From assembly GCA_000017645.1 (NCBI GenBank), contig CP000781.1:3893501-3957500 (forward strand): a DNA stretch of 64,000 nucleotides, written 5' to 3'. Below, one piece after another: positions 1-64,000 of this stretch. How positions within the stretch are numbered: the stretch's first letter is position 1; each line of letters opens with the position of its first letter. A program made the translations under genes and the position numbers. The notes under the pieces were generated by a model. That model did no database searches. It was not told the DNA's origin and worked only from the letters and a program-made list of their open reading frames with translations. Origin of the DNA: Xanthobacter autotrophicus Py2 (GTDB taxonomy: Bacteria; Pseudomonadota; Alphaproteobacteria; Rhizobiales; Xanthobacteraceae).

Positions 1-652
1 CGAGCCCGTGGTAGATCTCGTCGGAGATGAAGGCGAGGTTCAGGTCGCGGGCGCAGGCATGAAGCGCGGTCAGGGCGGCACGGTCCATCATGGTGCCGGT
101 GGGGTTGGCGGGGCTCGCCACCAGCACGCCCTTGAGCGGCGCCTTGCGGTGGGCCTCCAGCAGTCGCTCGGGGGTGAGGGCGTGGCGGTCCTCCGCCCGG
201 GTCTCGATCAGCACCGGCTCACAGCCCAGCGCATGGAGCACATGGCGATAGGGCGGATAGCCGGGCGCGGCGATGGCCACCCGGTCGCCGGGTTCGAACA
301 GCGCCAGGAAGGCGAGCACGAAGCCGCCGGACGACCCGTGGGTCACCACGACGCGCTCGGGGTCCACGGCGACGCCATGGATCTCGCCATAATGGCGGGC
401 GATGCGGGCACGCAGGGCCGGAATGCCGAGGGCGGCGGTATAGCCAACCTGTCCCGCTTCCAGTGCCGCCGCTGCCGCGCGCCGCGCCACCGTGGGGGCA
501 GGAGCGGCCGGCTGGCCCACCTCCAGATGGATGACGTGTCCGCCGCCAGCCTCGATACGGGCGGCGTGCTCCATCACGTCCATGACGATGAACGGCTCCA
601 CCGCGCTGCGGCGGGAGAGGGCAATGGAGCGGGGGAGGGGCGCTGCGGCCAT
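1..652 (-). CDS. Class I/II pyridoxal-phosphate aminotransferase (N-terminal part, cut by window edge)
   Basis: The reverse strand reads from an ATG at 652 without a stop to base 1, giving about 217 residues of a fold-type I aminotransferase. Visible features are GYTAALGIPALR near residue 70, THGSSGGF (the usual cofactor phosphate loop region), ASPANPTGTM (the conserved NPTG motif) and FISDEIYHGL (the Asp/Tyr that contact PLP). The catalytic lysine lies beyond the edge. It is divergent from the M48 protease. Amino donor and substrate cannot be named from this part; the general class is secure. Confidence 0.85.
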   Translation of the reverse strand, partial: MAAAPLPRSIALSRRSAVEPFIVMDVMEHAARIEAGGGHVIHLEVGQPAAPAPTVARRAAAAALEAGQVGYTAALGIPALRARIARHYGEIHGVAVDPERVVVTHGSSGGFVLAFLALFEPGDRVAIAAPGYPPYRHVLHALGCEPVLIETRAEDRHALTPERLLEAHRKAPLKGVLVASPANPTGTMMDRAALTALHACARDLNLAFISDEIYHGL

Positions 653-1011
653 GCTACGATTTCCAGCTTGTTTCGTGTATTGGCGGGCCAGGACGCAGCG
701 GAAGGTCCGCGCTGCCGTGCTGCCGCCTTATTCTGACTGTCCCTGAGACGGGTTCGCCTCAACGTGAAGACCGGTGCATTGACCAAGGGTCCGGCGGGCA
801 CCAGTGTCCGGCTGTCTCGTAACCTGTGCCGTCGCGGGCGCCAAGGGGGCGTCAAGTGGGGTGCTTAAAGGTTGCCCTGTCGGGCGAGGGTCGATCGAGG
901 ACGGGGCGAGCTGGTATCGTTGATGTCGCCGCGACCGGATGCATGCGCCGCCACCGGCATGGGGTGGCGCGGACCAGAGGGATCGAGGAAACGGATCGAA
1001 GCCGAGCGATA

Positions 1012-2439
1012 ATGCCCATGCCTTCTTCATCCCCGTCTTTTCTGTCGGTCGGCCGGGCCTTGGCCCGCGGCCTGTGCCTTGCGGCGGCCGTGGTGCTGCC
1101 GATCCAGGTGGCACTGGCGCAGGAGCAGGCCCGCAAAGGGCCAAGCACCATCCGCGACACCGAGATCGAGGCGCTGCTGAAGGACTATACCCGCCCCATC
1201 CTCAAGACCGCCGGCCTCGGCCAGCAGAATGTCGAGGTGGTGCTGATTTCCGAGCGGTCGTTCAATGCGTTCGTGGCCGACGGCAAGCGCATCTTCGTCA
1301 ACACCGGCGCGCTGGTTGATTCGACCACGCCCAACCAGATCATCGGCGTGCTCGCCCACGAGACCGGCCACATCGCCGGCGGCCACCTTGCCCGCATGCG
1401 CGAGCAGCTGGCCGGGGCCCAGACCATGGCCATCGTCGCCATGCTGCTGGCGGCGGGCGGCATGGCTGCGGGTGCGGCCGGCGGCATGAACGGGCGCGAC
1501 CTCGGCAATGTGGGCGGCGCGGCCCTGTCGGCGCCCCAGGAACTGATCCGCCGCTCGCTCCTTAACTACCAGCGGGGCGAGGAGGCGGCAGCCGACCGCT
1601 CGGCGGTGAAGTATCTGGATGCCACGCACCAGTCGGCCAAAGGCATGCTGGAGACCTTCCAGCGCTTCCAGAACGACCAGCTCTTCATCAGCCAGCGGGT
1701 CGATCCCTACACGCTGAGCCATCCCATGGCGCGCGAGCGTATCGCCGCGCTGGAACAGCTCGCCAAGGCCAGCCCTTATTACGAGGCCAAGGACCCGCCC
1801 GCGCTCCAGGCCCGTCACGACATGATGCGGGCCAAGCTCATCGGCTTCATGGAGCGGCCGGAGACGGTGGCGCGGCGCTATCCCGCCTCCGACACCTCCA
1901 TCGCGGCGCAATATGCGCGGGCGATCTCGGCCTATCGCTTCGGTAATGTGAATGGCTCGGTGGCCCAGATCGACGCGCTCATCGCCCGCGATCCGTCCAA
2001 CCCCTATTTCTACGAGCTGAAGGGCCAGGCCCTGCTGGAGGCTGGGCGGGCCACCGAATCGGTTGCCCCGTTGCGCAAGGCGGTGGCCATGACCAACGGT
2101 GCCCCGCTCATCCGCTCCATGCTCGGGCAGGCGCTGGTGCAGGCGGGCAATCCCTCCTACACCCAGGAGGCGATTCGCGAGCTGGTGCAGGCCACCCAGC
2201 GCGATCCAAATTCCGCCTCGGCCTGGCGGTCCCTCTCCCTGGCCTACGGCCGCTCCGGCGACCTCGCCAACGCCGACCTCGCCGCAGCACAGAGCAGTTT
2301 CGCCGAGGGCGAGTTCAAGCTCGGGCGCGAGCTTGCCGCCCGCGCCCGCCAACGTTTTCCGCAGGGCTCGCCGGGCTGGTTGCAGGCCGATGACCTGGTG
2401 AACTTCAAACCGCCCAAAAGCGCCGCCAACCAGCAGTGA
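1012..2439 (+). CDS. Periplasmic M48-family metalloprotease with TPR repeats (BepA/YfgC-like)
   Basis: This 475-residue protein begins with a signal peptide (basic start, then a hydrophobic run ending near ALA) and carries the zinc-protease motif HETGH (H116, E117, H120), followed by a further EEAAADR segment that supplies the third ligand in M48 enzymes. The C-terminal half looks like TPR repeats (YELKGQALLEAGR, WRSLSLAYGRSGD). Homologues act in outer-membrane protein quality control in the periplasm. The reading frame extends upstream to 826, but the ATG at 1012 (or 1018) immediately precedes the signal peptide and is preferred. A DsbA-like gene follows 26 bp later, so the pair probably forms an envelope-protein operon. 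Confidence 0.9.
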   Translation: MPMPSSSPSFLSVGRALARGLCLAAAVVLPIQVALAQEQARKGPSTIRDTEIEALLKDYTRPILKTAGLGQQNVEVVLISERSFNAFVADGKRIFVNTGALVDSTTPNQIIGVLAHETGHIAGGHLARMREQLAGAQTMAIVAMLLAAGGMAAGAAGGMNGRDLGNVGGAALSAPQELIRRSLLNYQRGEEAAADRSAVKYLDATHQSAKGMLETFQRFQNDQLFISQRVDPYTLSHPMARERIAALEQLAKASPYYEAKDPPALQARHDMMRAKLIGFMERPETVARRYPASDTSIAAQYARAISAYRFGNVNGSVAQIDALIARDPSNPYFYELKGQALLEAGRATESVAPLRKAVAMTNGAPLIRSMLGQALVQAGNPSYTQEAIRELVQATQRDPNSASAWRSLSLAYGRSGDLANADLAAAQSSFAEGEFKLGRELAARARQRFPQGSPGWLQADDLVNFKPPKSAANQQ

Positions 2440-2465
2440 CACCCTTTCACCCCATGGAGATCTGA

Positions 2466-3266
2466 ATGCCCCCCCATCTGGGCTCGCCCCTCACCAGCCT
2501 GCGGCGCCTCGCCCCCCGGCTTTTCACGCTGGCGCTGGCTGCGCTCTCGGCTGTCGTCCTGGTGGCACGCCCGGCGGCTGCATTCACCGACGACGAGAAG
2601 AAGGAGCTCGGCGGCATCATCCGCGAGTATCTGATCCAGAATCCGGAAGTGCTGCAGGAGGCCATCTCGGTCCTCGAATCGCGCCAGATGGTTCAGGAGG
2701 CGAGCCAGCGCAGCAAGGCCGTGGGCGACGTGCGTGAGCTTCTCGTGAACAGTCCGCGCGGCATTGTGGCGGGCAACCCCAAGGGCGACGTCACACTGGT
2801 GGAGTTCTTCGACTACAATTGCGGCTATTGCAAAAAGGCGCTCTCCGACCTCCAGGACCTCATCAAGCAGGACCCCAACCTGCGGGTGGTGCTGAAGGAG
2901 TTCCCGGTGCTGGGCCAGGGCTCCGTGGAGGCCGCCCAGGTCGCGGTGGCGGTGCGCATGGTGGCGCCTGACAAGTACATGGCTTTCCATCAGGCCCTGC
3001 TCGGCGGCCGCGGCCAGGCGGATCGCGCCAAGGCGCTGGCGGCGGCGAAAGAGGTGGGCATCGACACCGCCCTGCTGCAGAAGCAGGCCACCTCCCCCGA
3101 GCTGAACGCCACCCTGGACGAGAGCATGAAGATGGCCGAGGCGCTGGCTCTGAACGGCACGCCGTCCTACGTCATCGGTGACCAGGTGGTGATCGGCGCG
3201 GTGGGCTTCGACAAGCTGAAGGCCGCCATCGCCGAGGCCCGCAAGCACCCGCCGGTGGCCAAGTAA
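2466..3266 (+). CDS. DsbA-family thiol:disulfide oxidoreductase (Com1-like), exported
   Basis: A 266-residue protein with an N-terminal signal sequence ending near AAAFT, an alpha-helical segment resembling the ScsC/Com1 N-terminal extension, and a thioredoxin-fold domain with the active site C119-G-Y-C122 in FFDYNCGYCKKAL. The cis-proline loop is visible as NGTPSYVIGD. It would catalyse or isomerise disulfide bonds in the periplasm. It follows the M48 protease by 26 bp, consistent with a shared role in envelope protein folding. A GC-rich hairpin at 3283-3301 follows the stop but has no T-run. Confidence 0.9.
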   Translation: MPPHLGSPLTSLRRLAPRLFTLALAALSAVVLVARPAAAFTDDEKKELGGIIREYLIQNPEVLQEAISVLESRQMVQEASQRSKAVGDVRELLVNSPRGIVAGNPKGDVTLVEFFDYNCGYCKKALSDLQDLIKQDPNLRVVLKEFPVLGQGSVEAAQVAVAVRMVAPDKYMAFHQALLGGRGQADRAKALAAAKEVGIDTALLQKQATSPELNATLDESMKMAEALALNGTPSYVIGDQVVIGAVGFDKLKAAIAEARKHPPVAK

Positions 3267-3437
3267 GGGTTAAGTCCGAGCGCCGGGGCCGTTGGCCCCG
3301 GTATTCCCTAGCGGCATGTGCGGGCGGGCGTTCACAGCCGCGTGCGCCCGCCACGTGGCTCACTCTTTCCTTGCGGGCCACACGCCCCTATAAGGCAGCG
3401 AACCGGCCAAATGGAGCCGGCGGCAGATCAGTCACGG

Positions 3438-3878
3438 ATGTCCGATACTGTCCACGTCCTGAATGGACCGAACCTGAACCTCCTCGGCACGCGCGAGCCC
3501 GGCATCTACGGCGCGGCGACGCTTGCCGACGTGGAGGCGCTTTGCCGTGCCGAAGGCGCAGCGCTCGGCTTTGAGATCCACTTTCGCCAGACCAATTCGG
3601 AAGGCGCGCTGGTGGATTTCATCCAGGAGGCGCGTGGCGCGCGCGGCATCGTGCTGAACGCGGCGGCCTATACCCACACCTCCGTGGCGTTGCGTGACGC
3701 CGTGGCGGCCGTGGGGGTGCCCACCATCGAGGTGCACCTGTCCAACGTGTTCGCGCGGGAGGCGTTCCGCCACCACTCCTTTCTGTCGCCGGTGGTGCGC
3801 GGCGTGATCTGCGGCTTCGGGCCGCAGAGCTATGTGCTGGGGCTTCGCGCCCTCGCCAGCCTGCCGCCTACGCCGTGA
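3438..3878 (+). CDS. aroQ: 3-dehydroquinate dehydratase, type II
   Basis: 146 residues, the usual size for the dodecameric type II enzyme that converts 3-dehydroquinate to 3-dehydroshikimate in the shikimate pathway. It starts with [17 protein letters not shown], carrying the conserved Asn and Arg, has the loop tyrosine in PGIYG, and shows [10 protein letters not shown] and [17 protein letters not shown] with the catalytic histidine region. The frame is open from 3318, but the ATG at 3438 starts the conserved domain. accB follows 100 bp downstream, an arrangement common in alphaproteobacteria. Confidence 0.96.
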
Positions 3879-3890
3879 GGCAAAATCACA

Positions 3891-3920
3891 CGCGCCCAAA
3901 TATCTCGCGCCCAAATCACT
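3891..3920. repeat. Short imperfect 15-bp tandem repeat upstream of accB
   Basis: Two adjacent 15-bp units, CGCGCCCAAATATCT and CGCGCCCAAATCACT, lie in the 100-bp gap between aroQ and accB. The position suggests a leader or promoter region of accB, but no function can be assigned. Confidence 0.5.
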
Positions 3921-3978
3921 CGTGCCGTCGTGCGGCCCGATCCGGCCTGCAGATCCGGCCGGCAAGAGCAGGAACAAG

Positions 3979-4449
3979 ATGAAGCCTAACCAACCCCCCA
4001 TCGACACCGCCATCGTCAAGGAGATCGCCGATCTCCTCTCGGGCAGCGATTTAACCGAGATCGAGGTGGAGCACGAGGGCTTGCGCATCCGCGTGGTGCG
4101 CGCCCCCGCGCCGGTCACCTACGCCCAGGCGCCCGCCGCGCCGTTCGCCGCCGCCCCTGTCGCCGTGGCGGCCCCTGTTGCCGCCGACGCCGGCCCGGCC
4201 GATTTCTCCAAGCATCCGGGCGTGGTTCCCTCGCCCATGGTGGGCACCGCCTATCTGTCTCCCGAGCCCGGCGCCGCCGCCTTCATCGAGGTGGGCGCCA
4301 GCGTGAAGGAAGGCCAGACGGTGCTGATCGTTGAGGCCATGAAGACCATGAACGCCATCCCGGCCCCGCGCTCGGGCACGGTGACACGCATTCTGGTGGG
4401 CAATGCCCAGCCGGTGGAATACGGCGAGCCGCTGCTCATCATCGAATGA
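3979..4449 (+). CDS. accB: Biotin carboxyl carrier protein of acetyl-CoA carboxylase
   Basis: A 156-residue BCCP. The N-terminal part ([30 protein letters not shown]) is the typical BCCP head, followed by an Ala/Pro-rich linker (about residues 38-70) and a biotinyl domain. The biotinylated lysine is K122 in EAMKTMN; Thr follows the lysine where E. coli has Met. It carries carboxyl-biotin between AccC and the carboxyltransferase in fatty-acid synthesis. The frame is open upstream to 3832 but the ATG at 3979 starts the conserved sequence. accC follows after an unusual 190-bp spacer that holds a tandem repeat. Confidence 0.95.
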
Positions 4450-4460
4450 GTTGGCTCGCC

Positions 4461-4580
4461 GAAGCGTTTTCTAGCGGCGTGGACATCGGTTCGCGTCCGG
4501 AAGACGTGTCAGCGCAGACCCAGGCGTTTTCGAGCGGGGCGGGTTCCGGTTCGCATGACGAGAACGCGTTAACGCAGAAA
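4461..4580. repeat. Two 60-bp imperfect tandem repeats between accB and accC
   Basis: Units at 4461-4520 and 4521-4580 align without gaps at a spacing of exactly 60 bp. Shared blocks include GCGTTTTC, AGCGG, CGGTTCGC, ACG.GT and CGCAGA. The sequence resembles a dispersed intergenic element seen in other alphaproteobacteria (GCGTTTTC...GGTTCGC...AACGCGT), which is recalled knowledge and not checked here. It lies inside the accB-accC transcription unit. Confidence 0.7.
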
Positions 4581-4639
4581 CTTGGAGCAGGGCCGCGATG
4601 CATCGAAGCGCGCACCTGCTTTAGAGGCAGGCACCGCTG

Positions 4640-5998
<1,359 letters not shown>

Positions 5999-6010
5999 GG
6001 CCAACAGCAA

Positions 6011-6038
6011 TAAGGCGCCCCAGGGCGCCTTATTTTTT
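6011..6038 (+). terminator. Intrinsic terminator after accC
   Basis: A perfect 9-bp stem (TAAGGCGCC / GGCGCCTTA) with a 4-nt loop at 6020-6023 is followed by six T at 6033-6038, beginning 12 bp after the accC stop. Confidence 0.92.
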
Positions 6039-6069
6039 GCGTCCCTCGCGCCGCGCGCGAGGCTGCGCC

Positions 6070-6258
6070 TCAGTCCCGCGAGACGTGGTCGGGCTTGCCC
6101 TTGCGCCTTGTGGAGGCGAGCTCCGAAAGCTCCTTCTCCGTCATGGTCTCCACCATCTCCCGCGAAGCGCCCTTCAATTCGCTGGTCTTGCGTTCCCCCC
6201 GCTTGGCGGCGAGCGCGGCGCCCGCCGCCATCTGCTGTGCCTTGGACTTTGCCGGCAT
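6070..6258 (-). CDS. Small DUF3008-family protein
   Basis: A 62-residue basic protein starting MPAKSKAQQMAAGAAL and containing KGASREMVETMTEKELSEL and RKGKPDHV, which matches the DUF3008 family of short Rhizobiales proteins. The ATG at 6258 has a good ribosome site (GAGGAG) 7 bp upstream; the longer open frame to 6372 lacks family similarity. Function is unknown; small proteins of this type are often found near stress genes. It lies 53 bp downstream of a DUF2934 gene on the same strand. Confidence 0.75.
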   Translation of the reverse strand: MPAKSKAQQMAAGAALAAKRGERKTSELKGASREMVETMTEKELSELASTRRKGKPDHVSRD

Positions 6259-6311
6259 CAGTTTCTCCTCGTGCCTGTGGCAGCGGTTGGCGGCCGGTGC
6301 CGGATGGGAAC

Positions 6312-6509
6312 TTACCGGCCGTCGCGGACGGCCGTGCGGCCTTTCAGCACCTGGAGCTCCGCCTGCGCCCACAGCTCACGGTCGCGTCCCTGGGGAAAGC
6401 CTTCCTCCTGCCAGAGGGCGCGGGCGCGGCGGCTGATCTGCTCGCGCTCGGTGGTGGTCAGGCCTTCTGCGGCGGGGGCGTTGGTCTGGGGTTGAGTGGT
6501 GTGGGGCAT
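6312..6509 (-). CDS. Small DUF2934-family protein
   Basis: A 65-residue protein with ISRRARALWQEEGFPQGRD followed by ELWAQAE, the hallmark of DUF2934. The ATG at 6509 has a GGAGGA site just upstream; the longer open frame in this phase overlaps the dehydrogenase gene and is antisense. Function is unknown. It probably shares a transcript with the DUF3008 gene and is divergent from the aldehyde dehydrogenase. Confidence 0.75.
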   Translation of the reverse strand: MPHTTQPQTNAPAAEGLTTTEREQISRRARALWQEEGFPQGRDRELWAQAELQVLKGRTAVRDGR

Positions 6510-6642
6510 GGGTCCTCCACGGGTTGGTTTCGGGCGCCCAACGGCGCTCGCTGCGAACAAACCAACGACGCGCGTCGCCCCCGGTTCCCGGTTGAGGCCG
6601 CCACGGCTACAAGGGAAGGAATCAAAAAGGCAGGAGACGGCG

Positions 6643-8211
6643 ATGGCGAGCTTCCCCCGCACCGGCGAGATCGCGGCGCAGGTCAAAGCGGTCCTGGAGC
6701 GGCTGGGTGTCTCGCCGGAGCGCTTGTCGGGACCAAACGCCGCGCGCTCCCCCCTCACCGGGGAGGTGGTGGCCCATTGGGGTGCCCTTTCGGGCGCCGC
6801 GGCCGACCTCGCCGAGGCCAATCCGGGCGCCGATCCGACAGAGGCTGCCATCGGCCGGGCCCACGCCGCCTTCCTGCAATGGCGCAGCGTTCCGGCGCCG
6901 CGCCGGGGCGAGCTGGTGCGGTTGCTGGGCGAGGAATTGCGCGCGGCCAAGGTTGACCTTGCCGCGCTGGTGACGCTGGAAGCGGGCAAGATCGCCTCCG
7001 AGGGCGCCGGCGAGGTGCAGGAGATGATCGACATCTGCGATTTCGCCACCGGACTGTCGCGCCAGCTCCACGGCCTCACCATCGTCACCGAGCGGCCCGA
7101 CCACCGGATGATGGAAACCTGGCACCCCATGGGCGTGGTGGGCGTCATCTCCGCCTTCAACTTCCCGGTGGCGGTGTGGTCGTGGAACGCGGCGCTGGCC
7201 CTGGTGTGCGGCAATGCGGTGGTGTGGAAGCCGTCGGAGAAGACCCCGCTGACCGCACTGGCGGTGGACGCCATCTTCTCCCGCGCCACCGCCCGCTTCG
7301 GCGGCGTGCCGGAAGGGCTCTCCACCCTCCTGCTCGGCGGGCGGGAGGCGGGTGAGGCGCTGGTGGACGACCCGCGCGTTCCCGTGGTCTCGGCCACGGG
7401 TTCCACCGCCATGGGCCGGGCGGTGGCGCCCCGCATCGCGCGGCGGTTCGGGCGGGCCATCCTGGAACTGGGCGGCAACAATGCGGCCATCGTCTGCCCC
7501 TCTGCCGATCTGGATCTGACCCTGCGCGCCGTGGCCTTCGCCGCCATGGGCACCGCCGGCCAGCGCTGTACCAGCCTGCGCCGCCTGTTCGTGCATGAGA
7601 GCGTCTATGATGCGCTGGTGCCCCGGCTTCACCAGGCTTACGGCTCGGTGCCGGTGGGGGATCCGCGGGAATTAGGCACCCTGGTGGGGCCGCTCATCGA
7701 TGAGAACGCCTATACCGCCATGCAGTCGGCACTGGAGGATGCCCGCGCGGCCGGTGGCCTTGTGTCCGGCGGCGAGCGGCTGGGCGCGGAAGACGCGCTC
7801 GATGCCTATTATGTCCGCCCCGCCTTGGTGGAGATGCCGTTCCAGGCCGATTGTGTGGCTGCCGAGACCTTCGCGCCCATCCTCTATGTGATTCGCTATT
7901 CCAATCTCGACGAGGCGATCGGGCTCAACAACGCTGTGCCGCAGGGGCTCGCCTCGTCCATCTTCACCACGGACCTGCGCGAAGCGGAGCGCTTCCTGTC
8001 CGCCACCGGGTCGGATTGCGGCATCGCCAATGTGAACATCGGTCCCTCGGGTGCCGAGATCGGCGGTGCCTTCGGCGGCGAGAAGGAGACCGGCGGCGGA
8101 CGCGAGGCCGGCTCGGACAGCTGGAAGGCCTATATGCGGCGGGCCACCAACACCATCAATTACGGCTCGACCTTGCCGCTCGCCCAGGGCGTGACGTTCG
8201 AGGTGGGATAA
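6643..8211 (+). CDS. ALDH7 (antiquitin)-type aldehyde dehydrogenase, probable alpha-aminoadipic semialdehyde dehydrogenase
   Basis: 522 residues of the NAD(P)-dependent aldehyde dehydrogenase superfamily. Seen in order: the Rossmann entry VGVISAFNFPVAVWSWN, the lysine motif VWKPSEKTPLTA, the catalytic glutamate block LELGGNNAAIV and the nucleophile in GTAGQRCTSLRR. The overall wording (MMETWHPMGVVGVISAFNFP, LSTLLLGGREAGEALV) fits the ALDH7/antiquitin group, which oxidises alpha-aminoadipic semialdehyde/piperideine-6-carboxylate in lysine catabolism. No lysine aminotransferase is adjacent. The ATG at 6643 has a GGAG site; the frame extends to 6496 over the DUF2934 start. Confidence 0.85.
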   Translation: MASFPRTGEIAAQVKAVLERLGVSPERLSGPNAARSPLTGEVVAHWGALSGAAADLAEANPGADPTEAAIGRAHAAFLQWRSVPAPRRGELVRLLGEELRAAKVDLAALVTLEAGKIASEGAGEVQEMIDICDFATGLSRQLHGLTIVTERPDHRMMETWHPMGVVGVISAFNFPVAVWSWNAALALVCGNAVVWKPSEKTPLTALAVDAIFSRATARFGGVPEGLSTLLLGGREAGEALVDDPRVPVVSATGSTAMGRAVAPRIARRFGRAILELGGNNAAIVCPSADLDLTLRAVAFAAMGTAGQRCTSLRRLFVHESVYDALVPRLHQAYGSVPVGDPRELGTLVGPLIDENAYTAMQSALEDARAAGGLVSGGERLGAEDALDAYYVRPALVEMPFQADCVAAETFAPILYVIRYSNLDEAIGLNNAVPQGLASSIFTTDLREAERFLSATGSDCGIANVNIGPSGAEIGGAFGGEKETGGGREAGSDSWKAYMRRATNTINYGSTLPLAQGVTFEVG

Positions 8212-8284
8212 GCCCTCGACCGACGGCCCGGATCGCGCGCGCAGGCGGCAGACCGGCCAGGGCCGGTTGGCACAGCGGGGGCTT

Positions 8285-8584
8285 TCAGGCCTGAGCCGAA
8301 CGCCTCGCATAGAACACGGCCAGCAGCCGGGCCTCATCCCGCGATCCGGACCGGATCGCCTCCGCACCGGAGCCGACGGGGGTGAAGAACCAGCGCCGGG
8401 CCCGGCAGTCGAGGCGGGCGAGCGGGGTGCCATTGGACTTCAGCACCTCGGCACCGTCTTCGTCCGTGCTCCATTCGAGCAAAGGTCCGTCATGGAGTGC
8501 CGGCTGAAAGACTTCGCCCGCATCTGGCAAGAATCGGGGAAGGAAACGCCTCACACTTTTTGTGGTCAGTGGCTCGTATAGCAT
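8285..8584 (-). CDS. Hypothetical 99-residue protein
   Basis: The ATG at 8584 has a good AGGAG site 9 bp upstream and opens a frame beginning MLYEPLTTKSVRRFLPRFLP. I recognise no domain. The C-terminal half contains an Arg/Trp/Phe-rich segment (LDCRARRWFFTPV). There is no signal peptide or membrane segment. It lies between convergent ALDH7 and its own divergent neighbour, the cyclodeaminase. Coding status is supported by the ribosome site and by fitting the gap between genes, not by homology. Confidence 0.55.
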   Translation of the reverse strand: MLYEPLTTKSVRRFLPRFLPDAGEVFQPALHDGPLLEWSTDEDGAEVLKSNGTPLARLDCRARRWFFTPVGSGAEAIRSGSRDEARLLAVFYARRSAQA

Positions 8585-8699
8585 GGCGGATCTCCTGTTG
8601 TAGATCCAAGTAGCGGTGACCCTGTTTGGTTCCCGCGCCGTTGCGGGCAAAGGCCCAGCGTGCTCTACGGTCTGGCCAAGGCTAAGGCGGGAGGAAGCC

Positions 8700-9632
8700 A
8701 TGGTTCGGGTGTTTGAAGCGGCGGAGGTGGAGGCCGCGCTGGGCTATGAGCGGCTGGTGCCGGCCCTTGGCGCCGCCTTCGCCGATGCCAAGGTGGAAGC
8801 GCCGGTGCGCCAGTCCTATGAGGTGGGCCAGGCCGGCGCGCCCGCCCATCTCCTCGCCATGCCAGCCTGGCGGCGCGGTGCGGCGCTGGGGGTGAAAATC
8901 GTCAACATCTTCCCTGCCAACGCGGCGCGCAACATGGGCTCGGTGCACGGGCTCTATGTGTTGTTCGATGGCTCAACCGGCGTGCCGAAGGCGATCCTCG
9001 ACGCCGAGGCCCTCACCAACCGGCGCACCGCCGCCACCTCGGCGCTCGCCTCGTCTTTCCTGTCACGCATGAACAGCGAGACGCTGACCGTGGTGGGCAC
9101 CGGCCACCTCGCCTTCCATCTGGCGCAGGGCCACTGCTTTGTGCGGCCTATCGGCCGCGTGCTGGTGTGGGGGCGGTCGCTCGCGCGGGCGCAGGAGATG
9201 GCGGCGCGGCTGAAGGTGCTGGGTCTTCCCGCCGAGGCGGCGGAGGACCTGTCGGCGGCGGTGCGCGCGGCGGACATCGTCACCTGCGCCACCACCTCGG
9301 TGGAGCCGCTGGTGCTGGGGCGGGACGTGAGGCCCGGCACCCATGTGGACCTGGTGGGCGCCTTCACCCCGGCCATGCGCGAGAGCGACGACGATTTGGT
9401 GGCGAAGAGCGCCGTCTATGTGGACACCTATGGAGGCGCGCTGGCGGAGGCCGGCGACCTGCTCCAGCCCGCAGCCTCCGGGCGCTGGTCGAAGGAACTG
9501 GTGCGGGCGGACCTCCACGAATTGTGCGCCGGCCTGAAAGAGGGGCGCACGGAAAGCGAGAGCGTGACGCTTTTTAAGTCCGTGGGAGCGGCGCTGGAGG
9601 ATCTGGTGGCGGCGGAACTGGTGGCGCGCTGA
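8700..9632 (+). CDS. Ornithine cyclodeaminase / mu-crystallin family dehydrogenase
   Basis: 310 residues with the family pattern: N-terminal substrate domain with GVKIVNIFPAN (the conserved lysine), VHGLYVLFDGSTGVPKAILDAE, then a Rossmann domain VVGTGHLAFHLAQG, VWGRSLARA and DIVTCATTSVEPL. Members are NAD(P)-dependent enzymes such as ornithine cyclodeaminase, alanine dehydrogenase or delta-1-pyrroline-2-carboxylate reductase; the substrate here cannot be decided. The ATG at 8700 is preceded by GGGAGGAAG. Convergent with the glutathione peroxidase gene. Confidence 0.88.
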   Translation: MVRVFEAAEVEAALGYERLVPALGAAFADAKVEAPVRQSYEVGQAGAPAHLLAMPAWRRGAALGVKIVNIFPANAARNMGSVHGLYVLFDGSTGVPKAILDAEALTNRRTAATSALASSFLSRMNSETLTVVGTGHLAFHLAQGHCFVRPIGRVLVWGRSLARAQEMAARLKVLGLPAEAAEDLSAAVRAADIVTCATTSVEPLVLGRDVRPGTHVDLVGAFTPAMRESDDDLVAKSAVYVDTYGGALAEAGDLLQPAASGRWSKELVRADLHELCAGLKEGRTESESVTLFKSVGAALEDLVAAELVAR

Positions 9633-9680
9633 GGCAGCGCCCGGCGCCCGCCCACCGAGGGAGGGCGCCGGATGCGGATC

Positions 9681-10217
9681 TCAGGCTTTCGCTTCCAGCG
9701 CGGCGTCGAGCGCCTTGGTCAGGCGGGGGTCGTCCGGCGTCACCCGCGGCGAGAAGCGGGCGATGACGCGCCCGTCGCGCCCCACCACGAACTTCTCGAA
9801 GTTCCACGAGACGTCGGAGGGGGAGGCGCTCCGGCCTGAGGGGCGCCGGCCCTCCTCGTCGGTGGTTTCGGGCCGGGCTGCCACCAGCGCGTCATAGAGC
9901 GGGTGGCGCGTGGCGCCGACCACCGAGATCTTCTCGAACATGGGGAAGGTGACGCCGTAGGTCAGGCTGCAGAAGCTGGCGATCTCGCTCTCGGTGCCGG
10001 GCTCCTGGGCGCCGAAATCATTGGCCGGGAAGCCGAGGATTTCGAGTCCGTCGCCGTGGCGCGCCTCATACAGCTTTTCCAGTGCCGCATATTGCGGGGT
10101 GAGCCCACACTTGGATGCCACATTGACCACGAGGAGAACCTTGCCCCTGAAGTCACCGAGGGTGGCCGCGGTGCCATCGATGCGTTTCAGGGGGATATCG
10201 AACAGCGCCTGGGACAT
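9681..10217 (-). CDS. Glutathione peroxidase family protein
   Basis: 178 residues of the thioredoxin-fold peroxidase family. The peroxidatic cysteine is in NVASKCGLTPQY, and the Trp-Asn pair is in SWNFEKFVV. The second motif reads FPANDFGAQEPG: many family members have NQFG, with the glutamine being part of the catalytic tetrad, so this protein has Asp there and lacks the usual resolving Cys. That variant is, as I recall, common in a bacterial subgroup. The ATG at 10217 begins the domain. It would reduce hydroperoxides, probably using thioredoxin. Confidence 0.9.
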   Translation of the reverse strand: MSQALFDIPLKRIDGTAATLGDFRGKVLLVVNVASKCGLTPQYAALEKLYEARHGDGLEILGFPANDFGAQEPGTESEIASFCSLTYGVTFPMFEKISVVGATRHPLYDALVAARPETTDEEGRRPSGRSASPSDVSWNFEKFVVGRDGRVIARFSPRVTPDDPRLTKALDAALEAKA

Positions 10218-10308
10218 GGGATCCTGCCGGGATGAATTTTCGTCGGTGCGCAGGCTAGCACACCCTCCGATACCCTGCCGAGGCGCGCGCGCCATGGCGA
10301 GGTCAGGC

Positions 10309-12204
10309 TCAGCGCTCCAGCGCGGAGAGGCGCATGTAGAGGGTCGAGCGAGCGATACCGAGGCGGCGGGCGGCCCGGGAGAGGTTCCCCCCGCAGGCAT
10401 CCACGGCGGCGCGGATGGCAGCTTCCTCCACCGCCTTGAGGTCGGTGGCTCGTGCCGTCCCGGTGGTTTCCTCTCGGATCTCCTGCGGCAGGTCGGCGAT
10501 GTCGATCAGAGCGTCCGCGTCGCAACCGGTGCCGCCCATGGCCACCAGCATATCCACCACGTTGCGCAATTCGCGCACGTTGCCGGGCCACCCATAGGCC
10601 ATGAGCGCCGCGTGGGCGGCCGGCGAGAAGCGGGGCGGGGGAAGGCCGGCGCGGGCTGAGGCACTGCGGCCGAAATGGTCGAGCAACAAGGCCACATCCG
10701 CGCCGCGCTCGCGCAACGGCGGGATGCGCAGGCGCAGCGCGGCGATGCGATAGAACAGGTCCTTGCGGAAGCGCCCAGCCGCCACCTCGCCGGAAAGGTC
10801 ACGGTTGGTCATGGACACGAGGCGCAGGTTGACCCGCCGCCCCGTATGCCCGCCGACGCGGTAGACGACGCCATCCTCCAGCACGCGCAGCAGGTAGGAT
10901 TGCAGCTCCAGCGGCATCTCACCGATCTCGTCGAGGCAGAGCAGCCCGCCGTCCGCTGCCTCCACCTTGCCCTGCTTGCCGGCGGTGTCGGCGCCGGTGA
11001 AGGCGCCTTTCTCGTAGCCGAACAGCTCGCTGGCGATGAGGTCGCGCGGCAGCCCGCCGCAATTGAGCGGCACGAACGGACCGCAAGGCGCGCGCCCGCC
11101 ATGGATGGCGCGGGCGAACACCTCCTTGCCCACCCCGGTCTCGCCTTCGAGCAGGATGGGAAGGCCGCTCTCGGCCATGCGCCGGGCCTTCTCCCGCACC
11201 TCGCGCATCACAGGGCTGTCGCCGATGATGGTCTCGAAGGGCAGTACCTCCGGCTCCCGCGTCGCCTCGCGCATTACCGGACGCGGCTTGCGGGGGGCGT
11301 GCAGCACCACCACGCCGCCGATCTCCTCGCCATCCTCGCGCACGATCTCGACGCTGGCGCCCGGCAGCAGCGCCGCGACGCGTTCGGCCCAGGCGGCCGG
11401 AGCCACATCGTTGAGCGCGGCGAGGCGCCCGTCGGCGATGAAGTGCGCGTTGCGGCGGATCACCTCCTTCAGCGCGCGATCTGTGGAATAGATGAGCGCG
11501 CCGGAGCGGCCGAAGGCGAGGATTTCCTCCGAAAGCCAGAGCGAGCGCTTGGAGAGGAAATGGCGCAGCACCTGTTCGTGCTCCATCTCCATGCGCCGGC
11601 CCAGCACCGCCTCGATCTGCTGGGCGAGGGCCACCGCATGGGCGAGGTTCTGCGGATTGAAGGTATCGGTGGAGCCGGAGACATCCACCGCACCGATCAC
11701 CGCGCCATGGCCGGGATGGCGCACCGGAGCGGCGGCACAGGTCCAGCGCTGAACGCTGGCGCAGAAATGCTCGGCGGCATGGATCTGCACCGGCCGGCCG
11801 CAGGCGAGCGCGGTGCCGATGGCATTGGTGCCGATCTGCGCCTCGCACCACAGGCCGCCGCGCTGGAGCTTCACCTCCTGCCCGGTATCCACCGCCCGCG
11901 CGTCGCCCTCGGTTTCGAGGATGGTGCCCTCGGTGTCGGTGAGGATCAGCATGGAGCGCGCGTCGGAAAGCAGGTGCCGCGCCTCGTCCATGGCCGGGCG
12001 TGCGGCGGCGATCAGCCGGGTGTTCTGCTGGCGGCGGCGATGCAGCTCCGCCTCGCTCACGAGGGGGGCTTCGGACCGGCTCGCCGTGATGGCGTGCTGC
12101 CGCGAGCGCTGCCAGGAGGCCAGCACTGCGGGACGGACGACGGATGAGGCGATGCCGTCCTGGTGAAACGCCTCCCAGGCACGGGCAATCTCGCGATATG
12201 GCAC
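10309..12204 (-). CDS. acxR: Sigma-54-dependent activator of acetone carboxylase (AcoR type)
   Basis: 631 residues: an N-terminal GAF-like sensor region (about 70-205, including GLWCEAQIGTNAIGTAL and ASVQRWTCAAAPV), a sigma-54 AAA+ domain (about 322-550) with Walker A GETGVGKE (354-361), the sigma-54 contact loop GAFTGA (400-405) and Walker B LLCLDEIGEM, then a Fis-type helix-turn-helix (606-626, NLSRAARRLGIARSTLYMRL). It is divergent from acxABC, whose promoter has a sigma-54 signature, so it is the likely acetone-responsive activator. The start is GTG at 12204 with GGAGGG upstream. Confidence 0.92.
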   Translation of the reverse strand: MPYREIARAWEAFHQDGIASSVVRPAVLASWQRSRQHAITASRSEAPLVSEAELHRRRQQNTRLIAAARPAMDEARHLLSDARSMLILTDTEGTILETEGDARAVDTGQEVKLQRGGLWCEAQIGTNAIGTALACGRPVQIHAAEHFCASVQRWTCAAAPVRHPGHGAVIGAVDVSGSTDTFNPQNLAHAVALAQQIEAVLGRRMEMEHEQVLRHFLSKRSLWLSEEILAFGRSGALIYSTDRALKEVIRRNAHFIADGRLAALNDVAPAAWAERVAALLPGASVEIVREDGEEIGGVVVLHAPRKPRPVMREATREPEVLPFETIIGDSPVMREVREKARRMAESGLPILLEGETGVGKEVFARAIHGGRAPCGPFVPLNCGGLPRDLIASELFGYEKGAFTGADTAGKQGKVEAADGGLLCLDEIGEMPLELQSYLLRVLEDGVVYRVGGHTGRRVNLRLVSMTNRDLSGEVAAGRFRKDLFYRIAALRLRIPPLRERGADVALLLDHFGRSASARAGLPPPRFSPAAHAALMAYGWPGNVRELRNVVDMLVAMGGTGCDADALIDIADLPQEIREETTGTARATDLKAVEEAAIRAAVDACGGNLSRAARRLGIARSTLYMRLSALER

Positions 12205-12458
12205 CAGCTCTGCCCTCCGGGCCGGGCGGCGCGGCGTTCCCGAAAGGCGCCGCCTAAGCCGTTGGCCAGCGTGCGCGCCCGCCCGGCTGATCAGCCGGCG
12301 CCGCGCCCGATGGCGGGTTCACTCCCTGACATGCCGCATTCTATCCGCCGGCTTTCACCGTCGGCGGCGGCTTGGTCGGCAAGATAAGCGCAAGTTCGCG
12401 CCCGGAGCAAGGCCCGCAGGCGGTTCCATCCCAGTCGTTCGCGGCTGTCGCCGGCGCC

Positions 12459-12487
12459 CCGGACAACAAGTGTCCGGAAATCGGACA
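12459..12487. promoter_or_regulatory. Candidate AcxR upstream activating site (palindrome plus repeated half-site)
   Basis: CCGGACA (12459-12465) and TGTCCGG (12471-12477) form a perfect 7-bp inverted repeat with a 5-bp centre, and a further CGGACA half-site follows at 12482-12487. It lies about 110-130 bp upstream of the predicted acxA transcription start, the usual place for enhancer sites of sigma-54 activators. Binding by AcxR is inferred. Confidence 0.6.
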
Positions 12488-12505
12488 GTCGAAATCTTCC
12501 ATATT

Positions 12506-12532
12506 ACATGATGCGTTGCACAATAATCATGT
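12506..12532. promoter_or_regulatory. Inverted repeat between acxR and the acxA promoter
   Basis: ACATGAT (12506-12512) and ATCATGT (12526-12532) form a perfect 7-bp inverted repeat with a 13-bp AT-rich spacer, in a locally AT-rich stretch. It could be a second regulator site or part of the acxR promoter. The remaining intergenic sequence from 12205 to 12458 shows nothing I can name. Confidence 0.4.
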
Positions 12533-12562
12533 GAATCCGTGATTTTCTACAGTCGAACGCCT

Positions 12563-12578
12563 CTGGCACGCATCCTGC
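12563..12578 (+). promoter_or_regulatory. Sigma-54 (-24/-12) promoter of acxABC
   Basis: CTGGCACGCATCCTGC matches the sigma-54 consensus: TGGCACG at -24 and CTGC at -12, with the diagnostic GG and GC exactly 10 bp apart. Transcription would start near 12590, about 48 bp before the acxA GTG. The divergent sigma-54 activator gene supports the call. Confidence 0.88.
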
Positions 12579-12637
12579 CACTCCCATGGCGAGCCGGCAC
12601 CGAAAAGTGAGGCCGGCATTAATGGGAGGACAACGGC

Positions 12638-14791
12638 GTGAACGTTCCCGTGGGACACCTGCGCAACGTCCAGGTGCTTGGCATCGATGCCGGCGGCACC
12701 ATGACGGACACTTTCTTCGTGGACCAGGACGGCGACTTCGTCGTCGGCAAGGCCCAGTCCACGCCCCAGAACGAGGCTTTGGGCCTCATCGCCTCGTCTG
12801 AAGACGGGCTCGCCAACTGGGGCATGTCGCTCCACGAGGCGCTGGCCCAGCTTCAGACCGGTGTCTATTCCGGCACCGCGATGCTCAATCGCGTGGTCCA
12901 GCGCAAGGGGCTGAAATGCGGCCTCATCGTCAATCGCGGCATGGAGGATTTCCACCGCATGGGCCGCGCGGTGCAGAGCCACCTCGGCTACGCCTATGAG
13001 GACCGCATCCACCTCAACACCCACCGCTACGATCCCCCGCTCGTCCCGCGCCACCTCACCCGCGGCGTGGTGGAGCGCACCGACATGATCGGCACGCAGG
13101 TGATCCCGCTGCGCGAGGACACGGCGCGGGACGCCGCCCGCGACCTGATCGCGGCCGACGCGGAAGGCATCGTCATCTCGCTGCTGCATTCCTACAAGAA
13201 CCCGGAGAACGAGCGCCGCGTGCGCGACATCGTGCTGGAGGAAGTGGAGAAGAGCGGCAAGAAGATCCCGGTCTTCGCCTCCGCCGATTATTATCCGGTG
13301 CGCAAGGAAACCCACCGCACCAACACCACCATCCTCGAAGGCTACGCCGCCGAGCCCTCGCGGCAGACCCTGTCCAAGATTTCCAACGCCTTCAAGGAGC
13401 GTGGCACCAAGTTCGACTTCCGCGTGATGGCGACCCATGGCGGCACCATCTCCTGGAAGGCGAAGGAGCTGGCGCGCACCATCGTGTCTGGCCCCATCGG
13501 CGGGGTGATCGGCGCGAAATATCTCGGCGAGGTGCTGGGCTACAAGAACATCGCCTGCTCGGACATCGGCGGCACCTCGTTCGACGTGGCGCTGATCACC
13601 CAGGGCGAGATGACCATCAAGAACGATCCGGACATGGCGCGCCTCGTCCTGTCGCTGCCGCTGGTGGCCATGGATTCGGTGGGCGCCGGCGCCGGCTCCT
13701 TCATTCGGCTCGATCCCTATACCCGGGCCATCAAGCTGGGGCCGGATTCGGCCGGCTACCGGGTGGGCGTGTGCTGGAAGGAGAGCGGCATCGAGACGGT
13801 GACCATCTCCGACTGTCACATGGTGCTCGGCTATCTCAACCCCGACAACTTCCTCGGCGGGGCGGTGAAGCTCGATCGCCAGCGCTCGGTGGATGCCATC
13901 AAGGCGCAGATTGCCGATCCGCTCGGCCTGTCGGTCGAGGATGCCGCCGCCGGCGTTATCGAACTGCTCGACAGCGACCTGCGCGACTACCTGCGCTCCA
14001 TGATCTCCGGCAAGGGCTATTCGCCGGCGAGCTTCGTGTGCTTCTCCTATGGCGGCGCCGGCCCGGTGCACACCTATGGCTACACCGAGGGCCTTGGCTT
14101 CGAGGATGTGATCGTTCCGGCCTGGGCGGCGGGCTTCTCCGCCTTCGGCTGCGCGGCGGCGGATTTCGAGTATCGCTACGACAAGTCCCTCGACATCAAC
14201 ATGCCGACGGAGACCCCTGACACCGACAAGGAGAAGGCCGCCGCCACCCTCCAGGCGGCATGGGAGGAACTCACCAAGAACGTGCTCGAAGAGTTCAAGC
14301 TGAACGGCTATTCGGCCGACCAGGTGACGCTCCAGCCCGGCTACCGCATGCAGTATCGCGGGCAGCTCAACGACCTGGAGATAGAGAGCCCGCTGGCGCA
14401 GGCCCACACCGCGGCTGACTGGGACCAGCTGACGGACGCCTTCAACGCCACCTATGGCCGGGTCTATGCCGCCTCCGCCCGCTCGCCGGAGCTGGGCTAT
14501 TCGGTTACCGGCGCCATCATGCGCGGCATGGTGCCGATCCCCAAGCCCAAGATCCCCAAGGAGCCGGAGGAGGGCGAGACCCCGCCGGAGAGCGCCAAGA
14601 TCGGCACCCGCAAGTTCTATCGCAAGAAGCGGTGGGTGGATGCGCAGCTCTATCACATGGAGTCGCTGCGCCCCGGCAACCGGGTGATGGGCCCTGCCGT
14701 GATCGAATCCGACGCCACCACCTTCGTGGTGCCCGACGGCTTCGAGACCTGGCTCGACGGCCACCGCCTGTTCCACCTGCGCGAGGTGTGA
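12638..14791 (+). CDS. acxA: Acetone carboxylase beta subunit
   Basis: 717 residues, the size I recall for the Xanthobacter autotrophicus beta subunit. It is a hydantoinase A/acetone carboxylase-type protein with an ATP-phosphate loop LGIDAGGTMTDTFFVD at 14-29 and a second acetate-kinase-fold motif CSDIGGTSFDVAL, then SYGGAGPVH and PGYRMQYRGQ. The alpha2-beta2-gamma2 complex carboxylates acetone to acetoacetate with ATP hydrolysis; this subunit is the nucleotide-using one. The start is GTG at 12638 with GGGAGGA upstream. It is first in the sigma-54-driven acx operon. Confidence 0.95.
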   Translation: MNVPVGHLRNVQVLGIDAGGTMTDTFFVDQDGDFVVGKAQSTPQNEALGLIASSEDGLANWGMSLHEALAQLQTGVYSGTAMLNRVVQRKGLKCGLIVNRGMEDFHRMGRAVQSHLGYAYEDRIHLNTHRYDPPLVPRHLTRGVVERTDMIGTQVIPLREDTARDAARDLIAADAEGIVISLLHSYKNPENERRVRDIVLEEVEKSGKKIPVFASADYYPVRKETHRTNTTILEGYAAEPSRQTLSKISNAFKERGTKFDFRVMATHGGTISWKAKELARTIVSGPIGGVIGAKYLGEVLGYKNIACSDIGGTSFDVALITQGEMTIKNDPDMARLVLSLPLVAMDSVGAGAGSFIRLDPYTRAIKLGPDSAGYRVGVCWKESGIETVTISDCHMVLGYLNPDNFLGGAVKLDRQRSVDAIKAQIADPLGLSVEDAAAGVIELLDSDLRDYLRSMISGKGYSPASFVCFSYGGAGPVHTYGYTEGLGFEDVIVPAWAAGFSAFGCAAADFEYRYDKSLDINMPTETPDTDKEKAAATLQAAWEELTKNVLEEFKLNGYSADQVTLQPGYRMQYRGQLNDLEIESPLAQAHTAADWDQLTDAFNATYGRVYAASARSPELGYSVTGAIMRGMVPIPKPKIPKEPEEGETPPESAKIGTRKFYRKKRWVDAQLYHMESLRPGNRVMGPAVIESDATTFVVPDGFETWLDGHRLFHLREV

Positions 14792-14810
14792 GGGCAGGTC
14801 AGGACGGGCC

Positions 14811-14918
14811 GTCATGCCCGGGCTTGTCCCGGGCATCCACACCGTGCCGCTCGCGCAACGCTCTGAATGCTGCTCCCAGCCGCGAGGCGTGGATGGCCGG
14901 GACAAGCCCGGCCATGAC
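14811..14918. repeat. Palindromic intergenic element between acxA and acxB
   Basis: Left arm 14811-14840 and right arm 14889-14918 are reverse complements at 28 of 30 positions, separated by 48 bp. Each arm is itself nearly palindromic, reading GTCATGCCCGGGCTTGTCCC and onward. This is the style of the repeated extragenic palindromes common in Rhizobiales. A shorter relative is at 42674-42702. It would form a long hairpin in the acx mRNA. Confidence 0.8.
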
Positions 14919-14971
14919 GACGCGAAGAAGCACGCTCAATCCGAGTCAACGAACTCAAAGGAAACGACCCC

Positions 14972-17302
14972 ATGAACGTGACTGTTGACCAGAGCACCCT
15001 TGCGGGTGCGACGCGCGGCATCGTGCGCGGCGGCGAGACGCTGAAGGAGCATCGCGACCGCCTCATGGCCGCCACCAAGGCCACCGGCCGCTATGCCGGC
15101 CTGAAGACGCTGGAGCTGCGCGAGCGCGAGCCCATCCTCTACAACAAGCTGTTCTCGCGCCTGCGGGCCGGCGTGGTGGATGCCCGCGAGACCGCCAAGA
15201 AGATCGCCGCCTCCCCCATCGTGGAGCAGGAGGGCGAGCTGTGCTTCACCCTCTACAACGCGGCGGGCGACAGCCTTCTCACCTCCACCGGCATCATCAT
15301 CCATGTGGGAACCATGGGTGCCGCGATCAAATACATGATCGAGAACAATTGGGAGGCCAATCCCGGCGTCCACGACAAGGACATCTTCTGCAACAACGAC
15401 AGCCTGATCGGAAACGTCCATCCGTGCGACATCCACACCATCGTGCCCATCTTCTGGGAAGGTGAGCTGATCGGCTGGGTGGGCGGCGTCACCCACGTCA
15501 TCGACACCGGCGCGGTGGGGCCGGGCTCCATGGCCACCGGGCAGGTGCAGCGCTTCGGCGACGGCTATTCCATCACCTGCCGCAAGGTGGGCGCCAACGA
15601 CACCCTGTTCCGCGACTGGCTGCACGAAAGCCAGCGCATGGTGCGCACCACCCGCTACTGGATGCTGGACGAGCGCACCCGCATCGCCGGCTGCCACATG
15701 ATCCGCAAGCTGGTGGAAGAGGTGGTCGCGGAAGAGGGCATCGAGGCCTACTGGAAGTTCGCCTACGAGGCGGTGGAGCACGGCCGGCTCGGGCTCCAGG
15801 CCCGCATCAAGGCCATGACCATCCCCGGCACCTACCGGCAGGTGGGCTTCGTGGATGTGCCCTACGCCCATGAGGACGTGCGGGTGCCCTCCGATTTCGC
15901 CAAGCTCGACACCATCATGCACGCCCCGTGCGAGATGACGATCCGCCGGGACGGCACCTGGCGCCTCGACTTCGAGGGATCGAGCCGCTGGGGCTGGCAC
16001 ACCTACAACGCCCACCAGGTGAGCTTCACCTCGGGCATCTGGGTGATGATGACCCAGACCCTCATCCCCTCCGAGATGATCAATGACGGCGCCGCCTACG
16101 GCACCGAGTTCCGGCTGCCCAAGGGCACCTGGATGAACCCGGACGACCGCCGCGTCGCCTTCTCCTACAGCTGGCACTTCCTGGTCTCGGCCTGGACGGC
16201 GCTGTGGCGGGGCCTGTCGCGCTCCTACTTCGGGCGCGGCTACCTGGAGGAGGTCAACGCCGGCAACGCCAACACCTCCAACTGGCTGCAGGGCGGCGGC
16301 TTCAACCAGTATGACGAGATCCACGCCGTGAACTCGTTCGAGTGCGCCGCCAACGGCACCGGCGCCACCGCGGTGCAGGACGGCCTGTCCCACGCCGCCG
16401 CCATCTGGAACCCGGAAGGCGACATGGGTGACATGGAGATCTGGGAACTGGCCGAGCCGCTGGTCTATCTCGGCCGGCAGATCAAGGCGTCGTCGGGCGG
16501 CTCCGGCAAGTATCGCGGCGGCTGCGGCTTCGAGAGCCTGCGCATGGTCTGGAACGCCAAGGACTGGACCATGTTCTTCATGGGCAACGGCCACATCTCC
16601 TCCGACTGGGGGCTGATGGGCGGTTATCCGGCGGCCTCCGGCTATCGCTTCGCCGCCCACAAGACCAACCTGAAGGAACTGATCGCGTCCGGCGCGGAGA
16701 TCCCGCTCGGCGGCGACACCGATCCGGAGAACCCGACCTGGGACGCCATGCTGCCCGACGCCCAGATCAAGCGCGACAAGCAGGCCATCACCACCGAGGA
16801 GATGTTCTCCGACTACGACCTCTACCTCAACTACATGCGCGGCGGCCCCGGCTTCGGTGATCCGCTCGACCGTGAGCCGCAGGCGGTGGCCGACGACATC
16901 AATGGCGGCTACGTGCTGGAGCGCTTCGCCGGCGAGGTCTATGGCGTCGTGGTGCGGAAGGGCGCGGACGGCCAGTATGGCGTGGACGAGGCCGGCACCG
17001 CCGCCGCCCGCGCGCAGATCCGCAAGGATCGCCTCGCCAAGTCAGTGCCGGTCTCCGAATGGATGAAGGGCGAGCGCGAGAAGATCCTCGCCAAGGATGC
17101 GGGCACGCAGGTGCGGCAGATGTTTGCCGCCTCCTTCAAGCTCGGCCCGCGCTTCGAGAAGGACTTCCGCACCTTCTGGAGCCTGCCCGACAGCTGGACC
17201 CTGCCGGAGGAAGAAATCGGCGTGCCCACCTACGGCTCGCGCTATTCCATGGACATCTCCGAACTGCCCGACGTGCACACCGTGCAGTTCGTGGAGGAAT
17301 GA
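14972..17302 (+). CDS. acxB: Acetone carboxylase alpha subunit
   Basis: 776 residues, again the size I recall for the X. autotrophicus subunit; hydantoinase B family. The region DSLIGNVHPCDIHTIVP holds H150, D153 and H155, and H175 follows in GGVTHVID; to my recollection H150, D153 and H175 are the manganese ligands of the catalytic site. Conserved blocks later include GGGFNQYDE and SSGGSGKYRGGCG. It binds acetone/bicarbonate intermediates in the carboxylase complex. The ATG at 14972 has an AAGGAAA site. It is separated from acxA by a palindromic element and from acxC by a terminator-like hairpin. Confidence 0.95.
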   Translation: MNVTVDQSTLAGATRGIVRGGETLKEHRDRLMAATKATGRYAGLKTLELREREPILYNKLFSRLRAGVVDARETAKKIAASPIVEQEGELCFTLYNAAGDSLLTSTGIIIHVGTMGAAIKYMIENNWEANPGVHDKDIFCNNDSLIGNVHPCDIHTIVPIFWEGELIGWVGGVTHVIDTGAVGPGSMATGQVQRFGDGYSITCRKVGANDTLFRDWLHESQRMVRTTRYWMLDERTRIAGCHMIRKLVEEVVAEEGIEAYWKFAYEAVEHGRLGLQARIKAMTIPGTYRQVGFVDVPYAHEDVRVPSDFAKLDTIMHAPCEMTIRRDGTWRLDFEGSSRWGWHTYNAHQVSFTSGIWVMMTQTLIPSEMINDGAAYGTEFRLPKGTWMNPDDRRVAFSYSWHFLVSAWTALWRGLSRSYFGRGYLEEVNAGNANTSNWLQGGGFNQYDEIHAVNSFECAANGTGATAVQDGLSHAAAIWNPEGDMGDMEIWELAEPLVYLGRQIKASSGGSGKYRGGCGFESLRMVWNAKDWTMFFMGNGHISSDWGLMGGYPAASGYRFAAHKTNLKELIASGAEIPLGGDTDPENPTWDAMLPDAQIKRDKQAITTEEMFSDYDLYLNYMRGGPGFGDPLDREPQAVADDINGGYVLERFAGEVYGVVVRKGADGQYGVDEAGTAAARAQIRKDRLAKSVPVSEWMKGEREKILAKDAGTQVRQMFAASFKLGPRFEKDFRTFWSLPDSWTLPEEEIGVPTYGSRYSMDISELPDVHTVQFVEE

Positions 17303-17311
17303 TCCCTCCAC

Positions 17312-17349
17312 TGGGCGGCGGCGACAGCCGTCGCTGCCGCCCATTTTTT
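17312..17349 (+). terminator. Intrinsic terminator between acxB and acxC
   Basis: A 14-bp stem, TGGGCGGCGGCGAC (17312-17325) against GTCGCTGCCGCCCA (17330-17343) with one G-U pair, closes a 4-nt loop and is followed by six T (17344-17349). It meets the usual criteria for an intrinsic terminator, yet sits inside the acx operon 35 bp before acxC. Confidence 0.8.
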
Positions 17350-17383
17350 CCTTGGAAAACAAACATCAAGTGGAGGAAACACC

Positions 17384-17890
17384 ATGGCCTATACCCGCTC
17401 GAAGATCGTCGATCTCGTGGACGGCAAGATCGATCCCGATACGCTGCACCAGATGCTCTCCACCCCCAAGGACCCGGAGCGCTTCGTGACCTATGTGGAG
17501 ATCCTGCAGGAGCGCATGCCGTGGGATGACAAGATCATCCTGCCGCTCGGCCCCAAGCTCTTCATCGTGCAGCAGAAAGTCTCCAAGAAATGGACCGTGC
17601 GCTGCGAATGCGGCCACGATTTCTGCGACTGGAAGGACAATTGGAAGCTCAGCGCCCGCGTCCATGTTCGCGACACGCCGCAGAAGATGGAGGAGATCTA
17701 TCCCCGCCTCATGGCGCCCACCCCGTCCTGGCAGGTGATCCGGGAGTATTTCTGCCCCGAGTGCGGCACCCTTCACGATGTGGAGGCGCCCACCCCCTGG
17801 TATCCGGTGATCCACGATTTCTCGCCGGATATCGAGGGCTTCTACCAGGAGTGGCTCGGCCTGCCGGTGCCCGAGCGGGCCGACGCCTGA
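17384..17890 (+). CDS. acxC: Acetone carboxylase gamma subunit
   Basis: 168 residues, the size I recall for the gamma subunit. Cysteines in CECGHDFC (C74, C76, C81) and CPEC (C124, C127) look like a structural zinc site, which is known for this subunit. It is required for acetone carboxylation as the third component of the heterohexamer. The ATG at 17384 has a GGAGG site 7 bp upstream. Although it is needed in equal amount with AcxA and AcxB, a strong terminator hairpin precedes it and another follows it. Confidence 0.95.
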   Translation: MAYTRSKIVDLVDGKIDPDTLHQMLSTPKDPERFVTYVEILQERMPWDDKIILPLGPKLFIVQQKVSKKWTVRCECGHDFCDWKDNWKLSARVHVRDTPQKMEEIYPRLMAPTPSWQVIREYFCPECGTLHDVEAPTPWYPVIHDFSPDIEGFYQEWLGLPVPERADA

Positions 17891-17915
17891 CCCCATCGCA
17901 GGATAGGGCAGACGG

Positions 17916-17940
17916 GGGGGCGGGCGACCGCCCCCTTTTT
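17916..17940 (+). terminator. Intrinsic terminator after acxC
   Basis: An 8-bp stem GGGGGCGG / CCGCCCCC with a GCGA loop is followed by five T at 17936-17940, 25 bp after the acxC stop. It separates acxC from the convergent msrQ gene. Confidence 0.85.
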
Positions 17941-17959
17941 CGTGAAGCACAACGCGCGC

Positions 17960-18826
17960 TCAGGACGCCTCGATCTTCGTCTGTGTCGCCGGAGCGGTCC
18001 GGCGCCGTCCACGCGCGGGTGCTGCTTCCCGGCGCTGGGCGGCGAACAGGGCCAGGGCGAGTCCTGCCCCCAGCACCCACCAGGCGGGGCGCGGGCCGAG
18101 ATCGAGGGAGAGGTTCGCCTCCGCCACCAGCCACGGGTCGACCCGCGTGGCGAGGCCATACCACAGCACTTCCACCCCCGCCGTCAGCAGCGCCGACAGC
18201 ACGGCAAGGCCGGCGACGCCCAAGGGTGTCACATCGCCGGAAAGGCGCACCGCGATGCGATAGGCGAACAGGAACACGAACAGGCCGGCCATGAGCACCG
18301 GCTCGGTCACGTCCAGCTTCGATTGCAGGAAGAAATGCACCGCCCCCAGCAGGGCGATGCCATAGACCGCCATGTGCAACTGGTTCCACCGCTCCGTCCC
18401 GAGGCGGCGGATGGCCCCATCGAACGAGGTGGCTCCGAGCGCGATGAGCAGCATCAGCGCCACCGCGCCGATGGTGAGATAGATGCGCAACACGATCTCG
18501 CTCAGCGCGCGCCCCGCACCCTGGTCCACGACGAACAGCAGCAGGTGGAAAGCGGCGTAGAACAGCGCCGCAAGCCCGAAGATGCGCCGCCCGAAATAGA
18601 GCTTGGGATAGGACAGGAGCTTGCGCAGCGGCGTGATGGCGAGAGTCACGGCCAGGAAGCGGATGGCCCACAGGCCGGTGAAGTGGATGGCTTCCGTCCA
18701 CGGCCGGGCGCCGAGCATGCCGTTGGCGGCAAGGCCCGCGAGCCACACCGCCGGCAATGTCGTGGCCACGATGAAGAGCGTCTTCTCGGGACTGAACTTC
18801 CCGGAGCGTTCGTGGAAGAGGGGCAT
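17960..18826 (-). CDS. msrQ: Heme-binding membrane subunit of protein-methionine-sulfoxide reductase (MsrQ-like)
   Basis: 288 residues with about six membrane spans of the ferric-reductase-like type: HFTGLWAIRFLAVTLAITPLR, FGLAALFYAAFHLLLFVV, and NQLHMAVYGIALLGAVHFF, which supply the heme-ligand histidines. In the MsrPQ system it passes electrons from the quinone pool to the periplasmic molybdoenzyme MsrP. No msrP is adjacent, which is unusual since they are normally paired. The C-terminal tail is Arg/Ala-rich and longer than usual. The ATG is at 18826. Confidence 0.85.
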   Translation of the reverse strand: MPLFHERSGKFSPEKTLFIVATTLPAVWLAGLAANGMLGARPWTEAIHFTGLWAIRFLAVTLAITPLRKLLSYPKLYFGRRIFGLAALFYAAFHLLLFVVDQGAGRALSEIVLRIYLTIGAVALMLLIALGATSFDGAIRRLGTERWNQLHMAVYGIALLGAVHFFLQSKLDVTEPVLMAGLFVFLFAYRIAVRLSGDVTPLGVAGLAVLSALLTAGVEVLWYGLATRVDPWLVAEANLSLDLGPRPAWWVLGAGLALALFAAQRREAAPARGRRRTAPATQTKIEAS

Positions 18827-18982
18827 GGGGCGGTCGCTCGCGTCCTTCGCTGCGAATGGGGGCGGGGTGCGTTTTCGCCCCGGACGGAACGGCCGCTGCC
18901 GGCCGCCCCGCTTCCCATTACGCCGGGCGACGGGGCGCCGTTACGGCCCCGCCGCGCACGATGGCGTGAGCATGGCCCCGTC

Positions 18983-20053
18983 TCAGGCGTTCAGGTCCGC
19001 GTCCAGCTGGGCCTTGAGGCCCGGATCGAGGTTGAGCGCCGAGGCGAGGCTGGCCAGATACTGCTTCTCGGCCGCGCTGTCGGGACGGATCGCCATGGCC
19101 GAGGCGGCGTAGATCTGCAACGCCGCTTCAGGGCTGGTGGCGGCATCCACCACCTGCTGCGGGTCCACCGGGGTGGTGAGGAAGGTGATGAGCGCCTCGC
19201 GTTCCGGTGCCGCCGCCCCGAAGCGGGACAGTCCGCCAGTGATGCGCTCCAGCTCCTCCTGGTCGATCTGCCCGTCCGCCTGTGCCGCCGCCGCCATGGC
19301 CGAGAGCAGCACGCCGGAGAAGGCATCCGCCCCGCCGGGGGCTGCGGCCGGGGAGAAGCCGGCGGCCTCCGGCGAGCCGGAGGTGAAGGCCGACCGCCCG
19401 CCTGACTGGGACTGCCACTTGCGGAAGGCATTCCACGCCAGCATGCCGATGACGGCCATGCCGCCATACTTCACCAGGTCGCCGCTGCCGCCGCCCGACT
19501 GCGGGGCAGGGGCGGGAGCCGGCGAGGGTGCCGGCGCGGGATACGGGTTTGGAGCCGATGTGGTGGGCGGGCCGCCGAGGGAGGCCTCGGCGAGATCGCC
19601 GAGCGATCCGCCGGTACTGCCGCCCGATATGCCGCCGCCCGCCGGAGCGCTGCCGCCTCCGAGGATCTGGCCGAGGATGTCGCCCAGCCCGCCGGGGAGC
19701 CCGGCCGGGGCTCCGCCGCTGTCGCCCGTACCACCGGGGCGCTGTCCGCCGCCCCCCAGCACCTGGCCGAGAATATCCCCGAGCCCGCCCGGCAGGCCGG
19801 AGGCCCCGCCCTGGGGACGGCCACCGGCGGCTGCCCCGCCACCGAGCACCTGGCCCAGAATGTCGCCGAGCCCGCCGGGCAGGCCGCCGCTTTGGCCGGA
19901 GGGCGCGCCGCGCCCGCCCTGTCCCGCGCCTTCGAGCACGCTCTTGAGGATCTGGTCGAGGCCGCCGCCGCCGGCTCCCCCGCCGCCGCGCACGCTGCCG
20001 TTGCCGAGCGCAGCCCCGATGAGCTGCCCCAGAAGACTTCCTGCATCCGCCAT
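18983..20053 (-). CDS. DUF533 (TerB-like) membrane-linked protein with glycine-rich repeats
   Basis: 356 residues. The N-terminal 140 residues are glycine-rich and contain three near-identical copies of GLPGGLGDILGQVLGGG (about 57-73, 86-103, 118-134), followed by a Pro/Ala linker and one predicted membrane span (VKYGGMAVIGMLAWNAF). The C-terminal region (about 215-350) is the alpha-helical TerB-like domain of DUF533/YebE proteins, with AAAQADGQIDQEELERI. Function is unknown. The ATG at 20053 has an AGGGAGGG site; the longer frame to 20095 is less likely. Confidence 0.8.
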   Translation of the reverse strand: MADAGSLLGQLIGAALGNGSVRGGGGAGGGGLDQILKSVLEGAGQGGRGAPSGQSGGLPGGLGDILGQVLGGGAAAGGRPQGGASGLPGGLGDILGQVLGGGGQRPGGTGDSGGAPAGLPGGLGDILGQILGGGSAPAGGGISGGSTGGSLGDLAEASLGGPPTTSAPNPYPAPAPSPAPAPAPQSGGGSGDLVKYGGMAVIGMLAWNAFRKWQSQSGGRSAFTSGSPEAAGFSPAAAPGGADAFSGVLLSAMAAAAQADGQIDQEELERITGGLSRFGAAAPEREALITFLTTPVDPQQVVDAATSPEAALQIYAASAMAIRPDSAAEKQYLASLASALNLDPGLKAQLDADLNA

Positions 20054-20234
20054 GAGACCCTCCCTGAAGGACGTTCCAATCGGGTTGCACCGCAAGCGAC
20101 CGAACGTGCGTTGTTTTGAGTATTGAGACCGCTGTCCCGATCAGGTTGTCCCAACCGAACCGGCTCCACTGGAACGACCGGTACGCACGAGCCGAAAAAC
20201 GGACAGGGACGAAGGGGCGCTCCCGCGCCCGGGT

Positions 20235-21029
20235 TCAGACCGCCACCGGCGCCTTGATCGCCGGGTGCGGATCATAGCCCACAATTTCCACATCCTCGTA
20301 ACGGAAGGCGAAGAGGTCGGTGACCGCCGGATTCAGCGCCAGGCGCGGCAGCGCGCGGGGTGTCCGCTCCAGCTGCGCGCGGGCTTGCTCCAGATGGTTC
20401 ACGTAAAGGTGCGCGTCGCCCAGCGTGTGGACGAAATCGCCGACCCCGAGCCCGGTCACCTGCGCCACCATGTGGGTGAGCAGCGCGTAGGAGGCGATGT
20501 TGAAGGGCACGCCCAGGAATACATCCGCCGAGCGCTGGTAGAGCTGGCAGGAGAGCTTGCCCTCCAGCACATAGAACTGGAACAGGCAGTGGCAGGGTGG
20601 CAGCGCCATCTTCGACACATCCGCCGGATTCCAGGCGGTGACGATGAGGCGGCGCGAATCGGGATTGCGGCGGATGTCCGAGACCACCTGCGCGATCTGG
20701 TCGATGACGCCGCCTTCGGGCGTGGGCCAGGAGCGCCACTGGTGGCCGTAGACCGGGCCGAGATCGCCCTTTTCGTCGGCCCACTCGTCCCAAATGGAGA
20801 CGCCGTTGTCCTTCAGGTAGCGGACATTGGTGTCGCCGGCGAGGAACCACAAAAGCTCGTGCACGATGGATTTCAGGTGCAGCTTCTTGGTGGTGACGAG
20901 GGGAAAGCCCTCACCCAGGTCGAACCGCATCTGGTGCCCGAACACGGAGAGGGTGCCGGTGCCGGTGCGGTCGTCCTTGCGCACGCCCTCATTCAGGATG
21001 CGACGGAGCAGGTCGTGATACTGATGCAT
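20235..21029 (-). CDS. thyA: Thymidylate synthase
   Basis: 264 residues, the exact length of E. coli ThyA, starting [15 protein letters not shown]. The catalytic cysteine is in [12 protein letters not shown], dUMP-binding arginines are in [19 protein letters not shown] and [12 protein letters not shown], and the protein ends with a short hydrophobic tail APVAV like other ThyA enzymes. It methylates dUMP to dTMP using methylene-tetrahydrofolate. The frame is open to 21185 but the ATG at 21029 is the family start. It is divergent from thiC. Confidence 0.97.
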
Positions 21030-21157
21030 GCGCGCCTCCGTCCTCCGGGCTTTGGGGACATAGATGTAGGCCATGCCGGCCGGCTGGCAAATGGCCCACC
21101 GCCGCTCGTCCAGAGCTTTAGACGATCGGGCATCCCGCCTCATGCTGCGCCGCAGCG

Positions 21158-21186
21158 TTGACATTGGGCTTTGGTATACACACACT
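21158..21186 (+). promoter_or_regulatory. Candidate promoter of thiC
   Basis: A perfect TTGACA (21158-21163) is followed 17 bp later by CACACT, a weak -10 match. Transcription would start just before the TPP riboswitch. Only the -35 element is convincing. Confidence 0.45.
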
Positions 21187-21189
21187 CGG

Positions 21190-23277
<2,088 letters not shown>

Positions 23278-23299
23278 GCGGGCCAAAAGCAGACGACAG

Positions 23300-23324
23300 G
23301 GGCGGCCTTCGGGCCGCCCTTTTT
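23300..23324 (+). terminator. Intrinsic terminator after thiC
   Basis: An 8-bp stem GGGCGGCC / GGCCGCCC closed by a TTCG tetraloop and followed by five T, starting 22 bp after the thiC stop. Confidence 0.92.
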
Positions 23325-23472
23325 GCTGCAGGCGGCGGTGTGGGGCGGGGCTCGAACGGCGTCACGCACGCGTGAGCCACATTACGGATCCTTAATTCCG
23401 CAGCCAGACTGCCGTAACGGTCCACGCACTAGCTTGCCTCTCGAACCTGCCGACAAGGCAGACAACAGAGAG

Positions 23473-25086
23473 ATGCGACCGCCCATGACCCGCTCGCCCA
23501 TGACCCGCTCCGACAACACCCCCTCCGTGACCAAGCGCCACCGCAAGGCTCTCCTGGCCGGCGTGGTCGGTCTCGCGCTCGCCGGCGTCGTGGCCGGCCA
23601 GTTCGTGCCGCCGCTGAACGGTCCCGTCGCCGCCCAGATCACCACCAGCCAGCCGGCCGGCACCTTCTCCTTCGCCGATATCGTCGAGAAGGTCTCGCCC
23701 GCCGTCGTCTCGGTGAAGGTGAAGAAGGATGCCGGCAACGAACAGATGGCCATGGGCGGCGATTTCGGCGGCAATGTTCCGCCCCAGATCGAGCAGTTCC
23801 TGAAGCGCTTCGGCTTCGGCGACGGCCAGGGCCCCATGGGTCCGGGTGGTCCCGGCGGCCCGGGCATGGGTCCGCGCGGCGGCCACGGTCCCAAGGGCGA
23901 GCGCCCGGTGGTGGGCCAGGGCTCCGGCTTCATCATCTCGGCTGACGGCTATGTGGTGACCAACAACCACGTGGTGGACGGCGCCGACGAGGTGGACGTG
24001 ACCACCACCGACGGCAAGGAATACCAGGCCAAGGTGATCGGCACCGATCCGCGCACCGACGTGGCCCTGCTGAAGATCGAGAACGTCACCAACCTGCCGT
24101 GGGTGAAGCTCGCGGACGGCGCCCCGCGCGTCGGTGACTGGGTGATCGCGGTGGGCAATCCCTTCGGCCTCGGCGGCACCGTGACCGCCGGCATCGTCTC
24201 GGCCCGTGGCCGCGACATTGGCTCGGGTCCCTATGACGACTTCATCCAGATCGACGCCCCCATCAACCGGGGCAATTCGGGCGGCCCGACCTTCTCGCTG
24301 AACGGCGAGGTGATCGGCATGAACACCGCCATCGTCTCCCCCTCGGGTGGCAACGTGGGCATTGCCTTCGCCATTCCGTCCGAGACCGTGAAGACGGTGG
24401 TGGCCCAGCTGCGCGACAAGGGCTCGGTGGCCCGCGGCTACATCGGCGTGCAGATCCAGCCGGTGACCGAGGACCTCGCCTCCGGCCTCGGCATCAAGGA
24501 CGCCGAGGGCGCCCTGGTGGCGCAGGTTCAGCCCAACACCCCCGGCGCCAAGGCAGGCCTGAAGGCCGGCGACGTGATCGTGAAGGTCAACAACGAGCCG
24601 ATCAAGGAAGCCCGCGATCTGACCCGCAAGGTGGGCATGATGAAGCCGGGTACCGAGATCAAGCTCTCGCTGATCCGCGATGCCAAGCCCATGGACCTGT
24701 CCCTGGTGCTCGACCAGCTGCCCAACGATCAGGTCGCCTCGCGCTCCGGTGCGCCCCAGCAGGGCGAGGATGACACCGCCGGCGCCACCAAGGACCTGCC
24801 GCGCCTCGGCCTCCAGCTCGCCCCGTCCAAGAGCGTTCAGGGCGCCGGCGGCGAAGGCGTGGTGGTGACCGGTGTGGAGCCCAACGGCCCCGCCGCCCAG
24901 CGCGGTTTCAAGACCGGCGACGTGATCCTGAAGGTGGGCGACAAAGCGGTCTCCACCCCGAAGGATGTGCGCGACGGCCTCGCCGCCGCCAAGGCCGACA
25001 ACCGCAAGGCGGTGCTCATCCAGGTGAAGAGCGGCGAGGGCGTGCGCTTCGTCGCCATCACCCTCGACGCCAAGGCCAAGGGCTGA
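23473..25086 (+). CDS. Periplasmic DegP/HtrA-type serine protease with two PDZ domains
   Basis: 537 residues. After a basic N-terminus and a hydrophobic signal segment (ALLAGVVGLALAGVVAG), the trypsin-like domain shows the triad His in VVTNNHVVDG, Asp in DPRTDVALLKI and Ser in GNSGGPTF (most homologues have GNSGGPLF). A Gly/Pro/Met-rich insertion (about 117-142) precedes the protease core. Two PDZ domains follow (GYIGVQIQPV onward, and after RLGLQLAPS). It degrades or refolds damaged envelope proteins. The ATG at 23473 is chosen; ATGs a few codons later are possible. A strong terminator follows. Confidence 0.93.
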   Translation: MRPPMTRSPMTRSDNTPSVTKRHRKALLAGVVGLALAGVVAGQFVPPLNGPVAAQITTSQPAGTFSFADIVEKVSPAVVSVKVKKDAGNEQMAMGGDFGGNVPPQIEQFLKRFGFGDGQGPMGPGGPGGPGMGPRGGHGPKGERPVVGQGSGFIISADGYVVTNNHVVDGADEVDVTTTDGKEYQAKVIGTDPRTDVALLKIENVTNLPWVKLADGAPRVGDWVIAVGNPFGLGGTVTAGIVSARGRDIGSGPYDDFIQIDAPINRGNSGGPTFSLNGEVIGMNTAIVSPSGGNVGIAFAIPSETVKTVVAQLRDKGSVARGYIGVQIQPVTEDLASGLGIKDAEGALVAQVQPNTPGAKAGLKAGDVIVKVNNEPIKEARDLTRKVGMMKPGTEIKLSLIRDAKPMDLSLVLDQLPNDQVASRSGAPQQGEDDTAGATKDLPRLGLQLAPSKSVQGAGGEGVVVTGVEPNGPAAQRGFKTGDVILKVGDKAVSTPKDVRDGLAAAKADNRKAVLIQVKSGEGVRFVAITLDAKAKG

Positions 25087-25191
25087 GCCTCGCGCTGAAC
25101 CTGAAGGCTCCGGTGGCCTGGCGCCGCCGGAGCAGGTCTACCGGAGCCGAGGCGGGTTAGCATCGCCCCCCTGATGCCACTTCGGCTCTGA

Positions 25192-25233
25192 TGGCGCGGG
25201 ATGCTCGCAAGGCATCCCGCGCCACATTTTTTT
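25192..25233 (+). terminator. Intrinsic terminator after the DegP-type protease gene
   Basis: A perfect 13-bp stem, TGGCGCGGGATGC (25192-25204) and GCATCCCGCGCCA (25212-25224), with a 7-nt loop and seven T at 25227-25233. A second GC hairpin without T-run lies just upstream at 25107-25133. Confidence 0.92.
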
Positions 25234-25333
25234 CAGCAACGCCGCGCGCTTCGCCCTTTTCCCAGCGGAAGGGGCGAGCCGTCACGCAAGGCGGACACCC
25301 CGCATGGACCTGCCGGCAAGGTGAGCTAGAGTG

Positions 25334-26050
25334 ATGACAGCGAATCTCGATCCGGATCCCCTCACTGCCATGCGCCTCCTCCTTGTCGAGGACGACCGCG
25401 ACGCCGCCGAATATCTGCGCAAGGCCTTCCGCGAGGCTGGGCACGTGGTGGACCTTGCTGCCGACGGGGAGGAGGGCCTCGCCCTCGCCCTGGACGGCAA
25501 GTACGACGTGATGGTGGTAGACCGCATGCTGCCCGCGCGCGACGGGCTCTCCCTCGTCACCGAGCTGCGCGGGCGCGGGCACACCACGCCAGTGCTCATC
25601 CTTTCCGCCCTCGGCCAGGTGGACGACCGGGTGCAGGGCCTGCGCGCCGGCGGTGACGACTACCTGCCCAAGCCCTACGCCTTCACCGAGCTTCTGGCGC
25701 GGGTGGAAGCCCTGTCGCGGCGCGGCGTCTCGCAAGGCGCGGAGACGGTCTACAAGGTGTCCGACCTGGAGCTGGACCGTCTTGCCCATCGCGTCACCCG
25801 CTCCGGCAAGGAGATCCCGCTGCAGCCGCGGGAGTTCCGGCTGCTGGAATATCTCCTGCGCCATGCCGGGCAGGTGGTGACCCGCACCATGCTGCTGGAA
25901 AACGTGTGGGACTACCATTTCGACCCACAGACCAACGTCATCGACGTGCACGTCTCCCGCCTGCGCTCCAAGATCGACAAGGGCTTCGACGTGCCGCTGA
26001 TCCACACCGTGCGCGGCGCCGGCTACATGGTGCGGGCGGGTGCCGCTTGA
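25334..26050 (+). CDS. OmpR-family response regulator
   Basis: A receiver domain (RLLLVEDDRDAAEYL with the acidic pair; phospho-acceptor Asp in VMVVDRMLPARDGLSL; Lys in YLPKPYAF) is followed by an OmpR-type winged helix (LQPREFRLLEYLLRHAGQVVTR, VDVHVSRLRSKID-like, TVRGAGYMVR). The start is uncertain: ATG at 25334 has an AAGGTGAG site, while ATG at 25370 begins at the receiver domain. It overlaps the histidine kinase gene and will be its partner. The input signal is unknown; the position after the DegP gene suggests envelope stress. Confidence 0.92.
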   Translation: MTANLDPDPLTAMRLLLVEDDRDAAEYLRKAFREAGHVVDLAADGEEGLALALDGKYDVMVVDRMLPARDGLSLVTELRGRGHTTPVLILSALGQVDDRVQGLRAGGDDYLPKPYAFTELLARVEALSRRGVSQGAETVYKVSDLELDRLAHRVTRSGKEIPLQPREFRLLEYLLRHAGQVVTRTMLLENVWDYHFDPQTNVIDVHVSRLRSKIDKGFDVPLIHTVRGAGYMVRAGAA

Positions 26051-27491
26051 GTCCGGCGGGCGCGGGCCGCTCGCCGTCGGCGGCGTGATCTGGCGGGTTC
26101 TCATGCGCTTTTTCGCCCACCTCGCGCGGCTGGTGCGCACCACGGCGTTCAAGCTGCTGGCGGCCTATCTGCTGGTGTTCGCCGTGTTCGCGGTGTCGGT
26201 CATCGTCTACACGGCGTGGCACACCCGCGAGCTGATCCAGGGACAGGTGGCGGACGATCTCGACCGCGAGGTGCGCTTCCTCGCCGAGCAATACCGTCTC
26301 GGCGGCATCCAGCGCCTGGTCTATGTCATCGACCGGCGGACGCGCCGGCCGGGCTCGTCCATCTACATGATCACCAATTTCCAGGGCGAGGTGCTGGCCA
26401 CCAACGTTTCGGACCTGCCCATCGGCCTCCTCGACAAGGACGGCACCCGCTTCACCACCTACAATCGTCCCGACGATGCCGGTCTGAAGAGCCATGTGGC
26501 CTTCGTGCAGGCCATGATCCTGCCCGGCGGCTACCGCCTGCTGGTTGGCCGCGACATCGAGGAGCGCGACACCCTGCGCGACCTCGTGGCGCGACCGGCG
26601 CAATGGGCGGTGATGCTGATCGTGGTGCTGGGGCTTGCCGGCGGCGTTTTCGTGACGCGGCGGGTGTTGAAACGCATCGATTCCATGACGGCCACCGCCG
26701 AGACCATCATGGCCGGCAACCTCTCCGGCCGCCTCGCCATGACCGGCACCCAGGACGAGTTTGACCGCCTAGCCCATTCGCTGAACGCCATGCTGGACCG
26801 CATCGAGGGCCTGATGCAGGGCCTGAAAGAGGTCTCGGACAATATCGCCCACGACCTGAAGACCCCGCTCACCCGCCTGCGCAACCGCTCGGAGGAGGCG
26901 CTGCGCACCGCCCATACGGAGGACGAGTGGCGCGCGGCGCTGGAAGACACCATCGAGGAGAGCGATGGCCTCATCCGCACCTTCGACGCGCTGCTCATGA
27001 TCGCCCGCGCCGAGGCCGGGCAGGCCCGCGCCATCATGAGCGATCTCGACCTCGCAGAGATCGCCGAGAACGTCTCCGAGCTCTATGAACCGCTGGCCGA
27101 CGAGCAGGGCCTCGACCTTGTGGTCACGGTGGCGCCGGTGAGCATTCACGGCGTGAAGGAACTGCTGGCGCAGGCGGTCTCGAACCTCATCGACAATGCC
27201 ATCAAGTATGGCCGCCCGGTGGACGGGAGCAGGGGGCGCATCGCCGTGACCCTGGCGCGGCAGGGCGGGGAAGCGGTGCTCGCGGTGGCGGACACCGGCC
27301 CCGGCATCCCGGAGGCGGATCGCGAGCGGGTGGTGGAGCGCTTCGTGCGGCTGGAGGCGAGCCGCACGCGGCCGGGTTCCGGGCTGGGCCTGGCGCTGGT
27401 GGGCGCGGTGGCGCGCCTGCATGGCGGCAGCCTGAGCTTCACCGATGGAGCGCCGGGGCTGGTCGCGACGCTGCGTTTACCGGCGAAATAA
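26040..27491 (+). CDS. Two-component sensor histidine kinase
   Basis: Two membrane spans (LLAAYLLVFAVFAVSVIVYTAW and VMLIVVLGLAGGVFVT) flank a periplasmic sensor of about 130 residues; a HAMP segment follows, then the phospho-acceptor motif in SDNIAHDLKTPLTRLRNR, and the ATPase domain with N box LIDNAIKYG, G1 DTGPGIPEADRE and G2 GSGLGLALVGAV. The start is uncertain: GTG at 26040 overlaps the regulator stop, and ATG at 26103 is also possible. It is expressed with the upstream response regulator. Confidence 0.92.
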   Translation: MPLESGGRGPLAVGGVIWRVLMRFFAHLARLVRTTAFKLLAAYLLVFAVFAVSVIVYTAWHTRELIQGQVADDLDREVRFLAEQYRLGGIQRLVYVIDRRTRRPGSSIYMITNFQGEVLATNVSDLPIGLLDKDGTRFTTYNRPDDAGLKSHVAFVQAMILPGGYRLLVGRDIEERDTLRDLVARPAQWAVMLIVVLGLAGGVFVTRRVLKRIDSMTATAETIMAGNLSGRLAMTGTQDEFDRLAHSLNAMLDRIEGLMQGLKEVSDNIAHDLKTPLTRLRNRSEEALRTAHTEDEWRAALEDTIEESDGLIRTFDALLMIARAEAGQARAIMSDLDLAEIAENVSELYEPLADEQGLDLVVTVAPVSIHGVKELLAQAVSNLIDNAIKYGRPVDGSRGRIAVTLARQGGEAVLAVADTGPGIPEADRERVVERFVRLEASRTRPGSGLGLALVGAVARLHGGSLSFTDGAPGLVATLRLPAK

Positions 27492-27645
27492 TTGGGCGCC
27501 GGGACCGGCTGTCCCACGCTGGGCATTAAGGCCTTCGCAGGTGCGATAATTTGCTGTTTATCATGGAGCTTTCGACCGCACATCAGCGTTGCAATTGTCG
27601 AACAGGGCTTGCGTAACGCAAGGTCCTAATGCTTTTGATGAAATC

Positions 27646-30615
27646 ATGCGCGGTCCCCTCGAACCGGATTCGGCCGACCGGCCATCTCTCGCCATCCTGA
27701 TGCGGGAAGCCCCAGTCCTCGGCGATGCAGAGACGGCAGAGATTAAGCTTTCCCAGGCCACGGAAAGCCTGTCCCCGGCGGAACGGGCAGCGCTCGACGG
27801 GCTGCTTTCGCGCGCCCCCATAGCGCGCGCCGTCTGCCTCGGCATGGCCGAGGGCTCGCCCTTCCTGCTCGATCTGGTGCGCGCGGAGCCGACGCGGCTG
27901 CTGCGGGTGCTGTCCGACGATCCCCATGCCCATCTTGCGCGGCTGATGGCGGATTGCGCAGCCACCGCCGCCAGCGGTAGCGAGGCCGAGGTGATGCGTG
28001 CGCTGCGGCGCATGCGCAGCGAGGCGGCGCTGCTGATCGCGCTCGCCGACATGGGTGGTGCCTTCGACCTGATCGCAGTGACGGCGGCGCTGACCGATGT
28101 GGCGGACGCGGCCCTGCGCGCGGCCCTCGCCTTCCTGCTCGGCGATGCGGCACGCGCCGGACGCCTCAAGCCGCAAGATGCCGCCGACCCGGCCGTGGGA
28201 TGCGGTCTCGCCGTGATCGCCATGGGCAAGCATGGTGCGCGCGAGCTCAATTATTCCAGCGACATCGATCTCGTGGTGGTGTTCGACCGGGAGAAGGCGC
28301 CCCTCGCCGAGGAGGTGTCCGCCGCGCCGTTCTTCGTGAAGATCACGCAGGGCCTAGTGCGCCTGCTCCAGGAGCGCACGGCGGACGGCTATGTGCTGCG
28401 GGTGGACCTGCGCCTGCGGCCCGATCCGGGCTCGACGGCGGTGGCCCTCTCCACCGCGGCCGCCCTCGACTATTACGAGCGCGAGGGCGCGACCTGGGAA
28501 CGTGCCGCCTATATCAAGGCCCGCCCGGTGGCCGGCGACCTGGCGGTGGGGCGGACGTTCCTCGCCGAGCTGTCGCCTTTCGTGTGGCGGCGCGGGCTGG
28601 ATTTCCAGGCCATCGCCGACGTGCACGCCATGAAGCGGGAGATTCACGCCTTCCGCGGCCACGACGTGGTGGCGGTGGAAGGCCATAATGTGAAGCTCGG
28701 GCGTGGCGGCATCCGCGAGGTGGAATTCTTCGTCCAGACCCAGCAGCTCATCGCCGGTGGGCGGGACCCGCTGTTGCGCAATTCCCGGACGTTGGAGGCA
28801 CTCGATGCCCTCACCGCCCACCGCTGGATCGAGCCGTCCGTGCGCGATGCGCTGGCCGAGGCCTATGTGTTCCTGCGCCGGGTGGAGCACCGCATCCAGA
28901 TGGTGGCGGACGCCCAGACCCATTCCCTGCCCGAGAGCCGCCCCGCCATGGAGGGCTTCGCGCGCTTCATGGGATATCCCGACCGCGATGCCTTCGCCGC
29001 CGCCCTGGTGACGCGCCTCCAGACTGTGCAGACTCATTACGCCAACCTGTTCGAGGACGTAGCGCCCCCCGCCGTGCTGGACGCGGACCTGATGTTCCCG
29101 CCCGACGAAAATGACCGCAAGACGTTGGCGGCCCTTTCCCGTCTTGGCTTTCGCGATCCGGCGGCGGCGAGCGGCATGGTCCGGCGCTGGCTGTCCGGCG
29201 GGCCGCGTGCGCTGAAGGGCGAGAGCGCGCGGGCGCACCTTGCCCGCATCGTTCCCCTGATGCTGGAGGCGCTCGCCCGGGGCGGCGATCCCGATGGAGC
29301 GCTGGCCGCCGCCGACCGCTTCCTGAGCGACCTGCCCGGCCCGCAACTTCTCACCGCACTCGACCGGCATCCGGACCTGGTGCGGCTGCTGGCCACCATT
29401 CTCACCGCCGCGCCGCGCCTGGGCGAGACCCTGGCGCGGCGGCCGTCCCTCACCGACGCGCTGCTCGACCCTGCCTTCTTCGACGTGCTGCCGGACGAGG
29501 CGGGCCTCACAGCCCATCTGGAGCACCTGCTCGACACCGCCGACACGGACGAGGAGCAACTCGACCGCGCGCGCCGGTTCCGGCAGGAGCAGCATGTGCT
29601 CATCGGGGTGCGTATCGCCTCCGGCACGCTGGAGGCGGCGCGGGCGGGTGAAGCCTATGCGACGCTGGCCGAGGTGATCATCCGCGCCCTGCACCGCCGG
29701 GTGTGGGCCCGCTTCAGGGAGGCCCACGGCACCATCGCGGGCGCGCAGACGGCGGTGCTCGCCATGGGCAAGCTCGGCGGGCGGGAGATGACGGCGGGGT
29801 CCGACCTCGACCTCATCGTGCTTTACGATTTCGACGCCGATGCCGATCCCACCTCTGATGGCGCCCGCCCGCTCACCGGGGCGCAGTATTTTGCCCGCTT
29901 CACCCAGCGCCTCGTCACCGCGCTGACCTCGCTCACCAATGCCGGCAAGCTCTACGACGTGGACCTGCGCCTGCGCCCCTCCGGCCGCTCGGGTCCGGTG
30001 GCGACGCGCCTTGCGTCATTTGCGACCTACCAGCGGGAGGAGGCCTGGACTTGGGAGCATATGGCGCTGACCCGTGCCCGCGTGATCGCAGCCGAGCCCG
30101 AATTCGGGGCTAAGGTGCGGGACGTGATCTGTGCCGTCATGGGCCAGCCGCGCGATCCGCGCCGGCTCGCGGGCGACATCCTCGACATGCGCCAGTCCAT
30201 CGCCGCCGAGAAGGGCGAGGGCGACATGTGGAACCTGAAGCACGCCGCGGGCGGCCAGGTGGATGTGGAGTTCCTGGCCCAGTATCTCGTGCTCGCGCAC
30301 GCCTGTGCGCACCCCGAGATCGTGGACACGGCCACCGCCCGCGTGCTCGCCACCGCCGCACGGCTGGGGCTGCTGGAGCCGGAAGATGCGCACGTGCTCC
30401 AGCGGGCCTGCCGGCTCTACCAGAACCTCACCCAGGTGCTGCGGCTGGCGGTGGACGCCCATATCGTGCCGGCGGACGCGAGCCCGGCGCTCAGGGCGCT
30501 TCTGGCCCGCGCGGGCGAGATGCCCGACTTCACCACCCTGGACGCCGACCTCGCCGATACCCAGGCCAAGGTCCGCACCATCTTCGAGCGCATACTGGAG
30601 ACGGCGGCGGAGTGA
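27646..30615 (+). CDS. glnE: Bifunctional glutamine synthetase adenylyltransferase/deadenylyltransferase
   Basis: About 989 residues, the usual GlnE length. Two nucleotidyltransferase domains are visible: the deadenylylating one with GKHGARELNYSSDIDLVVVF and, about 500 residues later, the adenylylating one with GKLGGREMTAGSDLDLIVLY, each with its DxD metal site. It adjusts glutamine synthetase activity to nitrogen status through PII signals. The frame is open to a TTG at 27589; ATG at 27646 is preferred but no strong ribosome site decides it. The order protease, regulator, kinase, glnE is conserved in related bacteria as far as I recall. Confidence 0.95.
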   Translation: MRGPLEPDSADRPSLAILMREAPVLGDAETAEIKLSQATESLSPAERAALDGLLSRAPIARAVCLGMAEGSPFLLDLVRAEPTRLLRVLSDDPHAHLARLMADCAATAASGSEAEVMRALRRMRSEAALLIALADMGGAFDLIAVTAALTDVADAALRAALAFLLGDAARAGRLKPQDAADPAVGCGLAVIAMGKHGARELNYSSDIDLVVVFDREKAPLAEEVSAAPFFVKITQGLVRLLQERTADGYVLRVDLRLRPDPGSTAVALSTAAALDYYEREGATWERAAYIKARPVAGDLAVGRTFLAELSPFVWRRGLDFQAIADVHAMKREIHAFRGHDVVAVEGHNVKLGRGGIREVEFFVQTQQLIAGGRDPLLRNSRTLEALDALTAHRWIEPSVRDALAEAYVFLRRVEHRIQMVADAQTHSLPESRPAMEGFARFMGYPDRDAFAAALVTRLQTVQTHYANLFEDVAPPAVLDADLMFPPDENDRKTLAALSRLGFRDPAAASGMVRRWLSGGPRALKGESARAHLARIVPLMLEALARGGDPDGALAAADRFLSDLPGPQLLTALDRHPDLVRLLATILTAAPRLGETLARRPSLTDALLDPAFFDVLPDEAGLTAHLEHLLDTADTDEEQLDRARRFRQEQHVLIGVRIASGTLEAARAGEAYATLAEVIIRALHRRVWARFREAHGTIAGAQTAVLAMGKLGGREMTAGSDLDLIVLYDFDADADPTSDGARPLTGAQYFARFTQRLVTALTSLTNAGKLYDVDLRLRPSGRSGPVATRLASFATYQREEAWTWEHMALTRARVIAAEPEFGAKVRDVICAVMGQPRDPRRLAGDILDMRQSIAAEKGEGDMWNLKHAAGGQVDVEFLAQYLVLAHACAHPEIVDTATARVLATAARLGLLEPEDAHVLQRACRLYQNLTQVLRLAVDAHIVPADASPALRALLARAGEMPDFTTLDADLADTQAKVRTIFERILETAAE

Positions 30616-30776
30616 TGCCAACGACCTGTGAGCCTTTCTTATGGGCCATTGGTCATGTCCGCGCGGCGCTAGGCGTCGGACATTCCCGCGACCGGTTTGA
30701 AGGTTCGCAACTTGGGAACGCCCGAAGCCCGAGGCTGATGGTCTGAGTTGACGCGCGGCGGCGTTCGGGCGTCCTT

Positions 30777-31766
30777 TCAGCTTTCCATACGGAATTTGCG
30801 GAAGTCGCGGTGCTCGGTGGTTATCCGGCGCACCGTGCCGGTGGCCGCGCGCAGCACGATGGTGTCGGTTTCGATCACCTCGCGGCTGAAGCGCACGCCC
30901 TTCAGGAGCGCGCCGTCGGTGACGCCGGTGGCGGCCACCAGGCAGTCGCCGCGCACCATTTCTTCCAGCTTGTAGATCTTGGCGCCGTCGCGGATGCCGA
31001 GGGTCTTGGCCTGGGCTCGCTTCTTCTCGGTGTCGAGCACCAGGCGGCCTTCCATCTGGCCGCCGATGCAGCGCAGGGCCGCCGCCGCCAGGATGCCCTC
31101 GGCCGCGCCGCCGAGGCCGAGATAGATGTCGATGCCACTCTCGTGCGGATTGGTGGTGTGGATCACTCCCGCCACGTCGCCGTCGGTGATGAGCTTGATG
31201 GCGGCGCCGGTCTTGCGCACAGCCTCCACCAGCGGCGCATGGCGCGGACGATCGAGGATGAGGGCGGTGATCTCGGAGGTCGGCACGCCCTTGGCGTCCG
31301 CCAGCGCCTGAATGTTCTCCTGCGGGGTCTGGGCGAGGGAGACGATGCCTTCCGGATAGCCGGGGCCGATCGCCAGCTTCTCCATGTAGGCGTCGGGCAC
31401 CTTCAGCAGGGAGCCGCGCTCGGCGATCACCAGCACGCAGAGCGAGCCTTCCATGTTCTTGGCGCAGAGCGTGGAGCCTTCCAGCGCGTCAACGGCGAGG
31501 TCCACCTCGGCACCGCCGGCGCCCAGCTTTTCGCCGACGAAGAGCTGCTCGCATTCGTCCTCGATGCCCTCGCCGATCACCACGGTGCCGGAGACCGGAA
31601 TGAGGCTGAGCTCCCGGTGGCAGGCCGCCATGGCGGCAAGGTCGGCGGCCTGCTCGTCGCCGCGGCCGCGCAGCCGGGCGGCGGCCACCGCGCAGCGTTC
31701 GGTCACCTGAGCCATGTCCAGGGACAGGCGACGGTCGAGGACCTGGGGCATCCGGGCAACGCGCAT
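30777..31766 (-). CDS. glpX: Class II fructose-1,6-bisphosphatase
   Basis: 329 residues of the GlpX type: EGIEDECEQLFVGEKLG, VDLAVDALEGSTLCAKN (metal-binding DxxEG region), ITDGDVAGVI and GLGGAAEGILAAAALRCIGG. It hydrolyses fructose-1,6-bisphosphate (and often sedoheptulose bisphosphate) in gluconeogenesis or the Calvin cycle. The start ATG at 31766 lies 5 bp after the hom stop, so the two are co-transcribed. A class I FBPase of unrelated fold is also present 12 kb away. Confidence 0.95.
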   Translation of the reverse strand: MRVARMPQVLDRRLSLDMAQVTERCAVAAARLRGRGDEQAADLAAMAACHRELSLIPVSGTVVIGEGIEDECEQLFVGEKLGAGGAEVDLAVDALEGSTLCAKNMEGSLCVLVIAERGSLLKVPDAYMEKLAIGPGYPEGIVSLAQTPQENIQALADAKGVPTSEITALILDRPRHAPLVEAVRKTGAAIKLITDGDVAGVIHTTNPHESGIDIYLGLGGAAEGILAAAALRCIGGQMEGRLVLDTEKKRAQAKTLGIRDGAKIYKLEEMVRGDCLVAATGVTDGALLKGVRFSREVIETDTIVLRAATGTVRRITTEHRDFRKFRMES

Positions 31767-31771
31767 GGCCG

Positions 31772-33058
31772 TCAATCCTTCTCGATTCGGATCACCTGCG
31801 GCAATGCAGAGATGACCCCGTCGGCCTCGATGGCGGCAATGGCGCGGCGCACGGCTTCTTCCGTGGTCGCATAGGTGATGAGGATGACGCGCGCGGTCTC
31901 GGCGCCGTCGGGCCGGCGCTGCATGATGGATTCGAGCGAGATCTGCTCGTCCGCCATGCGGCGGGCGATGGTGGCGGCGGTGCCGGGCTTGTTCACCACC
32001 GCGAGGCGGATGTAGTAGCCGCCCTCGTGGCGCTGCATGGCGGCGCGCTCGGCCTTGGTCAGCTCGGCCACGGGCAGGCCGAAGGTGTAGCCCCTGGCGC
32101 CGCGAGCCACGTCGAACAGGTCGCCCACCACGGCGGAGGCTGTGGCCGCGCCGCCGGCGCCGGGGCCGACCAGTGTCAGCGCCACCGCATCGCCGTCCAC
32201 CGCCACAGCATTGGTGACGCCGGACACCTGGGCGATGGGCCAGTGCTTGGGCACCATGGTGGGATGCACTCGCTGCTCGATGCCGGTCTCGGTGCGCACG
32301 GCGACGCCCAGCAGCTTCACCCGGTAGCCGAGGTCGTCCGCCGCCTCGAGGTCGGCGAGGGTCAGCTGGCGAATGCCCTCCACGTATATGGAATCCGCAT
32401 CCACCTGGGTGCCGAAGGCCAGCGACGTGAGGATGGCGAGCTTGTGGGCGGTGTCGAAGCCGTCGATGTCGAAGGTCGGGTCCGCCTCCGCATAGCCCAG
32501 CCGCTGCGCCTCGCCGAGGCAGACGTGGAAGGAGAGTTTCTCCTCCGCCATGCGGGTGAGGATGTAGTTGCAGGTCCCGTTGAGGATGCCCGACACCCGC
32601 TCGATGGTGTTGCCGGCCAGCGATTCGCGCAGGGTCTTCACGATAGGGATGCCGCCCGCCACCGCCGCCTCGAAATGCAGGCCGGCCCGGGAAGCTTCCG
32701 CCCGTTGGGCGAGTTCCACGCCGCATTTGGCCAGCAGCGCCTTGTTGGCGGTCACCACCGGGATGCCCCGGTCGAGGGCTGCGGCCACCGCGGCTTTGGC
32801 GGGGTCGCCGTCGCCGCCCATCAGCTCTACGAACACATCGATGTCGCCGTCGCGGGCCAGCGCCACGGGATCCTCGAACCAGATCACGCCGCCAAGGTCG
32901 AGCCCACGGTCGCGGCTGCGGTCGCGGGCCGCCACCGCCGTCACCCTGAGGGTGCGGCCGGTGCGGGCCTCAAGCTCGGCCTTGCGGCGTTCGAGCATGC
33001 GGAACACCGCCGCCCCGACGGTGCCGAGGCCGGCAAGGCCCACTTTCAGTTCGCTCAT
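31772..33058 (-). CDS. hom: Homoserine dehydrogenase
   Basis: 428 residues. It has the NAD(P)-binding loop GLAGLGTVGAAVFRML, catalytic-domain motifs VVTANKALLAKCG, ILNGTCNYILTRM and AEADPTFDIDGFDTAHKLAILTS cut across the active site, and a C-terminal ACT regulatory domain (YYIRLAVVNKPGTAATIARR). It reduces aspartate semialdehyde to homoserine for threonine and methionine. It lies between the aminotransferase and glpX genes on the same strand; threonine synthase is 4.3 kb away. Confidence 0.97.
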   Translation of the reverse strand: MSELKVGLAGLGTVGAAVFRMLERRKAELEARTGRTLRVTAVAARDRSRDRGLDLGGVIWFEDPVALARDGDIDVFVELMGGDGDPAKAAVAAALDRGIPVVTANKALLAKCGVELAQRAEASRAGLHFEAAVAGGIPIVKTLRESLAGNTIERVSGILNGTCNYILTRMAEEKLSFHVCLGEAQRLGYAEADPTFDIDGFDTAHKLAILTSLAFGTQVDADSIYVEGIRQLTLADLEAADDLGYRVKLLGVAVRTETGIEQRVHPTMVPKHWPIAQVSGVTNAVAVDGDAVALTLVGPGAGGAATASAVVGDLFDVARGARGYTFGLPVAELTKAERAAMQRHEGGYYIRLAVVNKPGTAATIARRMADEQISLESIMQRRPDGAETARVILITYATTEEAVRRAIAAIEADGVISALPQVIRIEKD

Positions 33059-33140
33059 GGGATCGGACCGGTTCTTCGCCTGTTGGAAAGCGCCGCGCTT
33101 TTAGCGCGCGGCGCCCGGATGCACCACTCCTCCCGACGGC

Positions 33141-33197
33141 CCCGGTCTGCGACCGGTGCCGAGAGGGGGTCGCTCAAGCGCCGCGCGGGCTGGACCT
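33141..33197. repeat. Candidate dispersed intergenic repeat, copy 1
   Basis: The segment CCCGGTCTGCGACCGGTGCC, continuing to CTCAAGCGCCGCGCG and TGGACC, aligns with 40871-40924 (CTCGGTCTTTGACCGATGCC, CTCAAACGCCGCGCG, TTGACC). Both lie between genes. A more distant piece may be at 30721-30770 on the minus strand. Confidence 0.45.
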
Positions 33198-33201
33198 AAG
33201 A

Positions 33202-33222
33202 CCGGTGAGTCTTGCTCACCGG
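33202..33222 (-). terminator. Possible terminator after the aminotransferase gene
   Basis: A perfect 8-bp stem CCGGTGAG / CTCACCGG with a 5-nt loop lies 9 bp beyond the aminotransferase stop on the minus strand. The following run is TCTTAG, so it is a weak terminator at best, and hom may still be reached by read-through. Confidence 0.5.
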
Positions 33223-33230
33223 CTTTGGCC

Positions 33231-34451
33231 TCAGCGCGCGGCGCTGAGGGGCACCACATTGTGGAGGGTCGTGCCCGCCTGCTCGAAGAAGCGGCGGATG
33301 TTGCGCGCCGCCTGGCGGATGCGCTGCTCGTTCTCCACCACGGCGATGCGGACGAAGTCGTCCCCGTGCTCGCCGAAGCCGACGCCGGGCGCCACCGCCA
33401 CGTCCGCCTTCTCGATGAGCAGCTTGGCGAACTCTACCGAGCCCATGGCACGGAACGGCTCGGGGATCGGCGCCCAGGCGAACATGGAGGCGCGGGGCGA
33501 GGGCACCGGGAAGCCGGCGCGGCCGAAGCTCTCCACCAGCGCGTCTCGGCGCTTCTTGTAGGTCTCGCGCATCTCGGCGATGCATTCCTGCGGGCCGTTG
33601 AGCGCCGCCGTCGCCGCCACCTGGATCGGGGTGTAGGCGCCGTAATCAAGGTAGGACTTCACCCGCGACAAAGCGGCGATGAGGCGCTCGTTGCCCACCG
33701 CGAAGCCCATGCGCCAGCCGGCCATGGAATAGGTCTTGGACATGGAGGTGAATTCCACCGTCACGTCCATGGCGCCCGGCACCTGCAGCACCGAGGGCGG
33801 CGGGGTGTCGTCGAAATACAGCTCGGCATAGGCGAGGTCGGAAAGGACAATGAGGTCGTTCTTCTTCGCGAAGGCCACCACGTCCTTGTAGAACTCCAGG
33901 TCCGCCACGCAGGCCGTGGGGTTGGACGGATAGCACAGCACCACCGCGATGGGCTTGGGGATGGAGTGCTGCACCGCCCGTTCCATGGCGTGGAAGAACT
34001 CCGGCCCCGGCTCCACCGGCACCGACCGGATCACGCCGCCGGCCATCAGGAAGCCGAAGGCGTGGATGGGATAGGACGGGTTGGGGGTCAGGATCACGTC
34101 GCCCGGCGCGGTGATGGCCTGCGCCATGTTGGCGAAGCCTTCCTTCGAGCCGAGGGTGGCCACCACGTGCTTGTCGGGATCCAGCTTCACGCCGAATCGC
34201 CGCTCATAGTAGGCCGCCTGGGCGCGGCGCAGGCCGGGGATGCCCTTGGACGCGGAATAGCGGTCCGTCCGCGGCTTGCCGATGGTTTCCTTGAGCTTCT
34301 CAATCACATGCGCGGGCGCATCGAGATCCGGATTGCCCATGCCGAGGTCGACGATATCCGCCCCGGCATTACGGGCGGCGGCCTTCACGCGGTTCACTTG
34401 CTCGAACACGTAGGGCGGCAGCCGGCGAATGCGGTGGAAGTCGGTCGTCAT
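33231..34451 (-). CDS. Fold-type I aminotransferase, AlaC / LL-diaminopimelate aminotransferase-like
   Basis: 406 residues: MGMGNPDLDAP-like N-terminus (DIVDLGMGNPDLDAP), YSASKGIPGLRRA, CYPSNPTACV, VLSDLAYAELYFD and the PLP lysine in MSKTYSMAGWRMGF. Homologues in Rhizobiales are annotated as LL-diaminopimelate aminotransferase or glutamate-pyruvate aminotransferase; substrate cannot be decided here. It heads the minus-strand group aminotransferase-hom-glpX. The ATG at 34451 is the family start, and the frame extends spuriously to 34589. Confidence 0.92.
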   Translation of the reverse strand: MTTDFHRIRRLPPYVFEQVNRVKAAARNAGADIVDLGMGNPDLDAPAHVIEKLKETIGKPRTDRYSASKGIPGLRRAQAAYYERRFGVKLDPDKHVVATLGSKEGFANMAQAITAPGDVILTPNPSYPIHAFGFLMAGGVIRSVPVEPGPEFFHAMERAVQHSIPKPIAVVLCYPSNPTACVADLEFYKDVVAFAKKNDLIVLSDLAYAELYFDDTPPPSVLQVPGAMDVTVEFTSMSKTYSMAGWRMGFAVGNERLIAALSRVKSYLDYGAYTPIQVAATAALNGPQECIAEMRETYKKRRDALVESFGRAGFPVPSPRASMFAWAPIPEPFRAMGSVEFAKLLIEKADVAVAPGVGFGEHGDDFVRIAVVENEQRIRQAARNIRRFFEQAGTTLHNVVPLSAAR

Positions 34452-34607
34452 CTCAGGGCTCCAGAGGCCGCGCTGTTGCTCATTCTCCCGGCGCGGCAGT
34501 CGGGCTTTGTACCACTGTTGTGTGAATGGAAAAGCCATGAATGCGATGGGAGTGCGGCAGAACCCTGTCCATCGCACTGCAATATGCATCCGGCTGCGCG
34601 CGGGGCG

Positions 34608-34928
34608 CTATTTTTCCTGGGTGCGGGCGAGGCTTTCCAGGTCGCGCTGCAGCTTCTGCTGGCCTTCCGGCGTCAGCGGCGGCCGCTTCGATGACGATGC
34701 GGCGGTGCCGATGGTGGGGAAGGCGTTGGCCGGCACCTCCTGGACATGGGTTTGCGGGGGCGTCAGGCCCGGCAGGCCCTCGCTTCCGGCGCAGGCGGCG
34801 AGGGCGCAGGCCAGCGCCCCGGCCAGGGTGGCGCGAAGCAGGGCGCGGCCGCCGGCGAAGACGGTCGTGCGCGGGCGGTTGGGCGGCGTCAGGCGAGGGC
34901 CGGCCGGTGGGGTCGAAACCTGGATCAT
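34608..34928 (-). CDS. Small putative lipoprotein
   Basis: 106 residues with an extended basic N-terminus, a hydrophobic segment LLRATLAGALACALAAC and a lipobox LAAC with C46, followed by a Pro/Thr-rich stretch and a charged C-terminal helix (TPEGQQKLQRDLESLARTQ). It would be anchored in the membrane through the lipidated cysteine. I recognise no domain. The ATG at 34928 is used; a start nearer the hydrophobic segment is possible. Divergent from phaC. Confidence 0.7.
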   Translation of the reverse strand: MIQVSTPPAGPRLTPPNRPRTTVFAGGRALLRATLAGALACALAACAGSEGLPGLTPPQTHVQEVPANAFPTIGTAASSSKRPPLTPEGQQKLQRDLESLARTQEK

Positions 34929-35141
34929 CTGTCCCTTATAGCGCTGCAGTGCACACTTGCCACGGGGAGGTTTCGCATTGAAGGACTTTGCATAAACGGG
35001 CCCGGCATGATCCTGTGGTTGCGCATCGGCTGCGCTCGCCTGAGGCTCGATCCCGTCATCCGGACGGAGTATGAAGGACAGGCGCGTAGCGATAAAGATG
35101 GACCGAGCTTTCCGTAACGGCCCGCTAAAAGGGAATGACCT

Positions 35142-37148
35142 ATGTCCCGTGCAGAGGAAACGTCGAACATGGCAGGGAACGGCAAAGGCATGGCTCCGCC
35201 CGTGGAGATGCCTGCTCCGCACCTGACCGTGGTGCCTCCGGCACCGGCCGAGGCGCCCAAGCCGGCTGCCGGCAAGGCGTCGGAGACGAAGGTCGCGTCC
35301 GCAGAGGGCGCGTCCGCTGCCACCTCCAGGGCCCGTGCCCCGTCGCCCGCAGCCTCGCCCGCTGGCGGCGACGGCGCGCGCAGCGGCATGGACGTGGAGG
35401 TTCTCGCCCGCAACCTCGCCCAGATGATGGAGGAGGGCGGCAAGGCCATGGCGGCCTACCTGGCCCCGCGCCATCCGGGCAAGACCGACGACATGGCCGA
35501 GGACATCGCCGACGCGCTCAAGACCGTGGGCCACGTGGCCGAATACTGGATGGCCGATCCCCAGCGTACGGTGGAGGCGCAGTCGCGCCTGATGGCCGGC
35601 TATCTCTCGGTCTGGGCCAACACCATGAAGCGCCTTGCGGGAGAGGAGGTGACGCCGGTCACCAAGCCCGACGCCAAGGACGCCCGCTTCAAGGACCAGG
35701 GTTGGAGCGACAGCCCCATCTTCGACGCTCTCAAGCAGGCCTATCTCGTCACCGCCAAATGGGCCGAGGACATGGTGGAGGAGGCCGAGGGCCTCGACCC
35801 GCACCTCAAGCACAAGGCCGAGTTCCTGGTACGCCAGGTGTCCAACGCCATCTCGCCCTCGAACTTCGTGATGACCAATCCCGAGCTGATCCGCGAGACC
35901 ATGAGCTCGTCGGGCGAGAACCTCGTCAAGGGCATGCGGAACCTGACCGCCGACCTGATCGAGGGCAAGGGCACGCTCAAGATCCGCCAGACGGACATGA
36001 GCGCCTTCGAGGTGGGCCGCAACCTCGCCACCACCCCGGGCAAGGTGATCTATGAGAATGAGCTGATGCAGCTCATCCAGTATGAGGCCACGACAGCGAG
36101 CGTGAAGAAGACGCCGCTGTTGATCGTGCCGCCGTGGATCAACAAGTTCTATATTCTCGACCTGACGGCCGAGAAGTCTTTCATCAAGTGGCTGGTGGAC
36201 CAGGGCGTCAGCGTCTTCGTCATTTCCTGGGTCAATCCGGATGCCCGGCTGGCCACCAAGGGCTTTGACGATTACATGCGCGAGGGCATCATGACCGCCC
36301 TCGACCAGGTGGCCATCGCCACCGGCGAGCGGCAGGCCCACGCCATGGGCTATTGCGTGGGCGGCACCCTGCTCGCCACCACGCTCGCCTACATGGCCGC
36401 CACCGGGGACGATCGCATCGCCTCCGCCACCTTCCTCACCACCCAGATCGACTTCACCCATGCGGGCGATCTCAAGGTCTTCGTGGACGAGGACCAGCTG
36501 GCCTCCATCGAGCGCAAGATGAAGGACATGGGGTATCTGGAGGGCAGCAAGATGGCCTCCGCCTTCAACCTGCTGCGCTCCAACGACCTGATCTGGCCCT
36601 ATGTGGTGAACAACTACATGAAGGGCAAGGCGCCGTTCCCGTTCGACCTGTTCTTCTGGAACGCGGATTCCACCCGCATGCCGGCGGCGAACCACTCCTT
36701 CTACCTGCGCAACTGCTACCTCACCAACAACATCGCCCGCGGCCTTGCCGAACTCGGCGGCGTGCGCATCGACGTGCACAAGATCTCGGTGCCGGTCTAT
36801 TCGCTCGCCACCAAGGAAGACCATATCGCGCCGCCCAACTCGGTCTATATCGGCGCCAATCTCCTGTCCGGCCCGGTGCGCTACGTGCTCGCCGGCTCCG
36901 GCCACATCGCTGGCGTGGTCAATCCGCCAGCCAAGGGCAAGTACCAGTACTGGGCGGACGGCCCGACTGGGCCGAGCTTCGACCTGTGGCTGGAAGGCGC
37001 TCGGGAGAGTGCCGGCTCCTGGTGGCCGGACTGGATCTCCTGGTTCAGCGCCCAGCATCCCGACGAGGTCCCCGCCCGCACCATCGGCGGCGACCGCCTC
37101 ACCCCCATCGAGGACGCGCCCGGCCGCTACGTGCGGGCGCGCAGCTGA
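35142..37148 (+). CDS. phaC: Class I poly(3-hydroxyalkanoate) synthase
   Basis: 668 residues, longer than many class I synthases because of an Ala/Pro-rich N-terminal extension of about 80 residues. The nucleophile is C405 in the lipase-like box GYCVGGT; the acid is in [12 protein letters not shown] and the histidine in [12 protein letters not shown]. It polymerises 3-hydroxyacyl-CoA to storage polyester on granules. phaA and phaB are not in the window. The ATG at 35142 has an AAAAGGGAA site; ATG 35169 is an alternative. A long terminator hairpin follows directly. Confidence 0.96.
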
Positions 37149-37152
37149 GGCA

Positions 37153-37206
37153 GCGTTTCGCGCGGACGGTGCGGGCAGGCCCGTGCCATCCGCGCGGACG
37201 CTTTTT
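37153..37206 (+). terminator. Terminator after phaC
   Basis: A stem of about 20 bp with a few mismatches (GCGTTTCGCGCGGACGGTGC against a segment ending GCCATCCGCGCGGACGC) followed by five T at 37202-37206, starting 4 bp after the phaC stop. Confidence 0.85.
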
Positions 37207-37355
37207 CCAGTGAAGGTCAGGCTCGATCCACACTTCGTGCGGCTCCGGCTGGCCAACGAACGCCGCAGTCCGCACCAACCGCCTTTCGCCCAAGGCCGCT
37301 TGCGGGTAGTTTAGCCGGTGGCCCGATATGCGGCCGAAGATCAGGTCGAGGCCCC

Positions 37356-38768
37356 GTGCGTTACGTTTCCACCCGTGGTGAAGCTCCCGTTCTCTCCTTT
37401 TCCGACGCGCTGCTCGCGGGGCTTGCGCGCGACGGCGGCCTCTATCTGCCCGAGGCCTGGCCGACCCTCTCCAGGGATGAGATCGCCGCGCTGGCGGGAA
37501 AACCCTACGCTGCCGTCGCCAAGGCCGTGATCGGCCCGTTCGTGGGCGACGCGCTGCCGCCGCGCGCCCTCGACCTGATGATCGACGACGCCTATGCGGG
37601 CTTCCGTCATCCGGCCGTGGCCCCGCTGACCCAGATCGGCGCCAACCGCTTCCTCCTTGAGCTATTCCACGGCCCGACCCTCGCCTTCAAGGACGTGGCG
37701 ATGCAGCTGCTCGCCCGGCTGATGGACCATGTGCTGGCCTCGCGCGGCAGCCGGGCCACCATCGTGGGCGCCACTTCCGGCGACACCGGCAGCGCGGCCA
37801 TCGAGGCGTTCCGGCGCTCGGACGCGGTGGATGTCTTCATCCTCTATCCCCACGGCCGGGTGTCCGAGGTGCAGCGCCGGCAGATGACCACGGTGAATTC
37901 GCCGAGCGTCCATGCCATTGCCGTGGAAGGCACGTTCGACGACTGCCAGAACCTGGTCAAGGCCATGTTCAACCACCACGCCTTCCGCGACTCCCTGGCG
38001 CTGGCAGGGGTGAATTCCATCAACTGGGCGCGGATCGTGGCCCAGGTGGTCTATTATTTCTATGCCGCCACCGCCCTGGGCGCGCCCCATCGGGACGTCT
38101 CCTTCGTGGTGCCCACCGGCAATTTCGGCGATATCCTCGCCGGCTGGGTGGCGAAGAAGATGGGCCTGCCGATCCGCGACCTCACCATCGCCACCAACGT
38201 CAACGACATCCTGGTGCGCACCCTGGACACCGGCCGCTATGAGGTGAAGGGGGTGCTGCCCTCCTCCTCGCCGTCCATGGATATCCAGATCTCCTCCAAT
38301 TTCGAGCGCCTGCTGTTCGAGGCCCTGGACCGCGACAGCGCGGTGCTGCGCCAGCTGATGGATCAGCTCGCCCAGTCGGGCTCCTTCAGCGTGCCGCGCG
38401 CTGCGCTCGCCGCCATCTGCGCCGACTTCTCCGCCGGCCGAGCCGACGAGCCGGAGACCGCTGCCACCATCGCCAGGCTCTACCAGTCCGCCGGCTATCT
38501 CTGCGATCCGCACACGGCGGTGGGCCTTGCGGTGGCGGACAAGGTGGAGCACGCGGCCAGGGTGCCGCAGGTGGTGCTCTCCACCGCCCACCCCGCCAAG
38601 TTCCCCGACGCGGTGGAAGCCGCCACCGGCCATCGTCCGGCCCTGCCGCCGCACATGGCGGACCTCATGACCCGCCGGGAGAGCGTCAGCGTGCTGCCCA
38701 ACGACCTTGCCGCCATCGAGACCTTCATTCGCGCCCATGCGCGCATCGCCCGGGGCGCGGCGGCATGA
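37356..38768 (+). CDS. thrC: Threonine synthase
   Basis: 470 residues of the longer (fungal/proteobacterial) threonine synthase type. It starts MRYVSTRGEAPVLSFSDALL, has the PLP lysine in GPTLAFKDVAMQLL, and ATSGDTGSAA and PTGNFGDILAGW as phosphate-binding loops. It makes threonine from O-phosphohomoserine. The start is GTG at 37356. It overlaps the following M16 peptidase gene by 4 bp, so the two are translationally coupled. Confidence 0.96.
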   Translation: MRYVSTRGEAPVLSFSDALLAGLARDGGLYLPEAWPTLSRDEIAALAGKPYAAVAKAVIGPFVGDALPPRALDLMIDDAYAGFRHPAVAPLTQIGANRFLLELFHGPTLAFKDVAMQLLARLMDHVLASRGSRATIVGATSGDTGSAAIEAFRRSDAVDVFILYPHGRVSEVQRRQMTTVNSPSVHAIAVEGTFDDCQNLVKAMFNHHAFRDSLALAGVNSINWARIVAQVVYYFYAATALGAPHRDVSFVVPTGNFGDILAGWVAKKMGLPIRDLTIATNVNDILVRTLDTGRYEVKGVLPSSSPSMDIQISSNFERLLFEALDRDSAVLRQLMDQLAQSGSFSVPRAALAAICADFSAGRADEPETAATIARLYQSAGYLCDPHTAVGLAVADKVEHAARVPQVVLSTAHPAKFPDAVEAATGHRPALPPHMADLMTRRESVSVLPNDLAAIETFIRAHARIARGAAA

Positions 38769-40030
38769 GCGTGAAGATTTCGGTCCTCGACAACGGCGTC
38801 ACCGTCATCACCGACGAGATGAGCCATCTCGGCACCGCCTCCCTCGGCATCTGGGTGGGCGCGGGGGCGCGGGACGAGCAGGAGGACGAGCACGGCATCT
38901 CCCATCTGCTGGAGCACATGGCCTTCAAGGGCACGCGCCGGCGCTCCGCCCGCCGCATCGCCGAGGAGATCGAGCAGGTGGGCGGCGACATCAATGCCGC
39001 CACCTCGGTGGAGCAGACCACCTACAATGTCCGCGTGCTGGGGGAGGATGTGGGCCTCGGCATCGACATCCTCGCCGACATCCTCACCGAGCCGGCCTTC
39101 GCCCCCGACGAGCTGGAGCGGGAGAAGAACGTGATTGTGCAGGAGATCGGCGCGGTCATGGACACGCCCGACGACCTGGTGTTCGACCTGTTCCAGGAGC
39201 AGGCCTTCCCCGGCCAGAGCGTGGGCCGCTCTATCCTCGGCACGCCGGACACGGTGCGCGCCTTCAGTCGGGACCAGCTCGGCGCCTATCTCGGGCGCAC
39301 CTATCGCGGCCCCCGCATGGTGGTGGCCGCCGCCGGCGCGGTGGAGCACGACCGGCTGGTGGAAGAGGCCGGCCAACGGCTGAAGATCATCGCCCCCGCC
39401 ACCAAGCCGGAGCTGCCCCAGGCCACCTATGGCGGCGGCACCCGACTGCTCGCCCGTGACCTGGAACAGGTGCATGTGTTGCTGGGGCTGGAGGGCTGCT
39501 CCTTCAAGGACCCCGAATATCACGCCGTGCAGGTGCTCGCGAACGTGCTGGGCGGCGGCATGTCCTCGCGCCTGTTCCAGGACGTGCGTGAGGATCGCGG
39601 CCTCTGCTATTCGATCTATGCTTTTCACTGGAGCTATCAGGATACCGGCCTGTTCGGCGTCTATGCCGGCACCGACACCGGCGACGTGGAGGAACTGTCC
39701 AACGCGGTCATCGACCAGATTCTCGACACGGCCGAAACCGTGACCGAGCTGGAGGTGGCCCGCGCCAAGGCGCAGATGAAGGTGGGGCTGCTCGCCGCGC
39801 TGGAAAGCTCCGGCGCGCGAGCGGACCAGCTCGCCCGGCAGATCCTCGGCTTCGGCCGGGTGATCCCGGTGGAGGAGATCGTGGCGCGGGTGGATGCGGT
39901 GGACGTGGCAGGGGTGCGCCGGGCGGCGCAGGGCCTCATCGGCCGTGGCCGGCCCACATTGACCGCCATCGGTCCGGGCGGCGGCCTTGAGCCTGCCGCA
40001 CGGGCCGTGGAGCGTTTGAAGGTTCACTAG
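38765..40030 (+). CDS. M16-family zinc peptidase (mitochondrial processing peptidase-like)
   Basis: 421 residues with the inverted zinc motif HLLEH in GISHLLEHMAFKGT and the distal glutamate in EREKNVIVQEIGA, the standard HxxEH...E arrangement of active M16 peptidases. Two homologous halves are recognisable, the second with GLEGCSFKDPEYHAVQVL. Alphaproteobacterial members are related to the mitochondrial processing peptidase; the natural substrate is unknown. It overlaps thrC by ATGA, and this pairing is common in the group. Confidence 0.94.
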   Translation: MSVKISVLDNGVTVITDEMSHLGTASLGIWVGAGARDEQEDEHGISHLLEHMAFKGTRRRSARRIAEEIEQVGGDINAATSVEQTTYNVRVLGEDVGLGIDILADILTEPAFAPDELEREKNVIVQEIGAVMDTPDDLVFDLFQEQAFPGQSVGRSILGTPDTVRAFSRDQLGAYLGRTYRGPRMVVAAAGAVEHDRLVEEAGQRLKIIAPATKPELPQATYGGGTRLLARDLEQVHVLLGLEGCSFKDPEYHAVQVLANVLGGGMSSRLFQDVREDRGLCYSIYAFHWSYQDTGLFGVYAGTDTGDVEELSNAVIDQILDTAETVTELEVARAKAQMKVGLLAALESSGARADQLARQILGFGRVIPVEEIVARVDAVDVAGVRRAAQGLIGRGRPTLTAIGPGGGLEPAARAVERLKVH

Positions 40031-40222
40031 AGTCCGCGCCGGTCAGCCTGCACCGCAGGCCGATCGGACACCGCGTTCTCTTTGTCGAGTTGAAGCGATC
40101 ACCTGTTGGATCGCATCGCGTGCCAGCCGGCACGTGTTCATGTCCTGGGAGTGCCCGCCTGACCCGCCCCGGCCCGGGTGGACCACTCCCCGGGTCGATA
40201 CGGATTTCGTTCGGGGCGTACC

Positions 40223-40861
40223 ATGTGGCCGCTGAGTTCCGTCCTAATGATCGAGCCGCTTCCCGTCATCGAGGGAAAGGGCATCTATCTGCGCCTGCCC
40301 CAGATGAAGGATTTCGGGCCGTGGCGGGATCTGCGGGAGGAAAGCCGGTCTTTCCTCACCCCGTGGGAGCCGCTGTGGCCGGCGGATGACCTGACCCGCG
40401 GCGCCTTCCGCCGCCGGCTGCGGCGCTACACCCGGGACATGGTCGCCGACGAGGCCTATCCGCTCTTCATCTTCCGCCAGTCCGACCACGCGCTGCTCGG
40501 CGGCCTGACCCTGTCCAACGTGCGCCGGGGCGTCTGCCAGGCGGCGAGCCTCGGCTACTGGATGGGCGCGCCTTTTGCCGGGCAGGGCTACATGAAGGCG
40601 GCGGTGACCGCGCTCCTGCCCGTGGCCTACGACATGCTGCACCTGCGCCGCATCGAGGCGGCCTGCATGCCCTCCAACCAGCCGTCCATCGGCCTTTTGG
40701 AAAGTTGTGGCTTCGTGCGGGAGGGCTACTCGCGGGAATATCTGTGCATCAACGGGACGTGGGAGGACCACATCCTGTTCGGCCGCCTGCGCCACGACAT
40801 GCCGGCGCGCCAGAGCACGCGCAACGAGGCGCTGGAGCAGGTGCCGCCTGCAGCGCAGTAA
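40223..40861 (+). CDS. GNAT acetyltransferase, RimJ/RimL type
   Basis: 212 residues from the ATG at 40223 (GGGGCG upstream); ATG 40247 is an alternative start. The GNAT core shows LGGLTLSNVRRGVCQAASLG, YWMGAPFAGQGYMKAAV with the acetyl-CoA loop, and IEAACMPSNQPSIGLLESCGF typical of ribosomal-protein N-acetyltransferase relatives, then REGYSREYLCINGTWEDH. It would acetylate a protein N-terminus or similar amine. It lies 190 bp after the M16 gene. Confidence 0.9.
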   Translation: MWPLSSVLMIEPLPVIEGKGIYLRLPQMKDFGPWRDLREESRSFLTPWEPLWPADDLTRGAFRRRLRRYTRDMVADEAYPLFIFRQSDHALLGGLTLSNVRRGVCQAASLGYWMGAPFAGQGYMKAAVTALLPVAYDMLHLRRIEAACMPSNQPSIGLLESCGFVREGYSREYLCINGTWEDHILFGRLRHDMPARQSTRNEALEQVPPAAQ

Positions 40862-40870
40862 TACCATCAG

Positions 40871-40924
40871 CCTCGGTCTTTGACCGATGCCAGGTAGGTT
40901 ACCCTCAAACGCCGCGCGCTTGAC
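40871..40924. repeat. Candidate dispersed intergenic repeat, copy 2
   Basis: Matches 33141-33197 in its first block (CGGTCT..GACCG.TGCC) and last block (CTCAA.CGCCGCGCG..TGGACC-like). It lies between the convergent acetyltransferase and acyl-CoA synthetase genes. No function is evident. Confidence 0.45.
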
Positions 40925-40937
40925 CAATCTGGTCCAG

Positions 40938-42545
40938 CTACCCCCGCGCCCGCAGCTCGCGCCGCAGGATCTTGCCGGTGGCGGTCATGGGCAGGGTGTC
41001 GGCGAAGGCCACGTGGCGCGGATATTCGTGGGCGGAGAGGCGGGTCTTCACGAAGTCCTGGATCTCCTTCGCCAGAGCGTCTGAAGGGGTGGTGCCGGCT
41101 TTGAGCACCACCCAGGCCTTCACCGCCTCGGTGCGTAGCGGGTCGGGCACGCCCACCACCGCCACCAGCGCCACCGCCGGATGCTTGAGAATGCAGTCCT
41201 CGATCTCCCCCGGCCCGATCCGGTAGCCGGCCGAGGTGATGACATCGTCGCTGCGGCCCACGTACCAGAGATAGCCGTCTTCGTCCTGCCGGCCCATGTC
41301 GCCGGTGAGGAGGAAGTCGCCGGCATATTTCTGTGCCGTTGCCTCTGGGTTCTTCCAGTATTCCAGCATCATCACCGGATCGCCCCGGCGGATGCCGATA
41401 TGGCCTTCTTCGCCCGTGGGCAGTTCGTGGCCTTCATCGTCCACAATGCGCACATCGTGGCCCGGAATGGCCTTGCCCATGGCACCGGGGCGGATGGGGA
41501 AGAAGCTGGAATTGGAGCCAACCACCAGGTTGCACTCGGTCTGGCCGTAGATCTCCCGCGCCTCCACTCCAAGCCGCTCTTGGACGAAGGCGCCCAGCTC
41601 CGCCCCCAGTGTCTCGCCGCCGGTGAGGAGCGAGCGCAGCTTCAGGCCGTCGTGCCGCACGTCCGCCTGTCGCAGCAGCTTGAGGGCGGTGGGCGGCAGG
41701 AAGACGTTACGGACCTGATGCCGTGCCATGAGGTCCATGGCGGCGTCCGGATCGAACTTCTTCGCCCGGTGGGCGAGCACGGGCACGCCCAGGTAGAGCG
41801 AGGGGAACAGCACGTCGAACAGCCCGCCGATCCAGGCCCAGTCCGCCGGAGTCCAGTGCAGGTCGCCGGGCTGCGGCATGTATTGATGGACGAACTGGAT
41901 GCAGGGCAGGTGCCCGAGCAGCACCCGGTGTCCGTGCAGCGCACCCTTCGGGTTCCCGGTGGTGCCCGAGGTGAAGATGATGATGCCGGGATCGTCCGGC
42001 CCCGTATCCACCGGGATGAAGCGGTCGGAGGCCGCTTCAAGCGCGGCGTCGAATGAGGATGCGCCGCCCGTGTCGGGCCCGATGACGAAGACATGCTCCA
42101 GCTCCGGCAGGTGGCCGCGCACCCGCTCAAGCTTGGCGAGGCCGGTAAGGTCCGTCACCAGCACCCGGGCGCCCGAGGCGGCGAGGCGGAATTCCAGCGC
42201 CTCGTCGCCGAACAGGGTGAAAAGCGGCACCGAGATCAGTCCCGCCTTGAAGGCGGCGATGTGAGCGATGGCGGTTTCCGGCGCCTGCGGCAGGAACACC
42301 GCCACCCGGTCGCCGCGCTTGAGGCCCCGCGCCACCAGGGCATTGGCGAAGCGGTTGGTGAGGGCTTTGAGTTCGTCGAAGCTGTAGGTGCGGACGGGGC
42401 CGCTCTCCTCGACGAAGATTAGGGCGGGCTTGCCCGAGCCGTCCGCATGGGCATCGGCGCAGGCGACGCCCATGTTGAAACGCCCGGGGATCTCCCAGGA
42501 AAAGGCGCGGATGAGGCCCTGATAATCGGCCGCCGGCACCAGCAT
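40938..42545 (-). CDS. AMP-forming acyl-CoA synthetase (acetyl-/medium-chain type)
   Basis: 535 residues of the acyl-adenylate-forming family: P-loop motif IIFTSGTTGNPKGALHGH, GGETLGAELGAF, EIYGQTECNLVVG, LTGDMGRQDEDGYLWYVGR, and the C-terminal catalytic lysine in PMTATGKILRRELR. The sequence resembles acetyl-CoA synthetase-like enzymes acting on short or medium acyl chains. It could activate acids such as acetoacetate, which would connect to acetone use, but nothing local proves that. The ATG at 42545 has a GGGAGACGAG site. Confidence 0.9.
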   Translation of the reverse strand: MLVPAADYQGLIRAFSWEIPGRFNMGVACADAHADGSGKPALIFVEESGPVRTYSFDELKALTNRFANALVARGLKRGDRVAVFLPQAPETAIAHIAAFKAGLISVPLFTLFGDEALEFRLAASGARVLVTDLTGLAKLERVRGHLPELEHVFVIGPDTGGASSFDAALEAASDRFIPVDTGPDDPGIIIFTSGTTGNPKGALHGHRVLLGHLPCIQFVHQYMPQPGDLHWTPADWAWIGGLFDVLFPSLYLGVPVLAHRAKKFDPDAAMDLMARHQVRNVFLPPTALKLLRQADVRHDGLKLRSLLTGGETLGAELGAFVQERLGVEAREIYGQTECNLVVGSNSSFFPIRPGAMGKAIPGHDVRIVDDEGHELPTGEEGHIGIRRGDPVMMLEYWKNPEATAQKYAGDFLLTGDMGRQDEDGYLWYVGRSDDVITSAGYRIGPGEIEDCILKHPAVALVAVVGVPDPLRTEAVKAWVVLKAGTTPSDALAKEIQDFVKTRLSAHEYPRHVAFADTLPMTATGKILRRELRARG

Positions 42546-42673
42546 TCTCGTCTCCCTCGTCGCCGCTCTCTGAAGGGGCGGCTTCATGCGCCGCGCGGGG
42601 GCGGTCGTTAGGAAACGATCGAACGTTTTTTTCTGGGTCAGGTCAAGGGGTGCCCTGAAGGGCCAAGGGTCAC

Positions 42674-42702
42674 CTCATGCCCCGGCTTGTCCGGGGCATG
42701 AG
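42674..42702. repeat. Perfect palindromic element upstream of the acyl-CoA synthetase
   Basis: CTCATGCCCCGG (42674-42685) and CCGGGGCATGAG (42691-42702) form a perfect 12-bp stem with a 5-nt loop. It resembles one arm of the palindromic element at 14811-14918. It lies 26 bp after the class I FBPase stop, but lacks a T-run on either strand. Confidence 0.7.
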
Positions 42703-42727
42703 GGATGAAAGCAACGGTCTACGCCGC

Positions 42728-43717
42728 TCAGTAATACGACGCGATCTTCTCCACCTCGGCCTTGGAGCCGAACACCAGCGGGATGCGCTGGTGGATGTGG
42801 TGGGGCTGGATGTCGAGGATGCGGGTCTTGCCGTCGGTGGCGGCGCCCTTGGCCTGCTCGGTGAGGAAGGCCACCGGGTTGGCCTCGTAGATCAGGCGCA
42901 GGCGGCCGTTCTCGTAGCCCTTGCGCTTGTCGCCGGGATACACATAGACGCCGCCGCGGGTGAAAATGCGGAAGGCGTCGGCCACCATGGAGCCCACCCA
43001 GCGCATGTTGAAATCCTTGCCGCGGGGCCCGTCTTTGCCGGCGAGGCAGTCGGCGATATAGGCGCTCATGGGCTCCGCCCAGTGGCGCACGTTGGACTGG
43101 TTGACGCCGTATTCCTTGGTCTCGGCCGGGATCTCCACATTGGTGCGGGCCAGCACGAACTCGCCGGTCTGCCGGTCGTGGACGAACACCTGCGTGCCTT
43201 CCCCGAAGGTGGCGACGAGGATGGTGGCAGGGCCATAGGCCAGGAAGCCCGAGGCCACCTGGTTCACGCCCGGCCGCATCACCGCCGATACCGGATCGGT
43301 GTGCACGGCCGCGTCATAGGGCAGGATGGAATAGATGGTGCCCACCGACACGTTGGTGTCGATGTTGGAGGAGCCGTCCAGCGGGTCCACCGCGATCACG
43401 AGGCGGCCGTCCGGGTTCAGCGGGATCAGCTCCTCGCTCTCCTCGGAGGCGAGGAAGGCGGTGGGGGTGGGCAGGAGGGCGGCCTTGATGCGCTCCTCGG
43501 CCACCACGTCCAGTTCCTTCTGGGCGTCGCCGCCGGCGTTGGGATCGACGCCGCGAATGGAAGCGAGGCCCTCTTCGAGCGGCCCGCGGGCAACGAGATC
43601 GGCGATGCCTACGCCGGCCTCGGCGATGGCGGTCACGGCCTGCGCGACCGCCGTGCGGCCCGTGTCAGCGCCGGCCCAGGTCCCGAGGTAGGTCTTCAAG
43701 GTCACCAACTCGCTCAC
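42728..43717 (-). CDS. fbp: Class I fructose-1,6-bisphosphatase
   Basis: 329 residues of the class I fold: metal-site block FLASEESEELIPL, VIAVDPLDGSSNIDTNVSVGTIYSI cut by the DPLDGSS motif, and KGYENGRLRLIYEANPVAFLTEQ in the substrate site. It hydrolyses fructose-1,6-bisphosphate in gluconeogenesis and the Calvin cycle. The start is GTG at 43717 with GGGAG upstream. No other cbb genes are in the window, so this is not obviously the autotrophic copy. Confidence 0.95.
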   Translation of the reverse strand: MSELVTLKTYLGTWAGADTGRTAVAQAVTAIAEAGVGIADLVARGPLEEGLASIRGVDPNAGGDAQKELDVVAEERIKAALLPTPTAFLASEESEELIPLNPDGRLVIAVDPLDGSSNIDTNVSVGTIYSILPYDAAVHTDPVSAVMRPGVNQVASGFLAYGPATILVATFGEGTQVFVHDRQTGEFVLARTNVEIPAETKEYGVNQSNVRHWAEPMSAYIADCLAGKDGPRGKDFNMRWVGSMVADAFRIFTRGGVYVYPGDKRKGYENGRLRLIYEANPVAFLTEQAKGAATDGKTRILDIQPHHIHQRIPLVFGSKAEVEKIASYY

Positions 43718-43829
43718 CGCGCACTCCCATGCTGGTCCGGCGGACGCCCCCGCCGGCTGCTTTATGACGCAATGCAGCGGAGCGCGAAAGCGGGGCGCGT
43801 CGTTCCGCCCCTTGCGCGGGAGCCGAAAT

Positions 43830-44267
43830 CTAGCGGGAGCGGATGATCTCGATGCCCACGTCGCCGAACACGCCGGTGATCGGCGCGCCGGGCTTGTGCA
43901 CCACCACCCGCACCTGCTCCACGGTCTCGAAATGGTCGAGGATGCGCGTGGCGATGCGTTCGGCCAGGGTCTCGATGAGGCGGACCGGATCGTCGGTCAC
44001 CACCGCCGACACATGCTCGTAGACCTGCTGGTAGGAGACGGTGAGGGCGGCATCGTCGGCCCAGGCGGCGGGGCGGGTGTCGAGCCAGCAGTCCACGTCC
44101 ACCACGAAGCGCTGGCCCAGTTCGCGCTCGGCCTCGAACAGGCCGTGCCGGGCATAGAAGGGCAGGGCACGCAGGAACAGCCGGTCCGTGTTGTGCGGGC
44201 GGGTGCGCGTCCCGGCTTCGGTTTCAGCCAGCGCTTCGGCGAGGGAAGGGGTGTCGTCGGACGTCAT
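43830..44267 (-). CDS. Dihydroneopterin aldolase-like (FolB) protein
   Basis: 145 residues: a 27-residue N-terminal extension and then the FolB core, DRLFLRALPFYARHGLFEAE with the catalytic His/Glu region, FVVDVDCWLD, YQQVYEHVSAVV, LIETLAERIA and VRVVVHKPGAPI. FolB converts dihydroneopterin to 6-hydroxymethyl-dihydropterin. Its position next to C1-cofactor genes suggests a role in the pterin part of a tetrahydromethanopterin-type cofactor, rather than or in addition to folate; this is inference. Confidence 0.88.
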   Translation of the reverse strand: MTSDDTPSLAEALAETEAGTRTRPHNTDRLFLRALPFYARHGLFEAERELGQRFVVDVDCWLDTRPAAWADDAALTVSYQQVYEHVSAVVTDDPVRLIETLAERIATRILDHFETVEQVRVVVHKPGAPITGVFGDVGIEIIRSR

Positions 44268-44337
44268 ATGGGTCTCACGCGCCGGCGGGCCGCCAGCCTT
44301 GAACGATGTGCCTTCCTATTGGTTTCGGCCCCGCCTT

Positions 44338-45303
44338 TCAACGGAGCTTCACCTCCACGGGGATTGTTCGCGGCAGATGGGGCACAGCGGGCGGCTTGCC
44401 CTCGCGGATCAGCTCCGGCACGAACGCCAGCGGATTGACGCCGAGCGAGGCATGCAGGCCCGCATAGGCCGGAGTGACGCGCGGGTGGACCTCGGTGACC
44501 ACCGCGCCCTGCGGCGTCAGGATCACATCGATGCCCAAAAGCCCGGACAGGCCGGGAAATGCCGCCACCACGTCGCGCGCCAGGGCGGCCAGGCTGCCGT
44601 CCTCATCGATGATGGCGCCCACCGTCACCCCCTCGAAGCCGAACACGCCCACGAGGTGGGAAATGTTGAGCCGGTGGACGGCGAGCAGGGTCACACCATC
44701 CTCGCGGGCCAGCACGCCGAGGCTGGCGAACGTGCCGTGCACATAGGGCTGCACCACCAGGCCGGCGCCGCGCGGCAGGGCGGCGCGGTTGGGCCAGGCG
44801 CGGGCGCTCGCCCAGCCCGATCCATCGTCGGGCCGGGTGACCAGATCGCCGTCGAGGCCGCGCGGCAGGGCATCGATGGGATAGGTCGGCACATGGGGAA
44901 TGCCGAACTCGGCGAGGCGCTTGGCCGTCTTCAGCCGGCTGTTCAGTAGCGTGACCGTGTCGGAGGCGGAGGCGATGATTCGGGCGTTTGCCTCCCGCAT
45001 CAGGCGCACCATGCGGCTGTGCTGGCCGCCGGCCTCGGGGGCGATGGGCCACACCACGTCGCATTCCTGCGCAAGGCCGGACCAGGTGATCCAGGGGTCC
45101 TCGCCCTTGCGCACCGGCACGGCGTCATGCTTCGGCCGGGGCAGGCGGTCGTCGTAGGCGAGGACCGCGCTGATTCCCGGCAGTTCCTCGAGATCCATGA
45201 CCAGAGCGTCGCGAACCAGGCGTGCTTCCGCGAGGGTCGCTTCGGGCAAGGGCTTGTCGCGCAATCCTCCGGATGTCACGTACTCGCAGATGAAAACGCG
45301 CAT
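44338..45303 (-). CDS. ATP-grasp protein of a C1-cofactor (methanopterin/methanofuran-type) cluster
   Basis: 321 residues. The fold shows an N-terminal segment MRVFICEYVTSGGLRDKPL, a middle lysine-bearing region NSRLKTAKRLAEFGIPHVPT, and the C-terminal ATP-grasp core LLGIDVILTPQGAVVTEVHPR with the metal-binding Glu. Similar proteins lie in tetrahydromethanopterin gene clusters of methylotrophs; an archaeal relative, MfnD, joins tyramine and glutamate in methanofuran synthesis. Ligase activity is inferred. The start at 45303 is only 38 bp from the divergent HisA-like gene. Confidence 0.78.
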   Translation of the reverse strand: MRVFICEYVTSGGLRDKPLPEATLAEARLVRDALVMDLEELPGISAVLAYDDRLPRPKHDAVPVRKGEDPWITWSGLAQECDVVWPIAPEAGGQHSRMVRLMREANARIIASASDTVTLLNSRLKTAKRLAEFGIPHVPTYPIDALPRGLDGDLVTRPDDGSGWASARAWPNRAALPRGAGLVVQPYVHGTFASLGVLAREDGVTLLAVHRLNISHLVGVFGFEGVTVGAIIDEDGSLAALARDVVAAFPGLSGLLGIDVILTPQGAVVTEVHPRVTPAYAGLHASLGVNPLAFVPELIREGKPPAVPHLPRTIPVEVKLR

Positions 45304-45341
45304 AGGGCACCTTTCGGGGGGCAGACAGGTTCATTCTCAAG

Positions 45342-46049
45342 ATGCAGCTTATCCCTGTCGTTGACCTGAAGGGAGGGTACGTCGTTCACGCCCGGCGTGG
45401 CGAACGCGATTCATATCGTCCCATCCACACCCCGCTGGCCGCCACCAGCGCCCCGCTCGACGTGGTGGCCGGCCTCCTAGCCCTGGCCCCGTTCCGCACG
45501 CTCTATGTGGCGGACCTCGACGCCATCGCAGGTAAAGGCAGCCATGGCGCAGTCATTGATGGGCTGAGAGCTGCATTTCCCCGGCTCGACCTGTGGGTCG
45601 ATGCCGGCGAGGCGCGTGCGGACCAGGTGCATGCACGCGCGGCGCAGGGGCGCGGATTCTGCGTCATCGGCACCGAAACGCTTCCAGATGTCGCAGCGGC
45701 AAAAGATGTGCTGGCCGCCGGGGACGTCATTCTTTCCCTCGACCACGATGCGGCAGGTCCGCGTGGACCTGTCTCGGTGCACGAGGATCCGGCCTTGTGG
45801 CCCGAGCGGGTGATCGTGATGACGCTGGCGCGCGTGGGCAGTGGGGAGGGGCCGGACCTCGCAGCCCTGGAGCGGACCGCGGCTCGTGCTGACGGCATCG
45901 GCCGGCACCCGTCCCTGTATGCGGCCGGGGGCGTCAGGGGCCCGGAAGACCTCGATCGGCTTGCGGCCATGGGCACCGCCGGTGTGCTCGTGGCGAGCGC
46001 CCTGCACGACGGCCGAATCGGGCCGGACACTGCTCGCCGGTGGGCCTGA
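45342..46049 (+). CDS. HisA/HisF-family (beta/alpha)8 barrel protein of a C1-cofactor cluster
   Basis: 235 residues, with LIPVVDLKGGYVVHARRGER at the start (the HisA-type phosphate-loop entry) and LYAAGGVRGPEDLDRL with GVLVASALHDGRI (second phosphate site) at the end. It is too diverged and in the wrong context to be the histidine enzyme. HisA-like paralogues occur in the tetrahydromethanopterin/methanofuran clusters of methylotrophs, where their reaction is not settled as far as I know. Divergent from the ATP-grasp gene with a very short 38-bp shared promoter region. Confidence 0.78.
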   Translation: MQLIPVVDLKGGYVVHARRGERDSYRPIHTPLAATSAPLDVVAGLLALAPFRTLYVADLDAIAGKGSHGAVIDGLRAAFPRLDLWVDAGEARADQVHARAAQGRGFCVIGTETLPDVAAAKDVLAAGDVILSLDHDAAGPRGPVSVHEDPALWPERVIVMTLARVGSGEGPDLAALERTAARADGIGRHPSLYAAGGVRGPEDLDRLAAMGTAGVLVASALHDGRIGPDTARRWA

Positions 46050-46144
46050 AACCCGGCTCCGGCTGAACGCGGGTAGCACCTGCGCATGTCATCCAACTGT
46101 AACGGAAGGCTCCTAGGAGCCTCACGATACCTTTGGGGAACATC

Positions 46145-49100
46145 ATGCCCGCGCTGTACGCCTCGTCGAGCCGCCTCGTCCTCTCCCTGTTCCTGGTCGG
46201 CATGGCGGCGCCCGCGCTCGCGGCCTCCTTCACCGTGCCGCCCGCCGCTGGGCAGCAGAGCGTGTCCGGCAGCGACACCGGCACCATCGACGAGGGCGCG
46301 ACGCTCGCGGGCGGGGGCTCCTCGGCCATTCAGTGGAGCGCGGCGGCCACCGCCAACCCCGGTGTTGTCATCATCAACAACGGCACCATCACCTCGAACA
46401 CCCGCACCATCGATACGGCGAGCAACGTCACCGGCGCCTTCACGCTGACGAACAACGGCAGCATAATTTCGAAGGACGATGCCTTCCGCATCAACGGCGC
46501 GCTGGCGAACGGCACGGTGACCATCACCAATTCCGGCACCATCAGCTCCCAGACCGGGCAGGGGTTCGATTTCGACAAGGCGACGGCGACCACCGCCAAG
46601 GTGTCGGTGGACAATTCCGGCACCATCTCCTCTGCCGGCTCCGATGCGATCCGGCTCGGCGGCGGCACCATCGACATCACCAATTCCGGCACCATCGAGA
46701 CCACGTCGAGCGGCAAGCGCGCCATCAAGTTCGACACCGCGGCCAATTTCGACACGCTCCAGTCGTTCACCCTGACCAACAAACTGGGTGGCGTGGTTGC
46801 GGGCACGGACGACGGCATCAAGATAAGCTCGACGGTCGGCAGCACCGCCGCGCCGGTCATCAAGATCGACAATGCCGGCACCATCAAGTCGACCATCGAT
46901 GGCCAGGGCATCGACCTGGGCGGCATCTATTCCACCGCCGCCACCATCACCATCACCAACCGGTCCACCGGCCTGATCACCGCCGCCGACAATGACGGCA
47001 TCCAGGGCACGAACGGCCTCACCATCGACAATTACGGGACCATCTCGTCCTATTACGCGGCCGGGACGGCGGACACCCAGAACAACTCGGCCATCAAGGT
47101 CGATGGCGACGACATCGCCAAGGCGATTACCATCACGGTGAACAATTACGAGGGCGGCCTGATCTCCGGCGCCTATCACGGCATCAAGGGGTCGGGCGCC
47201 AGCGACACGCTCATCGTCACCAATTCGGGGACCATCGAGGGCCGCAACGGCTCGGGCGTGAATTCCAACGGCACCGGCACCCTCACCAATTATGGCACCA
47301 TCACCGGGACCTATGATCCCGCCGCGAGCTTCGGCGACGGCGACGGCGTGGATTTCGACCATGCCGGGACGGTCTACAACTACGGCACCATCAAGGGTCT
47401 CGGCTCCAAGGGCATCAAGCCGGGCGAGGAGAAGCCCAGCACCAGCGAAGGCATCGCCATCGGCGGCGGCACCATCGTCAACGGCGATGCGACCCACACC
47501 TCGGCGCTGATCTCCGGCGCCAACAACGGCATCCTCGCCGACGACAGCAACAGCGGCGACGCCTATGCCGCCATGAGCGTCACCAATTACGGCACCATCC
47601 AGGGCCTCGACGGCTACGGCATCCGCTATGTGAATTCCGGCGTCGACAGCTCGAAAAGCCTCACCATCGTCAATTACGGCACCATCTCCGGCACCACCTA
47701 TGCGGTTGAGATGGGCGGCGGCAACGACCTGTTCGTCTACCATACCGGCAGCAAGGTGACCGGCATCGTGGACGCGGAGGGCGGGACGGACACCCTCCAG
47801 CTCGGCGCGCTCGGCGACAACGTCACCTTCGACGCCAGCCTTATCGGCGATGCCGCCACCTATCGCCATTTCGAGCGGGTCACCGCCGAGGCGCAGACCC
47901 AGACCACCCTCACCGGTACCTCGACTTTCGCCGGGGACCTGGTGTTCGACCAGTCGGCGCTCGCCCTCGACAACGCGTCGCTTGCCAAGGCGAGCCTGAT
48001 CCTGTCGGGCAATGAGACCAACGCCGGCGTGCTCACCGGTAACGGCACCCTCGGCAGCCTTGCGGCCTCAGGCACGGTCTTCCTCTCCCCCGGCACCAGC
48101 GCCGCGCCCTACGGCACCCTCGCGGTGACCGGCAATGCGACGCTGGCCGGCACCTACCTGGTGGACGTGGCGCAGAACGGCAAGACCGACCTCATCACCG
48201 TGGGCGGCACTGCCACCATCGCCGAAGGCGCACAGGTGGCGATGTATGGCGCCCTCGCCTGGAGCCGCATCTACACCATCGTGTCGTCCGACACCCAGGT
48301 GTCCGGCACCTTCGCCGGGCTGACCGTGGCGAACCCCATCAACTATCTCTTCGTCACCCCGGAGCTGAGCTACGACGATACCCGCGTCACCCTGGCGCTG
48401 GAGCGCACCGGCGTGGCCTTCGCCAGCTACGCTTTGACCCGCAACCAGCTCTCGGTAGCCGGCGCGCTGGAGCGCATCGGCGGCAGCGACAAGGCGCGCT
48501 CCTCCACCCTCTACGGCGACTTCGCCACCCAGGTAGCGGGCGACAACCCGAGCCTCGCTCTGGCCCAGCTCTCCGGCGATATCCACGCCACCCTGCCGGG
48601 ACAGATCGCCACCGAGAACATGCTGGTCAACGACCTCATCCTCGGCCGGCTGCGGCAGGCGGATTATGCGGGCGCCAAGGGCAGCACCGCGGCGCTCGGG
48701 GCCGGCGGGCCGGCGCGGGCCTATGCCGAACCGTCGTCTCCCGGGGCCAGCGCCTTCAAGGCCATCAAGGCGCCCACCGACGCGCCGGTATGGACCGGCT
48801 GGGCCCAGGGCTACGGCCAGTGGCTCTCCACCGATTCCAACGGCAATGCCGCCGCCGCCGACACCAATCTGGGCGGCGTGCTGCTCGGCGGCGACGTGAG
48901 CCTTGCCAACACCGTGTTCGGCCTCGCGGCCGGCTATTCCTCCGCCTCCACCAGCACCGACTTCGCCTCGGCGGACACCGAGACCTGGCGCATCGCCGCC
49001 TATGGCGGAGCACGCTTCGACGCCATCAAGCTGCGGGCCGGGGCGTCCTACGGCTGGAGCAGCATCGACACCAGCCGCTTCGTCGCCCTCACCGGCGAGG

Positions 49101-49603
49101 CGCCCAGGGCGAGCTATGACGGCACTGCTGGCAACCTGTTCGCGGAAGCCGGCTATACGGTCGCGCTGGGCGGGGTGGCGTTCGAGCCCTTCGCCGGGAT
49201 CGGCTGGACCAGCGTGAACCTCGGCAGCTTCGCCGAGACCAACGCCCCAGTGGCGGGCCTTGCCTCCGAGGGCACGTCGTTCGACACCGCCTACACCACG
49301 CTGGGCCTGCGCCTCGCCACCACCTTCGCGGTGGGCAGCGGCATCGCCGTGACCCCTCACGCCTCGGCCGGCTGGCGCCATGCGTTCGGCGACGTGGTGC
49401 CCGAGGCGGCTGTGGCCTTCGTGAACACCGGCACTGTGTTCGGTGTCGAGGGCCTACCCATCGCGCAGGACAGCCTGGTGGGGAGCCTTGGCATCGACCT
49501 CGCCTTCGCCACCGGCGTCACGCTGACCCTCGCCTATGACGGCATGGCCGGCGACGGCGCCAGCTACAACGCCGGCAAGGCCGCGCTGGCGGTGAAGTTC
49601 TGA
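46145..49603 (+). CDS. Large autotransporter with N-x-G-T-I passenger repeats
   Basis: 1152 residues from the ATG at 46145 (GGGGAA upstream). A signal peptide ends near APALAASF. The passenger holds about a dozen motifs of the form NSGTI, NYGTI or NNGTI, roughly between residues 75 and 520, predicting a right-handed beta helix. A linker (about 580-850) leads to an autotransporter beta-barrel over the last 270 residues (WTGWAQGYGQW onward), ending in a C-terminal phenylalanine (ALAVKF). It is probably an adhesin or surface structure. The Thr/Asn/Ser-rich composition differs from its neighbours. Confidence 0.93.
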   Translation: MPALYASSSRLVLSLFLVGMAAPALAASFTVPPAAGQQSVSGSDTGTIDEGATLAGGGSSAIQWSAAATANPGVVIINNGTITSNTRTIDTASNVTGAFTLTNNGSIISKDDAFRINGALANGTVTITNSGTISSQTGQGFDFDKATATTAKVSVDNSGTISSAGSDAIRLGGGTIDITNSGTIETTSSGKRAIKFDTAANFDTLQSFTLTNKLGGVVAGTDDGIKISSTVGSTAAPVIKIDNAGTIKSTIDGQGIDLGGIYSTAATITITNRSTGLITAADNDGIQGTNGLTIDNYGTISSYYAAGTADTQNNSAIKVDGDDIAKAITITVNNYEGGLISGAYHGIKGSGASDTLIVTNSGTIEGRNGSGVNSNGTGTLTNYGTITGTYDPAASFGDGDGVDFDHAGTVYNYGTIKGLGSKGIKPGEEKPSTSEGIAIGGGTIVNGDATHTSALISGANNGILADDSNSGDAYAAMSVTNYGTIQGLDGYGIRYVNSGVDSSKSLTIVNYGTISGTTYAVEMGGGNDLFVYHTGSKVTGIVDAEGGTDTLQLGALGDNVTFDASLIGDAATYRHFERVTAEAQTQTTLTGTSTFAGDLVFDQSALALDNASLAKASLILSGNETNAGVLTGNGTLGSLAASGTVFLSPGTSAAPYGTLAVTGNATLAGTYLVDVAQNGKTDLITVGGTATIAEGAQVAMYGALAWSRIYTIVSSDTQVSGTFAGLTVANPINYLFVTPELSYDDTRVTLALERTGVAFASYALTRNQLSVAGALERIGGSDKARSSTLYGDFATQVAGDNPSLALAQLSGDIHATLPGQIATENMLVNDLILGRLRQADYAGAKGSTAALGAGGPARAYAEPSSPGASAFKAIKAPTDAPVWTGWAQGYGQWLSTDSNGNAAAADTNLGGVLLGGDVSLANTVFGLAAGYSSASTSTDFASADTETWRIAAYGGARFDAIKLRAGASYGWSSIDTSRFVALTGEAPRASYDGTAGNLFAEAGYTVALGGVAFEPFAGIGWTSVNLGSFAETNAPVAGLASEGTSFDTAYTTLGLRLATTFAVGSGIAVTPHASAGWRHAFGDVVPEAAVAFVNTGTVFGVEGLPIAQDSLVGSLGIDLAFATGVTLTLAYDGMAGDGASYNAGKAALAVKF

Positions 49604-49610
49604 GCCGAGG

Positions 49611-49640
49611 CCACGGCGCGCTCATCCTGAGGCGCCGTGG
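49611..49640. repeat. Hairpin after the autotransporter gene
   Basis: CCACGGCGC (49611-49619) and GCGCCGTGG (49632-49640) form a perfect 9-bp stem with a 12-nt loop containing CTCATCCTGAG, a word typical of Rhizobiales extragenic repeats. No T-run follows, so terminator function is doubtful. Confidence 0.5.
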
Positions 49641-49679
49641 TTCGCGTTCGTTTAGGTTGCCCGCAGGGGGCGGAGCCGT

Positions 49680-50522
49680 TCAGTCCGCGTCCTGCGGCCG
49701 GGCCAGCAAAGCCGCGAAGATGCTCGCTACCGTCAGGTCGGCGGTGGTGCCGGGATTGAGGCCGCGCGCCTTCAGGCGGCTGTCGAAGGCCAGAAGCAGG
49801 TCGTGCCGCCTCCCGCCGTCGAGCCCCTCCACCTGCGCCCGCACCGCCTGCGCTTCCGCCTGCACGGTCTCGGCCGTGGAGATGCCGAACTTGCGGGCGA
49901 GGTGGCTGTCGGGAAAGGTGGCGAGGAAGGCGAGATAGGCTGCCTCCACGCGCTCGCGTGCCAGCGGGCTGTCCCCGAGCGCCGGCACGCCGAGGCTGAA
50001 GATGTCCTCGAATGCCGTCACATATTGCCGGGAAATGCTGTCACGCCCTGCCGCCATCGCCATGGCCGACTTGAGCGTGATGGTTGCGGACACCCGCACA
50101 TCCGCATCCGGCACGGCGCCCAGTCCGCCCGGATTGGCGGCGACGATAGCCCGGAACGCCGCCTGCGCATCCGCCACGTCGAGGGTGTCCAGCACCGCAC
50201 CCAGCGCGGCTCGGAGATCGCCCTGACCCTGCTCTGCCGCGGCGGCCAGCGGCACGCAGAGCAGGATGATGCCGAGATTGGTGTTGCAGCCCGCCACCGC
50301 GAGCGAAGCTACAACCGCCGCCTCGATGCGTGCGCCCACCGTGAGGTCGGCACGGGCGACGGCCGGCGCGGCGGCAGCGGCGGCGTGCTCGAACTGGGCC
50401 ACCTCCATGCCATGGCCGGCGGCGAAGATGTGCACATTGCCCGGCTTCAGGGCCGAAAGCTCGGCACGGCAGGCGGTCTCGAAGGCGCGGGCGATTCCGG
50501 TCGGCGACATGGGGAGCACCAT
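49680..50522 (-). CDS. CitG-like (triphosphoribosyl-dephospho-CoA synthase family) protein of a C1-cofactor cluster
   Basis: 280 residues. ACRAELSALKPGNVHIFAAG and AGCNTNLGIILLCVPLAAA are the hallmark motifs of the CitG/MdcB family, and NPGTTADLTVASIFAAL closes the domain. No citrate lyase or malonate decarboxylase genes are present. Members without such partners are found in tetrahydromethanopterin clusters of methylotrophs, where they may attach a ribose-phosphate moiety; that role is inferred. The ATG at 50522 is used; ATG 50510 is possible. It follows the second ATP-grasp gene by 34 bp. Confidence 0.8.
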   Translation of the reverse strand: MVLPMSPTGIARAFETACRAELSALKPGNVHIFAAGHGMEVAQFEHAAAAAAPAVARADLTVGARIEAAVVASLAVAGCNTNLGIILLCVPLAAAAEQGQGDLRAALGAVLDTLDVADAQAAFRAIVAANPGGLGAVPDADVRVSATITLKSAMAMAAGRDSISRQYVTAFEDIFSLGVPALGDSPLARERVEAAYLAFLATFPDSHLARKFGISTAETVQAEAQAVRAQVEGLDGGRRHDLLLAFDSRLKARGLNPGTTADLTVASIFAALLARPQDAD

Positions 50523-50556
50523 GGCGGTCAAGCCGTCTTGGGCGCGCGCCGAACCT

Positions 50557-51693
50557 TCACGGCACCACGCTGGGTTCGGGCTCGAGCCCGAGTTCGCGCT
50601 TGAGGGTGCGGATCAGTTCCACAAGGCGCGCCTCGGCGATCTCCACCGAAGGGCCGGTGGCGCGCACCGTGCACAGGGGCGAGCCCTTGGCCACGGCGGC
50701 ACCCGCGGGCGGGCGGTCCGCCACATGGGCGGGCCAGGCCTCCTGCGGCACCACCATGTCACGGTCGGCATAGATGACGCCGGCAGCATGGGCTTCCGAC
50801 GGCAGGGGCAGGACATCGGGGAGCCGGCCGCCGCATGCAGCCAGATGCAGACCCATCAGCGGGGGCAGCGGGTCCACGTCGAAAATGTCGAGAGTGGCGC
50901 CGAGCCGCGGGTTCACCTCCACCAGGAACCAGCCCTCGTCGGACACCATGAAGTCCACCGAGACGAGGCCCACCAGCCCGCAGGCCAGGGCCACGTTGAG
51001 CGCGCCCTGCTGCATCTGGGCGGCGAACGCCTCCGGCAGCACGATGGGGCCGGCAGCGCCGCCATAGCGGAAGGGATGCTCGGGATCCTCCGCCCGCCAC
51101 TGGCGGGAGGCGCCGACGAGGCGGGCCGAACTGCCGTTGGCCAGCAGCAGCACTGAGAGGGACTGGCCCTCCACCTCCCGCTGGAGAAAATAGCCGGGTG
51201 CGGGCGGCGACAGGTCGCCGGCCGCGCGTCGGCGGATATGGGCGCCGCCCGCACCGCCGATCTTCTTTTCCAGCACGCTCGCGCCGGCGAAGGCCTCGGC
51301 GGTGGGGGACTCCAGCGTGATCGGCGGATGGGGGATGCCCAGATGCGCGCACAGCGCCGCGAGGGCGATGGGATCCTTCAGCACCCGCACCGTCTGCGGA
51401 GCGTTGCCGAGGATGGGGTTGCGCTCGGCGATGCGCGCCATGAGGGCGGGGTCATGCTCCAGACCGCCGCCGAGCACGACGGGCAGGCCGGCCGGCGCCA
51501 GCGAATGCAGCGCCTGGACCAGGTCGTCGCCGTCGAAGGCGCAGCCGTTCTTCTTGTGCACGCGCACGCAGCGCGCCGAATGGGCGCAGGTGTCGAGGTC
51601 GGCGAACAGGTCGAATGAAAGCGCGGCAAAGCCCGCCCGGGCTGCACTGGCGGCCAGCGGCCGGGCGGAAAGGGCGATGAGGGCAAGATCCAT
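50557..51693 (-). CDS. Second ATP-grasp protein of the C1-cofactor cluster
   Basis: 378 residues with the ATP-grasp pattern: GASVLEKKIGGAGGAHIRR (ATP lysine and glycine-rich loop), GYFLQREVEGQSLSVLLLA, and VSVDFMVSDEGWFLVEVNPR with the metal-binding Glu/Asn. A C-terminal extension (about 300-378) contains GSPLCTVRATGPS. It is distinct from the ATP-grasp protein at 44338. Orthologues accompany tetrahydromethanopterin genes in methylotrophs. The acceptor and donor are unknown. The ATG at 51693 starts the family sequence. Confidence 0.8.
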   Translation of the reverse strand: MDLALIALSARPLAASAARAGFAALSFDLFADLDTCAHSARCVRVHKKNGCAFDGDDLVQALHSLAPAGLPVVLGGGLEHDPALMARIAERNPILGNAPQTVRVLKDPIALAALCAHLGIPHPPITLESPTAEAFAGASVLEKKIGGAGGAHIRRRAAGDLSPPAPGYFLQREVEGQSLSVLLLANGSSARLVGASRQWRAEDPEHPFRYGGAAGPIVLPEAFAAQMQQGALNVALACGLVGLVSVDFMVSDEGWFLVEVNPRLGATLDIFDVDPLPPLMGLHLAACGGRLPDVLPLPSEAHAAGVIYADRDMVVPQEAWPAHVADRPPAGAAVAKGSPLCTVRATGPSVEIAEARLVELIRTLKRELGLEPEPSVVP

Positions 51694-51920
51694 GTTTCCC
51701 AGCCTGTTCTCCCGCGACGCAGCCGGGCGCAAAGCGTCCGTTTTACCCTCTTGAACCGGAGCCGATCAGGCTGACCCGAGCCGACCGGCCGGTCCGTCCC
51801 TGCCGCTTGGGCAGAGCATGCACCATCCGATGCGCTTGCGGGGCAAGCCAATCGGCGGGTGCTCCAGGGCGCCGCGCCGTCCTCCTTGTGTTTTTCGTTT
51901 TTGGCCCGCAGCAGAGAACC

Positions 51921-52934
51921 CTACAGGGCGACGAGACCGGCGCCCTGATTGTTACCGCGCACGCAATCAAAGAAGAGGTTTGTGGACGATGCGAAGCGCC
52001 GGCGCAAGGTGTCGAGCCGAACCTCGGCCTCGGCCGGGTCGCCCACGATGGCGAAACCCGTGGGTCCCCAAGAGCTTTGGCCGACGCCCGGAACGCCTTC
52101 CTCCTCCAATAGCGTGATGGCGGCGGCCACGTCGGCGCTGAGGAATCGGGCACCGCCCTGCGCTGCGGCATAATGGTCGCCCAGCGCCCGCTGCCATTCG
52201 CCGATCACCGTGCCGAACGAAGTTGCATCACCCTCCGCGAGGGCGGGCAGGGCCTTCAGCAGCATCAAGTGGCAGAAATGGGCGGCGCGCTCCGGCGGAA
52301 ACGGCGGCAGCGTCGCCATGGCCTTCATTTCAGCCTCGCCCGAGAGGCCCTCCCGCGCCCGGTCGTAGACGAGGATGATGCGCCAGCTGTCCGGCACGGG
52401 CAGGCGGGCGAGGAGGGGCGGGGGCGCGCCCGGCCCGGTGGGTGCCGGGCCGCCGCCATTGGCCATGGCTTTGCCGCCGTCGAGAATGACCCCGCCGGCC
52501 TCGAACGCTTCCATGCCGATGGCTGAGCGCCGGCCGCGCCCGAGCAGGGTCGCGACTTCGCGGGAGGACAGATCACGGCCGGAGAGGCGCGCCACCGCCA
52601 CGCCCACGGCCAGCGCCAGCTGGGTGCCGGAACCGAGCCCGTTATGGGCGGGCAGGGCGGAATCCACCGCCACGCCGAAGGCCTGGCTGATGCCGAGGGC
52701 GGCGCGCACCGCGTCACGGGCGCGGGCGGCGCGAGCCGCATCCGGGCCGCTTTCGGCATCCGAGGCTGCGCGAGTGACCGTGACTTCCGTCACCGGCCGC
52801 TCGATGGCCATGCCGAGGCTGCCGAAGCGCCGCCCCACGGCGCCGCCCAGATCGAGAAAGCCAAGATGAAGCCGCGCGGGGGCACGCACCGTGACCCCCG
52901 CCGCGTGTGTCAGGTCCAAGGGGGAAAGCGTCAC
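51921..52934 (-). CDS. Beta-ribofuranosylaminobenzene 5'-phosphate synthase (beta-RFAP synthase)
   Basis: 337 residues of the GHMP-kinase fold: VRAPARLHLGFLDLGGAVGR at the start, the substrate/ATP-like loop PAHNGLGSGTQLALAVG, and late motifs GVGQSSWGPTGFAIV. Beta-RFAP synthase condenses 4-aminobenzoate with PRPP and makes the first committed intermediate of methanopterin; its presence is a good marker for this cofactor pathway. The start is GTG at 52934, 9 bp after the stop of the HIT gene, or a later codon. A 227-bp gap without a gene follows before the ATP-grasp gene. Confidence 0.88.
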   Translation of the reverse strand: MTLSPLDLTHAAGVTVRAPARLHLGFLDLGGAVGRRFGSLGMAIERPVTEVTVTRAASDAESGPDAARAARARDAVRAALGISQAFGVAVDSALPAHNGLGSGTQLALAVGVAVARLSGRDLSSREVATLLGRGRRSAIGMEAFEAGGVILDGGKAMANGGGPAPTGPGAPPPLLARLPVPDSWRIILVYDRAREGLSGEAEMKAMATLPPFPPERAAHFCHLMLLKALPALAEGDATSFGTVIGEWQRALGDHYAAAQGGARFLSADVAAAITLLEEEGVPGVGQSSWGPTGFAIVGDPAEAEVRLDTLRRRFASSTNLFFDCVRGNNQGAGLVAL

Positions 52935-52943
52935 GCGCCGCGC

Positions 52944-53378
52944 TCAGCCGGCCAGGGCGGCTTTCAGCCGCGCTGCATGCTCGGCCAGCACCTCGGGCTT
53001 CTCCATGACGCTCGCGGCCGGCTTCATGGCTTGCCCAGCGTGGCGCGGGATGACGTGGACATGGAGGTGGAACACCACCTGGCCGCCAGCTTCCTCGTTG
53101 AATTGCTGCACGGTGACGCCATCGGCCGCAAACACCGCCTTGGCGGCGATGGCCACCTTCTTGGCGATCTTCGCCACATAGGCGAGGTCCTCGGGGTCGA
53201 TATCGAGGATGTTGCGGGCAGGATTCTTGGGAATGACGAGGGTATGGCCCGGCGCGCGAGGCATGATGTCGAGGAAGGCGACGGCCTTGTCGTCCTCATA
53301 GACCTTGTGCGCCGGCAACTCGCCCCGCAGGATTTTGGCGAAGATGTTGCTGGGGTCGTAAGCCGGCGTTGCGGTCAT
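52944..53378 (-). CDS. HIT-family nucleotide-binding protein
   Basis: 144 residues with FAKILRGELPAHKVYEDDKA at the N-terminus and the histidine triad HLHVHVIPR near residue 103. HIT proteins hydrolyse nucleotide phosphoramidates, dinucleoside polyphosphates or similar compounds. It sits directly upstream of the beta-RFAP synthase gene (9-bp gap), so they are likely co-transcribed, though a functional link to the cofactor pathway is unproven. Confidence 0.93.
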   Translation of the reverse strand: MTATPAYDPSNIFAKILRGELPAHKVYEDDKAVAFLDIMPRAPGHTLVIPKNPARNILDIDPEDLAYVAKIAKKVAIAAKAVFAADGVTVQQFNEEAGGQVVFHLHVHVIPRHAGQAMKPAASVMEKPEVLAEHAARLKAALAG

Positions 53379-53465
53379 GGGGTTCCTCCGTATCCGGGGG
53401 AGGAGATTGCAGGGCGAGGGCAGAGGGTCAAGGGGGCGTGGTGCCGCCGGGCGGACCCGTCCCCC

Positions 53466-54344
53466 TTACCCGAAGCGGCCGGTGACGTAGTCCTGGGTGC
53501 GCCTGTCGCGCGGGCGGGTGAACAGGTCGCCGGTGGGGCCAAATTCCACCAGCTCGCCCAGATACATGAAGCCGGTGACATCGGACACGCGGGCCGCCTG
53601 CTGCAGATTGTGGGTGACGATGGCGATGGTGTAGCGCGCCTTCAGCTCTTCCATCGTCTCCTCGATCTTCGCCGTGGTGATGGGGTCGAGCGCCGAGCAC
53701 GGCTCGTCGAACAGGATCACCTCCGGATGCGGCGCGATGGTGCGGGCAATGCACAGGCGCTGCTGCTGGCCGCCGGAAAGGCGCAGCCCGCTTTGGGGAA
53801 GAATGTCCTTCACCTCGTCCCACAAGGCGGCCTGGCGCAGGGCGTCCTCCACCCGTGCCTCGCAGTCCGCGGGGGTCAGTTCCTCGTTCAGCCGCAGGCC
53901 GATGGCCACATTGTCGTAGATCGACATGGGGAAGGGCGTGGGTTTCTGGAACACCATGCCGATGCGCGCCCTGAGCGGCACCGGATCCACCGACGGGTCG
54001 AGGATGTTCACCCCGTCGAGCAGCACTTCGCCTTCCACATGCTGGTCCGGATAGAGGTCGTACATCCGGTTGAACACACGCAGCAGCGTGGACTTGCCGC
54101 AGCCGGAGGGGCCGATGAGGGCGGTCACCCGCTGCTCTGGAAGGCCGAGGCTGACATCCTTCAGCGCAACGGTTTCGCCATAGCGGAACGTGACATGCCG
54201 GGCCTCAAGCTTGACCGGCAGCGAAGCCGCCGGATCGCGCGCAAGCAGGGAGCGGGGCGCCGGCAACGCCGCCTCCGCTGTGGCGTGCTCCGAAGCCCGC
54301 GGCGACAGGTCGGGCGGCTGATCGGTCGGCGTGTGGATCGACAT
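53466..54344 (-). CDS. Phosphate ABC transporter ATP-binding protein (PstB-like), isolated
   Basis: 292 residues. After an Ala/Pro-rich extension of about 45 residues the ABC domain shows Walker [10 protein letters not shown], the family-typical [19 protein letters not shown], signature [16 protein letters not shown] and Walker [14 protein letters not shown]. The match to PstB is close. However pstS, pstC, pstA and phoU are all missing nearby, so it may serve a distant pst system or another transporter. The ATG at 54344 has a GAGGGG site. Confidence 0.88.
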
Positions 54345-54459
54345 GGCGATGCATCCCCTCAGGATCCGTCCATGTCGCACGTTATGCGCGCGTACCGATG
54401 ACGTCGTTGCGCCAAGTCACACGCGATGCCGGTTCCGGCCTCGCGTGCTTCTGGTCCGG

Positions 54460-55329
54460 CTAGCTCTGAACCTGGCTCTGGGCCTGTGCCAGCTTCTGGG
54501 GAGCCCGGCTGTCGAGGGCGCTCACCTCTTCCTCGACCTCGAGGCCCGTGCTGCGCAGCGGTGCGACGCCCATGGCATCGAGAGCCACGGCAAGGCGCAC
54601 ATAATGCTCCGTGCCGCACAGGTTCCGCCCGGCGTCGAAGGAGATCCAGCCGATCTTGGGCGTATAGGCCTCCGCCCAATGCCGGGCGGCGCCCACACCG
54701 GCGCTCTTGGGTTCGTCTCCTGCCGCGTCCTCTTCCGGGTCTTCCGGTGCGAGATAGCCGGAGATGTGCCGCGCCGGCAGCCCCAGATGTCGCGCCGCGG
54801 CGGTAAACAGATGGGCGATGCCGCCGGAGCAGGCCTTGCCGGCCTCCAGGGCCGCAGCAGCGCTCAGGGGGCCGCTCAGGGCCGGGCCGTCCTGCTCGTC
54901 CACCTTTTCGTGCAGGGCCACCATGAGGGCGTGGAGCTGGCCCAGGGGATCATCCTCGGCCAGCCTCACGCTCTCGGCGAAGGCGACCACCTCAGGCGTC
55001 GCCTCGGTGAGATCGGTCTGGCGCAGGAACAGGGACGGGGGGAAGCGCTCCACCGTGCCGTGCATGACGCCGGTGGTGTCCTGGGTCTCCACCTCGCCTT
55101 CCGCGACGACGCTCAGGTGGTCGGTCGGCCCGTCCACCGAGAAAGTGTGGCAGAGGTTGCCGAAGGCGTCCTCCTGCGCGGCGAGCCGACAGTCGGAATT
55201 GAGATCCAGCGTCCAGCGCAGGATGAACTGGCCCTCGTGGGAGCGGGGCGTCAGGCGCACCGTCACCGCCATGTTGCGGCTGCCGGGCTCGAAACGCTGG
55301 GTGATCTCGTGGCGGATGCGGATGCGCAT
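54460..55329 (-). CDS. Transglutaminase-like cysteine protease domain protein
   Basis: 289 residues. An N-terminal beta-rich domain (MRIRIRHEITQRFEPGSRNM, LTPRSHEGQF) is followed by a transglutaminase-like core: AGKACSGGIAHLFTAAARHLGLPARHISGY with the nucleophilic Cys, ARHWAEAYTPKIGWISFD with the His and Asp. The protein belongs with the alpha-E and circularly permuted ATP-grasp genes just upstream on the strand, a conserved trio predicted to make and process a peptide. The ATG at 55329 starts the domain. Confidence 0.9.
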   Translation of the reverse strand: MRIRIRHEITQRFEPGSRNMAVTVRLTPRSHEGQFILRWTLDLNSDCRLAAQEDAFGNLCHTFSVDGPTDHLSVVAEGEVETQDTTGVMHGTVERFPPSLFLRQTDLTEATPEVVAFAESVRLAEDDPLGQLHALMVALHEKVDEQDGPALSGPLSAAAALEAGKACSGGIAHLFTAAARHLGLPARHISGYLAPEDPEEDAAGDEPKSAGVGAARHWAEAYTPKIGWISFDAGRNLCGTEHYVRLAVALDAMGVAPLRSTGLEVEEEVSALDSRAPQKLAQAQSQVQS

Positions 55330-55503
55330 TGGCGGTCCTTGGGGGCGTTTCTCGGGGGGCGTTTCCCGGGGGCTTGCCTCGGCGCAGGCGGGCCTGCGCG
55401 TGACGCGGTCCTGGAGACGGATCGACCGATCGGGCGGCGCAGCCCCATCGGCACCCTGGTCAGGGGCCGCGCCTGGCGGCCCCTGCTTCACTCGGATGGG
55501 GCC

Positions 55504-56454
55504 TCAGGTCAGATATTGCTCGGTGATCTCGGCGCCGAGCTTGTTGTTGTCCGAGATGAACCCGGAAATGAACTCGTGCAGGCCATGCTGGAAGATGTCG
55601 TCGATGGTGCGGTTGGTGAGCCGCGCCTGCATGGAGCGGGCGAGGCGCTGGGAGGGACCCTGCCTTCCATAGGCGCTGGCGATGTCGTCCAGATTGCGCG
55701 CCAACTGCTCGTAGCAGGCCGCCAGCGAGCGCGGCATCTGCCGGTTCAGGATCAGGAGGTCCGCTACCAGCCACGGCTTCACGCTGTCGCGATAGACCCA
55801 GTGGAAGGCGGTGAGCGCGGACACCGAGCGCAGGATGGAGGCCCACTGGAAATAGTCCAGCGGCCCGCCCACGTGCTCCTTCTCCGGCAGCAGCACGTGA
55901 TATTTCACGTCGAGGATGCGCGCGGTGTTGTCGGCGCGCTCCAGCTGGGCGCCGGACCTTGCAAACCAGTAGGCGTCGTTACGCAGCATGGTTCGGAAGG
56001 TGGCGCCGTCGAAGCGCAGCGAGGTCTCCTTCACGAAGGCCAGGAAGCGCGAAAGCTCGTCGCGGGTGAGCGCCCGGTTGGGGAAGCTCTGCAGCTCGAT
56101 CCAGGCCGAGTTGATCACGTCCCACATTTCCGAGGTGAGCGCTGTGCGCACCGAGCGCGCATTGGTGCGCGCCACCTCGAAGCAGTTGCGGATGGAGGAG
56201 GAATTCTCCGGCGAGAAGGCGAGGAAGGACACCACGTCCTCCTCCTTGGCATCCTCCAGCGGGCCGTAGCGGGCGACGAAATCGTCCTCGCAGCCGGCGG
56301 TTAGCACCGCCGAGGCCCATTCGTTGGTGGAGCCACCGTAGGTGACAGGGGTGTAGGAGAGGCGCTGGGAGACATCGAGGATGCGCGCGAGGCAATCGGC
56401 GCGTTCCACGTAGCGGGTCAGCCAGTAGAGGTTGTCGGCGGTGCGCGAAAGCAT
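55504..56454 (-). CDS. Alpha-E domain protein (DUF403)
   Basis: 316 residues, predicted all-alpha, starting MLSRTADNLYWLTRYVERAD, the clear signature of the alpha-E family, with ARILDVKYHVLLPEKEHVGG and QMPRSLAACYEQLARNL later. Biochemical function is unknown. It lies between the ATP-grasp and transglutaminase genes on the same strand (96-bp and 174-bp gaps), and the three are normally inherited together. Confidence 0.93.
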   Translation of the reverse strand: MLSRTADNLYWLTRYVERADCLARILDVSQRLSYTPVTYGGSTNEWASAVLTAGCEDDFVARYGPLEDAKEEDVVSFLAFSPENSSSIRNCFEVARTNARSVRTALTSEMWDVINSAWIELQSFPNRALTRDELSRFLAFVKETSLRFDGATFRTMLRNDAYWFARSGAQLERADNTARILDVKYHVLLPEKEHVGGPLDYFQWASILRSVSALTAFHWVYRDSVKPWLVADLLILNRQMPRSLAACYEQLARNLDDIASAYGRQGPSQRLARSMQARLTNRTIDDIFQHGLHEFISGFISDNNKLGAEITEQYLT

Positions 56455-56550
56455 GGGGAGCCCGTTGGGAAGGAGGCAAATCGAGGCGCGGGAACCCGCG
56501 CTCAGGCGTCCGAAAGGTGAAGGCCGCGGTGGGCCGCGGCCTAGAAGTGC

Positions 56551-57966
56551 TCAGGCGTCGAGAACCCAGGTGTCCTTGGTGCCGCCGCCCTGGCTGGAAT
56601 TCACCACCAGCGAACCCTCCTTCATGGCGACGCGGGTGAGGCCGCCGGGCACGATGCGCACCTTGTCCGAGCCGGAGAGGATGAAGGGCCGCAGGTCCAC
56701 GTGGCGGGGGGCGACGCCCTTTTCCACCATGGTGGGGCAGGTGGACAAAGCCAGCGTCGGCTGGGCGATGAAGTTGGCCGGGTCCGCCACCAGCTTGGCG
56801 CGGAACTTCTCGATCTGCGCCTTGTCCGAGGCCGGGCCCACCAGCATGCCGTAGCCGCCGGAGCCGTGCACTTCCTTCACCACCAGCTCGGGCAGGTGCT
56901 CCAGCACATACTTGAGGTGGTCAGGCTCGCGGCAGCGCCAGGTGGGGACGTTCGGCAGCAGGGGTTCCTCGCCGAGATAGAAGCGGATGATGTCCGGCAT
57001 GTAGGAATAGACCGCCTTGTCGTCGGCGACGCCGGTTCCCACCGCATTGGTGAGGGTGACGTTGCCGGCGTGGTAGGCGCTCATGAGGCCGGGCACGCCG
57101 AGCTGGCTGTCGCGCCGGAACATCAGGGGGTCGAGGAAGTCGTCGTCGAGGCGGCGGTAGATCACGTCCACGCGCTTGGGCCCCTCGGTGGTGCGCATGT
57201 AGACCACCGCATCCTTCACGAACAGGTCGCGGCCCTCCACCAAGTCCACGCCCAGCTTGTCGGCCAGGAACGAGTGCTCGTAATAGGCCGAGTTGTAGAT
57301 GCCGGGGGTGAGGATGGCCACGTTCGGCTCATGCCCGCCATGGGGCGCCAGCGAGCGGAGCGTGGCGAGCAGGTCGTCGCCGTATTTGTCGACCGGAGCC
57401 ACCTTGTGCAGGGAGAACAGCTCCGGGAACAGGCGGAGCATGATCTCCCGGTTCTCCAGCATGTAGGAGACGCCGGAGGGGGTGCGGGCGTTGTCCTCGA
57501 GCACGTAGAAGGTGTCGGGGTCGGTGCGCACGATGTCGATGCCGGCGATGTGCACGTAGAGATCGTGCGGCACGCGCTGGCCGTTCATCTCCGGGCGGAA
57601 CGCCGGGTTTTGGTAGACGAGGTTTTCCGGCACCACCCCGGCCTTGAGCACCTCCCGCTTGGTGTACACGTCGCGGATGTACATGTTCAGCGCCTTGACG
57701 CGCTGTTCCAGGCCCTTGGACAGGGTGGCCCACTCATCCTTGGTGATGATGCGCGGGACCATGTCGAACGGGATCAGGCGCTCCTGGGAATTCTGCTCGC
57801 CGTAGACGGCGAAGGTGATGCCGATTCGGCGGAAAATGAACTCCGCCTCCTTGCGACGGTGGTCCAGAACCTCCTGGGGAACGCTGGCGAGCCAGCGCTG
57901 CAGGGTCTCGTAGGCCGGCCTGACCGAGCCGTCGGCACTGGACATTTCATCAAACGCATGCGGCAT
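56551..57966 (-). CDS. Circularly permuted ATP-grasp type 2 protein
   Basis: 471 residues. Typical stretches are QNSQERLIPFDMVPRII, YIRDVYTKREVLKAGVVPE, VLEDNARTPSGVSYMLENRE, and a C-terminal VVKEVHGSGGYGMLVGP holding the permuted ATP-grasp lysine and glycine loop. Related proteins are proposed to form amide bonds. It is first of the three-gene set with alpha-E and transglutaminase genes. The ATG at 57966 has a GGAG site; a GTG four codons earlier is also in frame. Confidence 0.93.
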   Translation of the reverse strand: MPHAFDEMSSADGSVRPAYETLQRWLASVPQEVLDHRRKEAEFIFRRIGITFAVYGEQNSQERLIPFDMVPRIITKDEWATLSKGLEQRVKALNMYIRDVYTKREVLKAGVVPENLVYQNPAFRPEMNGQRVPHDLYVHIAGIDIVRTDPDTFYVLEDNARTPSGVSYMLENREIMLRLFPELFSLHKVAPVDKYGDDLLATLRSLAPHGGHEPNVAILTPGIYNSAYYEHSFLADKLGVDLVEGRDLFVKDAVVYMRTTEGPKRVDVIYRRLDDDFLDPLMFRRDSQLGVPGLMSAYHAGNVTLTNAVGTGVADDKAVYSYMPDIIRFYLGEEPLLPNVPTWRCREPDHLKYVLEHLPELVVKEVHGSGGYGMLVGPASDKAQIEKFRAKLVADPANFIAQPTLALSTCPTMVEKGVAPRHVDLRPFILSGSDKVRIVPGGLTRVAMKEGSLVVNSSQGGGTKDTWVLDA

Positions 57967-58135
57967 TGGAACCGTCACTCCGCGCCCCTGGAAGCTGACT
58001 TCGAGCGTACAAACATCGTGCCAAAGAAGTGCTAAAGGGGGAAGGCTCGCAAAGAGCGACGCTTACGCTTTTTAGTTGGTCATTATTTGGGCAAATGCGC
58101 CGGCACTGCTGTCGGCAGCGGCAGGGGTTTTCCAC

Positions 58136-58888
58136 ATGGGCGAGGCAGACGGCGCGCAATCGGTCACGGCGGCTCTGGTGGTCATTGGCGACGAGGTCCT
58201 CTCGGGACGGACCAAGGACAAGAACATCGGCCACATCGCCGAACGATTGACCGACGTGGGCATCGACCTGCGCGAGGTGCGCATCGTGGCCGATGTGGAG
58301 GACGACATCGTCGCGGCCATTAACGCCCTGCGGCAGCGCTTTACCTACGTCTTCACCACCGGCGGCATCGGCCCGACCCACGACGACATCACCGCCGATT
58401 CGGTGGCAAAGGCGTTCGGCGTCGGTATCGACGTGGACCCCCGCGCCCGCGCCATGCTGCTGGAATACATCGCCGAGAAGGATCTCAACGAGGCGCGCCT
58501 GCGCATGGCGCGCATCCCCGATGGCGCCAGCCTGGTGGTGAACGAGGTGTCCAGGGCGCCGGGATTCCGCATTGGCAATGTCATCGTCATGGCCGGCGTG
58601 CCGCGCATCATGCAGGCCATGCTCGAGGCGGTGCTGCCGGAGCTGGAGAAGGGGCGGCCCATGCTGTCCCGCACCATCCTGGCCGAGGCCAAGGAAGGCG
58701 ACATCGCCGCGCCCCTGCGCGCCATCGCCGAGCGGTTTCCGGCGGCGGTCATCGGTTCCTATCCCTTCCGCGACGAGGCGGACGGGCGCTTCAAGACCAA
58801 TCTGGTGGTCCGCGCCCGCGATGTCGATCTGCTCGAGGCGGCCGGGGATGCGGTGGCGCAGATGGTGGACGAGGCGGCACGGGGCTGA
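58136..58888 (+). CDS. CinA/MoaB-type molybdopterin-binding domain protein
   Basis: 250 residues: AALVVIGDEVLSGRTKDKNIG at the start, VFTTGGIGPTHDDITADSVA (the pterin-binding GGIGPT loop) and VIVMAGVPRIMQAML. It has the N-terminal CinA domain but not the C-terminal deamidase domain, like many stand-alone family members. CinA-type domains act as ADP-ribose/FAD pyrophosphatases or bind pterins; the role here is undetermined. The ATG at 58136 has an AGGGG site. Divergent from the ATP-grasp gene. Confidence 0.9.
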   Translation: MGEADGAQSVTAALVVIGDEVLSGRTKDKNIGHIAERLTDVGIDLREVRIVADVEDDIVAAINALRQRFTYVFTTGGIGPTHDDITADSVAKAFGVGIDVDPRARAMLLEYIAEKDLNEARLRMARIPDGASLVVNEVSRAPGFRIGNVIVMAGVPRIMQAMLEAVLPELEKGRPMLSRTILAEAKEGDIAAPLRAIAERFPAAVIGSYPFRDEADGRFKTNLVVRARDVDLLEAAGDAVAQMVDEAARG

Positions 58889-59294
58889 CCGGGCGGGCGC
58901 CGCACCGGATGTGGGCCGGGCCCGGGAATCAGTCAAGGCCGGCCGTGACCACCTCGCGGACCCCCCGCGGGCCGCCGAGCGTTTTGCCGGCTCATGGCTG
59001 AGGCAATCCCAAACCGAAGCGCCGGGCACTCGAATGCCGATGGCACGGACGATACCGCCTTCAGCGGTGCCACGCGGCACGAGACGCGTTGTGATCGGTG
59101 ATCAACTGCCGGCGCGCTTTGGACAGTGCGGGATCGGCATGCGGTGGCGCCGGGCGCGACCGGCCGCAGGCCACCCCGGAATCTCCGGCGATGCCATGGG
59201 GCGATCGCATGGGACGGGCCGACAGTGGTGGCTATCCGGTGGATCGATGCCGTCCGCGCGACCGGGCGGACGTATCAGGATTCCGAGGCCAAAG
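58889..59294. other. Gene-free region after the CinA-like gene
   Basis: About 400 bp of GC-rich sequence in which I see no convincing gene, RNA or repeat. The open frames running through it are extensions or antisense frames. It ends at the bidirectional terminator. Confidence 0.5.
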
Positions 59295-59330
59295 ACAAAA
59301 GAGCCGGGGGAGGTCCCCCGGCTCTTTTGT
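59295..59330. terminator. Bidirectional intrinsic terminator
   Basis: A perfect 17-bp inverted repeat, ACAAAAGAGCCGGGGGA (59295-59311) and its complement (59314-59330), with a 2-nt centre. The A-run and T-run at the two ends allow termination in both directions, serving the CinA-like gene and the minus-strand sugar transferase. Confidence 0.93.
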
Positions 59331-59358
59331 CACTCAACCATCTGACTGTGGATCAGTC

Positions 59359-60844
59359 TCAGTAGGCGTCGTTGCGGAAGACCTCGATGAAGGTCTTCAG
59401 GATAATCTTGATGTCGAGCCAGATCGACCAGTTGTTGACGTACCAGAGGTCCATCTCGATCCGCCGTTCCATGAGCGAGATCTCGGAGGTCTCGCCGCGC
59501 AGGCCGTTGGCCTGGGCCCAGCCGGTGATGCCGGGCTTCACATGGTGGCGGAAGGCGTAGCCGGCGATCAGCTTGGAATACTCGTCGTCGTGGGCCATGG
59601 CGTGGGGCCGGGGGCCAACGATGGACATGTGCCCGAACAGCACGTTCAGCACCTGCGGCAGCTCGTCGAGGCTGGTGGCGCGCAGGAAGCGGCCGACCCG
59701 GGTCACGCGCTTGTCGTTGCGCTGGGCCTGCGTCACCTTCGCGCCGTCCTCCATCACCGACATGGAGCGGAACTTGTAGATGGTGAACTCGCGCCCGCCG
59801 AAGCCGTTGCGGCGCTGGCGGAAGATCACCGGCCCCTTGCTGTCCGACTTGATGCAGATGGCGATGATGGCGAACAGCGGCAGCAGCAGCGTCATGGCAA
59901 CGCCGGACACCGCGATGTCGAGTACCCGCTTCTGAGCCAGCTCGATCCGCGAGAGGGGCGCGCGCTGCACCTCGATGGCGACCGAGGAGCCGAAATCCAC
60001 CCGCGGGGCGTCGAGCAGCTCGTGAACAGCCTCGTCGGGCAGCAGCTTGACCGGCACCGGGAGCGCCCGCAGCCGCGCCCGCACCGCGTCGAGGCGCTCC
60101 AGGCTGCTCCAGGCTGCTCCAGGGCATGGCGATAACGATTTCCTCGATCCGCTGCTGGCGGGCGAACTGGATGGCGCTCTTGAGCGTATCGAGTTCATCC
60201 GTGCTGAGCGAACCGGACGCACCGGCCGGGGCGCCAGAGAAGCTGAACCGGCGCATCTCCCGCAGGCCGAGGCGCTCGAGGATTTCGGCGGGTACCACCT
60301 GGTCGAGCTGGGACACGTCGCCGATGAGGATGGAAGGCCGGCCACGCACTGCACCGGTTTCGACCGCGCGGCGCAGCCACACGCCCATGGCCCAATGGGA
60401 CGCAGGCACCGCCACGAAGCCGAGCGCGGCGAAGATGCCGGTGGAGAGGCGCGAGGTGTCGTCGCCCACCTTGAGGCAGAAGATCACGGTCGCCACGAAC
60501 AGGATGGTGAAGGTCCAGTTCACGAACGCCGCCCGCACCTGCTCCGTGGTCCGCGCCATCTGCCAGGGCTTGTACAGCCCCCGCGACGTGGTGATGAGCA
60601 CGAAGGTCACCGCCGCGAGGATGCCGATGCCCAGCGGACGCGTGAAATCGAAGCTCGACAGGGCGCCCGTCGAGGTCTGGCTCGTGGAAATGAGGTCCAC
60701 CAGCATGCTCAGGGCGAGCATGAGGACCGCATCGCACAAGATGAAGAGGGGCGGCATGGAGGCGTAGTCGATCACAGCCCGCTGGACCGGCCCCTGCACC
60801 TCGCCGACGCGCTCGACCCGCATATTGTCCGTGGATATCGACAT
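59359..60844 (-). pseudogene. Undecaprenyl-phosphate sugar transferase of exopolysaccharide synthesis, frameshifted
   Basis: The N-terminal frame starts at ATG 60844 (AAAGG site): four or five membrane spans (PLLFILCDAVLMLAL-like, GIGILAAVTFVLITTS, WTFTILFVATVIFCL) and a CoA-binding-like domain. The catalytic C-terminal half lies in another frame, ending at 59359: [60 protein letters not shown]. The break is at an exact 10-bp duplication (60101-60120). Removing one unit restores a 491-residue protein reading MPWSSLERLDAV. As it stands, about 241 native residues run into an unrelated frame to 59330. The enzyme would start exopolysaccharide repeat-unit assembly on the inner membrane. Confidence 0.9.
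60101..60120. repeat. Exact 10-bp tandem duplication causing the frameshift
   Basis: AGGCTGCTCC occurs twice in a row (60101-60110, 60111-60120), flanked by GCTCC before and AGG after, so the repeat tract spans 2.8 units. A single unit restores the reading frame of the sugar transferase. A direct repeat of this kind can be lost or gained by slippage. Confidence 0.92.
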
Positions 60845-61603
60845 CTGGCCTTTGATCCCTCGGATTGGAGTCGCACCGAATATCAAATGATATGGTGACA
60901 ATAGCATCCCGAATGCTGCGATGCAAGCTAGTATAAAAATGCATACCTTTTGATTTAATATGTAATAAATTTGTTAAGATACCATCTTGTGGCCTGTTAT
61001 ATCGAAACATAACGTTGGAGTGTCGGTCGATTGGTTCGGAATTTGGAAGAATAGGTCAAGAACAATTGGATTTTGCGTTCATGTCATCGACCTGATTTCG
61101 CATATTGCGACGCACTTTTCCTTGATAAAGTCACGGTATCAAAGGACGGTGCTCAAGGCATGGGCAATGCTGCATTGCGACAAAATTTACCTGCTGCATA
61201 TCGCAGCACCTGCGATCTGCGACAAAATGCCAGGGAATATGTGTGGCGCGGTATGATTTACCCGCTTGCGCAGCTTGGGCATGCTGCAACACGGCAATTT
61301 AGGCGGCAAAGCAGGCGGGTCGCCTGCTCGTCGCGCATGGTGGCCGGAGAATTGTAATCCGGCTGCGGTATTAAATTACCGCGCCATTCGGCCCGTCACG
61401 CCCCGTTCCGGCTACCGGGAGTAGGCGACCTAGCCGGGTGTGCGGAGAAGGGGCCGTGCCGGATCGGCGGGCGAGACGACGGCGAGACTCGGGCTTCGCA
61501 TCAGGCCATCGACAAGGGCAGCGCGAGCCGTCTAGGAACATGCCGGGCCGGTCGTAACGGAAGCCGGGCCTGGCGCGATCCTCGGCAGCATCGGTGGCGA
61601 CTT
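60845..61603. promoter_or_regulatory. AT-rich intergenic region upstream of the sugar transferase
   Basis: About 760 bp without a credible gene, of which 60880-61260 is strikingly AT-rich for this genome. It holds a palindrome ATATCAAATGATAT (60880-60893) 36 bp from the sugar transferase start, TTGCGAC at 61105-61111 and 61175-61181, and a direct repeat TGCGACAAAAT at 61176-61186 and 61218-61228. Further on are small inverted repeats GCAGGCG/CGCCTGC (61311-61327) and GCGGTA/TACCGC (61365-61382). It probably contains the regulated promoter of the exopolysaccharide gene. The only open frames use TTG starts and look non-coding. Confidence 0.55.
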
Positions 61604-62317
61604 ATGGATAAAAGCTACAAGATCCCGCTTCTGGCCTCGCTCAAATGGTCGTTCCAGTGGGCCGTCGCGGTGGTCCTTCGGCATCAGAAGACAACCGCCG
61701 CCTATGTCGCGGCAGGTGTGGTGGCGGGGCTGCTGGCCTCGTCCGGCTTGGGCGGGCTGCTGCTGCTGGTCTACTCGCTGGCGAGCATCCCGCTGGCGCT
61801 CCTCACCCACGCCGAGGTGCTGCGCGGTCCGTCGGCCCTTGATGCCCAGACCCTGGGGCAAGGGCCGGGACGGATGGTCGGCTATCTCATCGACACCATT
61901 CTCATCGGCCTGGCGGCGGGCTTGAGCGCGCTGGTGCCGATCTTCGCCATCGCCATGCTCAGCGGGCCGGCGTCGATGGGCAGTGGAGTGGACCTGGTGC
62001 TGGCCTTCCTCGTCGTCACCGTTGTGGCGGTGGTCGCGTCCCGGCCGGCGCTGCGTCTGCCGTCGCGGGTCCTGGGCGATCCGATCTCCTGGTCGCAGGC
62101 CTGGCGGCTTGGTCAGGGCAACACGCTTGCGCTGGTCCTGGGCCCATTCCTGATCTCAGTGCCGGTCCTGATCGTCGAGCAGATCGTGCAGCTCCTGGTA
62201 CCGGAGACGCTGTCCGACGTGGTGAGCATGGTGCTGCTGCCGGCCCAGATCGTGCTCACCTGTGCCTTCCTCTCTGTTGCCTACGGCCAGCTGCGGCGGG
62301 CGAATCCGGAACTTTGA
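61604..62317 (+). CDS. Hypothetical multi-pass membrane protein
   Basis: 237 residues, almost entirely hydrophobic, with about five or six membrane spans (AAYVAAGVVAGLLASSGLGG, LLLLVYSLASIPLALL, DTILIGLAAGLSALVPIFAIAML, VDLVLAFLVVTVVAVVA, LALVLGPFLISVPVLIV, and a last one). It starts with the polar MDKSYKIPLLASLKWSF. I recognise no family with certainty; the spacing recalls uncharacterised DUF6159- or YciC-like integral membrane proteins, but that is only an impression. It faces away from the sugar transferase. Confidence 0.75.
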   Translation: MDKSYKIPLLASLKWSFQWAVAVVLRHQKTTAAYVAAGVVAGLLASSGLGGLLLLVYSLASIPLALLTHAEVLRGPSALDAQTLGQGPGRMVGYLIDTILIGLAAGLSALVPIFAIAMLSGPASMGSGVDLVLAFLVVTVVAVVASRPALRLPSRVLGDPISWSQAWRLGQGNTLALVLGPFLISVPVLIVEQIVQLLVPETLSDVVSMVLLPAQIVLTCAFLSVAYGQLRRANPEL

Positions 62318-62411
62318 GACAGGACCCGGTCGCGGGCCGAGCCCGGCGCGGAACTAAAGTCTAAGCCCTGCGGCAGATGCATGCCGCACGCCTTCGGACC
62401 GCGCTATAGGG

Positions 62412-63416
62412 ATGGAGCCGCCTTGTTCGGATCTGCCCCAGATGAATGTCCCGGCCGGAATCGGCCTGCAAATCGCCGCCACCTTCTTCTTCGCCGTCAT
62501 GTCCGCGCTCGTGCGGATGGTGGCCGACGAGGTGCCGAGTGGCGAGATCGTCTTCGCCCGCAGCTTCATCGGGCTCCTGCCCGTGGTGGTCTGGCTCGCC
62601 TGGAGCGGGCGAATGACCGGCGCCCTCGTCACCCGGCAGCCGTTCGGCCACGTGGTGCGGGGCCTCGTAGGCGTGAGCGCCATGTGGCTCAGCTTTGCCG
62701 CGCTGGCCTTCATCCCGCTGGCGGAGGCGGTGGCCTTTTCCTATGCCACGCCTCTGGTGGCGGTGGTGCTGGCGGCGGTGCTGCTGGGCGAGCGGGTGCC
62801 GGCCTATCGCTGGCTCGTTCTTGCCATTGGCATGGGTGGCATCGTGCTCATGCTGTGGCCGTCGTTTTCCCACGCCTCGGTGGGGTCGGGGCCGGGACCG
62901 CTGATCGGCGCGGGACTGGCGCTGGCCGGCGCGGTGGGGGCGGGCTTCGCCATTACCCAGGTGCGCCATCTCACCCGGACCGAGACCAGTGAGGCCATTG
63001 TCTTCTACTTCTCGCTGGTGGCTTCCGTGGCGGGCCTCGCCACGCTGCCGCTCGGCTGGGTGATGCCGGACGGGCGGGTCGCGCTCATCCTCGCCGGCAT
63101 GGGGCTGGCGGGCGGCATCGGGCAGATCTGCGTGACATCGGCCATCCGCCATGCTCCGGCGTCGGTGGTCGCACCGCTCAATTATGCCACGCTGATATGG
63201 GCCACCGTGCTCGGCATCATCCTGTTCGGGGAATGGCCGGCGCCCCTTGTGATCGCGGGCGCGATGGTGGTGATCGTGGCCGGGCTGGTCCTGATCTGGC
63301 GCGAGCGCAGGCCGGCTCCGCGGATCGTGGCGTCGCGGCCTGAACCTCCGGTCGGGGGCTGCGCTTCTGCAGACGACCCGGGGGAGGCGCCCCCCGTGCA
63401 GGACGATGCTGCGTGA
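62412..63416 (+). CDS. EamA-family (DMT superfamily) transporter
   Basis: 334 residues with ten predicted membrane spans in two EamA halves. The first half shows GIGLQIAATFFFAVMSALVR, AEAVAFSYATPLVAVVLAAV and LLGERVPAYRW; the second ends with APLNYATLIWATVLGIILFG and EWPAPLVIAGAMVVIVAGL. Family members export or import metabolites such as amino acids or S-adenosylmethionine; the substrate is not predictable. The start may be ATG 62412 or ATG 62442. The cytoplasmic tail is Pro/Asp-rich. Confidence 0.88.
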   Translation: MEPPCSDLPQMNVPAGIGLQIAATFFFAVMSALVRMVADEVPSGEIVFARSFIGLLPVVVWLAWSGRMTGALVTRQPFGHVVRGLVGVSAMWLSFAALAFIPLAEAVAFSYATPLVAVVLAAVLLGERVPAYRWLVLAIGMGGIVLMLWPSFSHASVGSGPGPLIGAGLALAGAVGAGFAITQVRHLTRTETSEAIVFYFSLVASVAGLATLPLGWVMPDGRVALILAGMGLAGGIGQICVTSAIRHAPASVVAPLNYATLIWATVLGIILFGEWPAPLVIAGAMVVIVAGLVLIWRERRPAPRIVASRPEPPVGGCASADDPGEAPPVQDDAA

Positions 63417-63441
63417 ATTGGCGGCGTAAATTGGCGGCGTG
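63416..63441. repeat. 13-bp tandem repeat after the EamA gene
   Basis: AATTGGCGGCGTA and AATTGGCGGCGTG lie back to back, starting on the last base of the EamA stop codon. No function is evident. Confidence 0.6.
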
Positions 63442-63456
63442 AGCTTCAGGCCGGTG

Positions 63457-63484
63457 AAAAAAGCGGGAGCGCGGTCAGCGCTCC
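63457..63484 (-). terminator. Terminator of the ferredoxin-NADP reductase gene
   Basis: On the minus strand, GGAGCGC / GCGCTCC forms a 7-bp stem with a 5-nt loop (63466-63484) followed, after CGC, by six T (63457-63462 as A on the plus strand). The stem overlaps the stop codon. Confidence 0.75.
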
Positions 63485-64000
63485 ACGAATGCTTTTTCGA
63501 TGACGTAGTGGCCGGGCGCCGACTGGCTGCCCTCGGCGAAGCCGCGCGATTCCAGCAGGTCCACCACATCCTTCAGCATCTGCGGGCTGCCGCAGAGCAT
63601 CAGCCGGTCCTCCTCCGGGGAGATGACAGGCAGGCCGAGATCGGCGAACAGCTTGCCGGAGGTGATGAGGTCGGTGATGCGGCCCTGATTGCGGAACGGC
63701 TCGCGGGTCACGGTGGGGTAGTAGATGAGCTTGTTGCGCACCTCGTCGCCGAGGAACTCATGGTTCGGCAGTTCCTTGGTGAGGAATTCGTCATAGGCAA
63801 GCTCGGCCACCGTGCGGGTGCCGTGGATCAGGATCACCTTCTCGAAGCGCTCATAGGCCTCCGGGTCCTTCACCACCGAGAGGAACGGGGCAAGGCCGGT
63901 GCCGGTGGAGAGGAGGTAAAGCCGCTTGCCGGGCAACAGGCTGTCCTGCACCAGGGTGCCCGTGGGCTTGCGGCCGACCAGGAGCTTGTCGCCCACCTTC
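63475..64000 (-). CDS. fpr: Ferredoxin--NADP(+) reductase (C-terminal part, cut by window edge)
   Basis: About 175 residues of the C-terminal part of an FNR; the N-terminal FAD-binding part lies beyond the window. Visible are KPTGTLVQDSLLPGKRLYLL, the NADP-binding loop STGTGLAPFLSVVKDPE, VILIHGTRTVAELAYDEFL, LMLCGSPQMLKDVVDLLE and the terminal VIEKAFVER. This is the bacterial subclass that supplies reduced ferredoxin/flavodoxin or NADPH in oxidative stress and nitrogen fixation. An intrinsic terminator follows. Confidence 0.93.
   Translation of the reverse strand, partial: KVGDKLLVGRKPTGTLVQDSLLPGKRLYLLSTGTGLAPFLSVVKDPEAYERFEKVILIHGTRTVAELAYDEFLTKELPNHEFLGDEVRNKLIYYPTVTREPFRNQGRITDLITSGKLFADLGLPVISPEEDRLMLCGSPQMLKDVVDLLESRGFAEGSQSAPGHYVIEKAFVER

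Follow-up and report, generated by a model that had tools for sequence, protein, structure and literature searches.

Does a 10-bp tandem duplication in a sugar transferase gene of Xanthobacter autotrophicus Py2 serve as a reversible switch, or has it simply broken the gene? The gene lies on the reverse strand, at 59359-60844 of the window, by which we mean the whole 64,000-nucleotide stretch analyzed here. The original prediction, made from the letters of this window, held that the duplication inactivates an exopolysaccharide sugar transferase and that it could be either an on/off switch for slime production or a loss selected in the laboratory. In our view the best explanation, with a probability of roughly 75%, is that slippage on a pre-existing template repeat gave rise to a very recent loss-of-function allele of an orphan WcaJ-type gene.

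A tandem duplication parts the two domains of the transferase

On the forward strand, AGGCTGCTCC occurs twice in tandem, at 60101-60110 and 60111-60120. Sequence inspection, repeat finding and the comparison with relatives delimit a perfect period-10 direct repeat at 60096-60123, containing 2.8 copies of AGGCTGCTCC in phase; Tandem Repeats Finder reports 3.3 copies at 60092-60123, adding an imperfect copy to the perfect run. The genome contains a single copy of a 25-base core of the repeat. Chance expectation was estimated from 15 third-order Markov resamplings of the window. Exact tandem duplications with a period of at least 10 numbered 2 in the window versus a resampled mean of 0.13, and those with a period of at least 7 numbered 12 versus a mean of 11.5. 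Only the longer duplications (period at least 10), and not those with a period of at least 7, are above chance expectation. A chance match in G+C-rich DNA is ruled out by the resampling combined with the comparison of relatives described below, the latter being the stronger evidence for a duplication.

The repeat disrupts a gene for an undecaprenyl-phosphate glucose phosphotransferase of the WcaJ type, a large monotopic phosphoglycosyl transferase, as judged from the sequence and from the match of the intact orthologue of Xanthobacter oligotrophicus 29k to TIGR03023. From the ATG at 60844 to the stop codon ending at 59359 the gene spans 1486 bp. Subtraction of one 10-bp unit leaves 1476 bp, in agreement with the reconstructed length proposed earlier. 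The 29k orthologue measures 1479 bp from the same start, and the difference is explained by another, independent event, a 3-bp deletion after 60217.

Two stretches of the Py2 gene, both on the reverse strand, keep the original frame. The N-terminal part (60116-60844), defined by domain match, protein alignment and profile scores, contains most of CoA_binding_3 (PF13727), and the C-terminal catalytic part (59359-60084) consists of 241 residues with PF02397, the protein being the same as in 29k and DSM 432. The frame break is located in the last portion of the PF13727 match, which covers profile positions 3-175 in 29k and only 3-153 in the shifted frame. The assertion that the shifted frame meets no early stop was borne out, as this frame is open to 59330. 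Counted from an upstream ATG, it forms an ORF of 525 amino acids (59330-60907, reverse strand; ORF list and Pfam), composed of the N-terminal half of the enzyme and a tail without Pfam match; PF13727 is matched and PF02397 is not. The catalytic domain is found in a second ORF of 331 amino acids (59359-60354, reverse strand; ORF list and Pfam), in which PF02397 follows an out-of-frame leader and which is a possible but weakly supported residual product.

Among the orthologues, that of 29k was the one scored against TIGR03023, and its 445.4 bits lie over the cut-off of 410.75 bits. Neither piece of the Py2 gene reaches this value, with 372.6 bits for the catalytic and 56.9 bits for the N-terminal part. 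Likewise, PF13727 followed by PF02397 in one protein, the architecture of large monotopic phosphoglycosyl transferases, is present in the 29k orthologue; in the Py2 allele each domain is in a frame of its own. In the available part of PMC10942596, this architecture is assigned to the large monotopic enzymes and the N-terminal domain is given a role in nucleotide sensing. By its TIGR03023 score and its domains, the 29k orthologue is predicted to be a WcaJ-type undecaprenyl-phosphate glucose phosphotransferase. Solved relatives recognized by sequence are WbaP and PglC-like diacetylbacillosaminyl-phosphate transferases, to which the catalytic part was matched (7 sequences). The predicted inactivation can be upheld insofar as the duplication breaks the frame of a polysaccharide-initiating sugar transferase, but not as a complete inactivation, since the catalytic domain is still open in the 331-amino-acid ORF.

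The extra unit is private to Py2 among the sampled relatives

Orthologues, defined as matches covering half of the gene or more, were searched for in 14 genomes of the genus and are present in 12, Py2 included (11 of the 13 others). In G100 and G107 the match is limited to approximately 300 bases at 69-71% and probably arises via a paralogue. These two genomes seem to be without an orthologue, and the orphan transferase gene may therefore be dispensable in the genus. By transferase gene, the closest named relatives are X. oligotrophicus 29k, which is the nearest, X. autotrophicus DSM 432, AM5 and AM3, and the assembly HJP_bin50; at the loci that were compared, these records agree at 100% with five of the genomes of the genus sample.

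The reading frame is uninterrupted at and around the site in all 11 other orthologues, ten of which were read by protein alignment and the eleventh (G109) separately; in G108 the frame is open for 527 codons. The extra unit is absent from all seven orthologues that were aligned across the repeat at the nucleotide level, and the remaining four were judged from their open frame and protein sequence. Because all 11 orthologues read through the site, the two-unit form is private to Py2 within the sample. A two-unit form common to relatives, which the original prediction had named as speaking against it, was thus looked for, and the relatives proved to have one unit wherever nucleotides were aligned. 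The exact 10-bp tandem duplication itself is confirmed, and we regard this observation as right and well supported. The repeat site was compared within the genus; a wider family search, which covered presence of the catalytic part, found a match in 91 of 100 genomes, including Py2.

General breakage of the region is ruled out by the seven neighbouring genes, each of which matches its 29k counterpart over the full length and in a single frame. The gene order is the same in 29k, and the neighbours comprise Alpha-E, circularly permuted ATP-grasp, molybdopterin-binding, EamA and oxidoreductase genes and one without Pfam match. The DNA alignment sets a 13-bp insertion over the last bases of the EamA gene, both proteins (Py2 and 29k) ending in DDAA. 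Upstream of the disrupted gene, base composition reveals an A+T-rich region (60845-61300) in which G+C falls to 0.37, the gene itself having about 0.57-0.73 in 200-base windows; that this stretch is a control region is a guess. Nearby, a 237-amino-acid ORF (61604-62317, forward strand) is hydrophobic by eye and without Pfam match. The 29k counterpart shares 93% identity along the entire ORF and likewise adjoins the transferase gene.

As a test for a burst of like duplications in Py2, three other tandem repeats of the window were inspected, and they give such a burst no support. The repeats at 55341-55376 (14-bp unit) and 63408-63440 (13-bp unit) lie between genes or at gene ends and are longer than in 29k; these stretches vary in length among the aligned relatives and are therefore little informative on this point. 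Separately, a 15-bp exact tandem duplication around an ATG (23480-23510) is shared with DSM 432 (L120) and absent from L121, L122 and L123, an instance of unit-number variation close to a possible start codon.

Origin and age of the lesion

In 29k, the coding strand at the site reads CCTGGAGC-AG-CCTGGAGC, an 8-bp direct repeat with a 10-bp period that amounts to 1.8 unit copies. AM5, DSM 432 and AM3 have weaker, diverged versions, and among the seven relatives aligned at the nucleotide level the 8-bp template is restricted to 29k, along with Py2 itself. Given this divergence, the slippage-prone form seems to belong specifically to the lineage of 29k and Py2. Replication slippage on such a pre-existing direct repeat would add one 10-bp unit and raise the copy number from 1.8 to 2.8. 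The ensuing frame shift would part a probably regulatory N-terminal portion from the catalytic portion, so that no full-length enzyme would be made. From the sequence we infer both slippage as the cause and the absence of enzyme activity. The allele would then represent a very recent loss of function in one Xanthobacter strain, which may have spread through drift or laboratory growth; laboratory selection of the loss is possible. The extra unit might be lost now and then, at low frequency, and an uninterrupted paralogue probably still supplies at least one polysaccharide pathway.

A very young loss is suggested by the 241 residues downstream of the lesion, which show no amino-acid change relative to either 29k or DSM 432 despite 23 and 39 synonymous differences, respectively. 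The same observation rules out a long-dead pseudogene. Compared with AM5, there are 4 amino-acid-changing and 30 synonymous differences. The differences were polarized by branch with AM5, DSM 432 and AM3 as outgroups. On the Py2 branch, the 8 changes that could be resolved in the catalytic part are all synonymous, a further 7 differences from 29k staying unassigned, and the N-terminal part has 11 synonymous and 4 amino-acid changes (23 unresolved). The corresponding numbers for the 29k branch are 8 synonymous and 0 amino-acid changes in the catalytic part, and 8 and 1 in the N-terminal part. The contrast in amino-acid versus synonymous changes between the N-terminal parts of Py2 (4/11) and 29k (1/8) is not significant (P = 0.61).

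Under free evolution, 8 synonymous changes out of 8 would be expected with a probability between 1.6e-5 and 9.3e-5, depending on the mutation bias tried, and the neutral share of the Py2 branch is at most 0.13-0.17, which is a rough bound. Such a pattern is improbable for a freely evolving sequence; hence, it points to one of four things: a recent lesion, a lesion that is often reversed, a catalytic part that is still used, or an erroneous sequence. A recent lesion is the simplest of these four readings. Signs of purifying selection in the catalytic part would, however, also be seen if this part is still made or if the allele often flips back.

Alternative explanations

The rival readings partly overlap, so that their probabilities are not required to add up to one. 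In the first, selection has made the repeat a phase-variation switch that frequently gains and loses a unit, resulting in populations mixed for surface polysaccharide. The perfect repeat, the frame-breaking unit length and the undecayed catalytic half fit frequent reversal, and in the available portions of PMC4243769 and PMC4022640 phase variation of pneumococci is reported to be under the control of duplications in cap8E and tts. However, the repeat has two units only, and its template is confined to the Py2 and 29k pair among the aligned relatives. Moreover, unit number, which varies among relatives at a phase-variable locus, is constant across the 11 orthologues (7 at the nucleotide level), two units occurring in Py2 only. 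For a related gene, wchA, the available part of PMC4022640 lists a 9-bp tandem repeat among many other mutations and puts the reversion expected for a 9-bp insertion at no more than about 1e-5. On these grounds the on/off switch put forward originally is not supported, and we consider a selected switch unlikely. By analogy, a two-unit 10-bp repeat could lose a copy occasionally, like any such duplication; we see no evidence of an evolved switch. A bolder version, in which a working reversible switch turns off the full-length, nucleotide-regulated transferase in part of the population and the 8-bp template of 29k is the first stage of an evolving switch, appears very improbable. If it were true, cells would commit undecaprenyl phosphate to the polysaccharide of the paralogue alone or share it between two.

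A second possibility is that the duplication arose as an error of sequencing or assembly, or by mutation in a cloned fragment, and that the living strain carries a single unit. Assembly is known to be fragile at short tandem repeats, and the catalytic half looks fully constrained. On the other hand, the 28-bp repeat is presumably much shorter than the reads, if the genome was sequenced by the Sanger method, which makes an assembly error unlikely, and the seven neighbouring genes match 29k full-length in one frame. We therefore regard an error as quite unlikely.

Finally, the catalytic domain could still be translated from an internal start and work alone in the manner of the small monotopic transferases, without the N-terminal control domain. 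This would agree with the 331-amino-acid ORF carrying PF02397 and with the absence of amino-acid changes relative to 29k in its 241 catalytic residues. Additionally, the available part of PMC10942596 describes the small family members as the catalytic core alone and cites a title according to which Salmonella WbaP needs no more than its C-terminal domain for catalysis. However, the listed ATG and GTG candidates before the domain are, by eye, without a well-spaced ribosome-binding site: GGAG is found 12 bases before GTG 60084, and no obvious site precedes ATG 60198. Moreover, ribosomes in the shifted frame do not stop near the candidate starts, so coupled restart is not expected. We hold an active internal product to be very unlikely, and retain a recent loss by slippage as the preferred reading.

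A second transferase and the question of slime

A profile search of the genome (5,625,098 bases on two contigs, the larger of 5,308,934) yielded two PF02397 matches. The second transferase, at 2.207 Mb, has an uninterrupted 501-codon frame with both PF13727 and PF02397, and its catalytic part is 46% identical to that of the orphan transferase. It is accompanied by polysaccharide genes (L117, 9168-19885): the eight neighbouring ORFs encode two FkbM-domain proteins, an acyltransferase, a WecG-type glycosyltransferase, a polysaccharide export protein, a GH18 protein, a protein with a Wzy_C match below its cut-off and one without match. No polysaccharide genes were seen among the neighbours examined beside the disrupted gene. 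On these two grounds, the suggested loss of slime is not supported. With an uninterrupted paralogue in the genome and redundancy known from Caulobacter, it does not follow that slime is off. In a search of mostly open literature on exopolysaccharide and slime in Xanthobacter and on the Py2 genome, no title among the matches listed concerned slime in strain Py2, which does not prove that such work is absent.

If the allele is real, then of the two transferases of this family that initiate polysaccharides Py2 lacks one whose gene its nearest relatives retain, a difference to bear in mind when surface, flocculation or biofilm traits are compared between strains. The allele also offers a clean example of a young slippage lesion, for which 29k, the nearest relative, still displays the template repeat. 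The gene was lost by an ordinary mechanism, in a way already known from other bacteria, and general understanding is left unchanged.

Comparison with known systems

With WcaJ as defined by TIGR03023, the locus shares an orthologue in 29k that passes the equivalog cut-off and has both domains; it differs in that the Py2 copy is split by a frame shift and lies among examined neighbours devoid of polysaccharide genes. Like Caulobacter, Py2 is an alphaproteobacterium with more than one initiating transferase. HfsE, PssY and PssZ are described as redundant in the available part of PMC11340318, and their triple deletion abolishes the holdfast. Redundancy is thus backed there by deletion and would here be deduced from gene content, the enzymes being likened as redundant initiators and not as orthologues.

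The closest parallel to the lesion itself is pneumococcal cap8E, which we take to belong to PF02397. There, too, the enzyme is one with which synthesis of a surface polysaccharide begins, a glucosyl-1-phosphate transferase, and it is inactivated by a tandem duplication. Duplications in cap8E (wchA), tts and the type 3 capsule locus are attributed to Waite et al. (2001, 2003) in the accessible parts of PMC4243769 and PMC4022640, and are described as reversible. In contrast to these pneumococcal duplications, for which phase variation has been reported, the Xanthobacter allele is described here at the level of its sequence, and it occurs in an unrelated host that has an uninterrupted paralogue.
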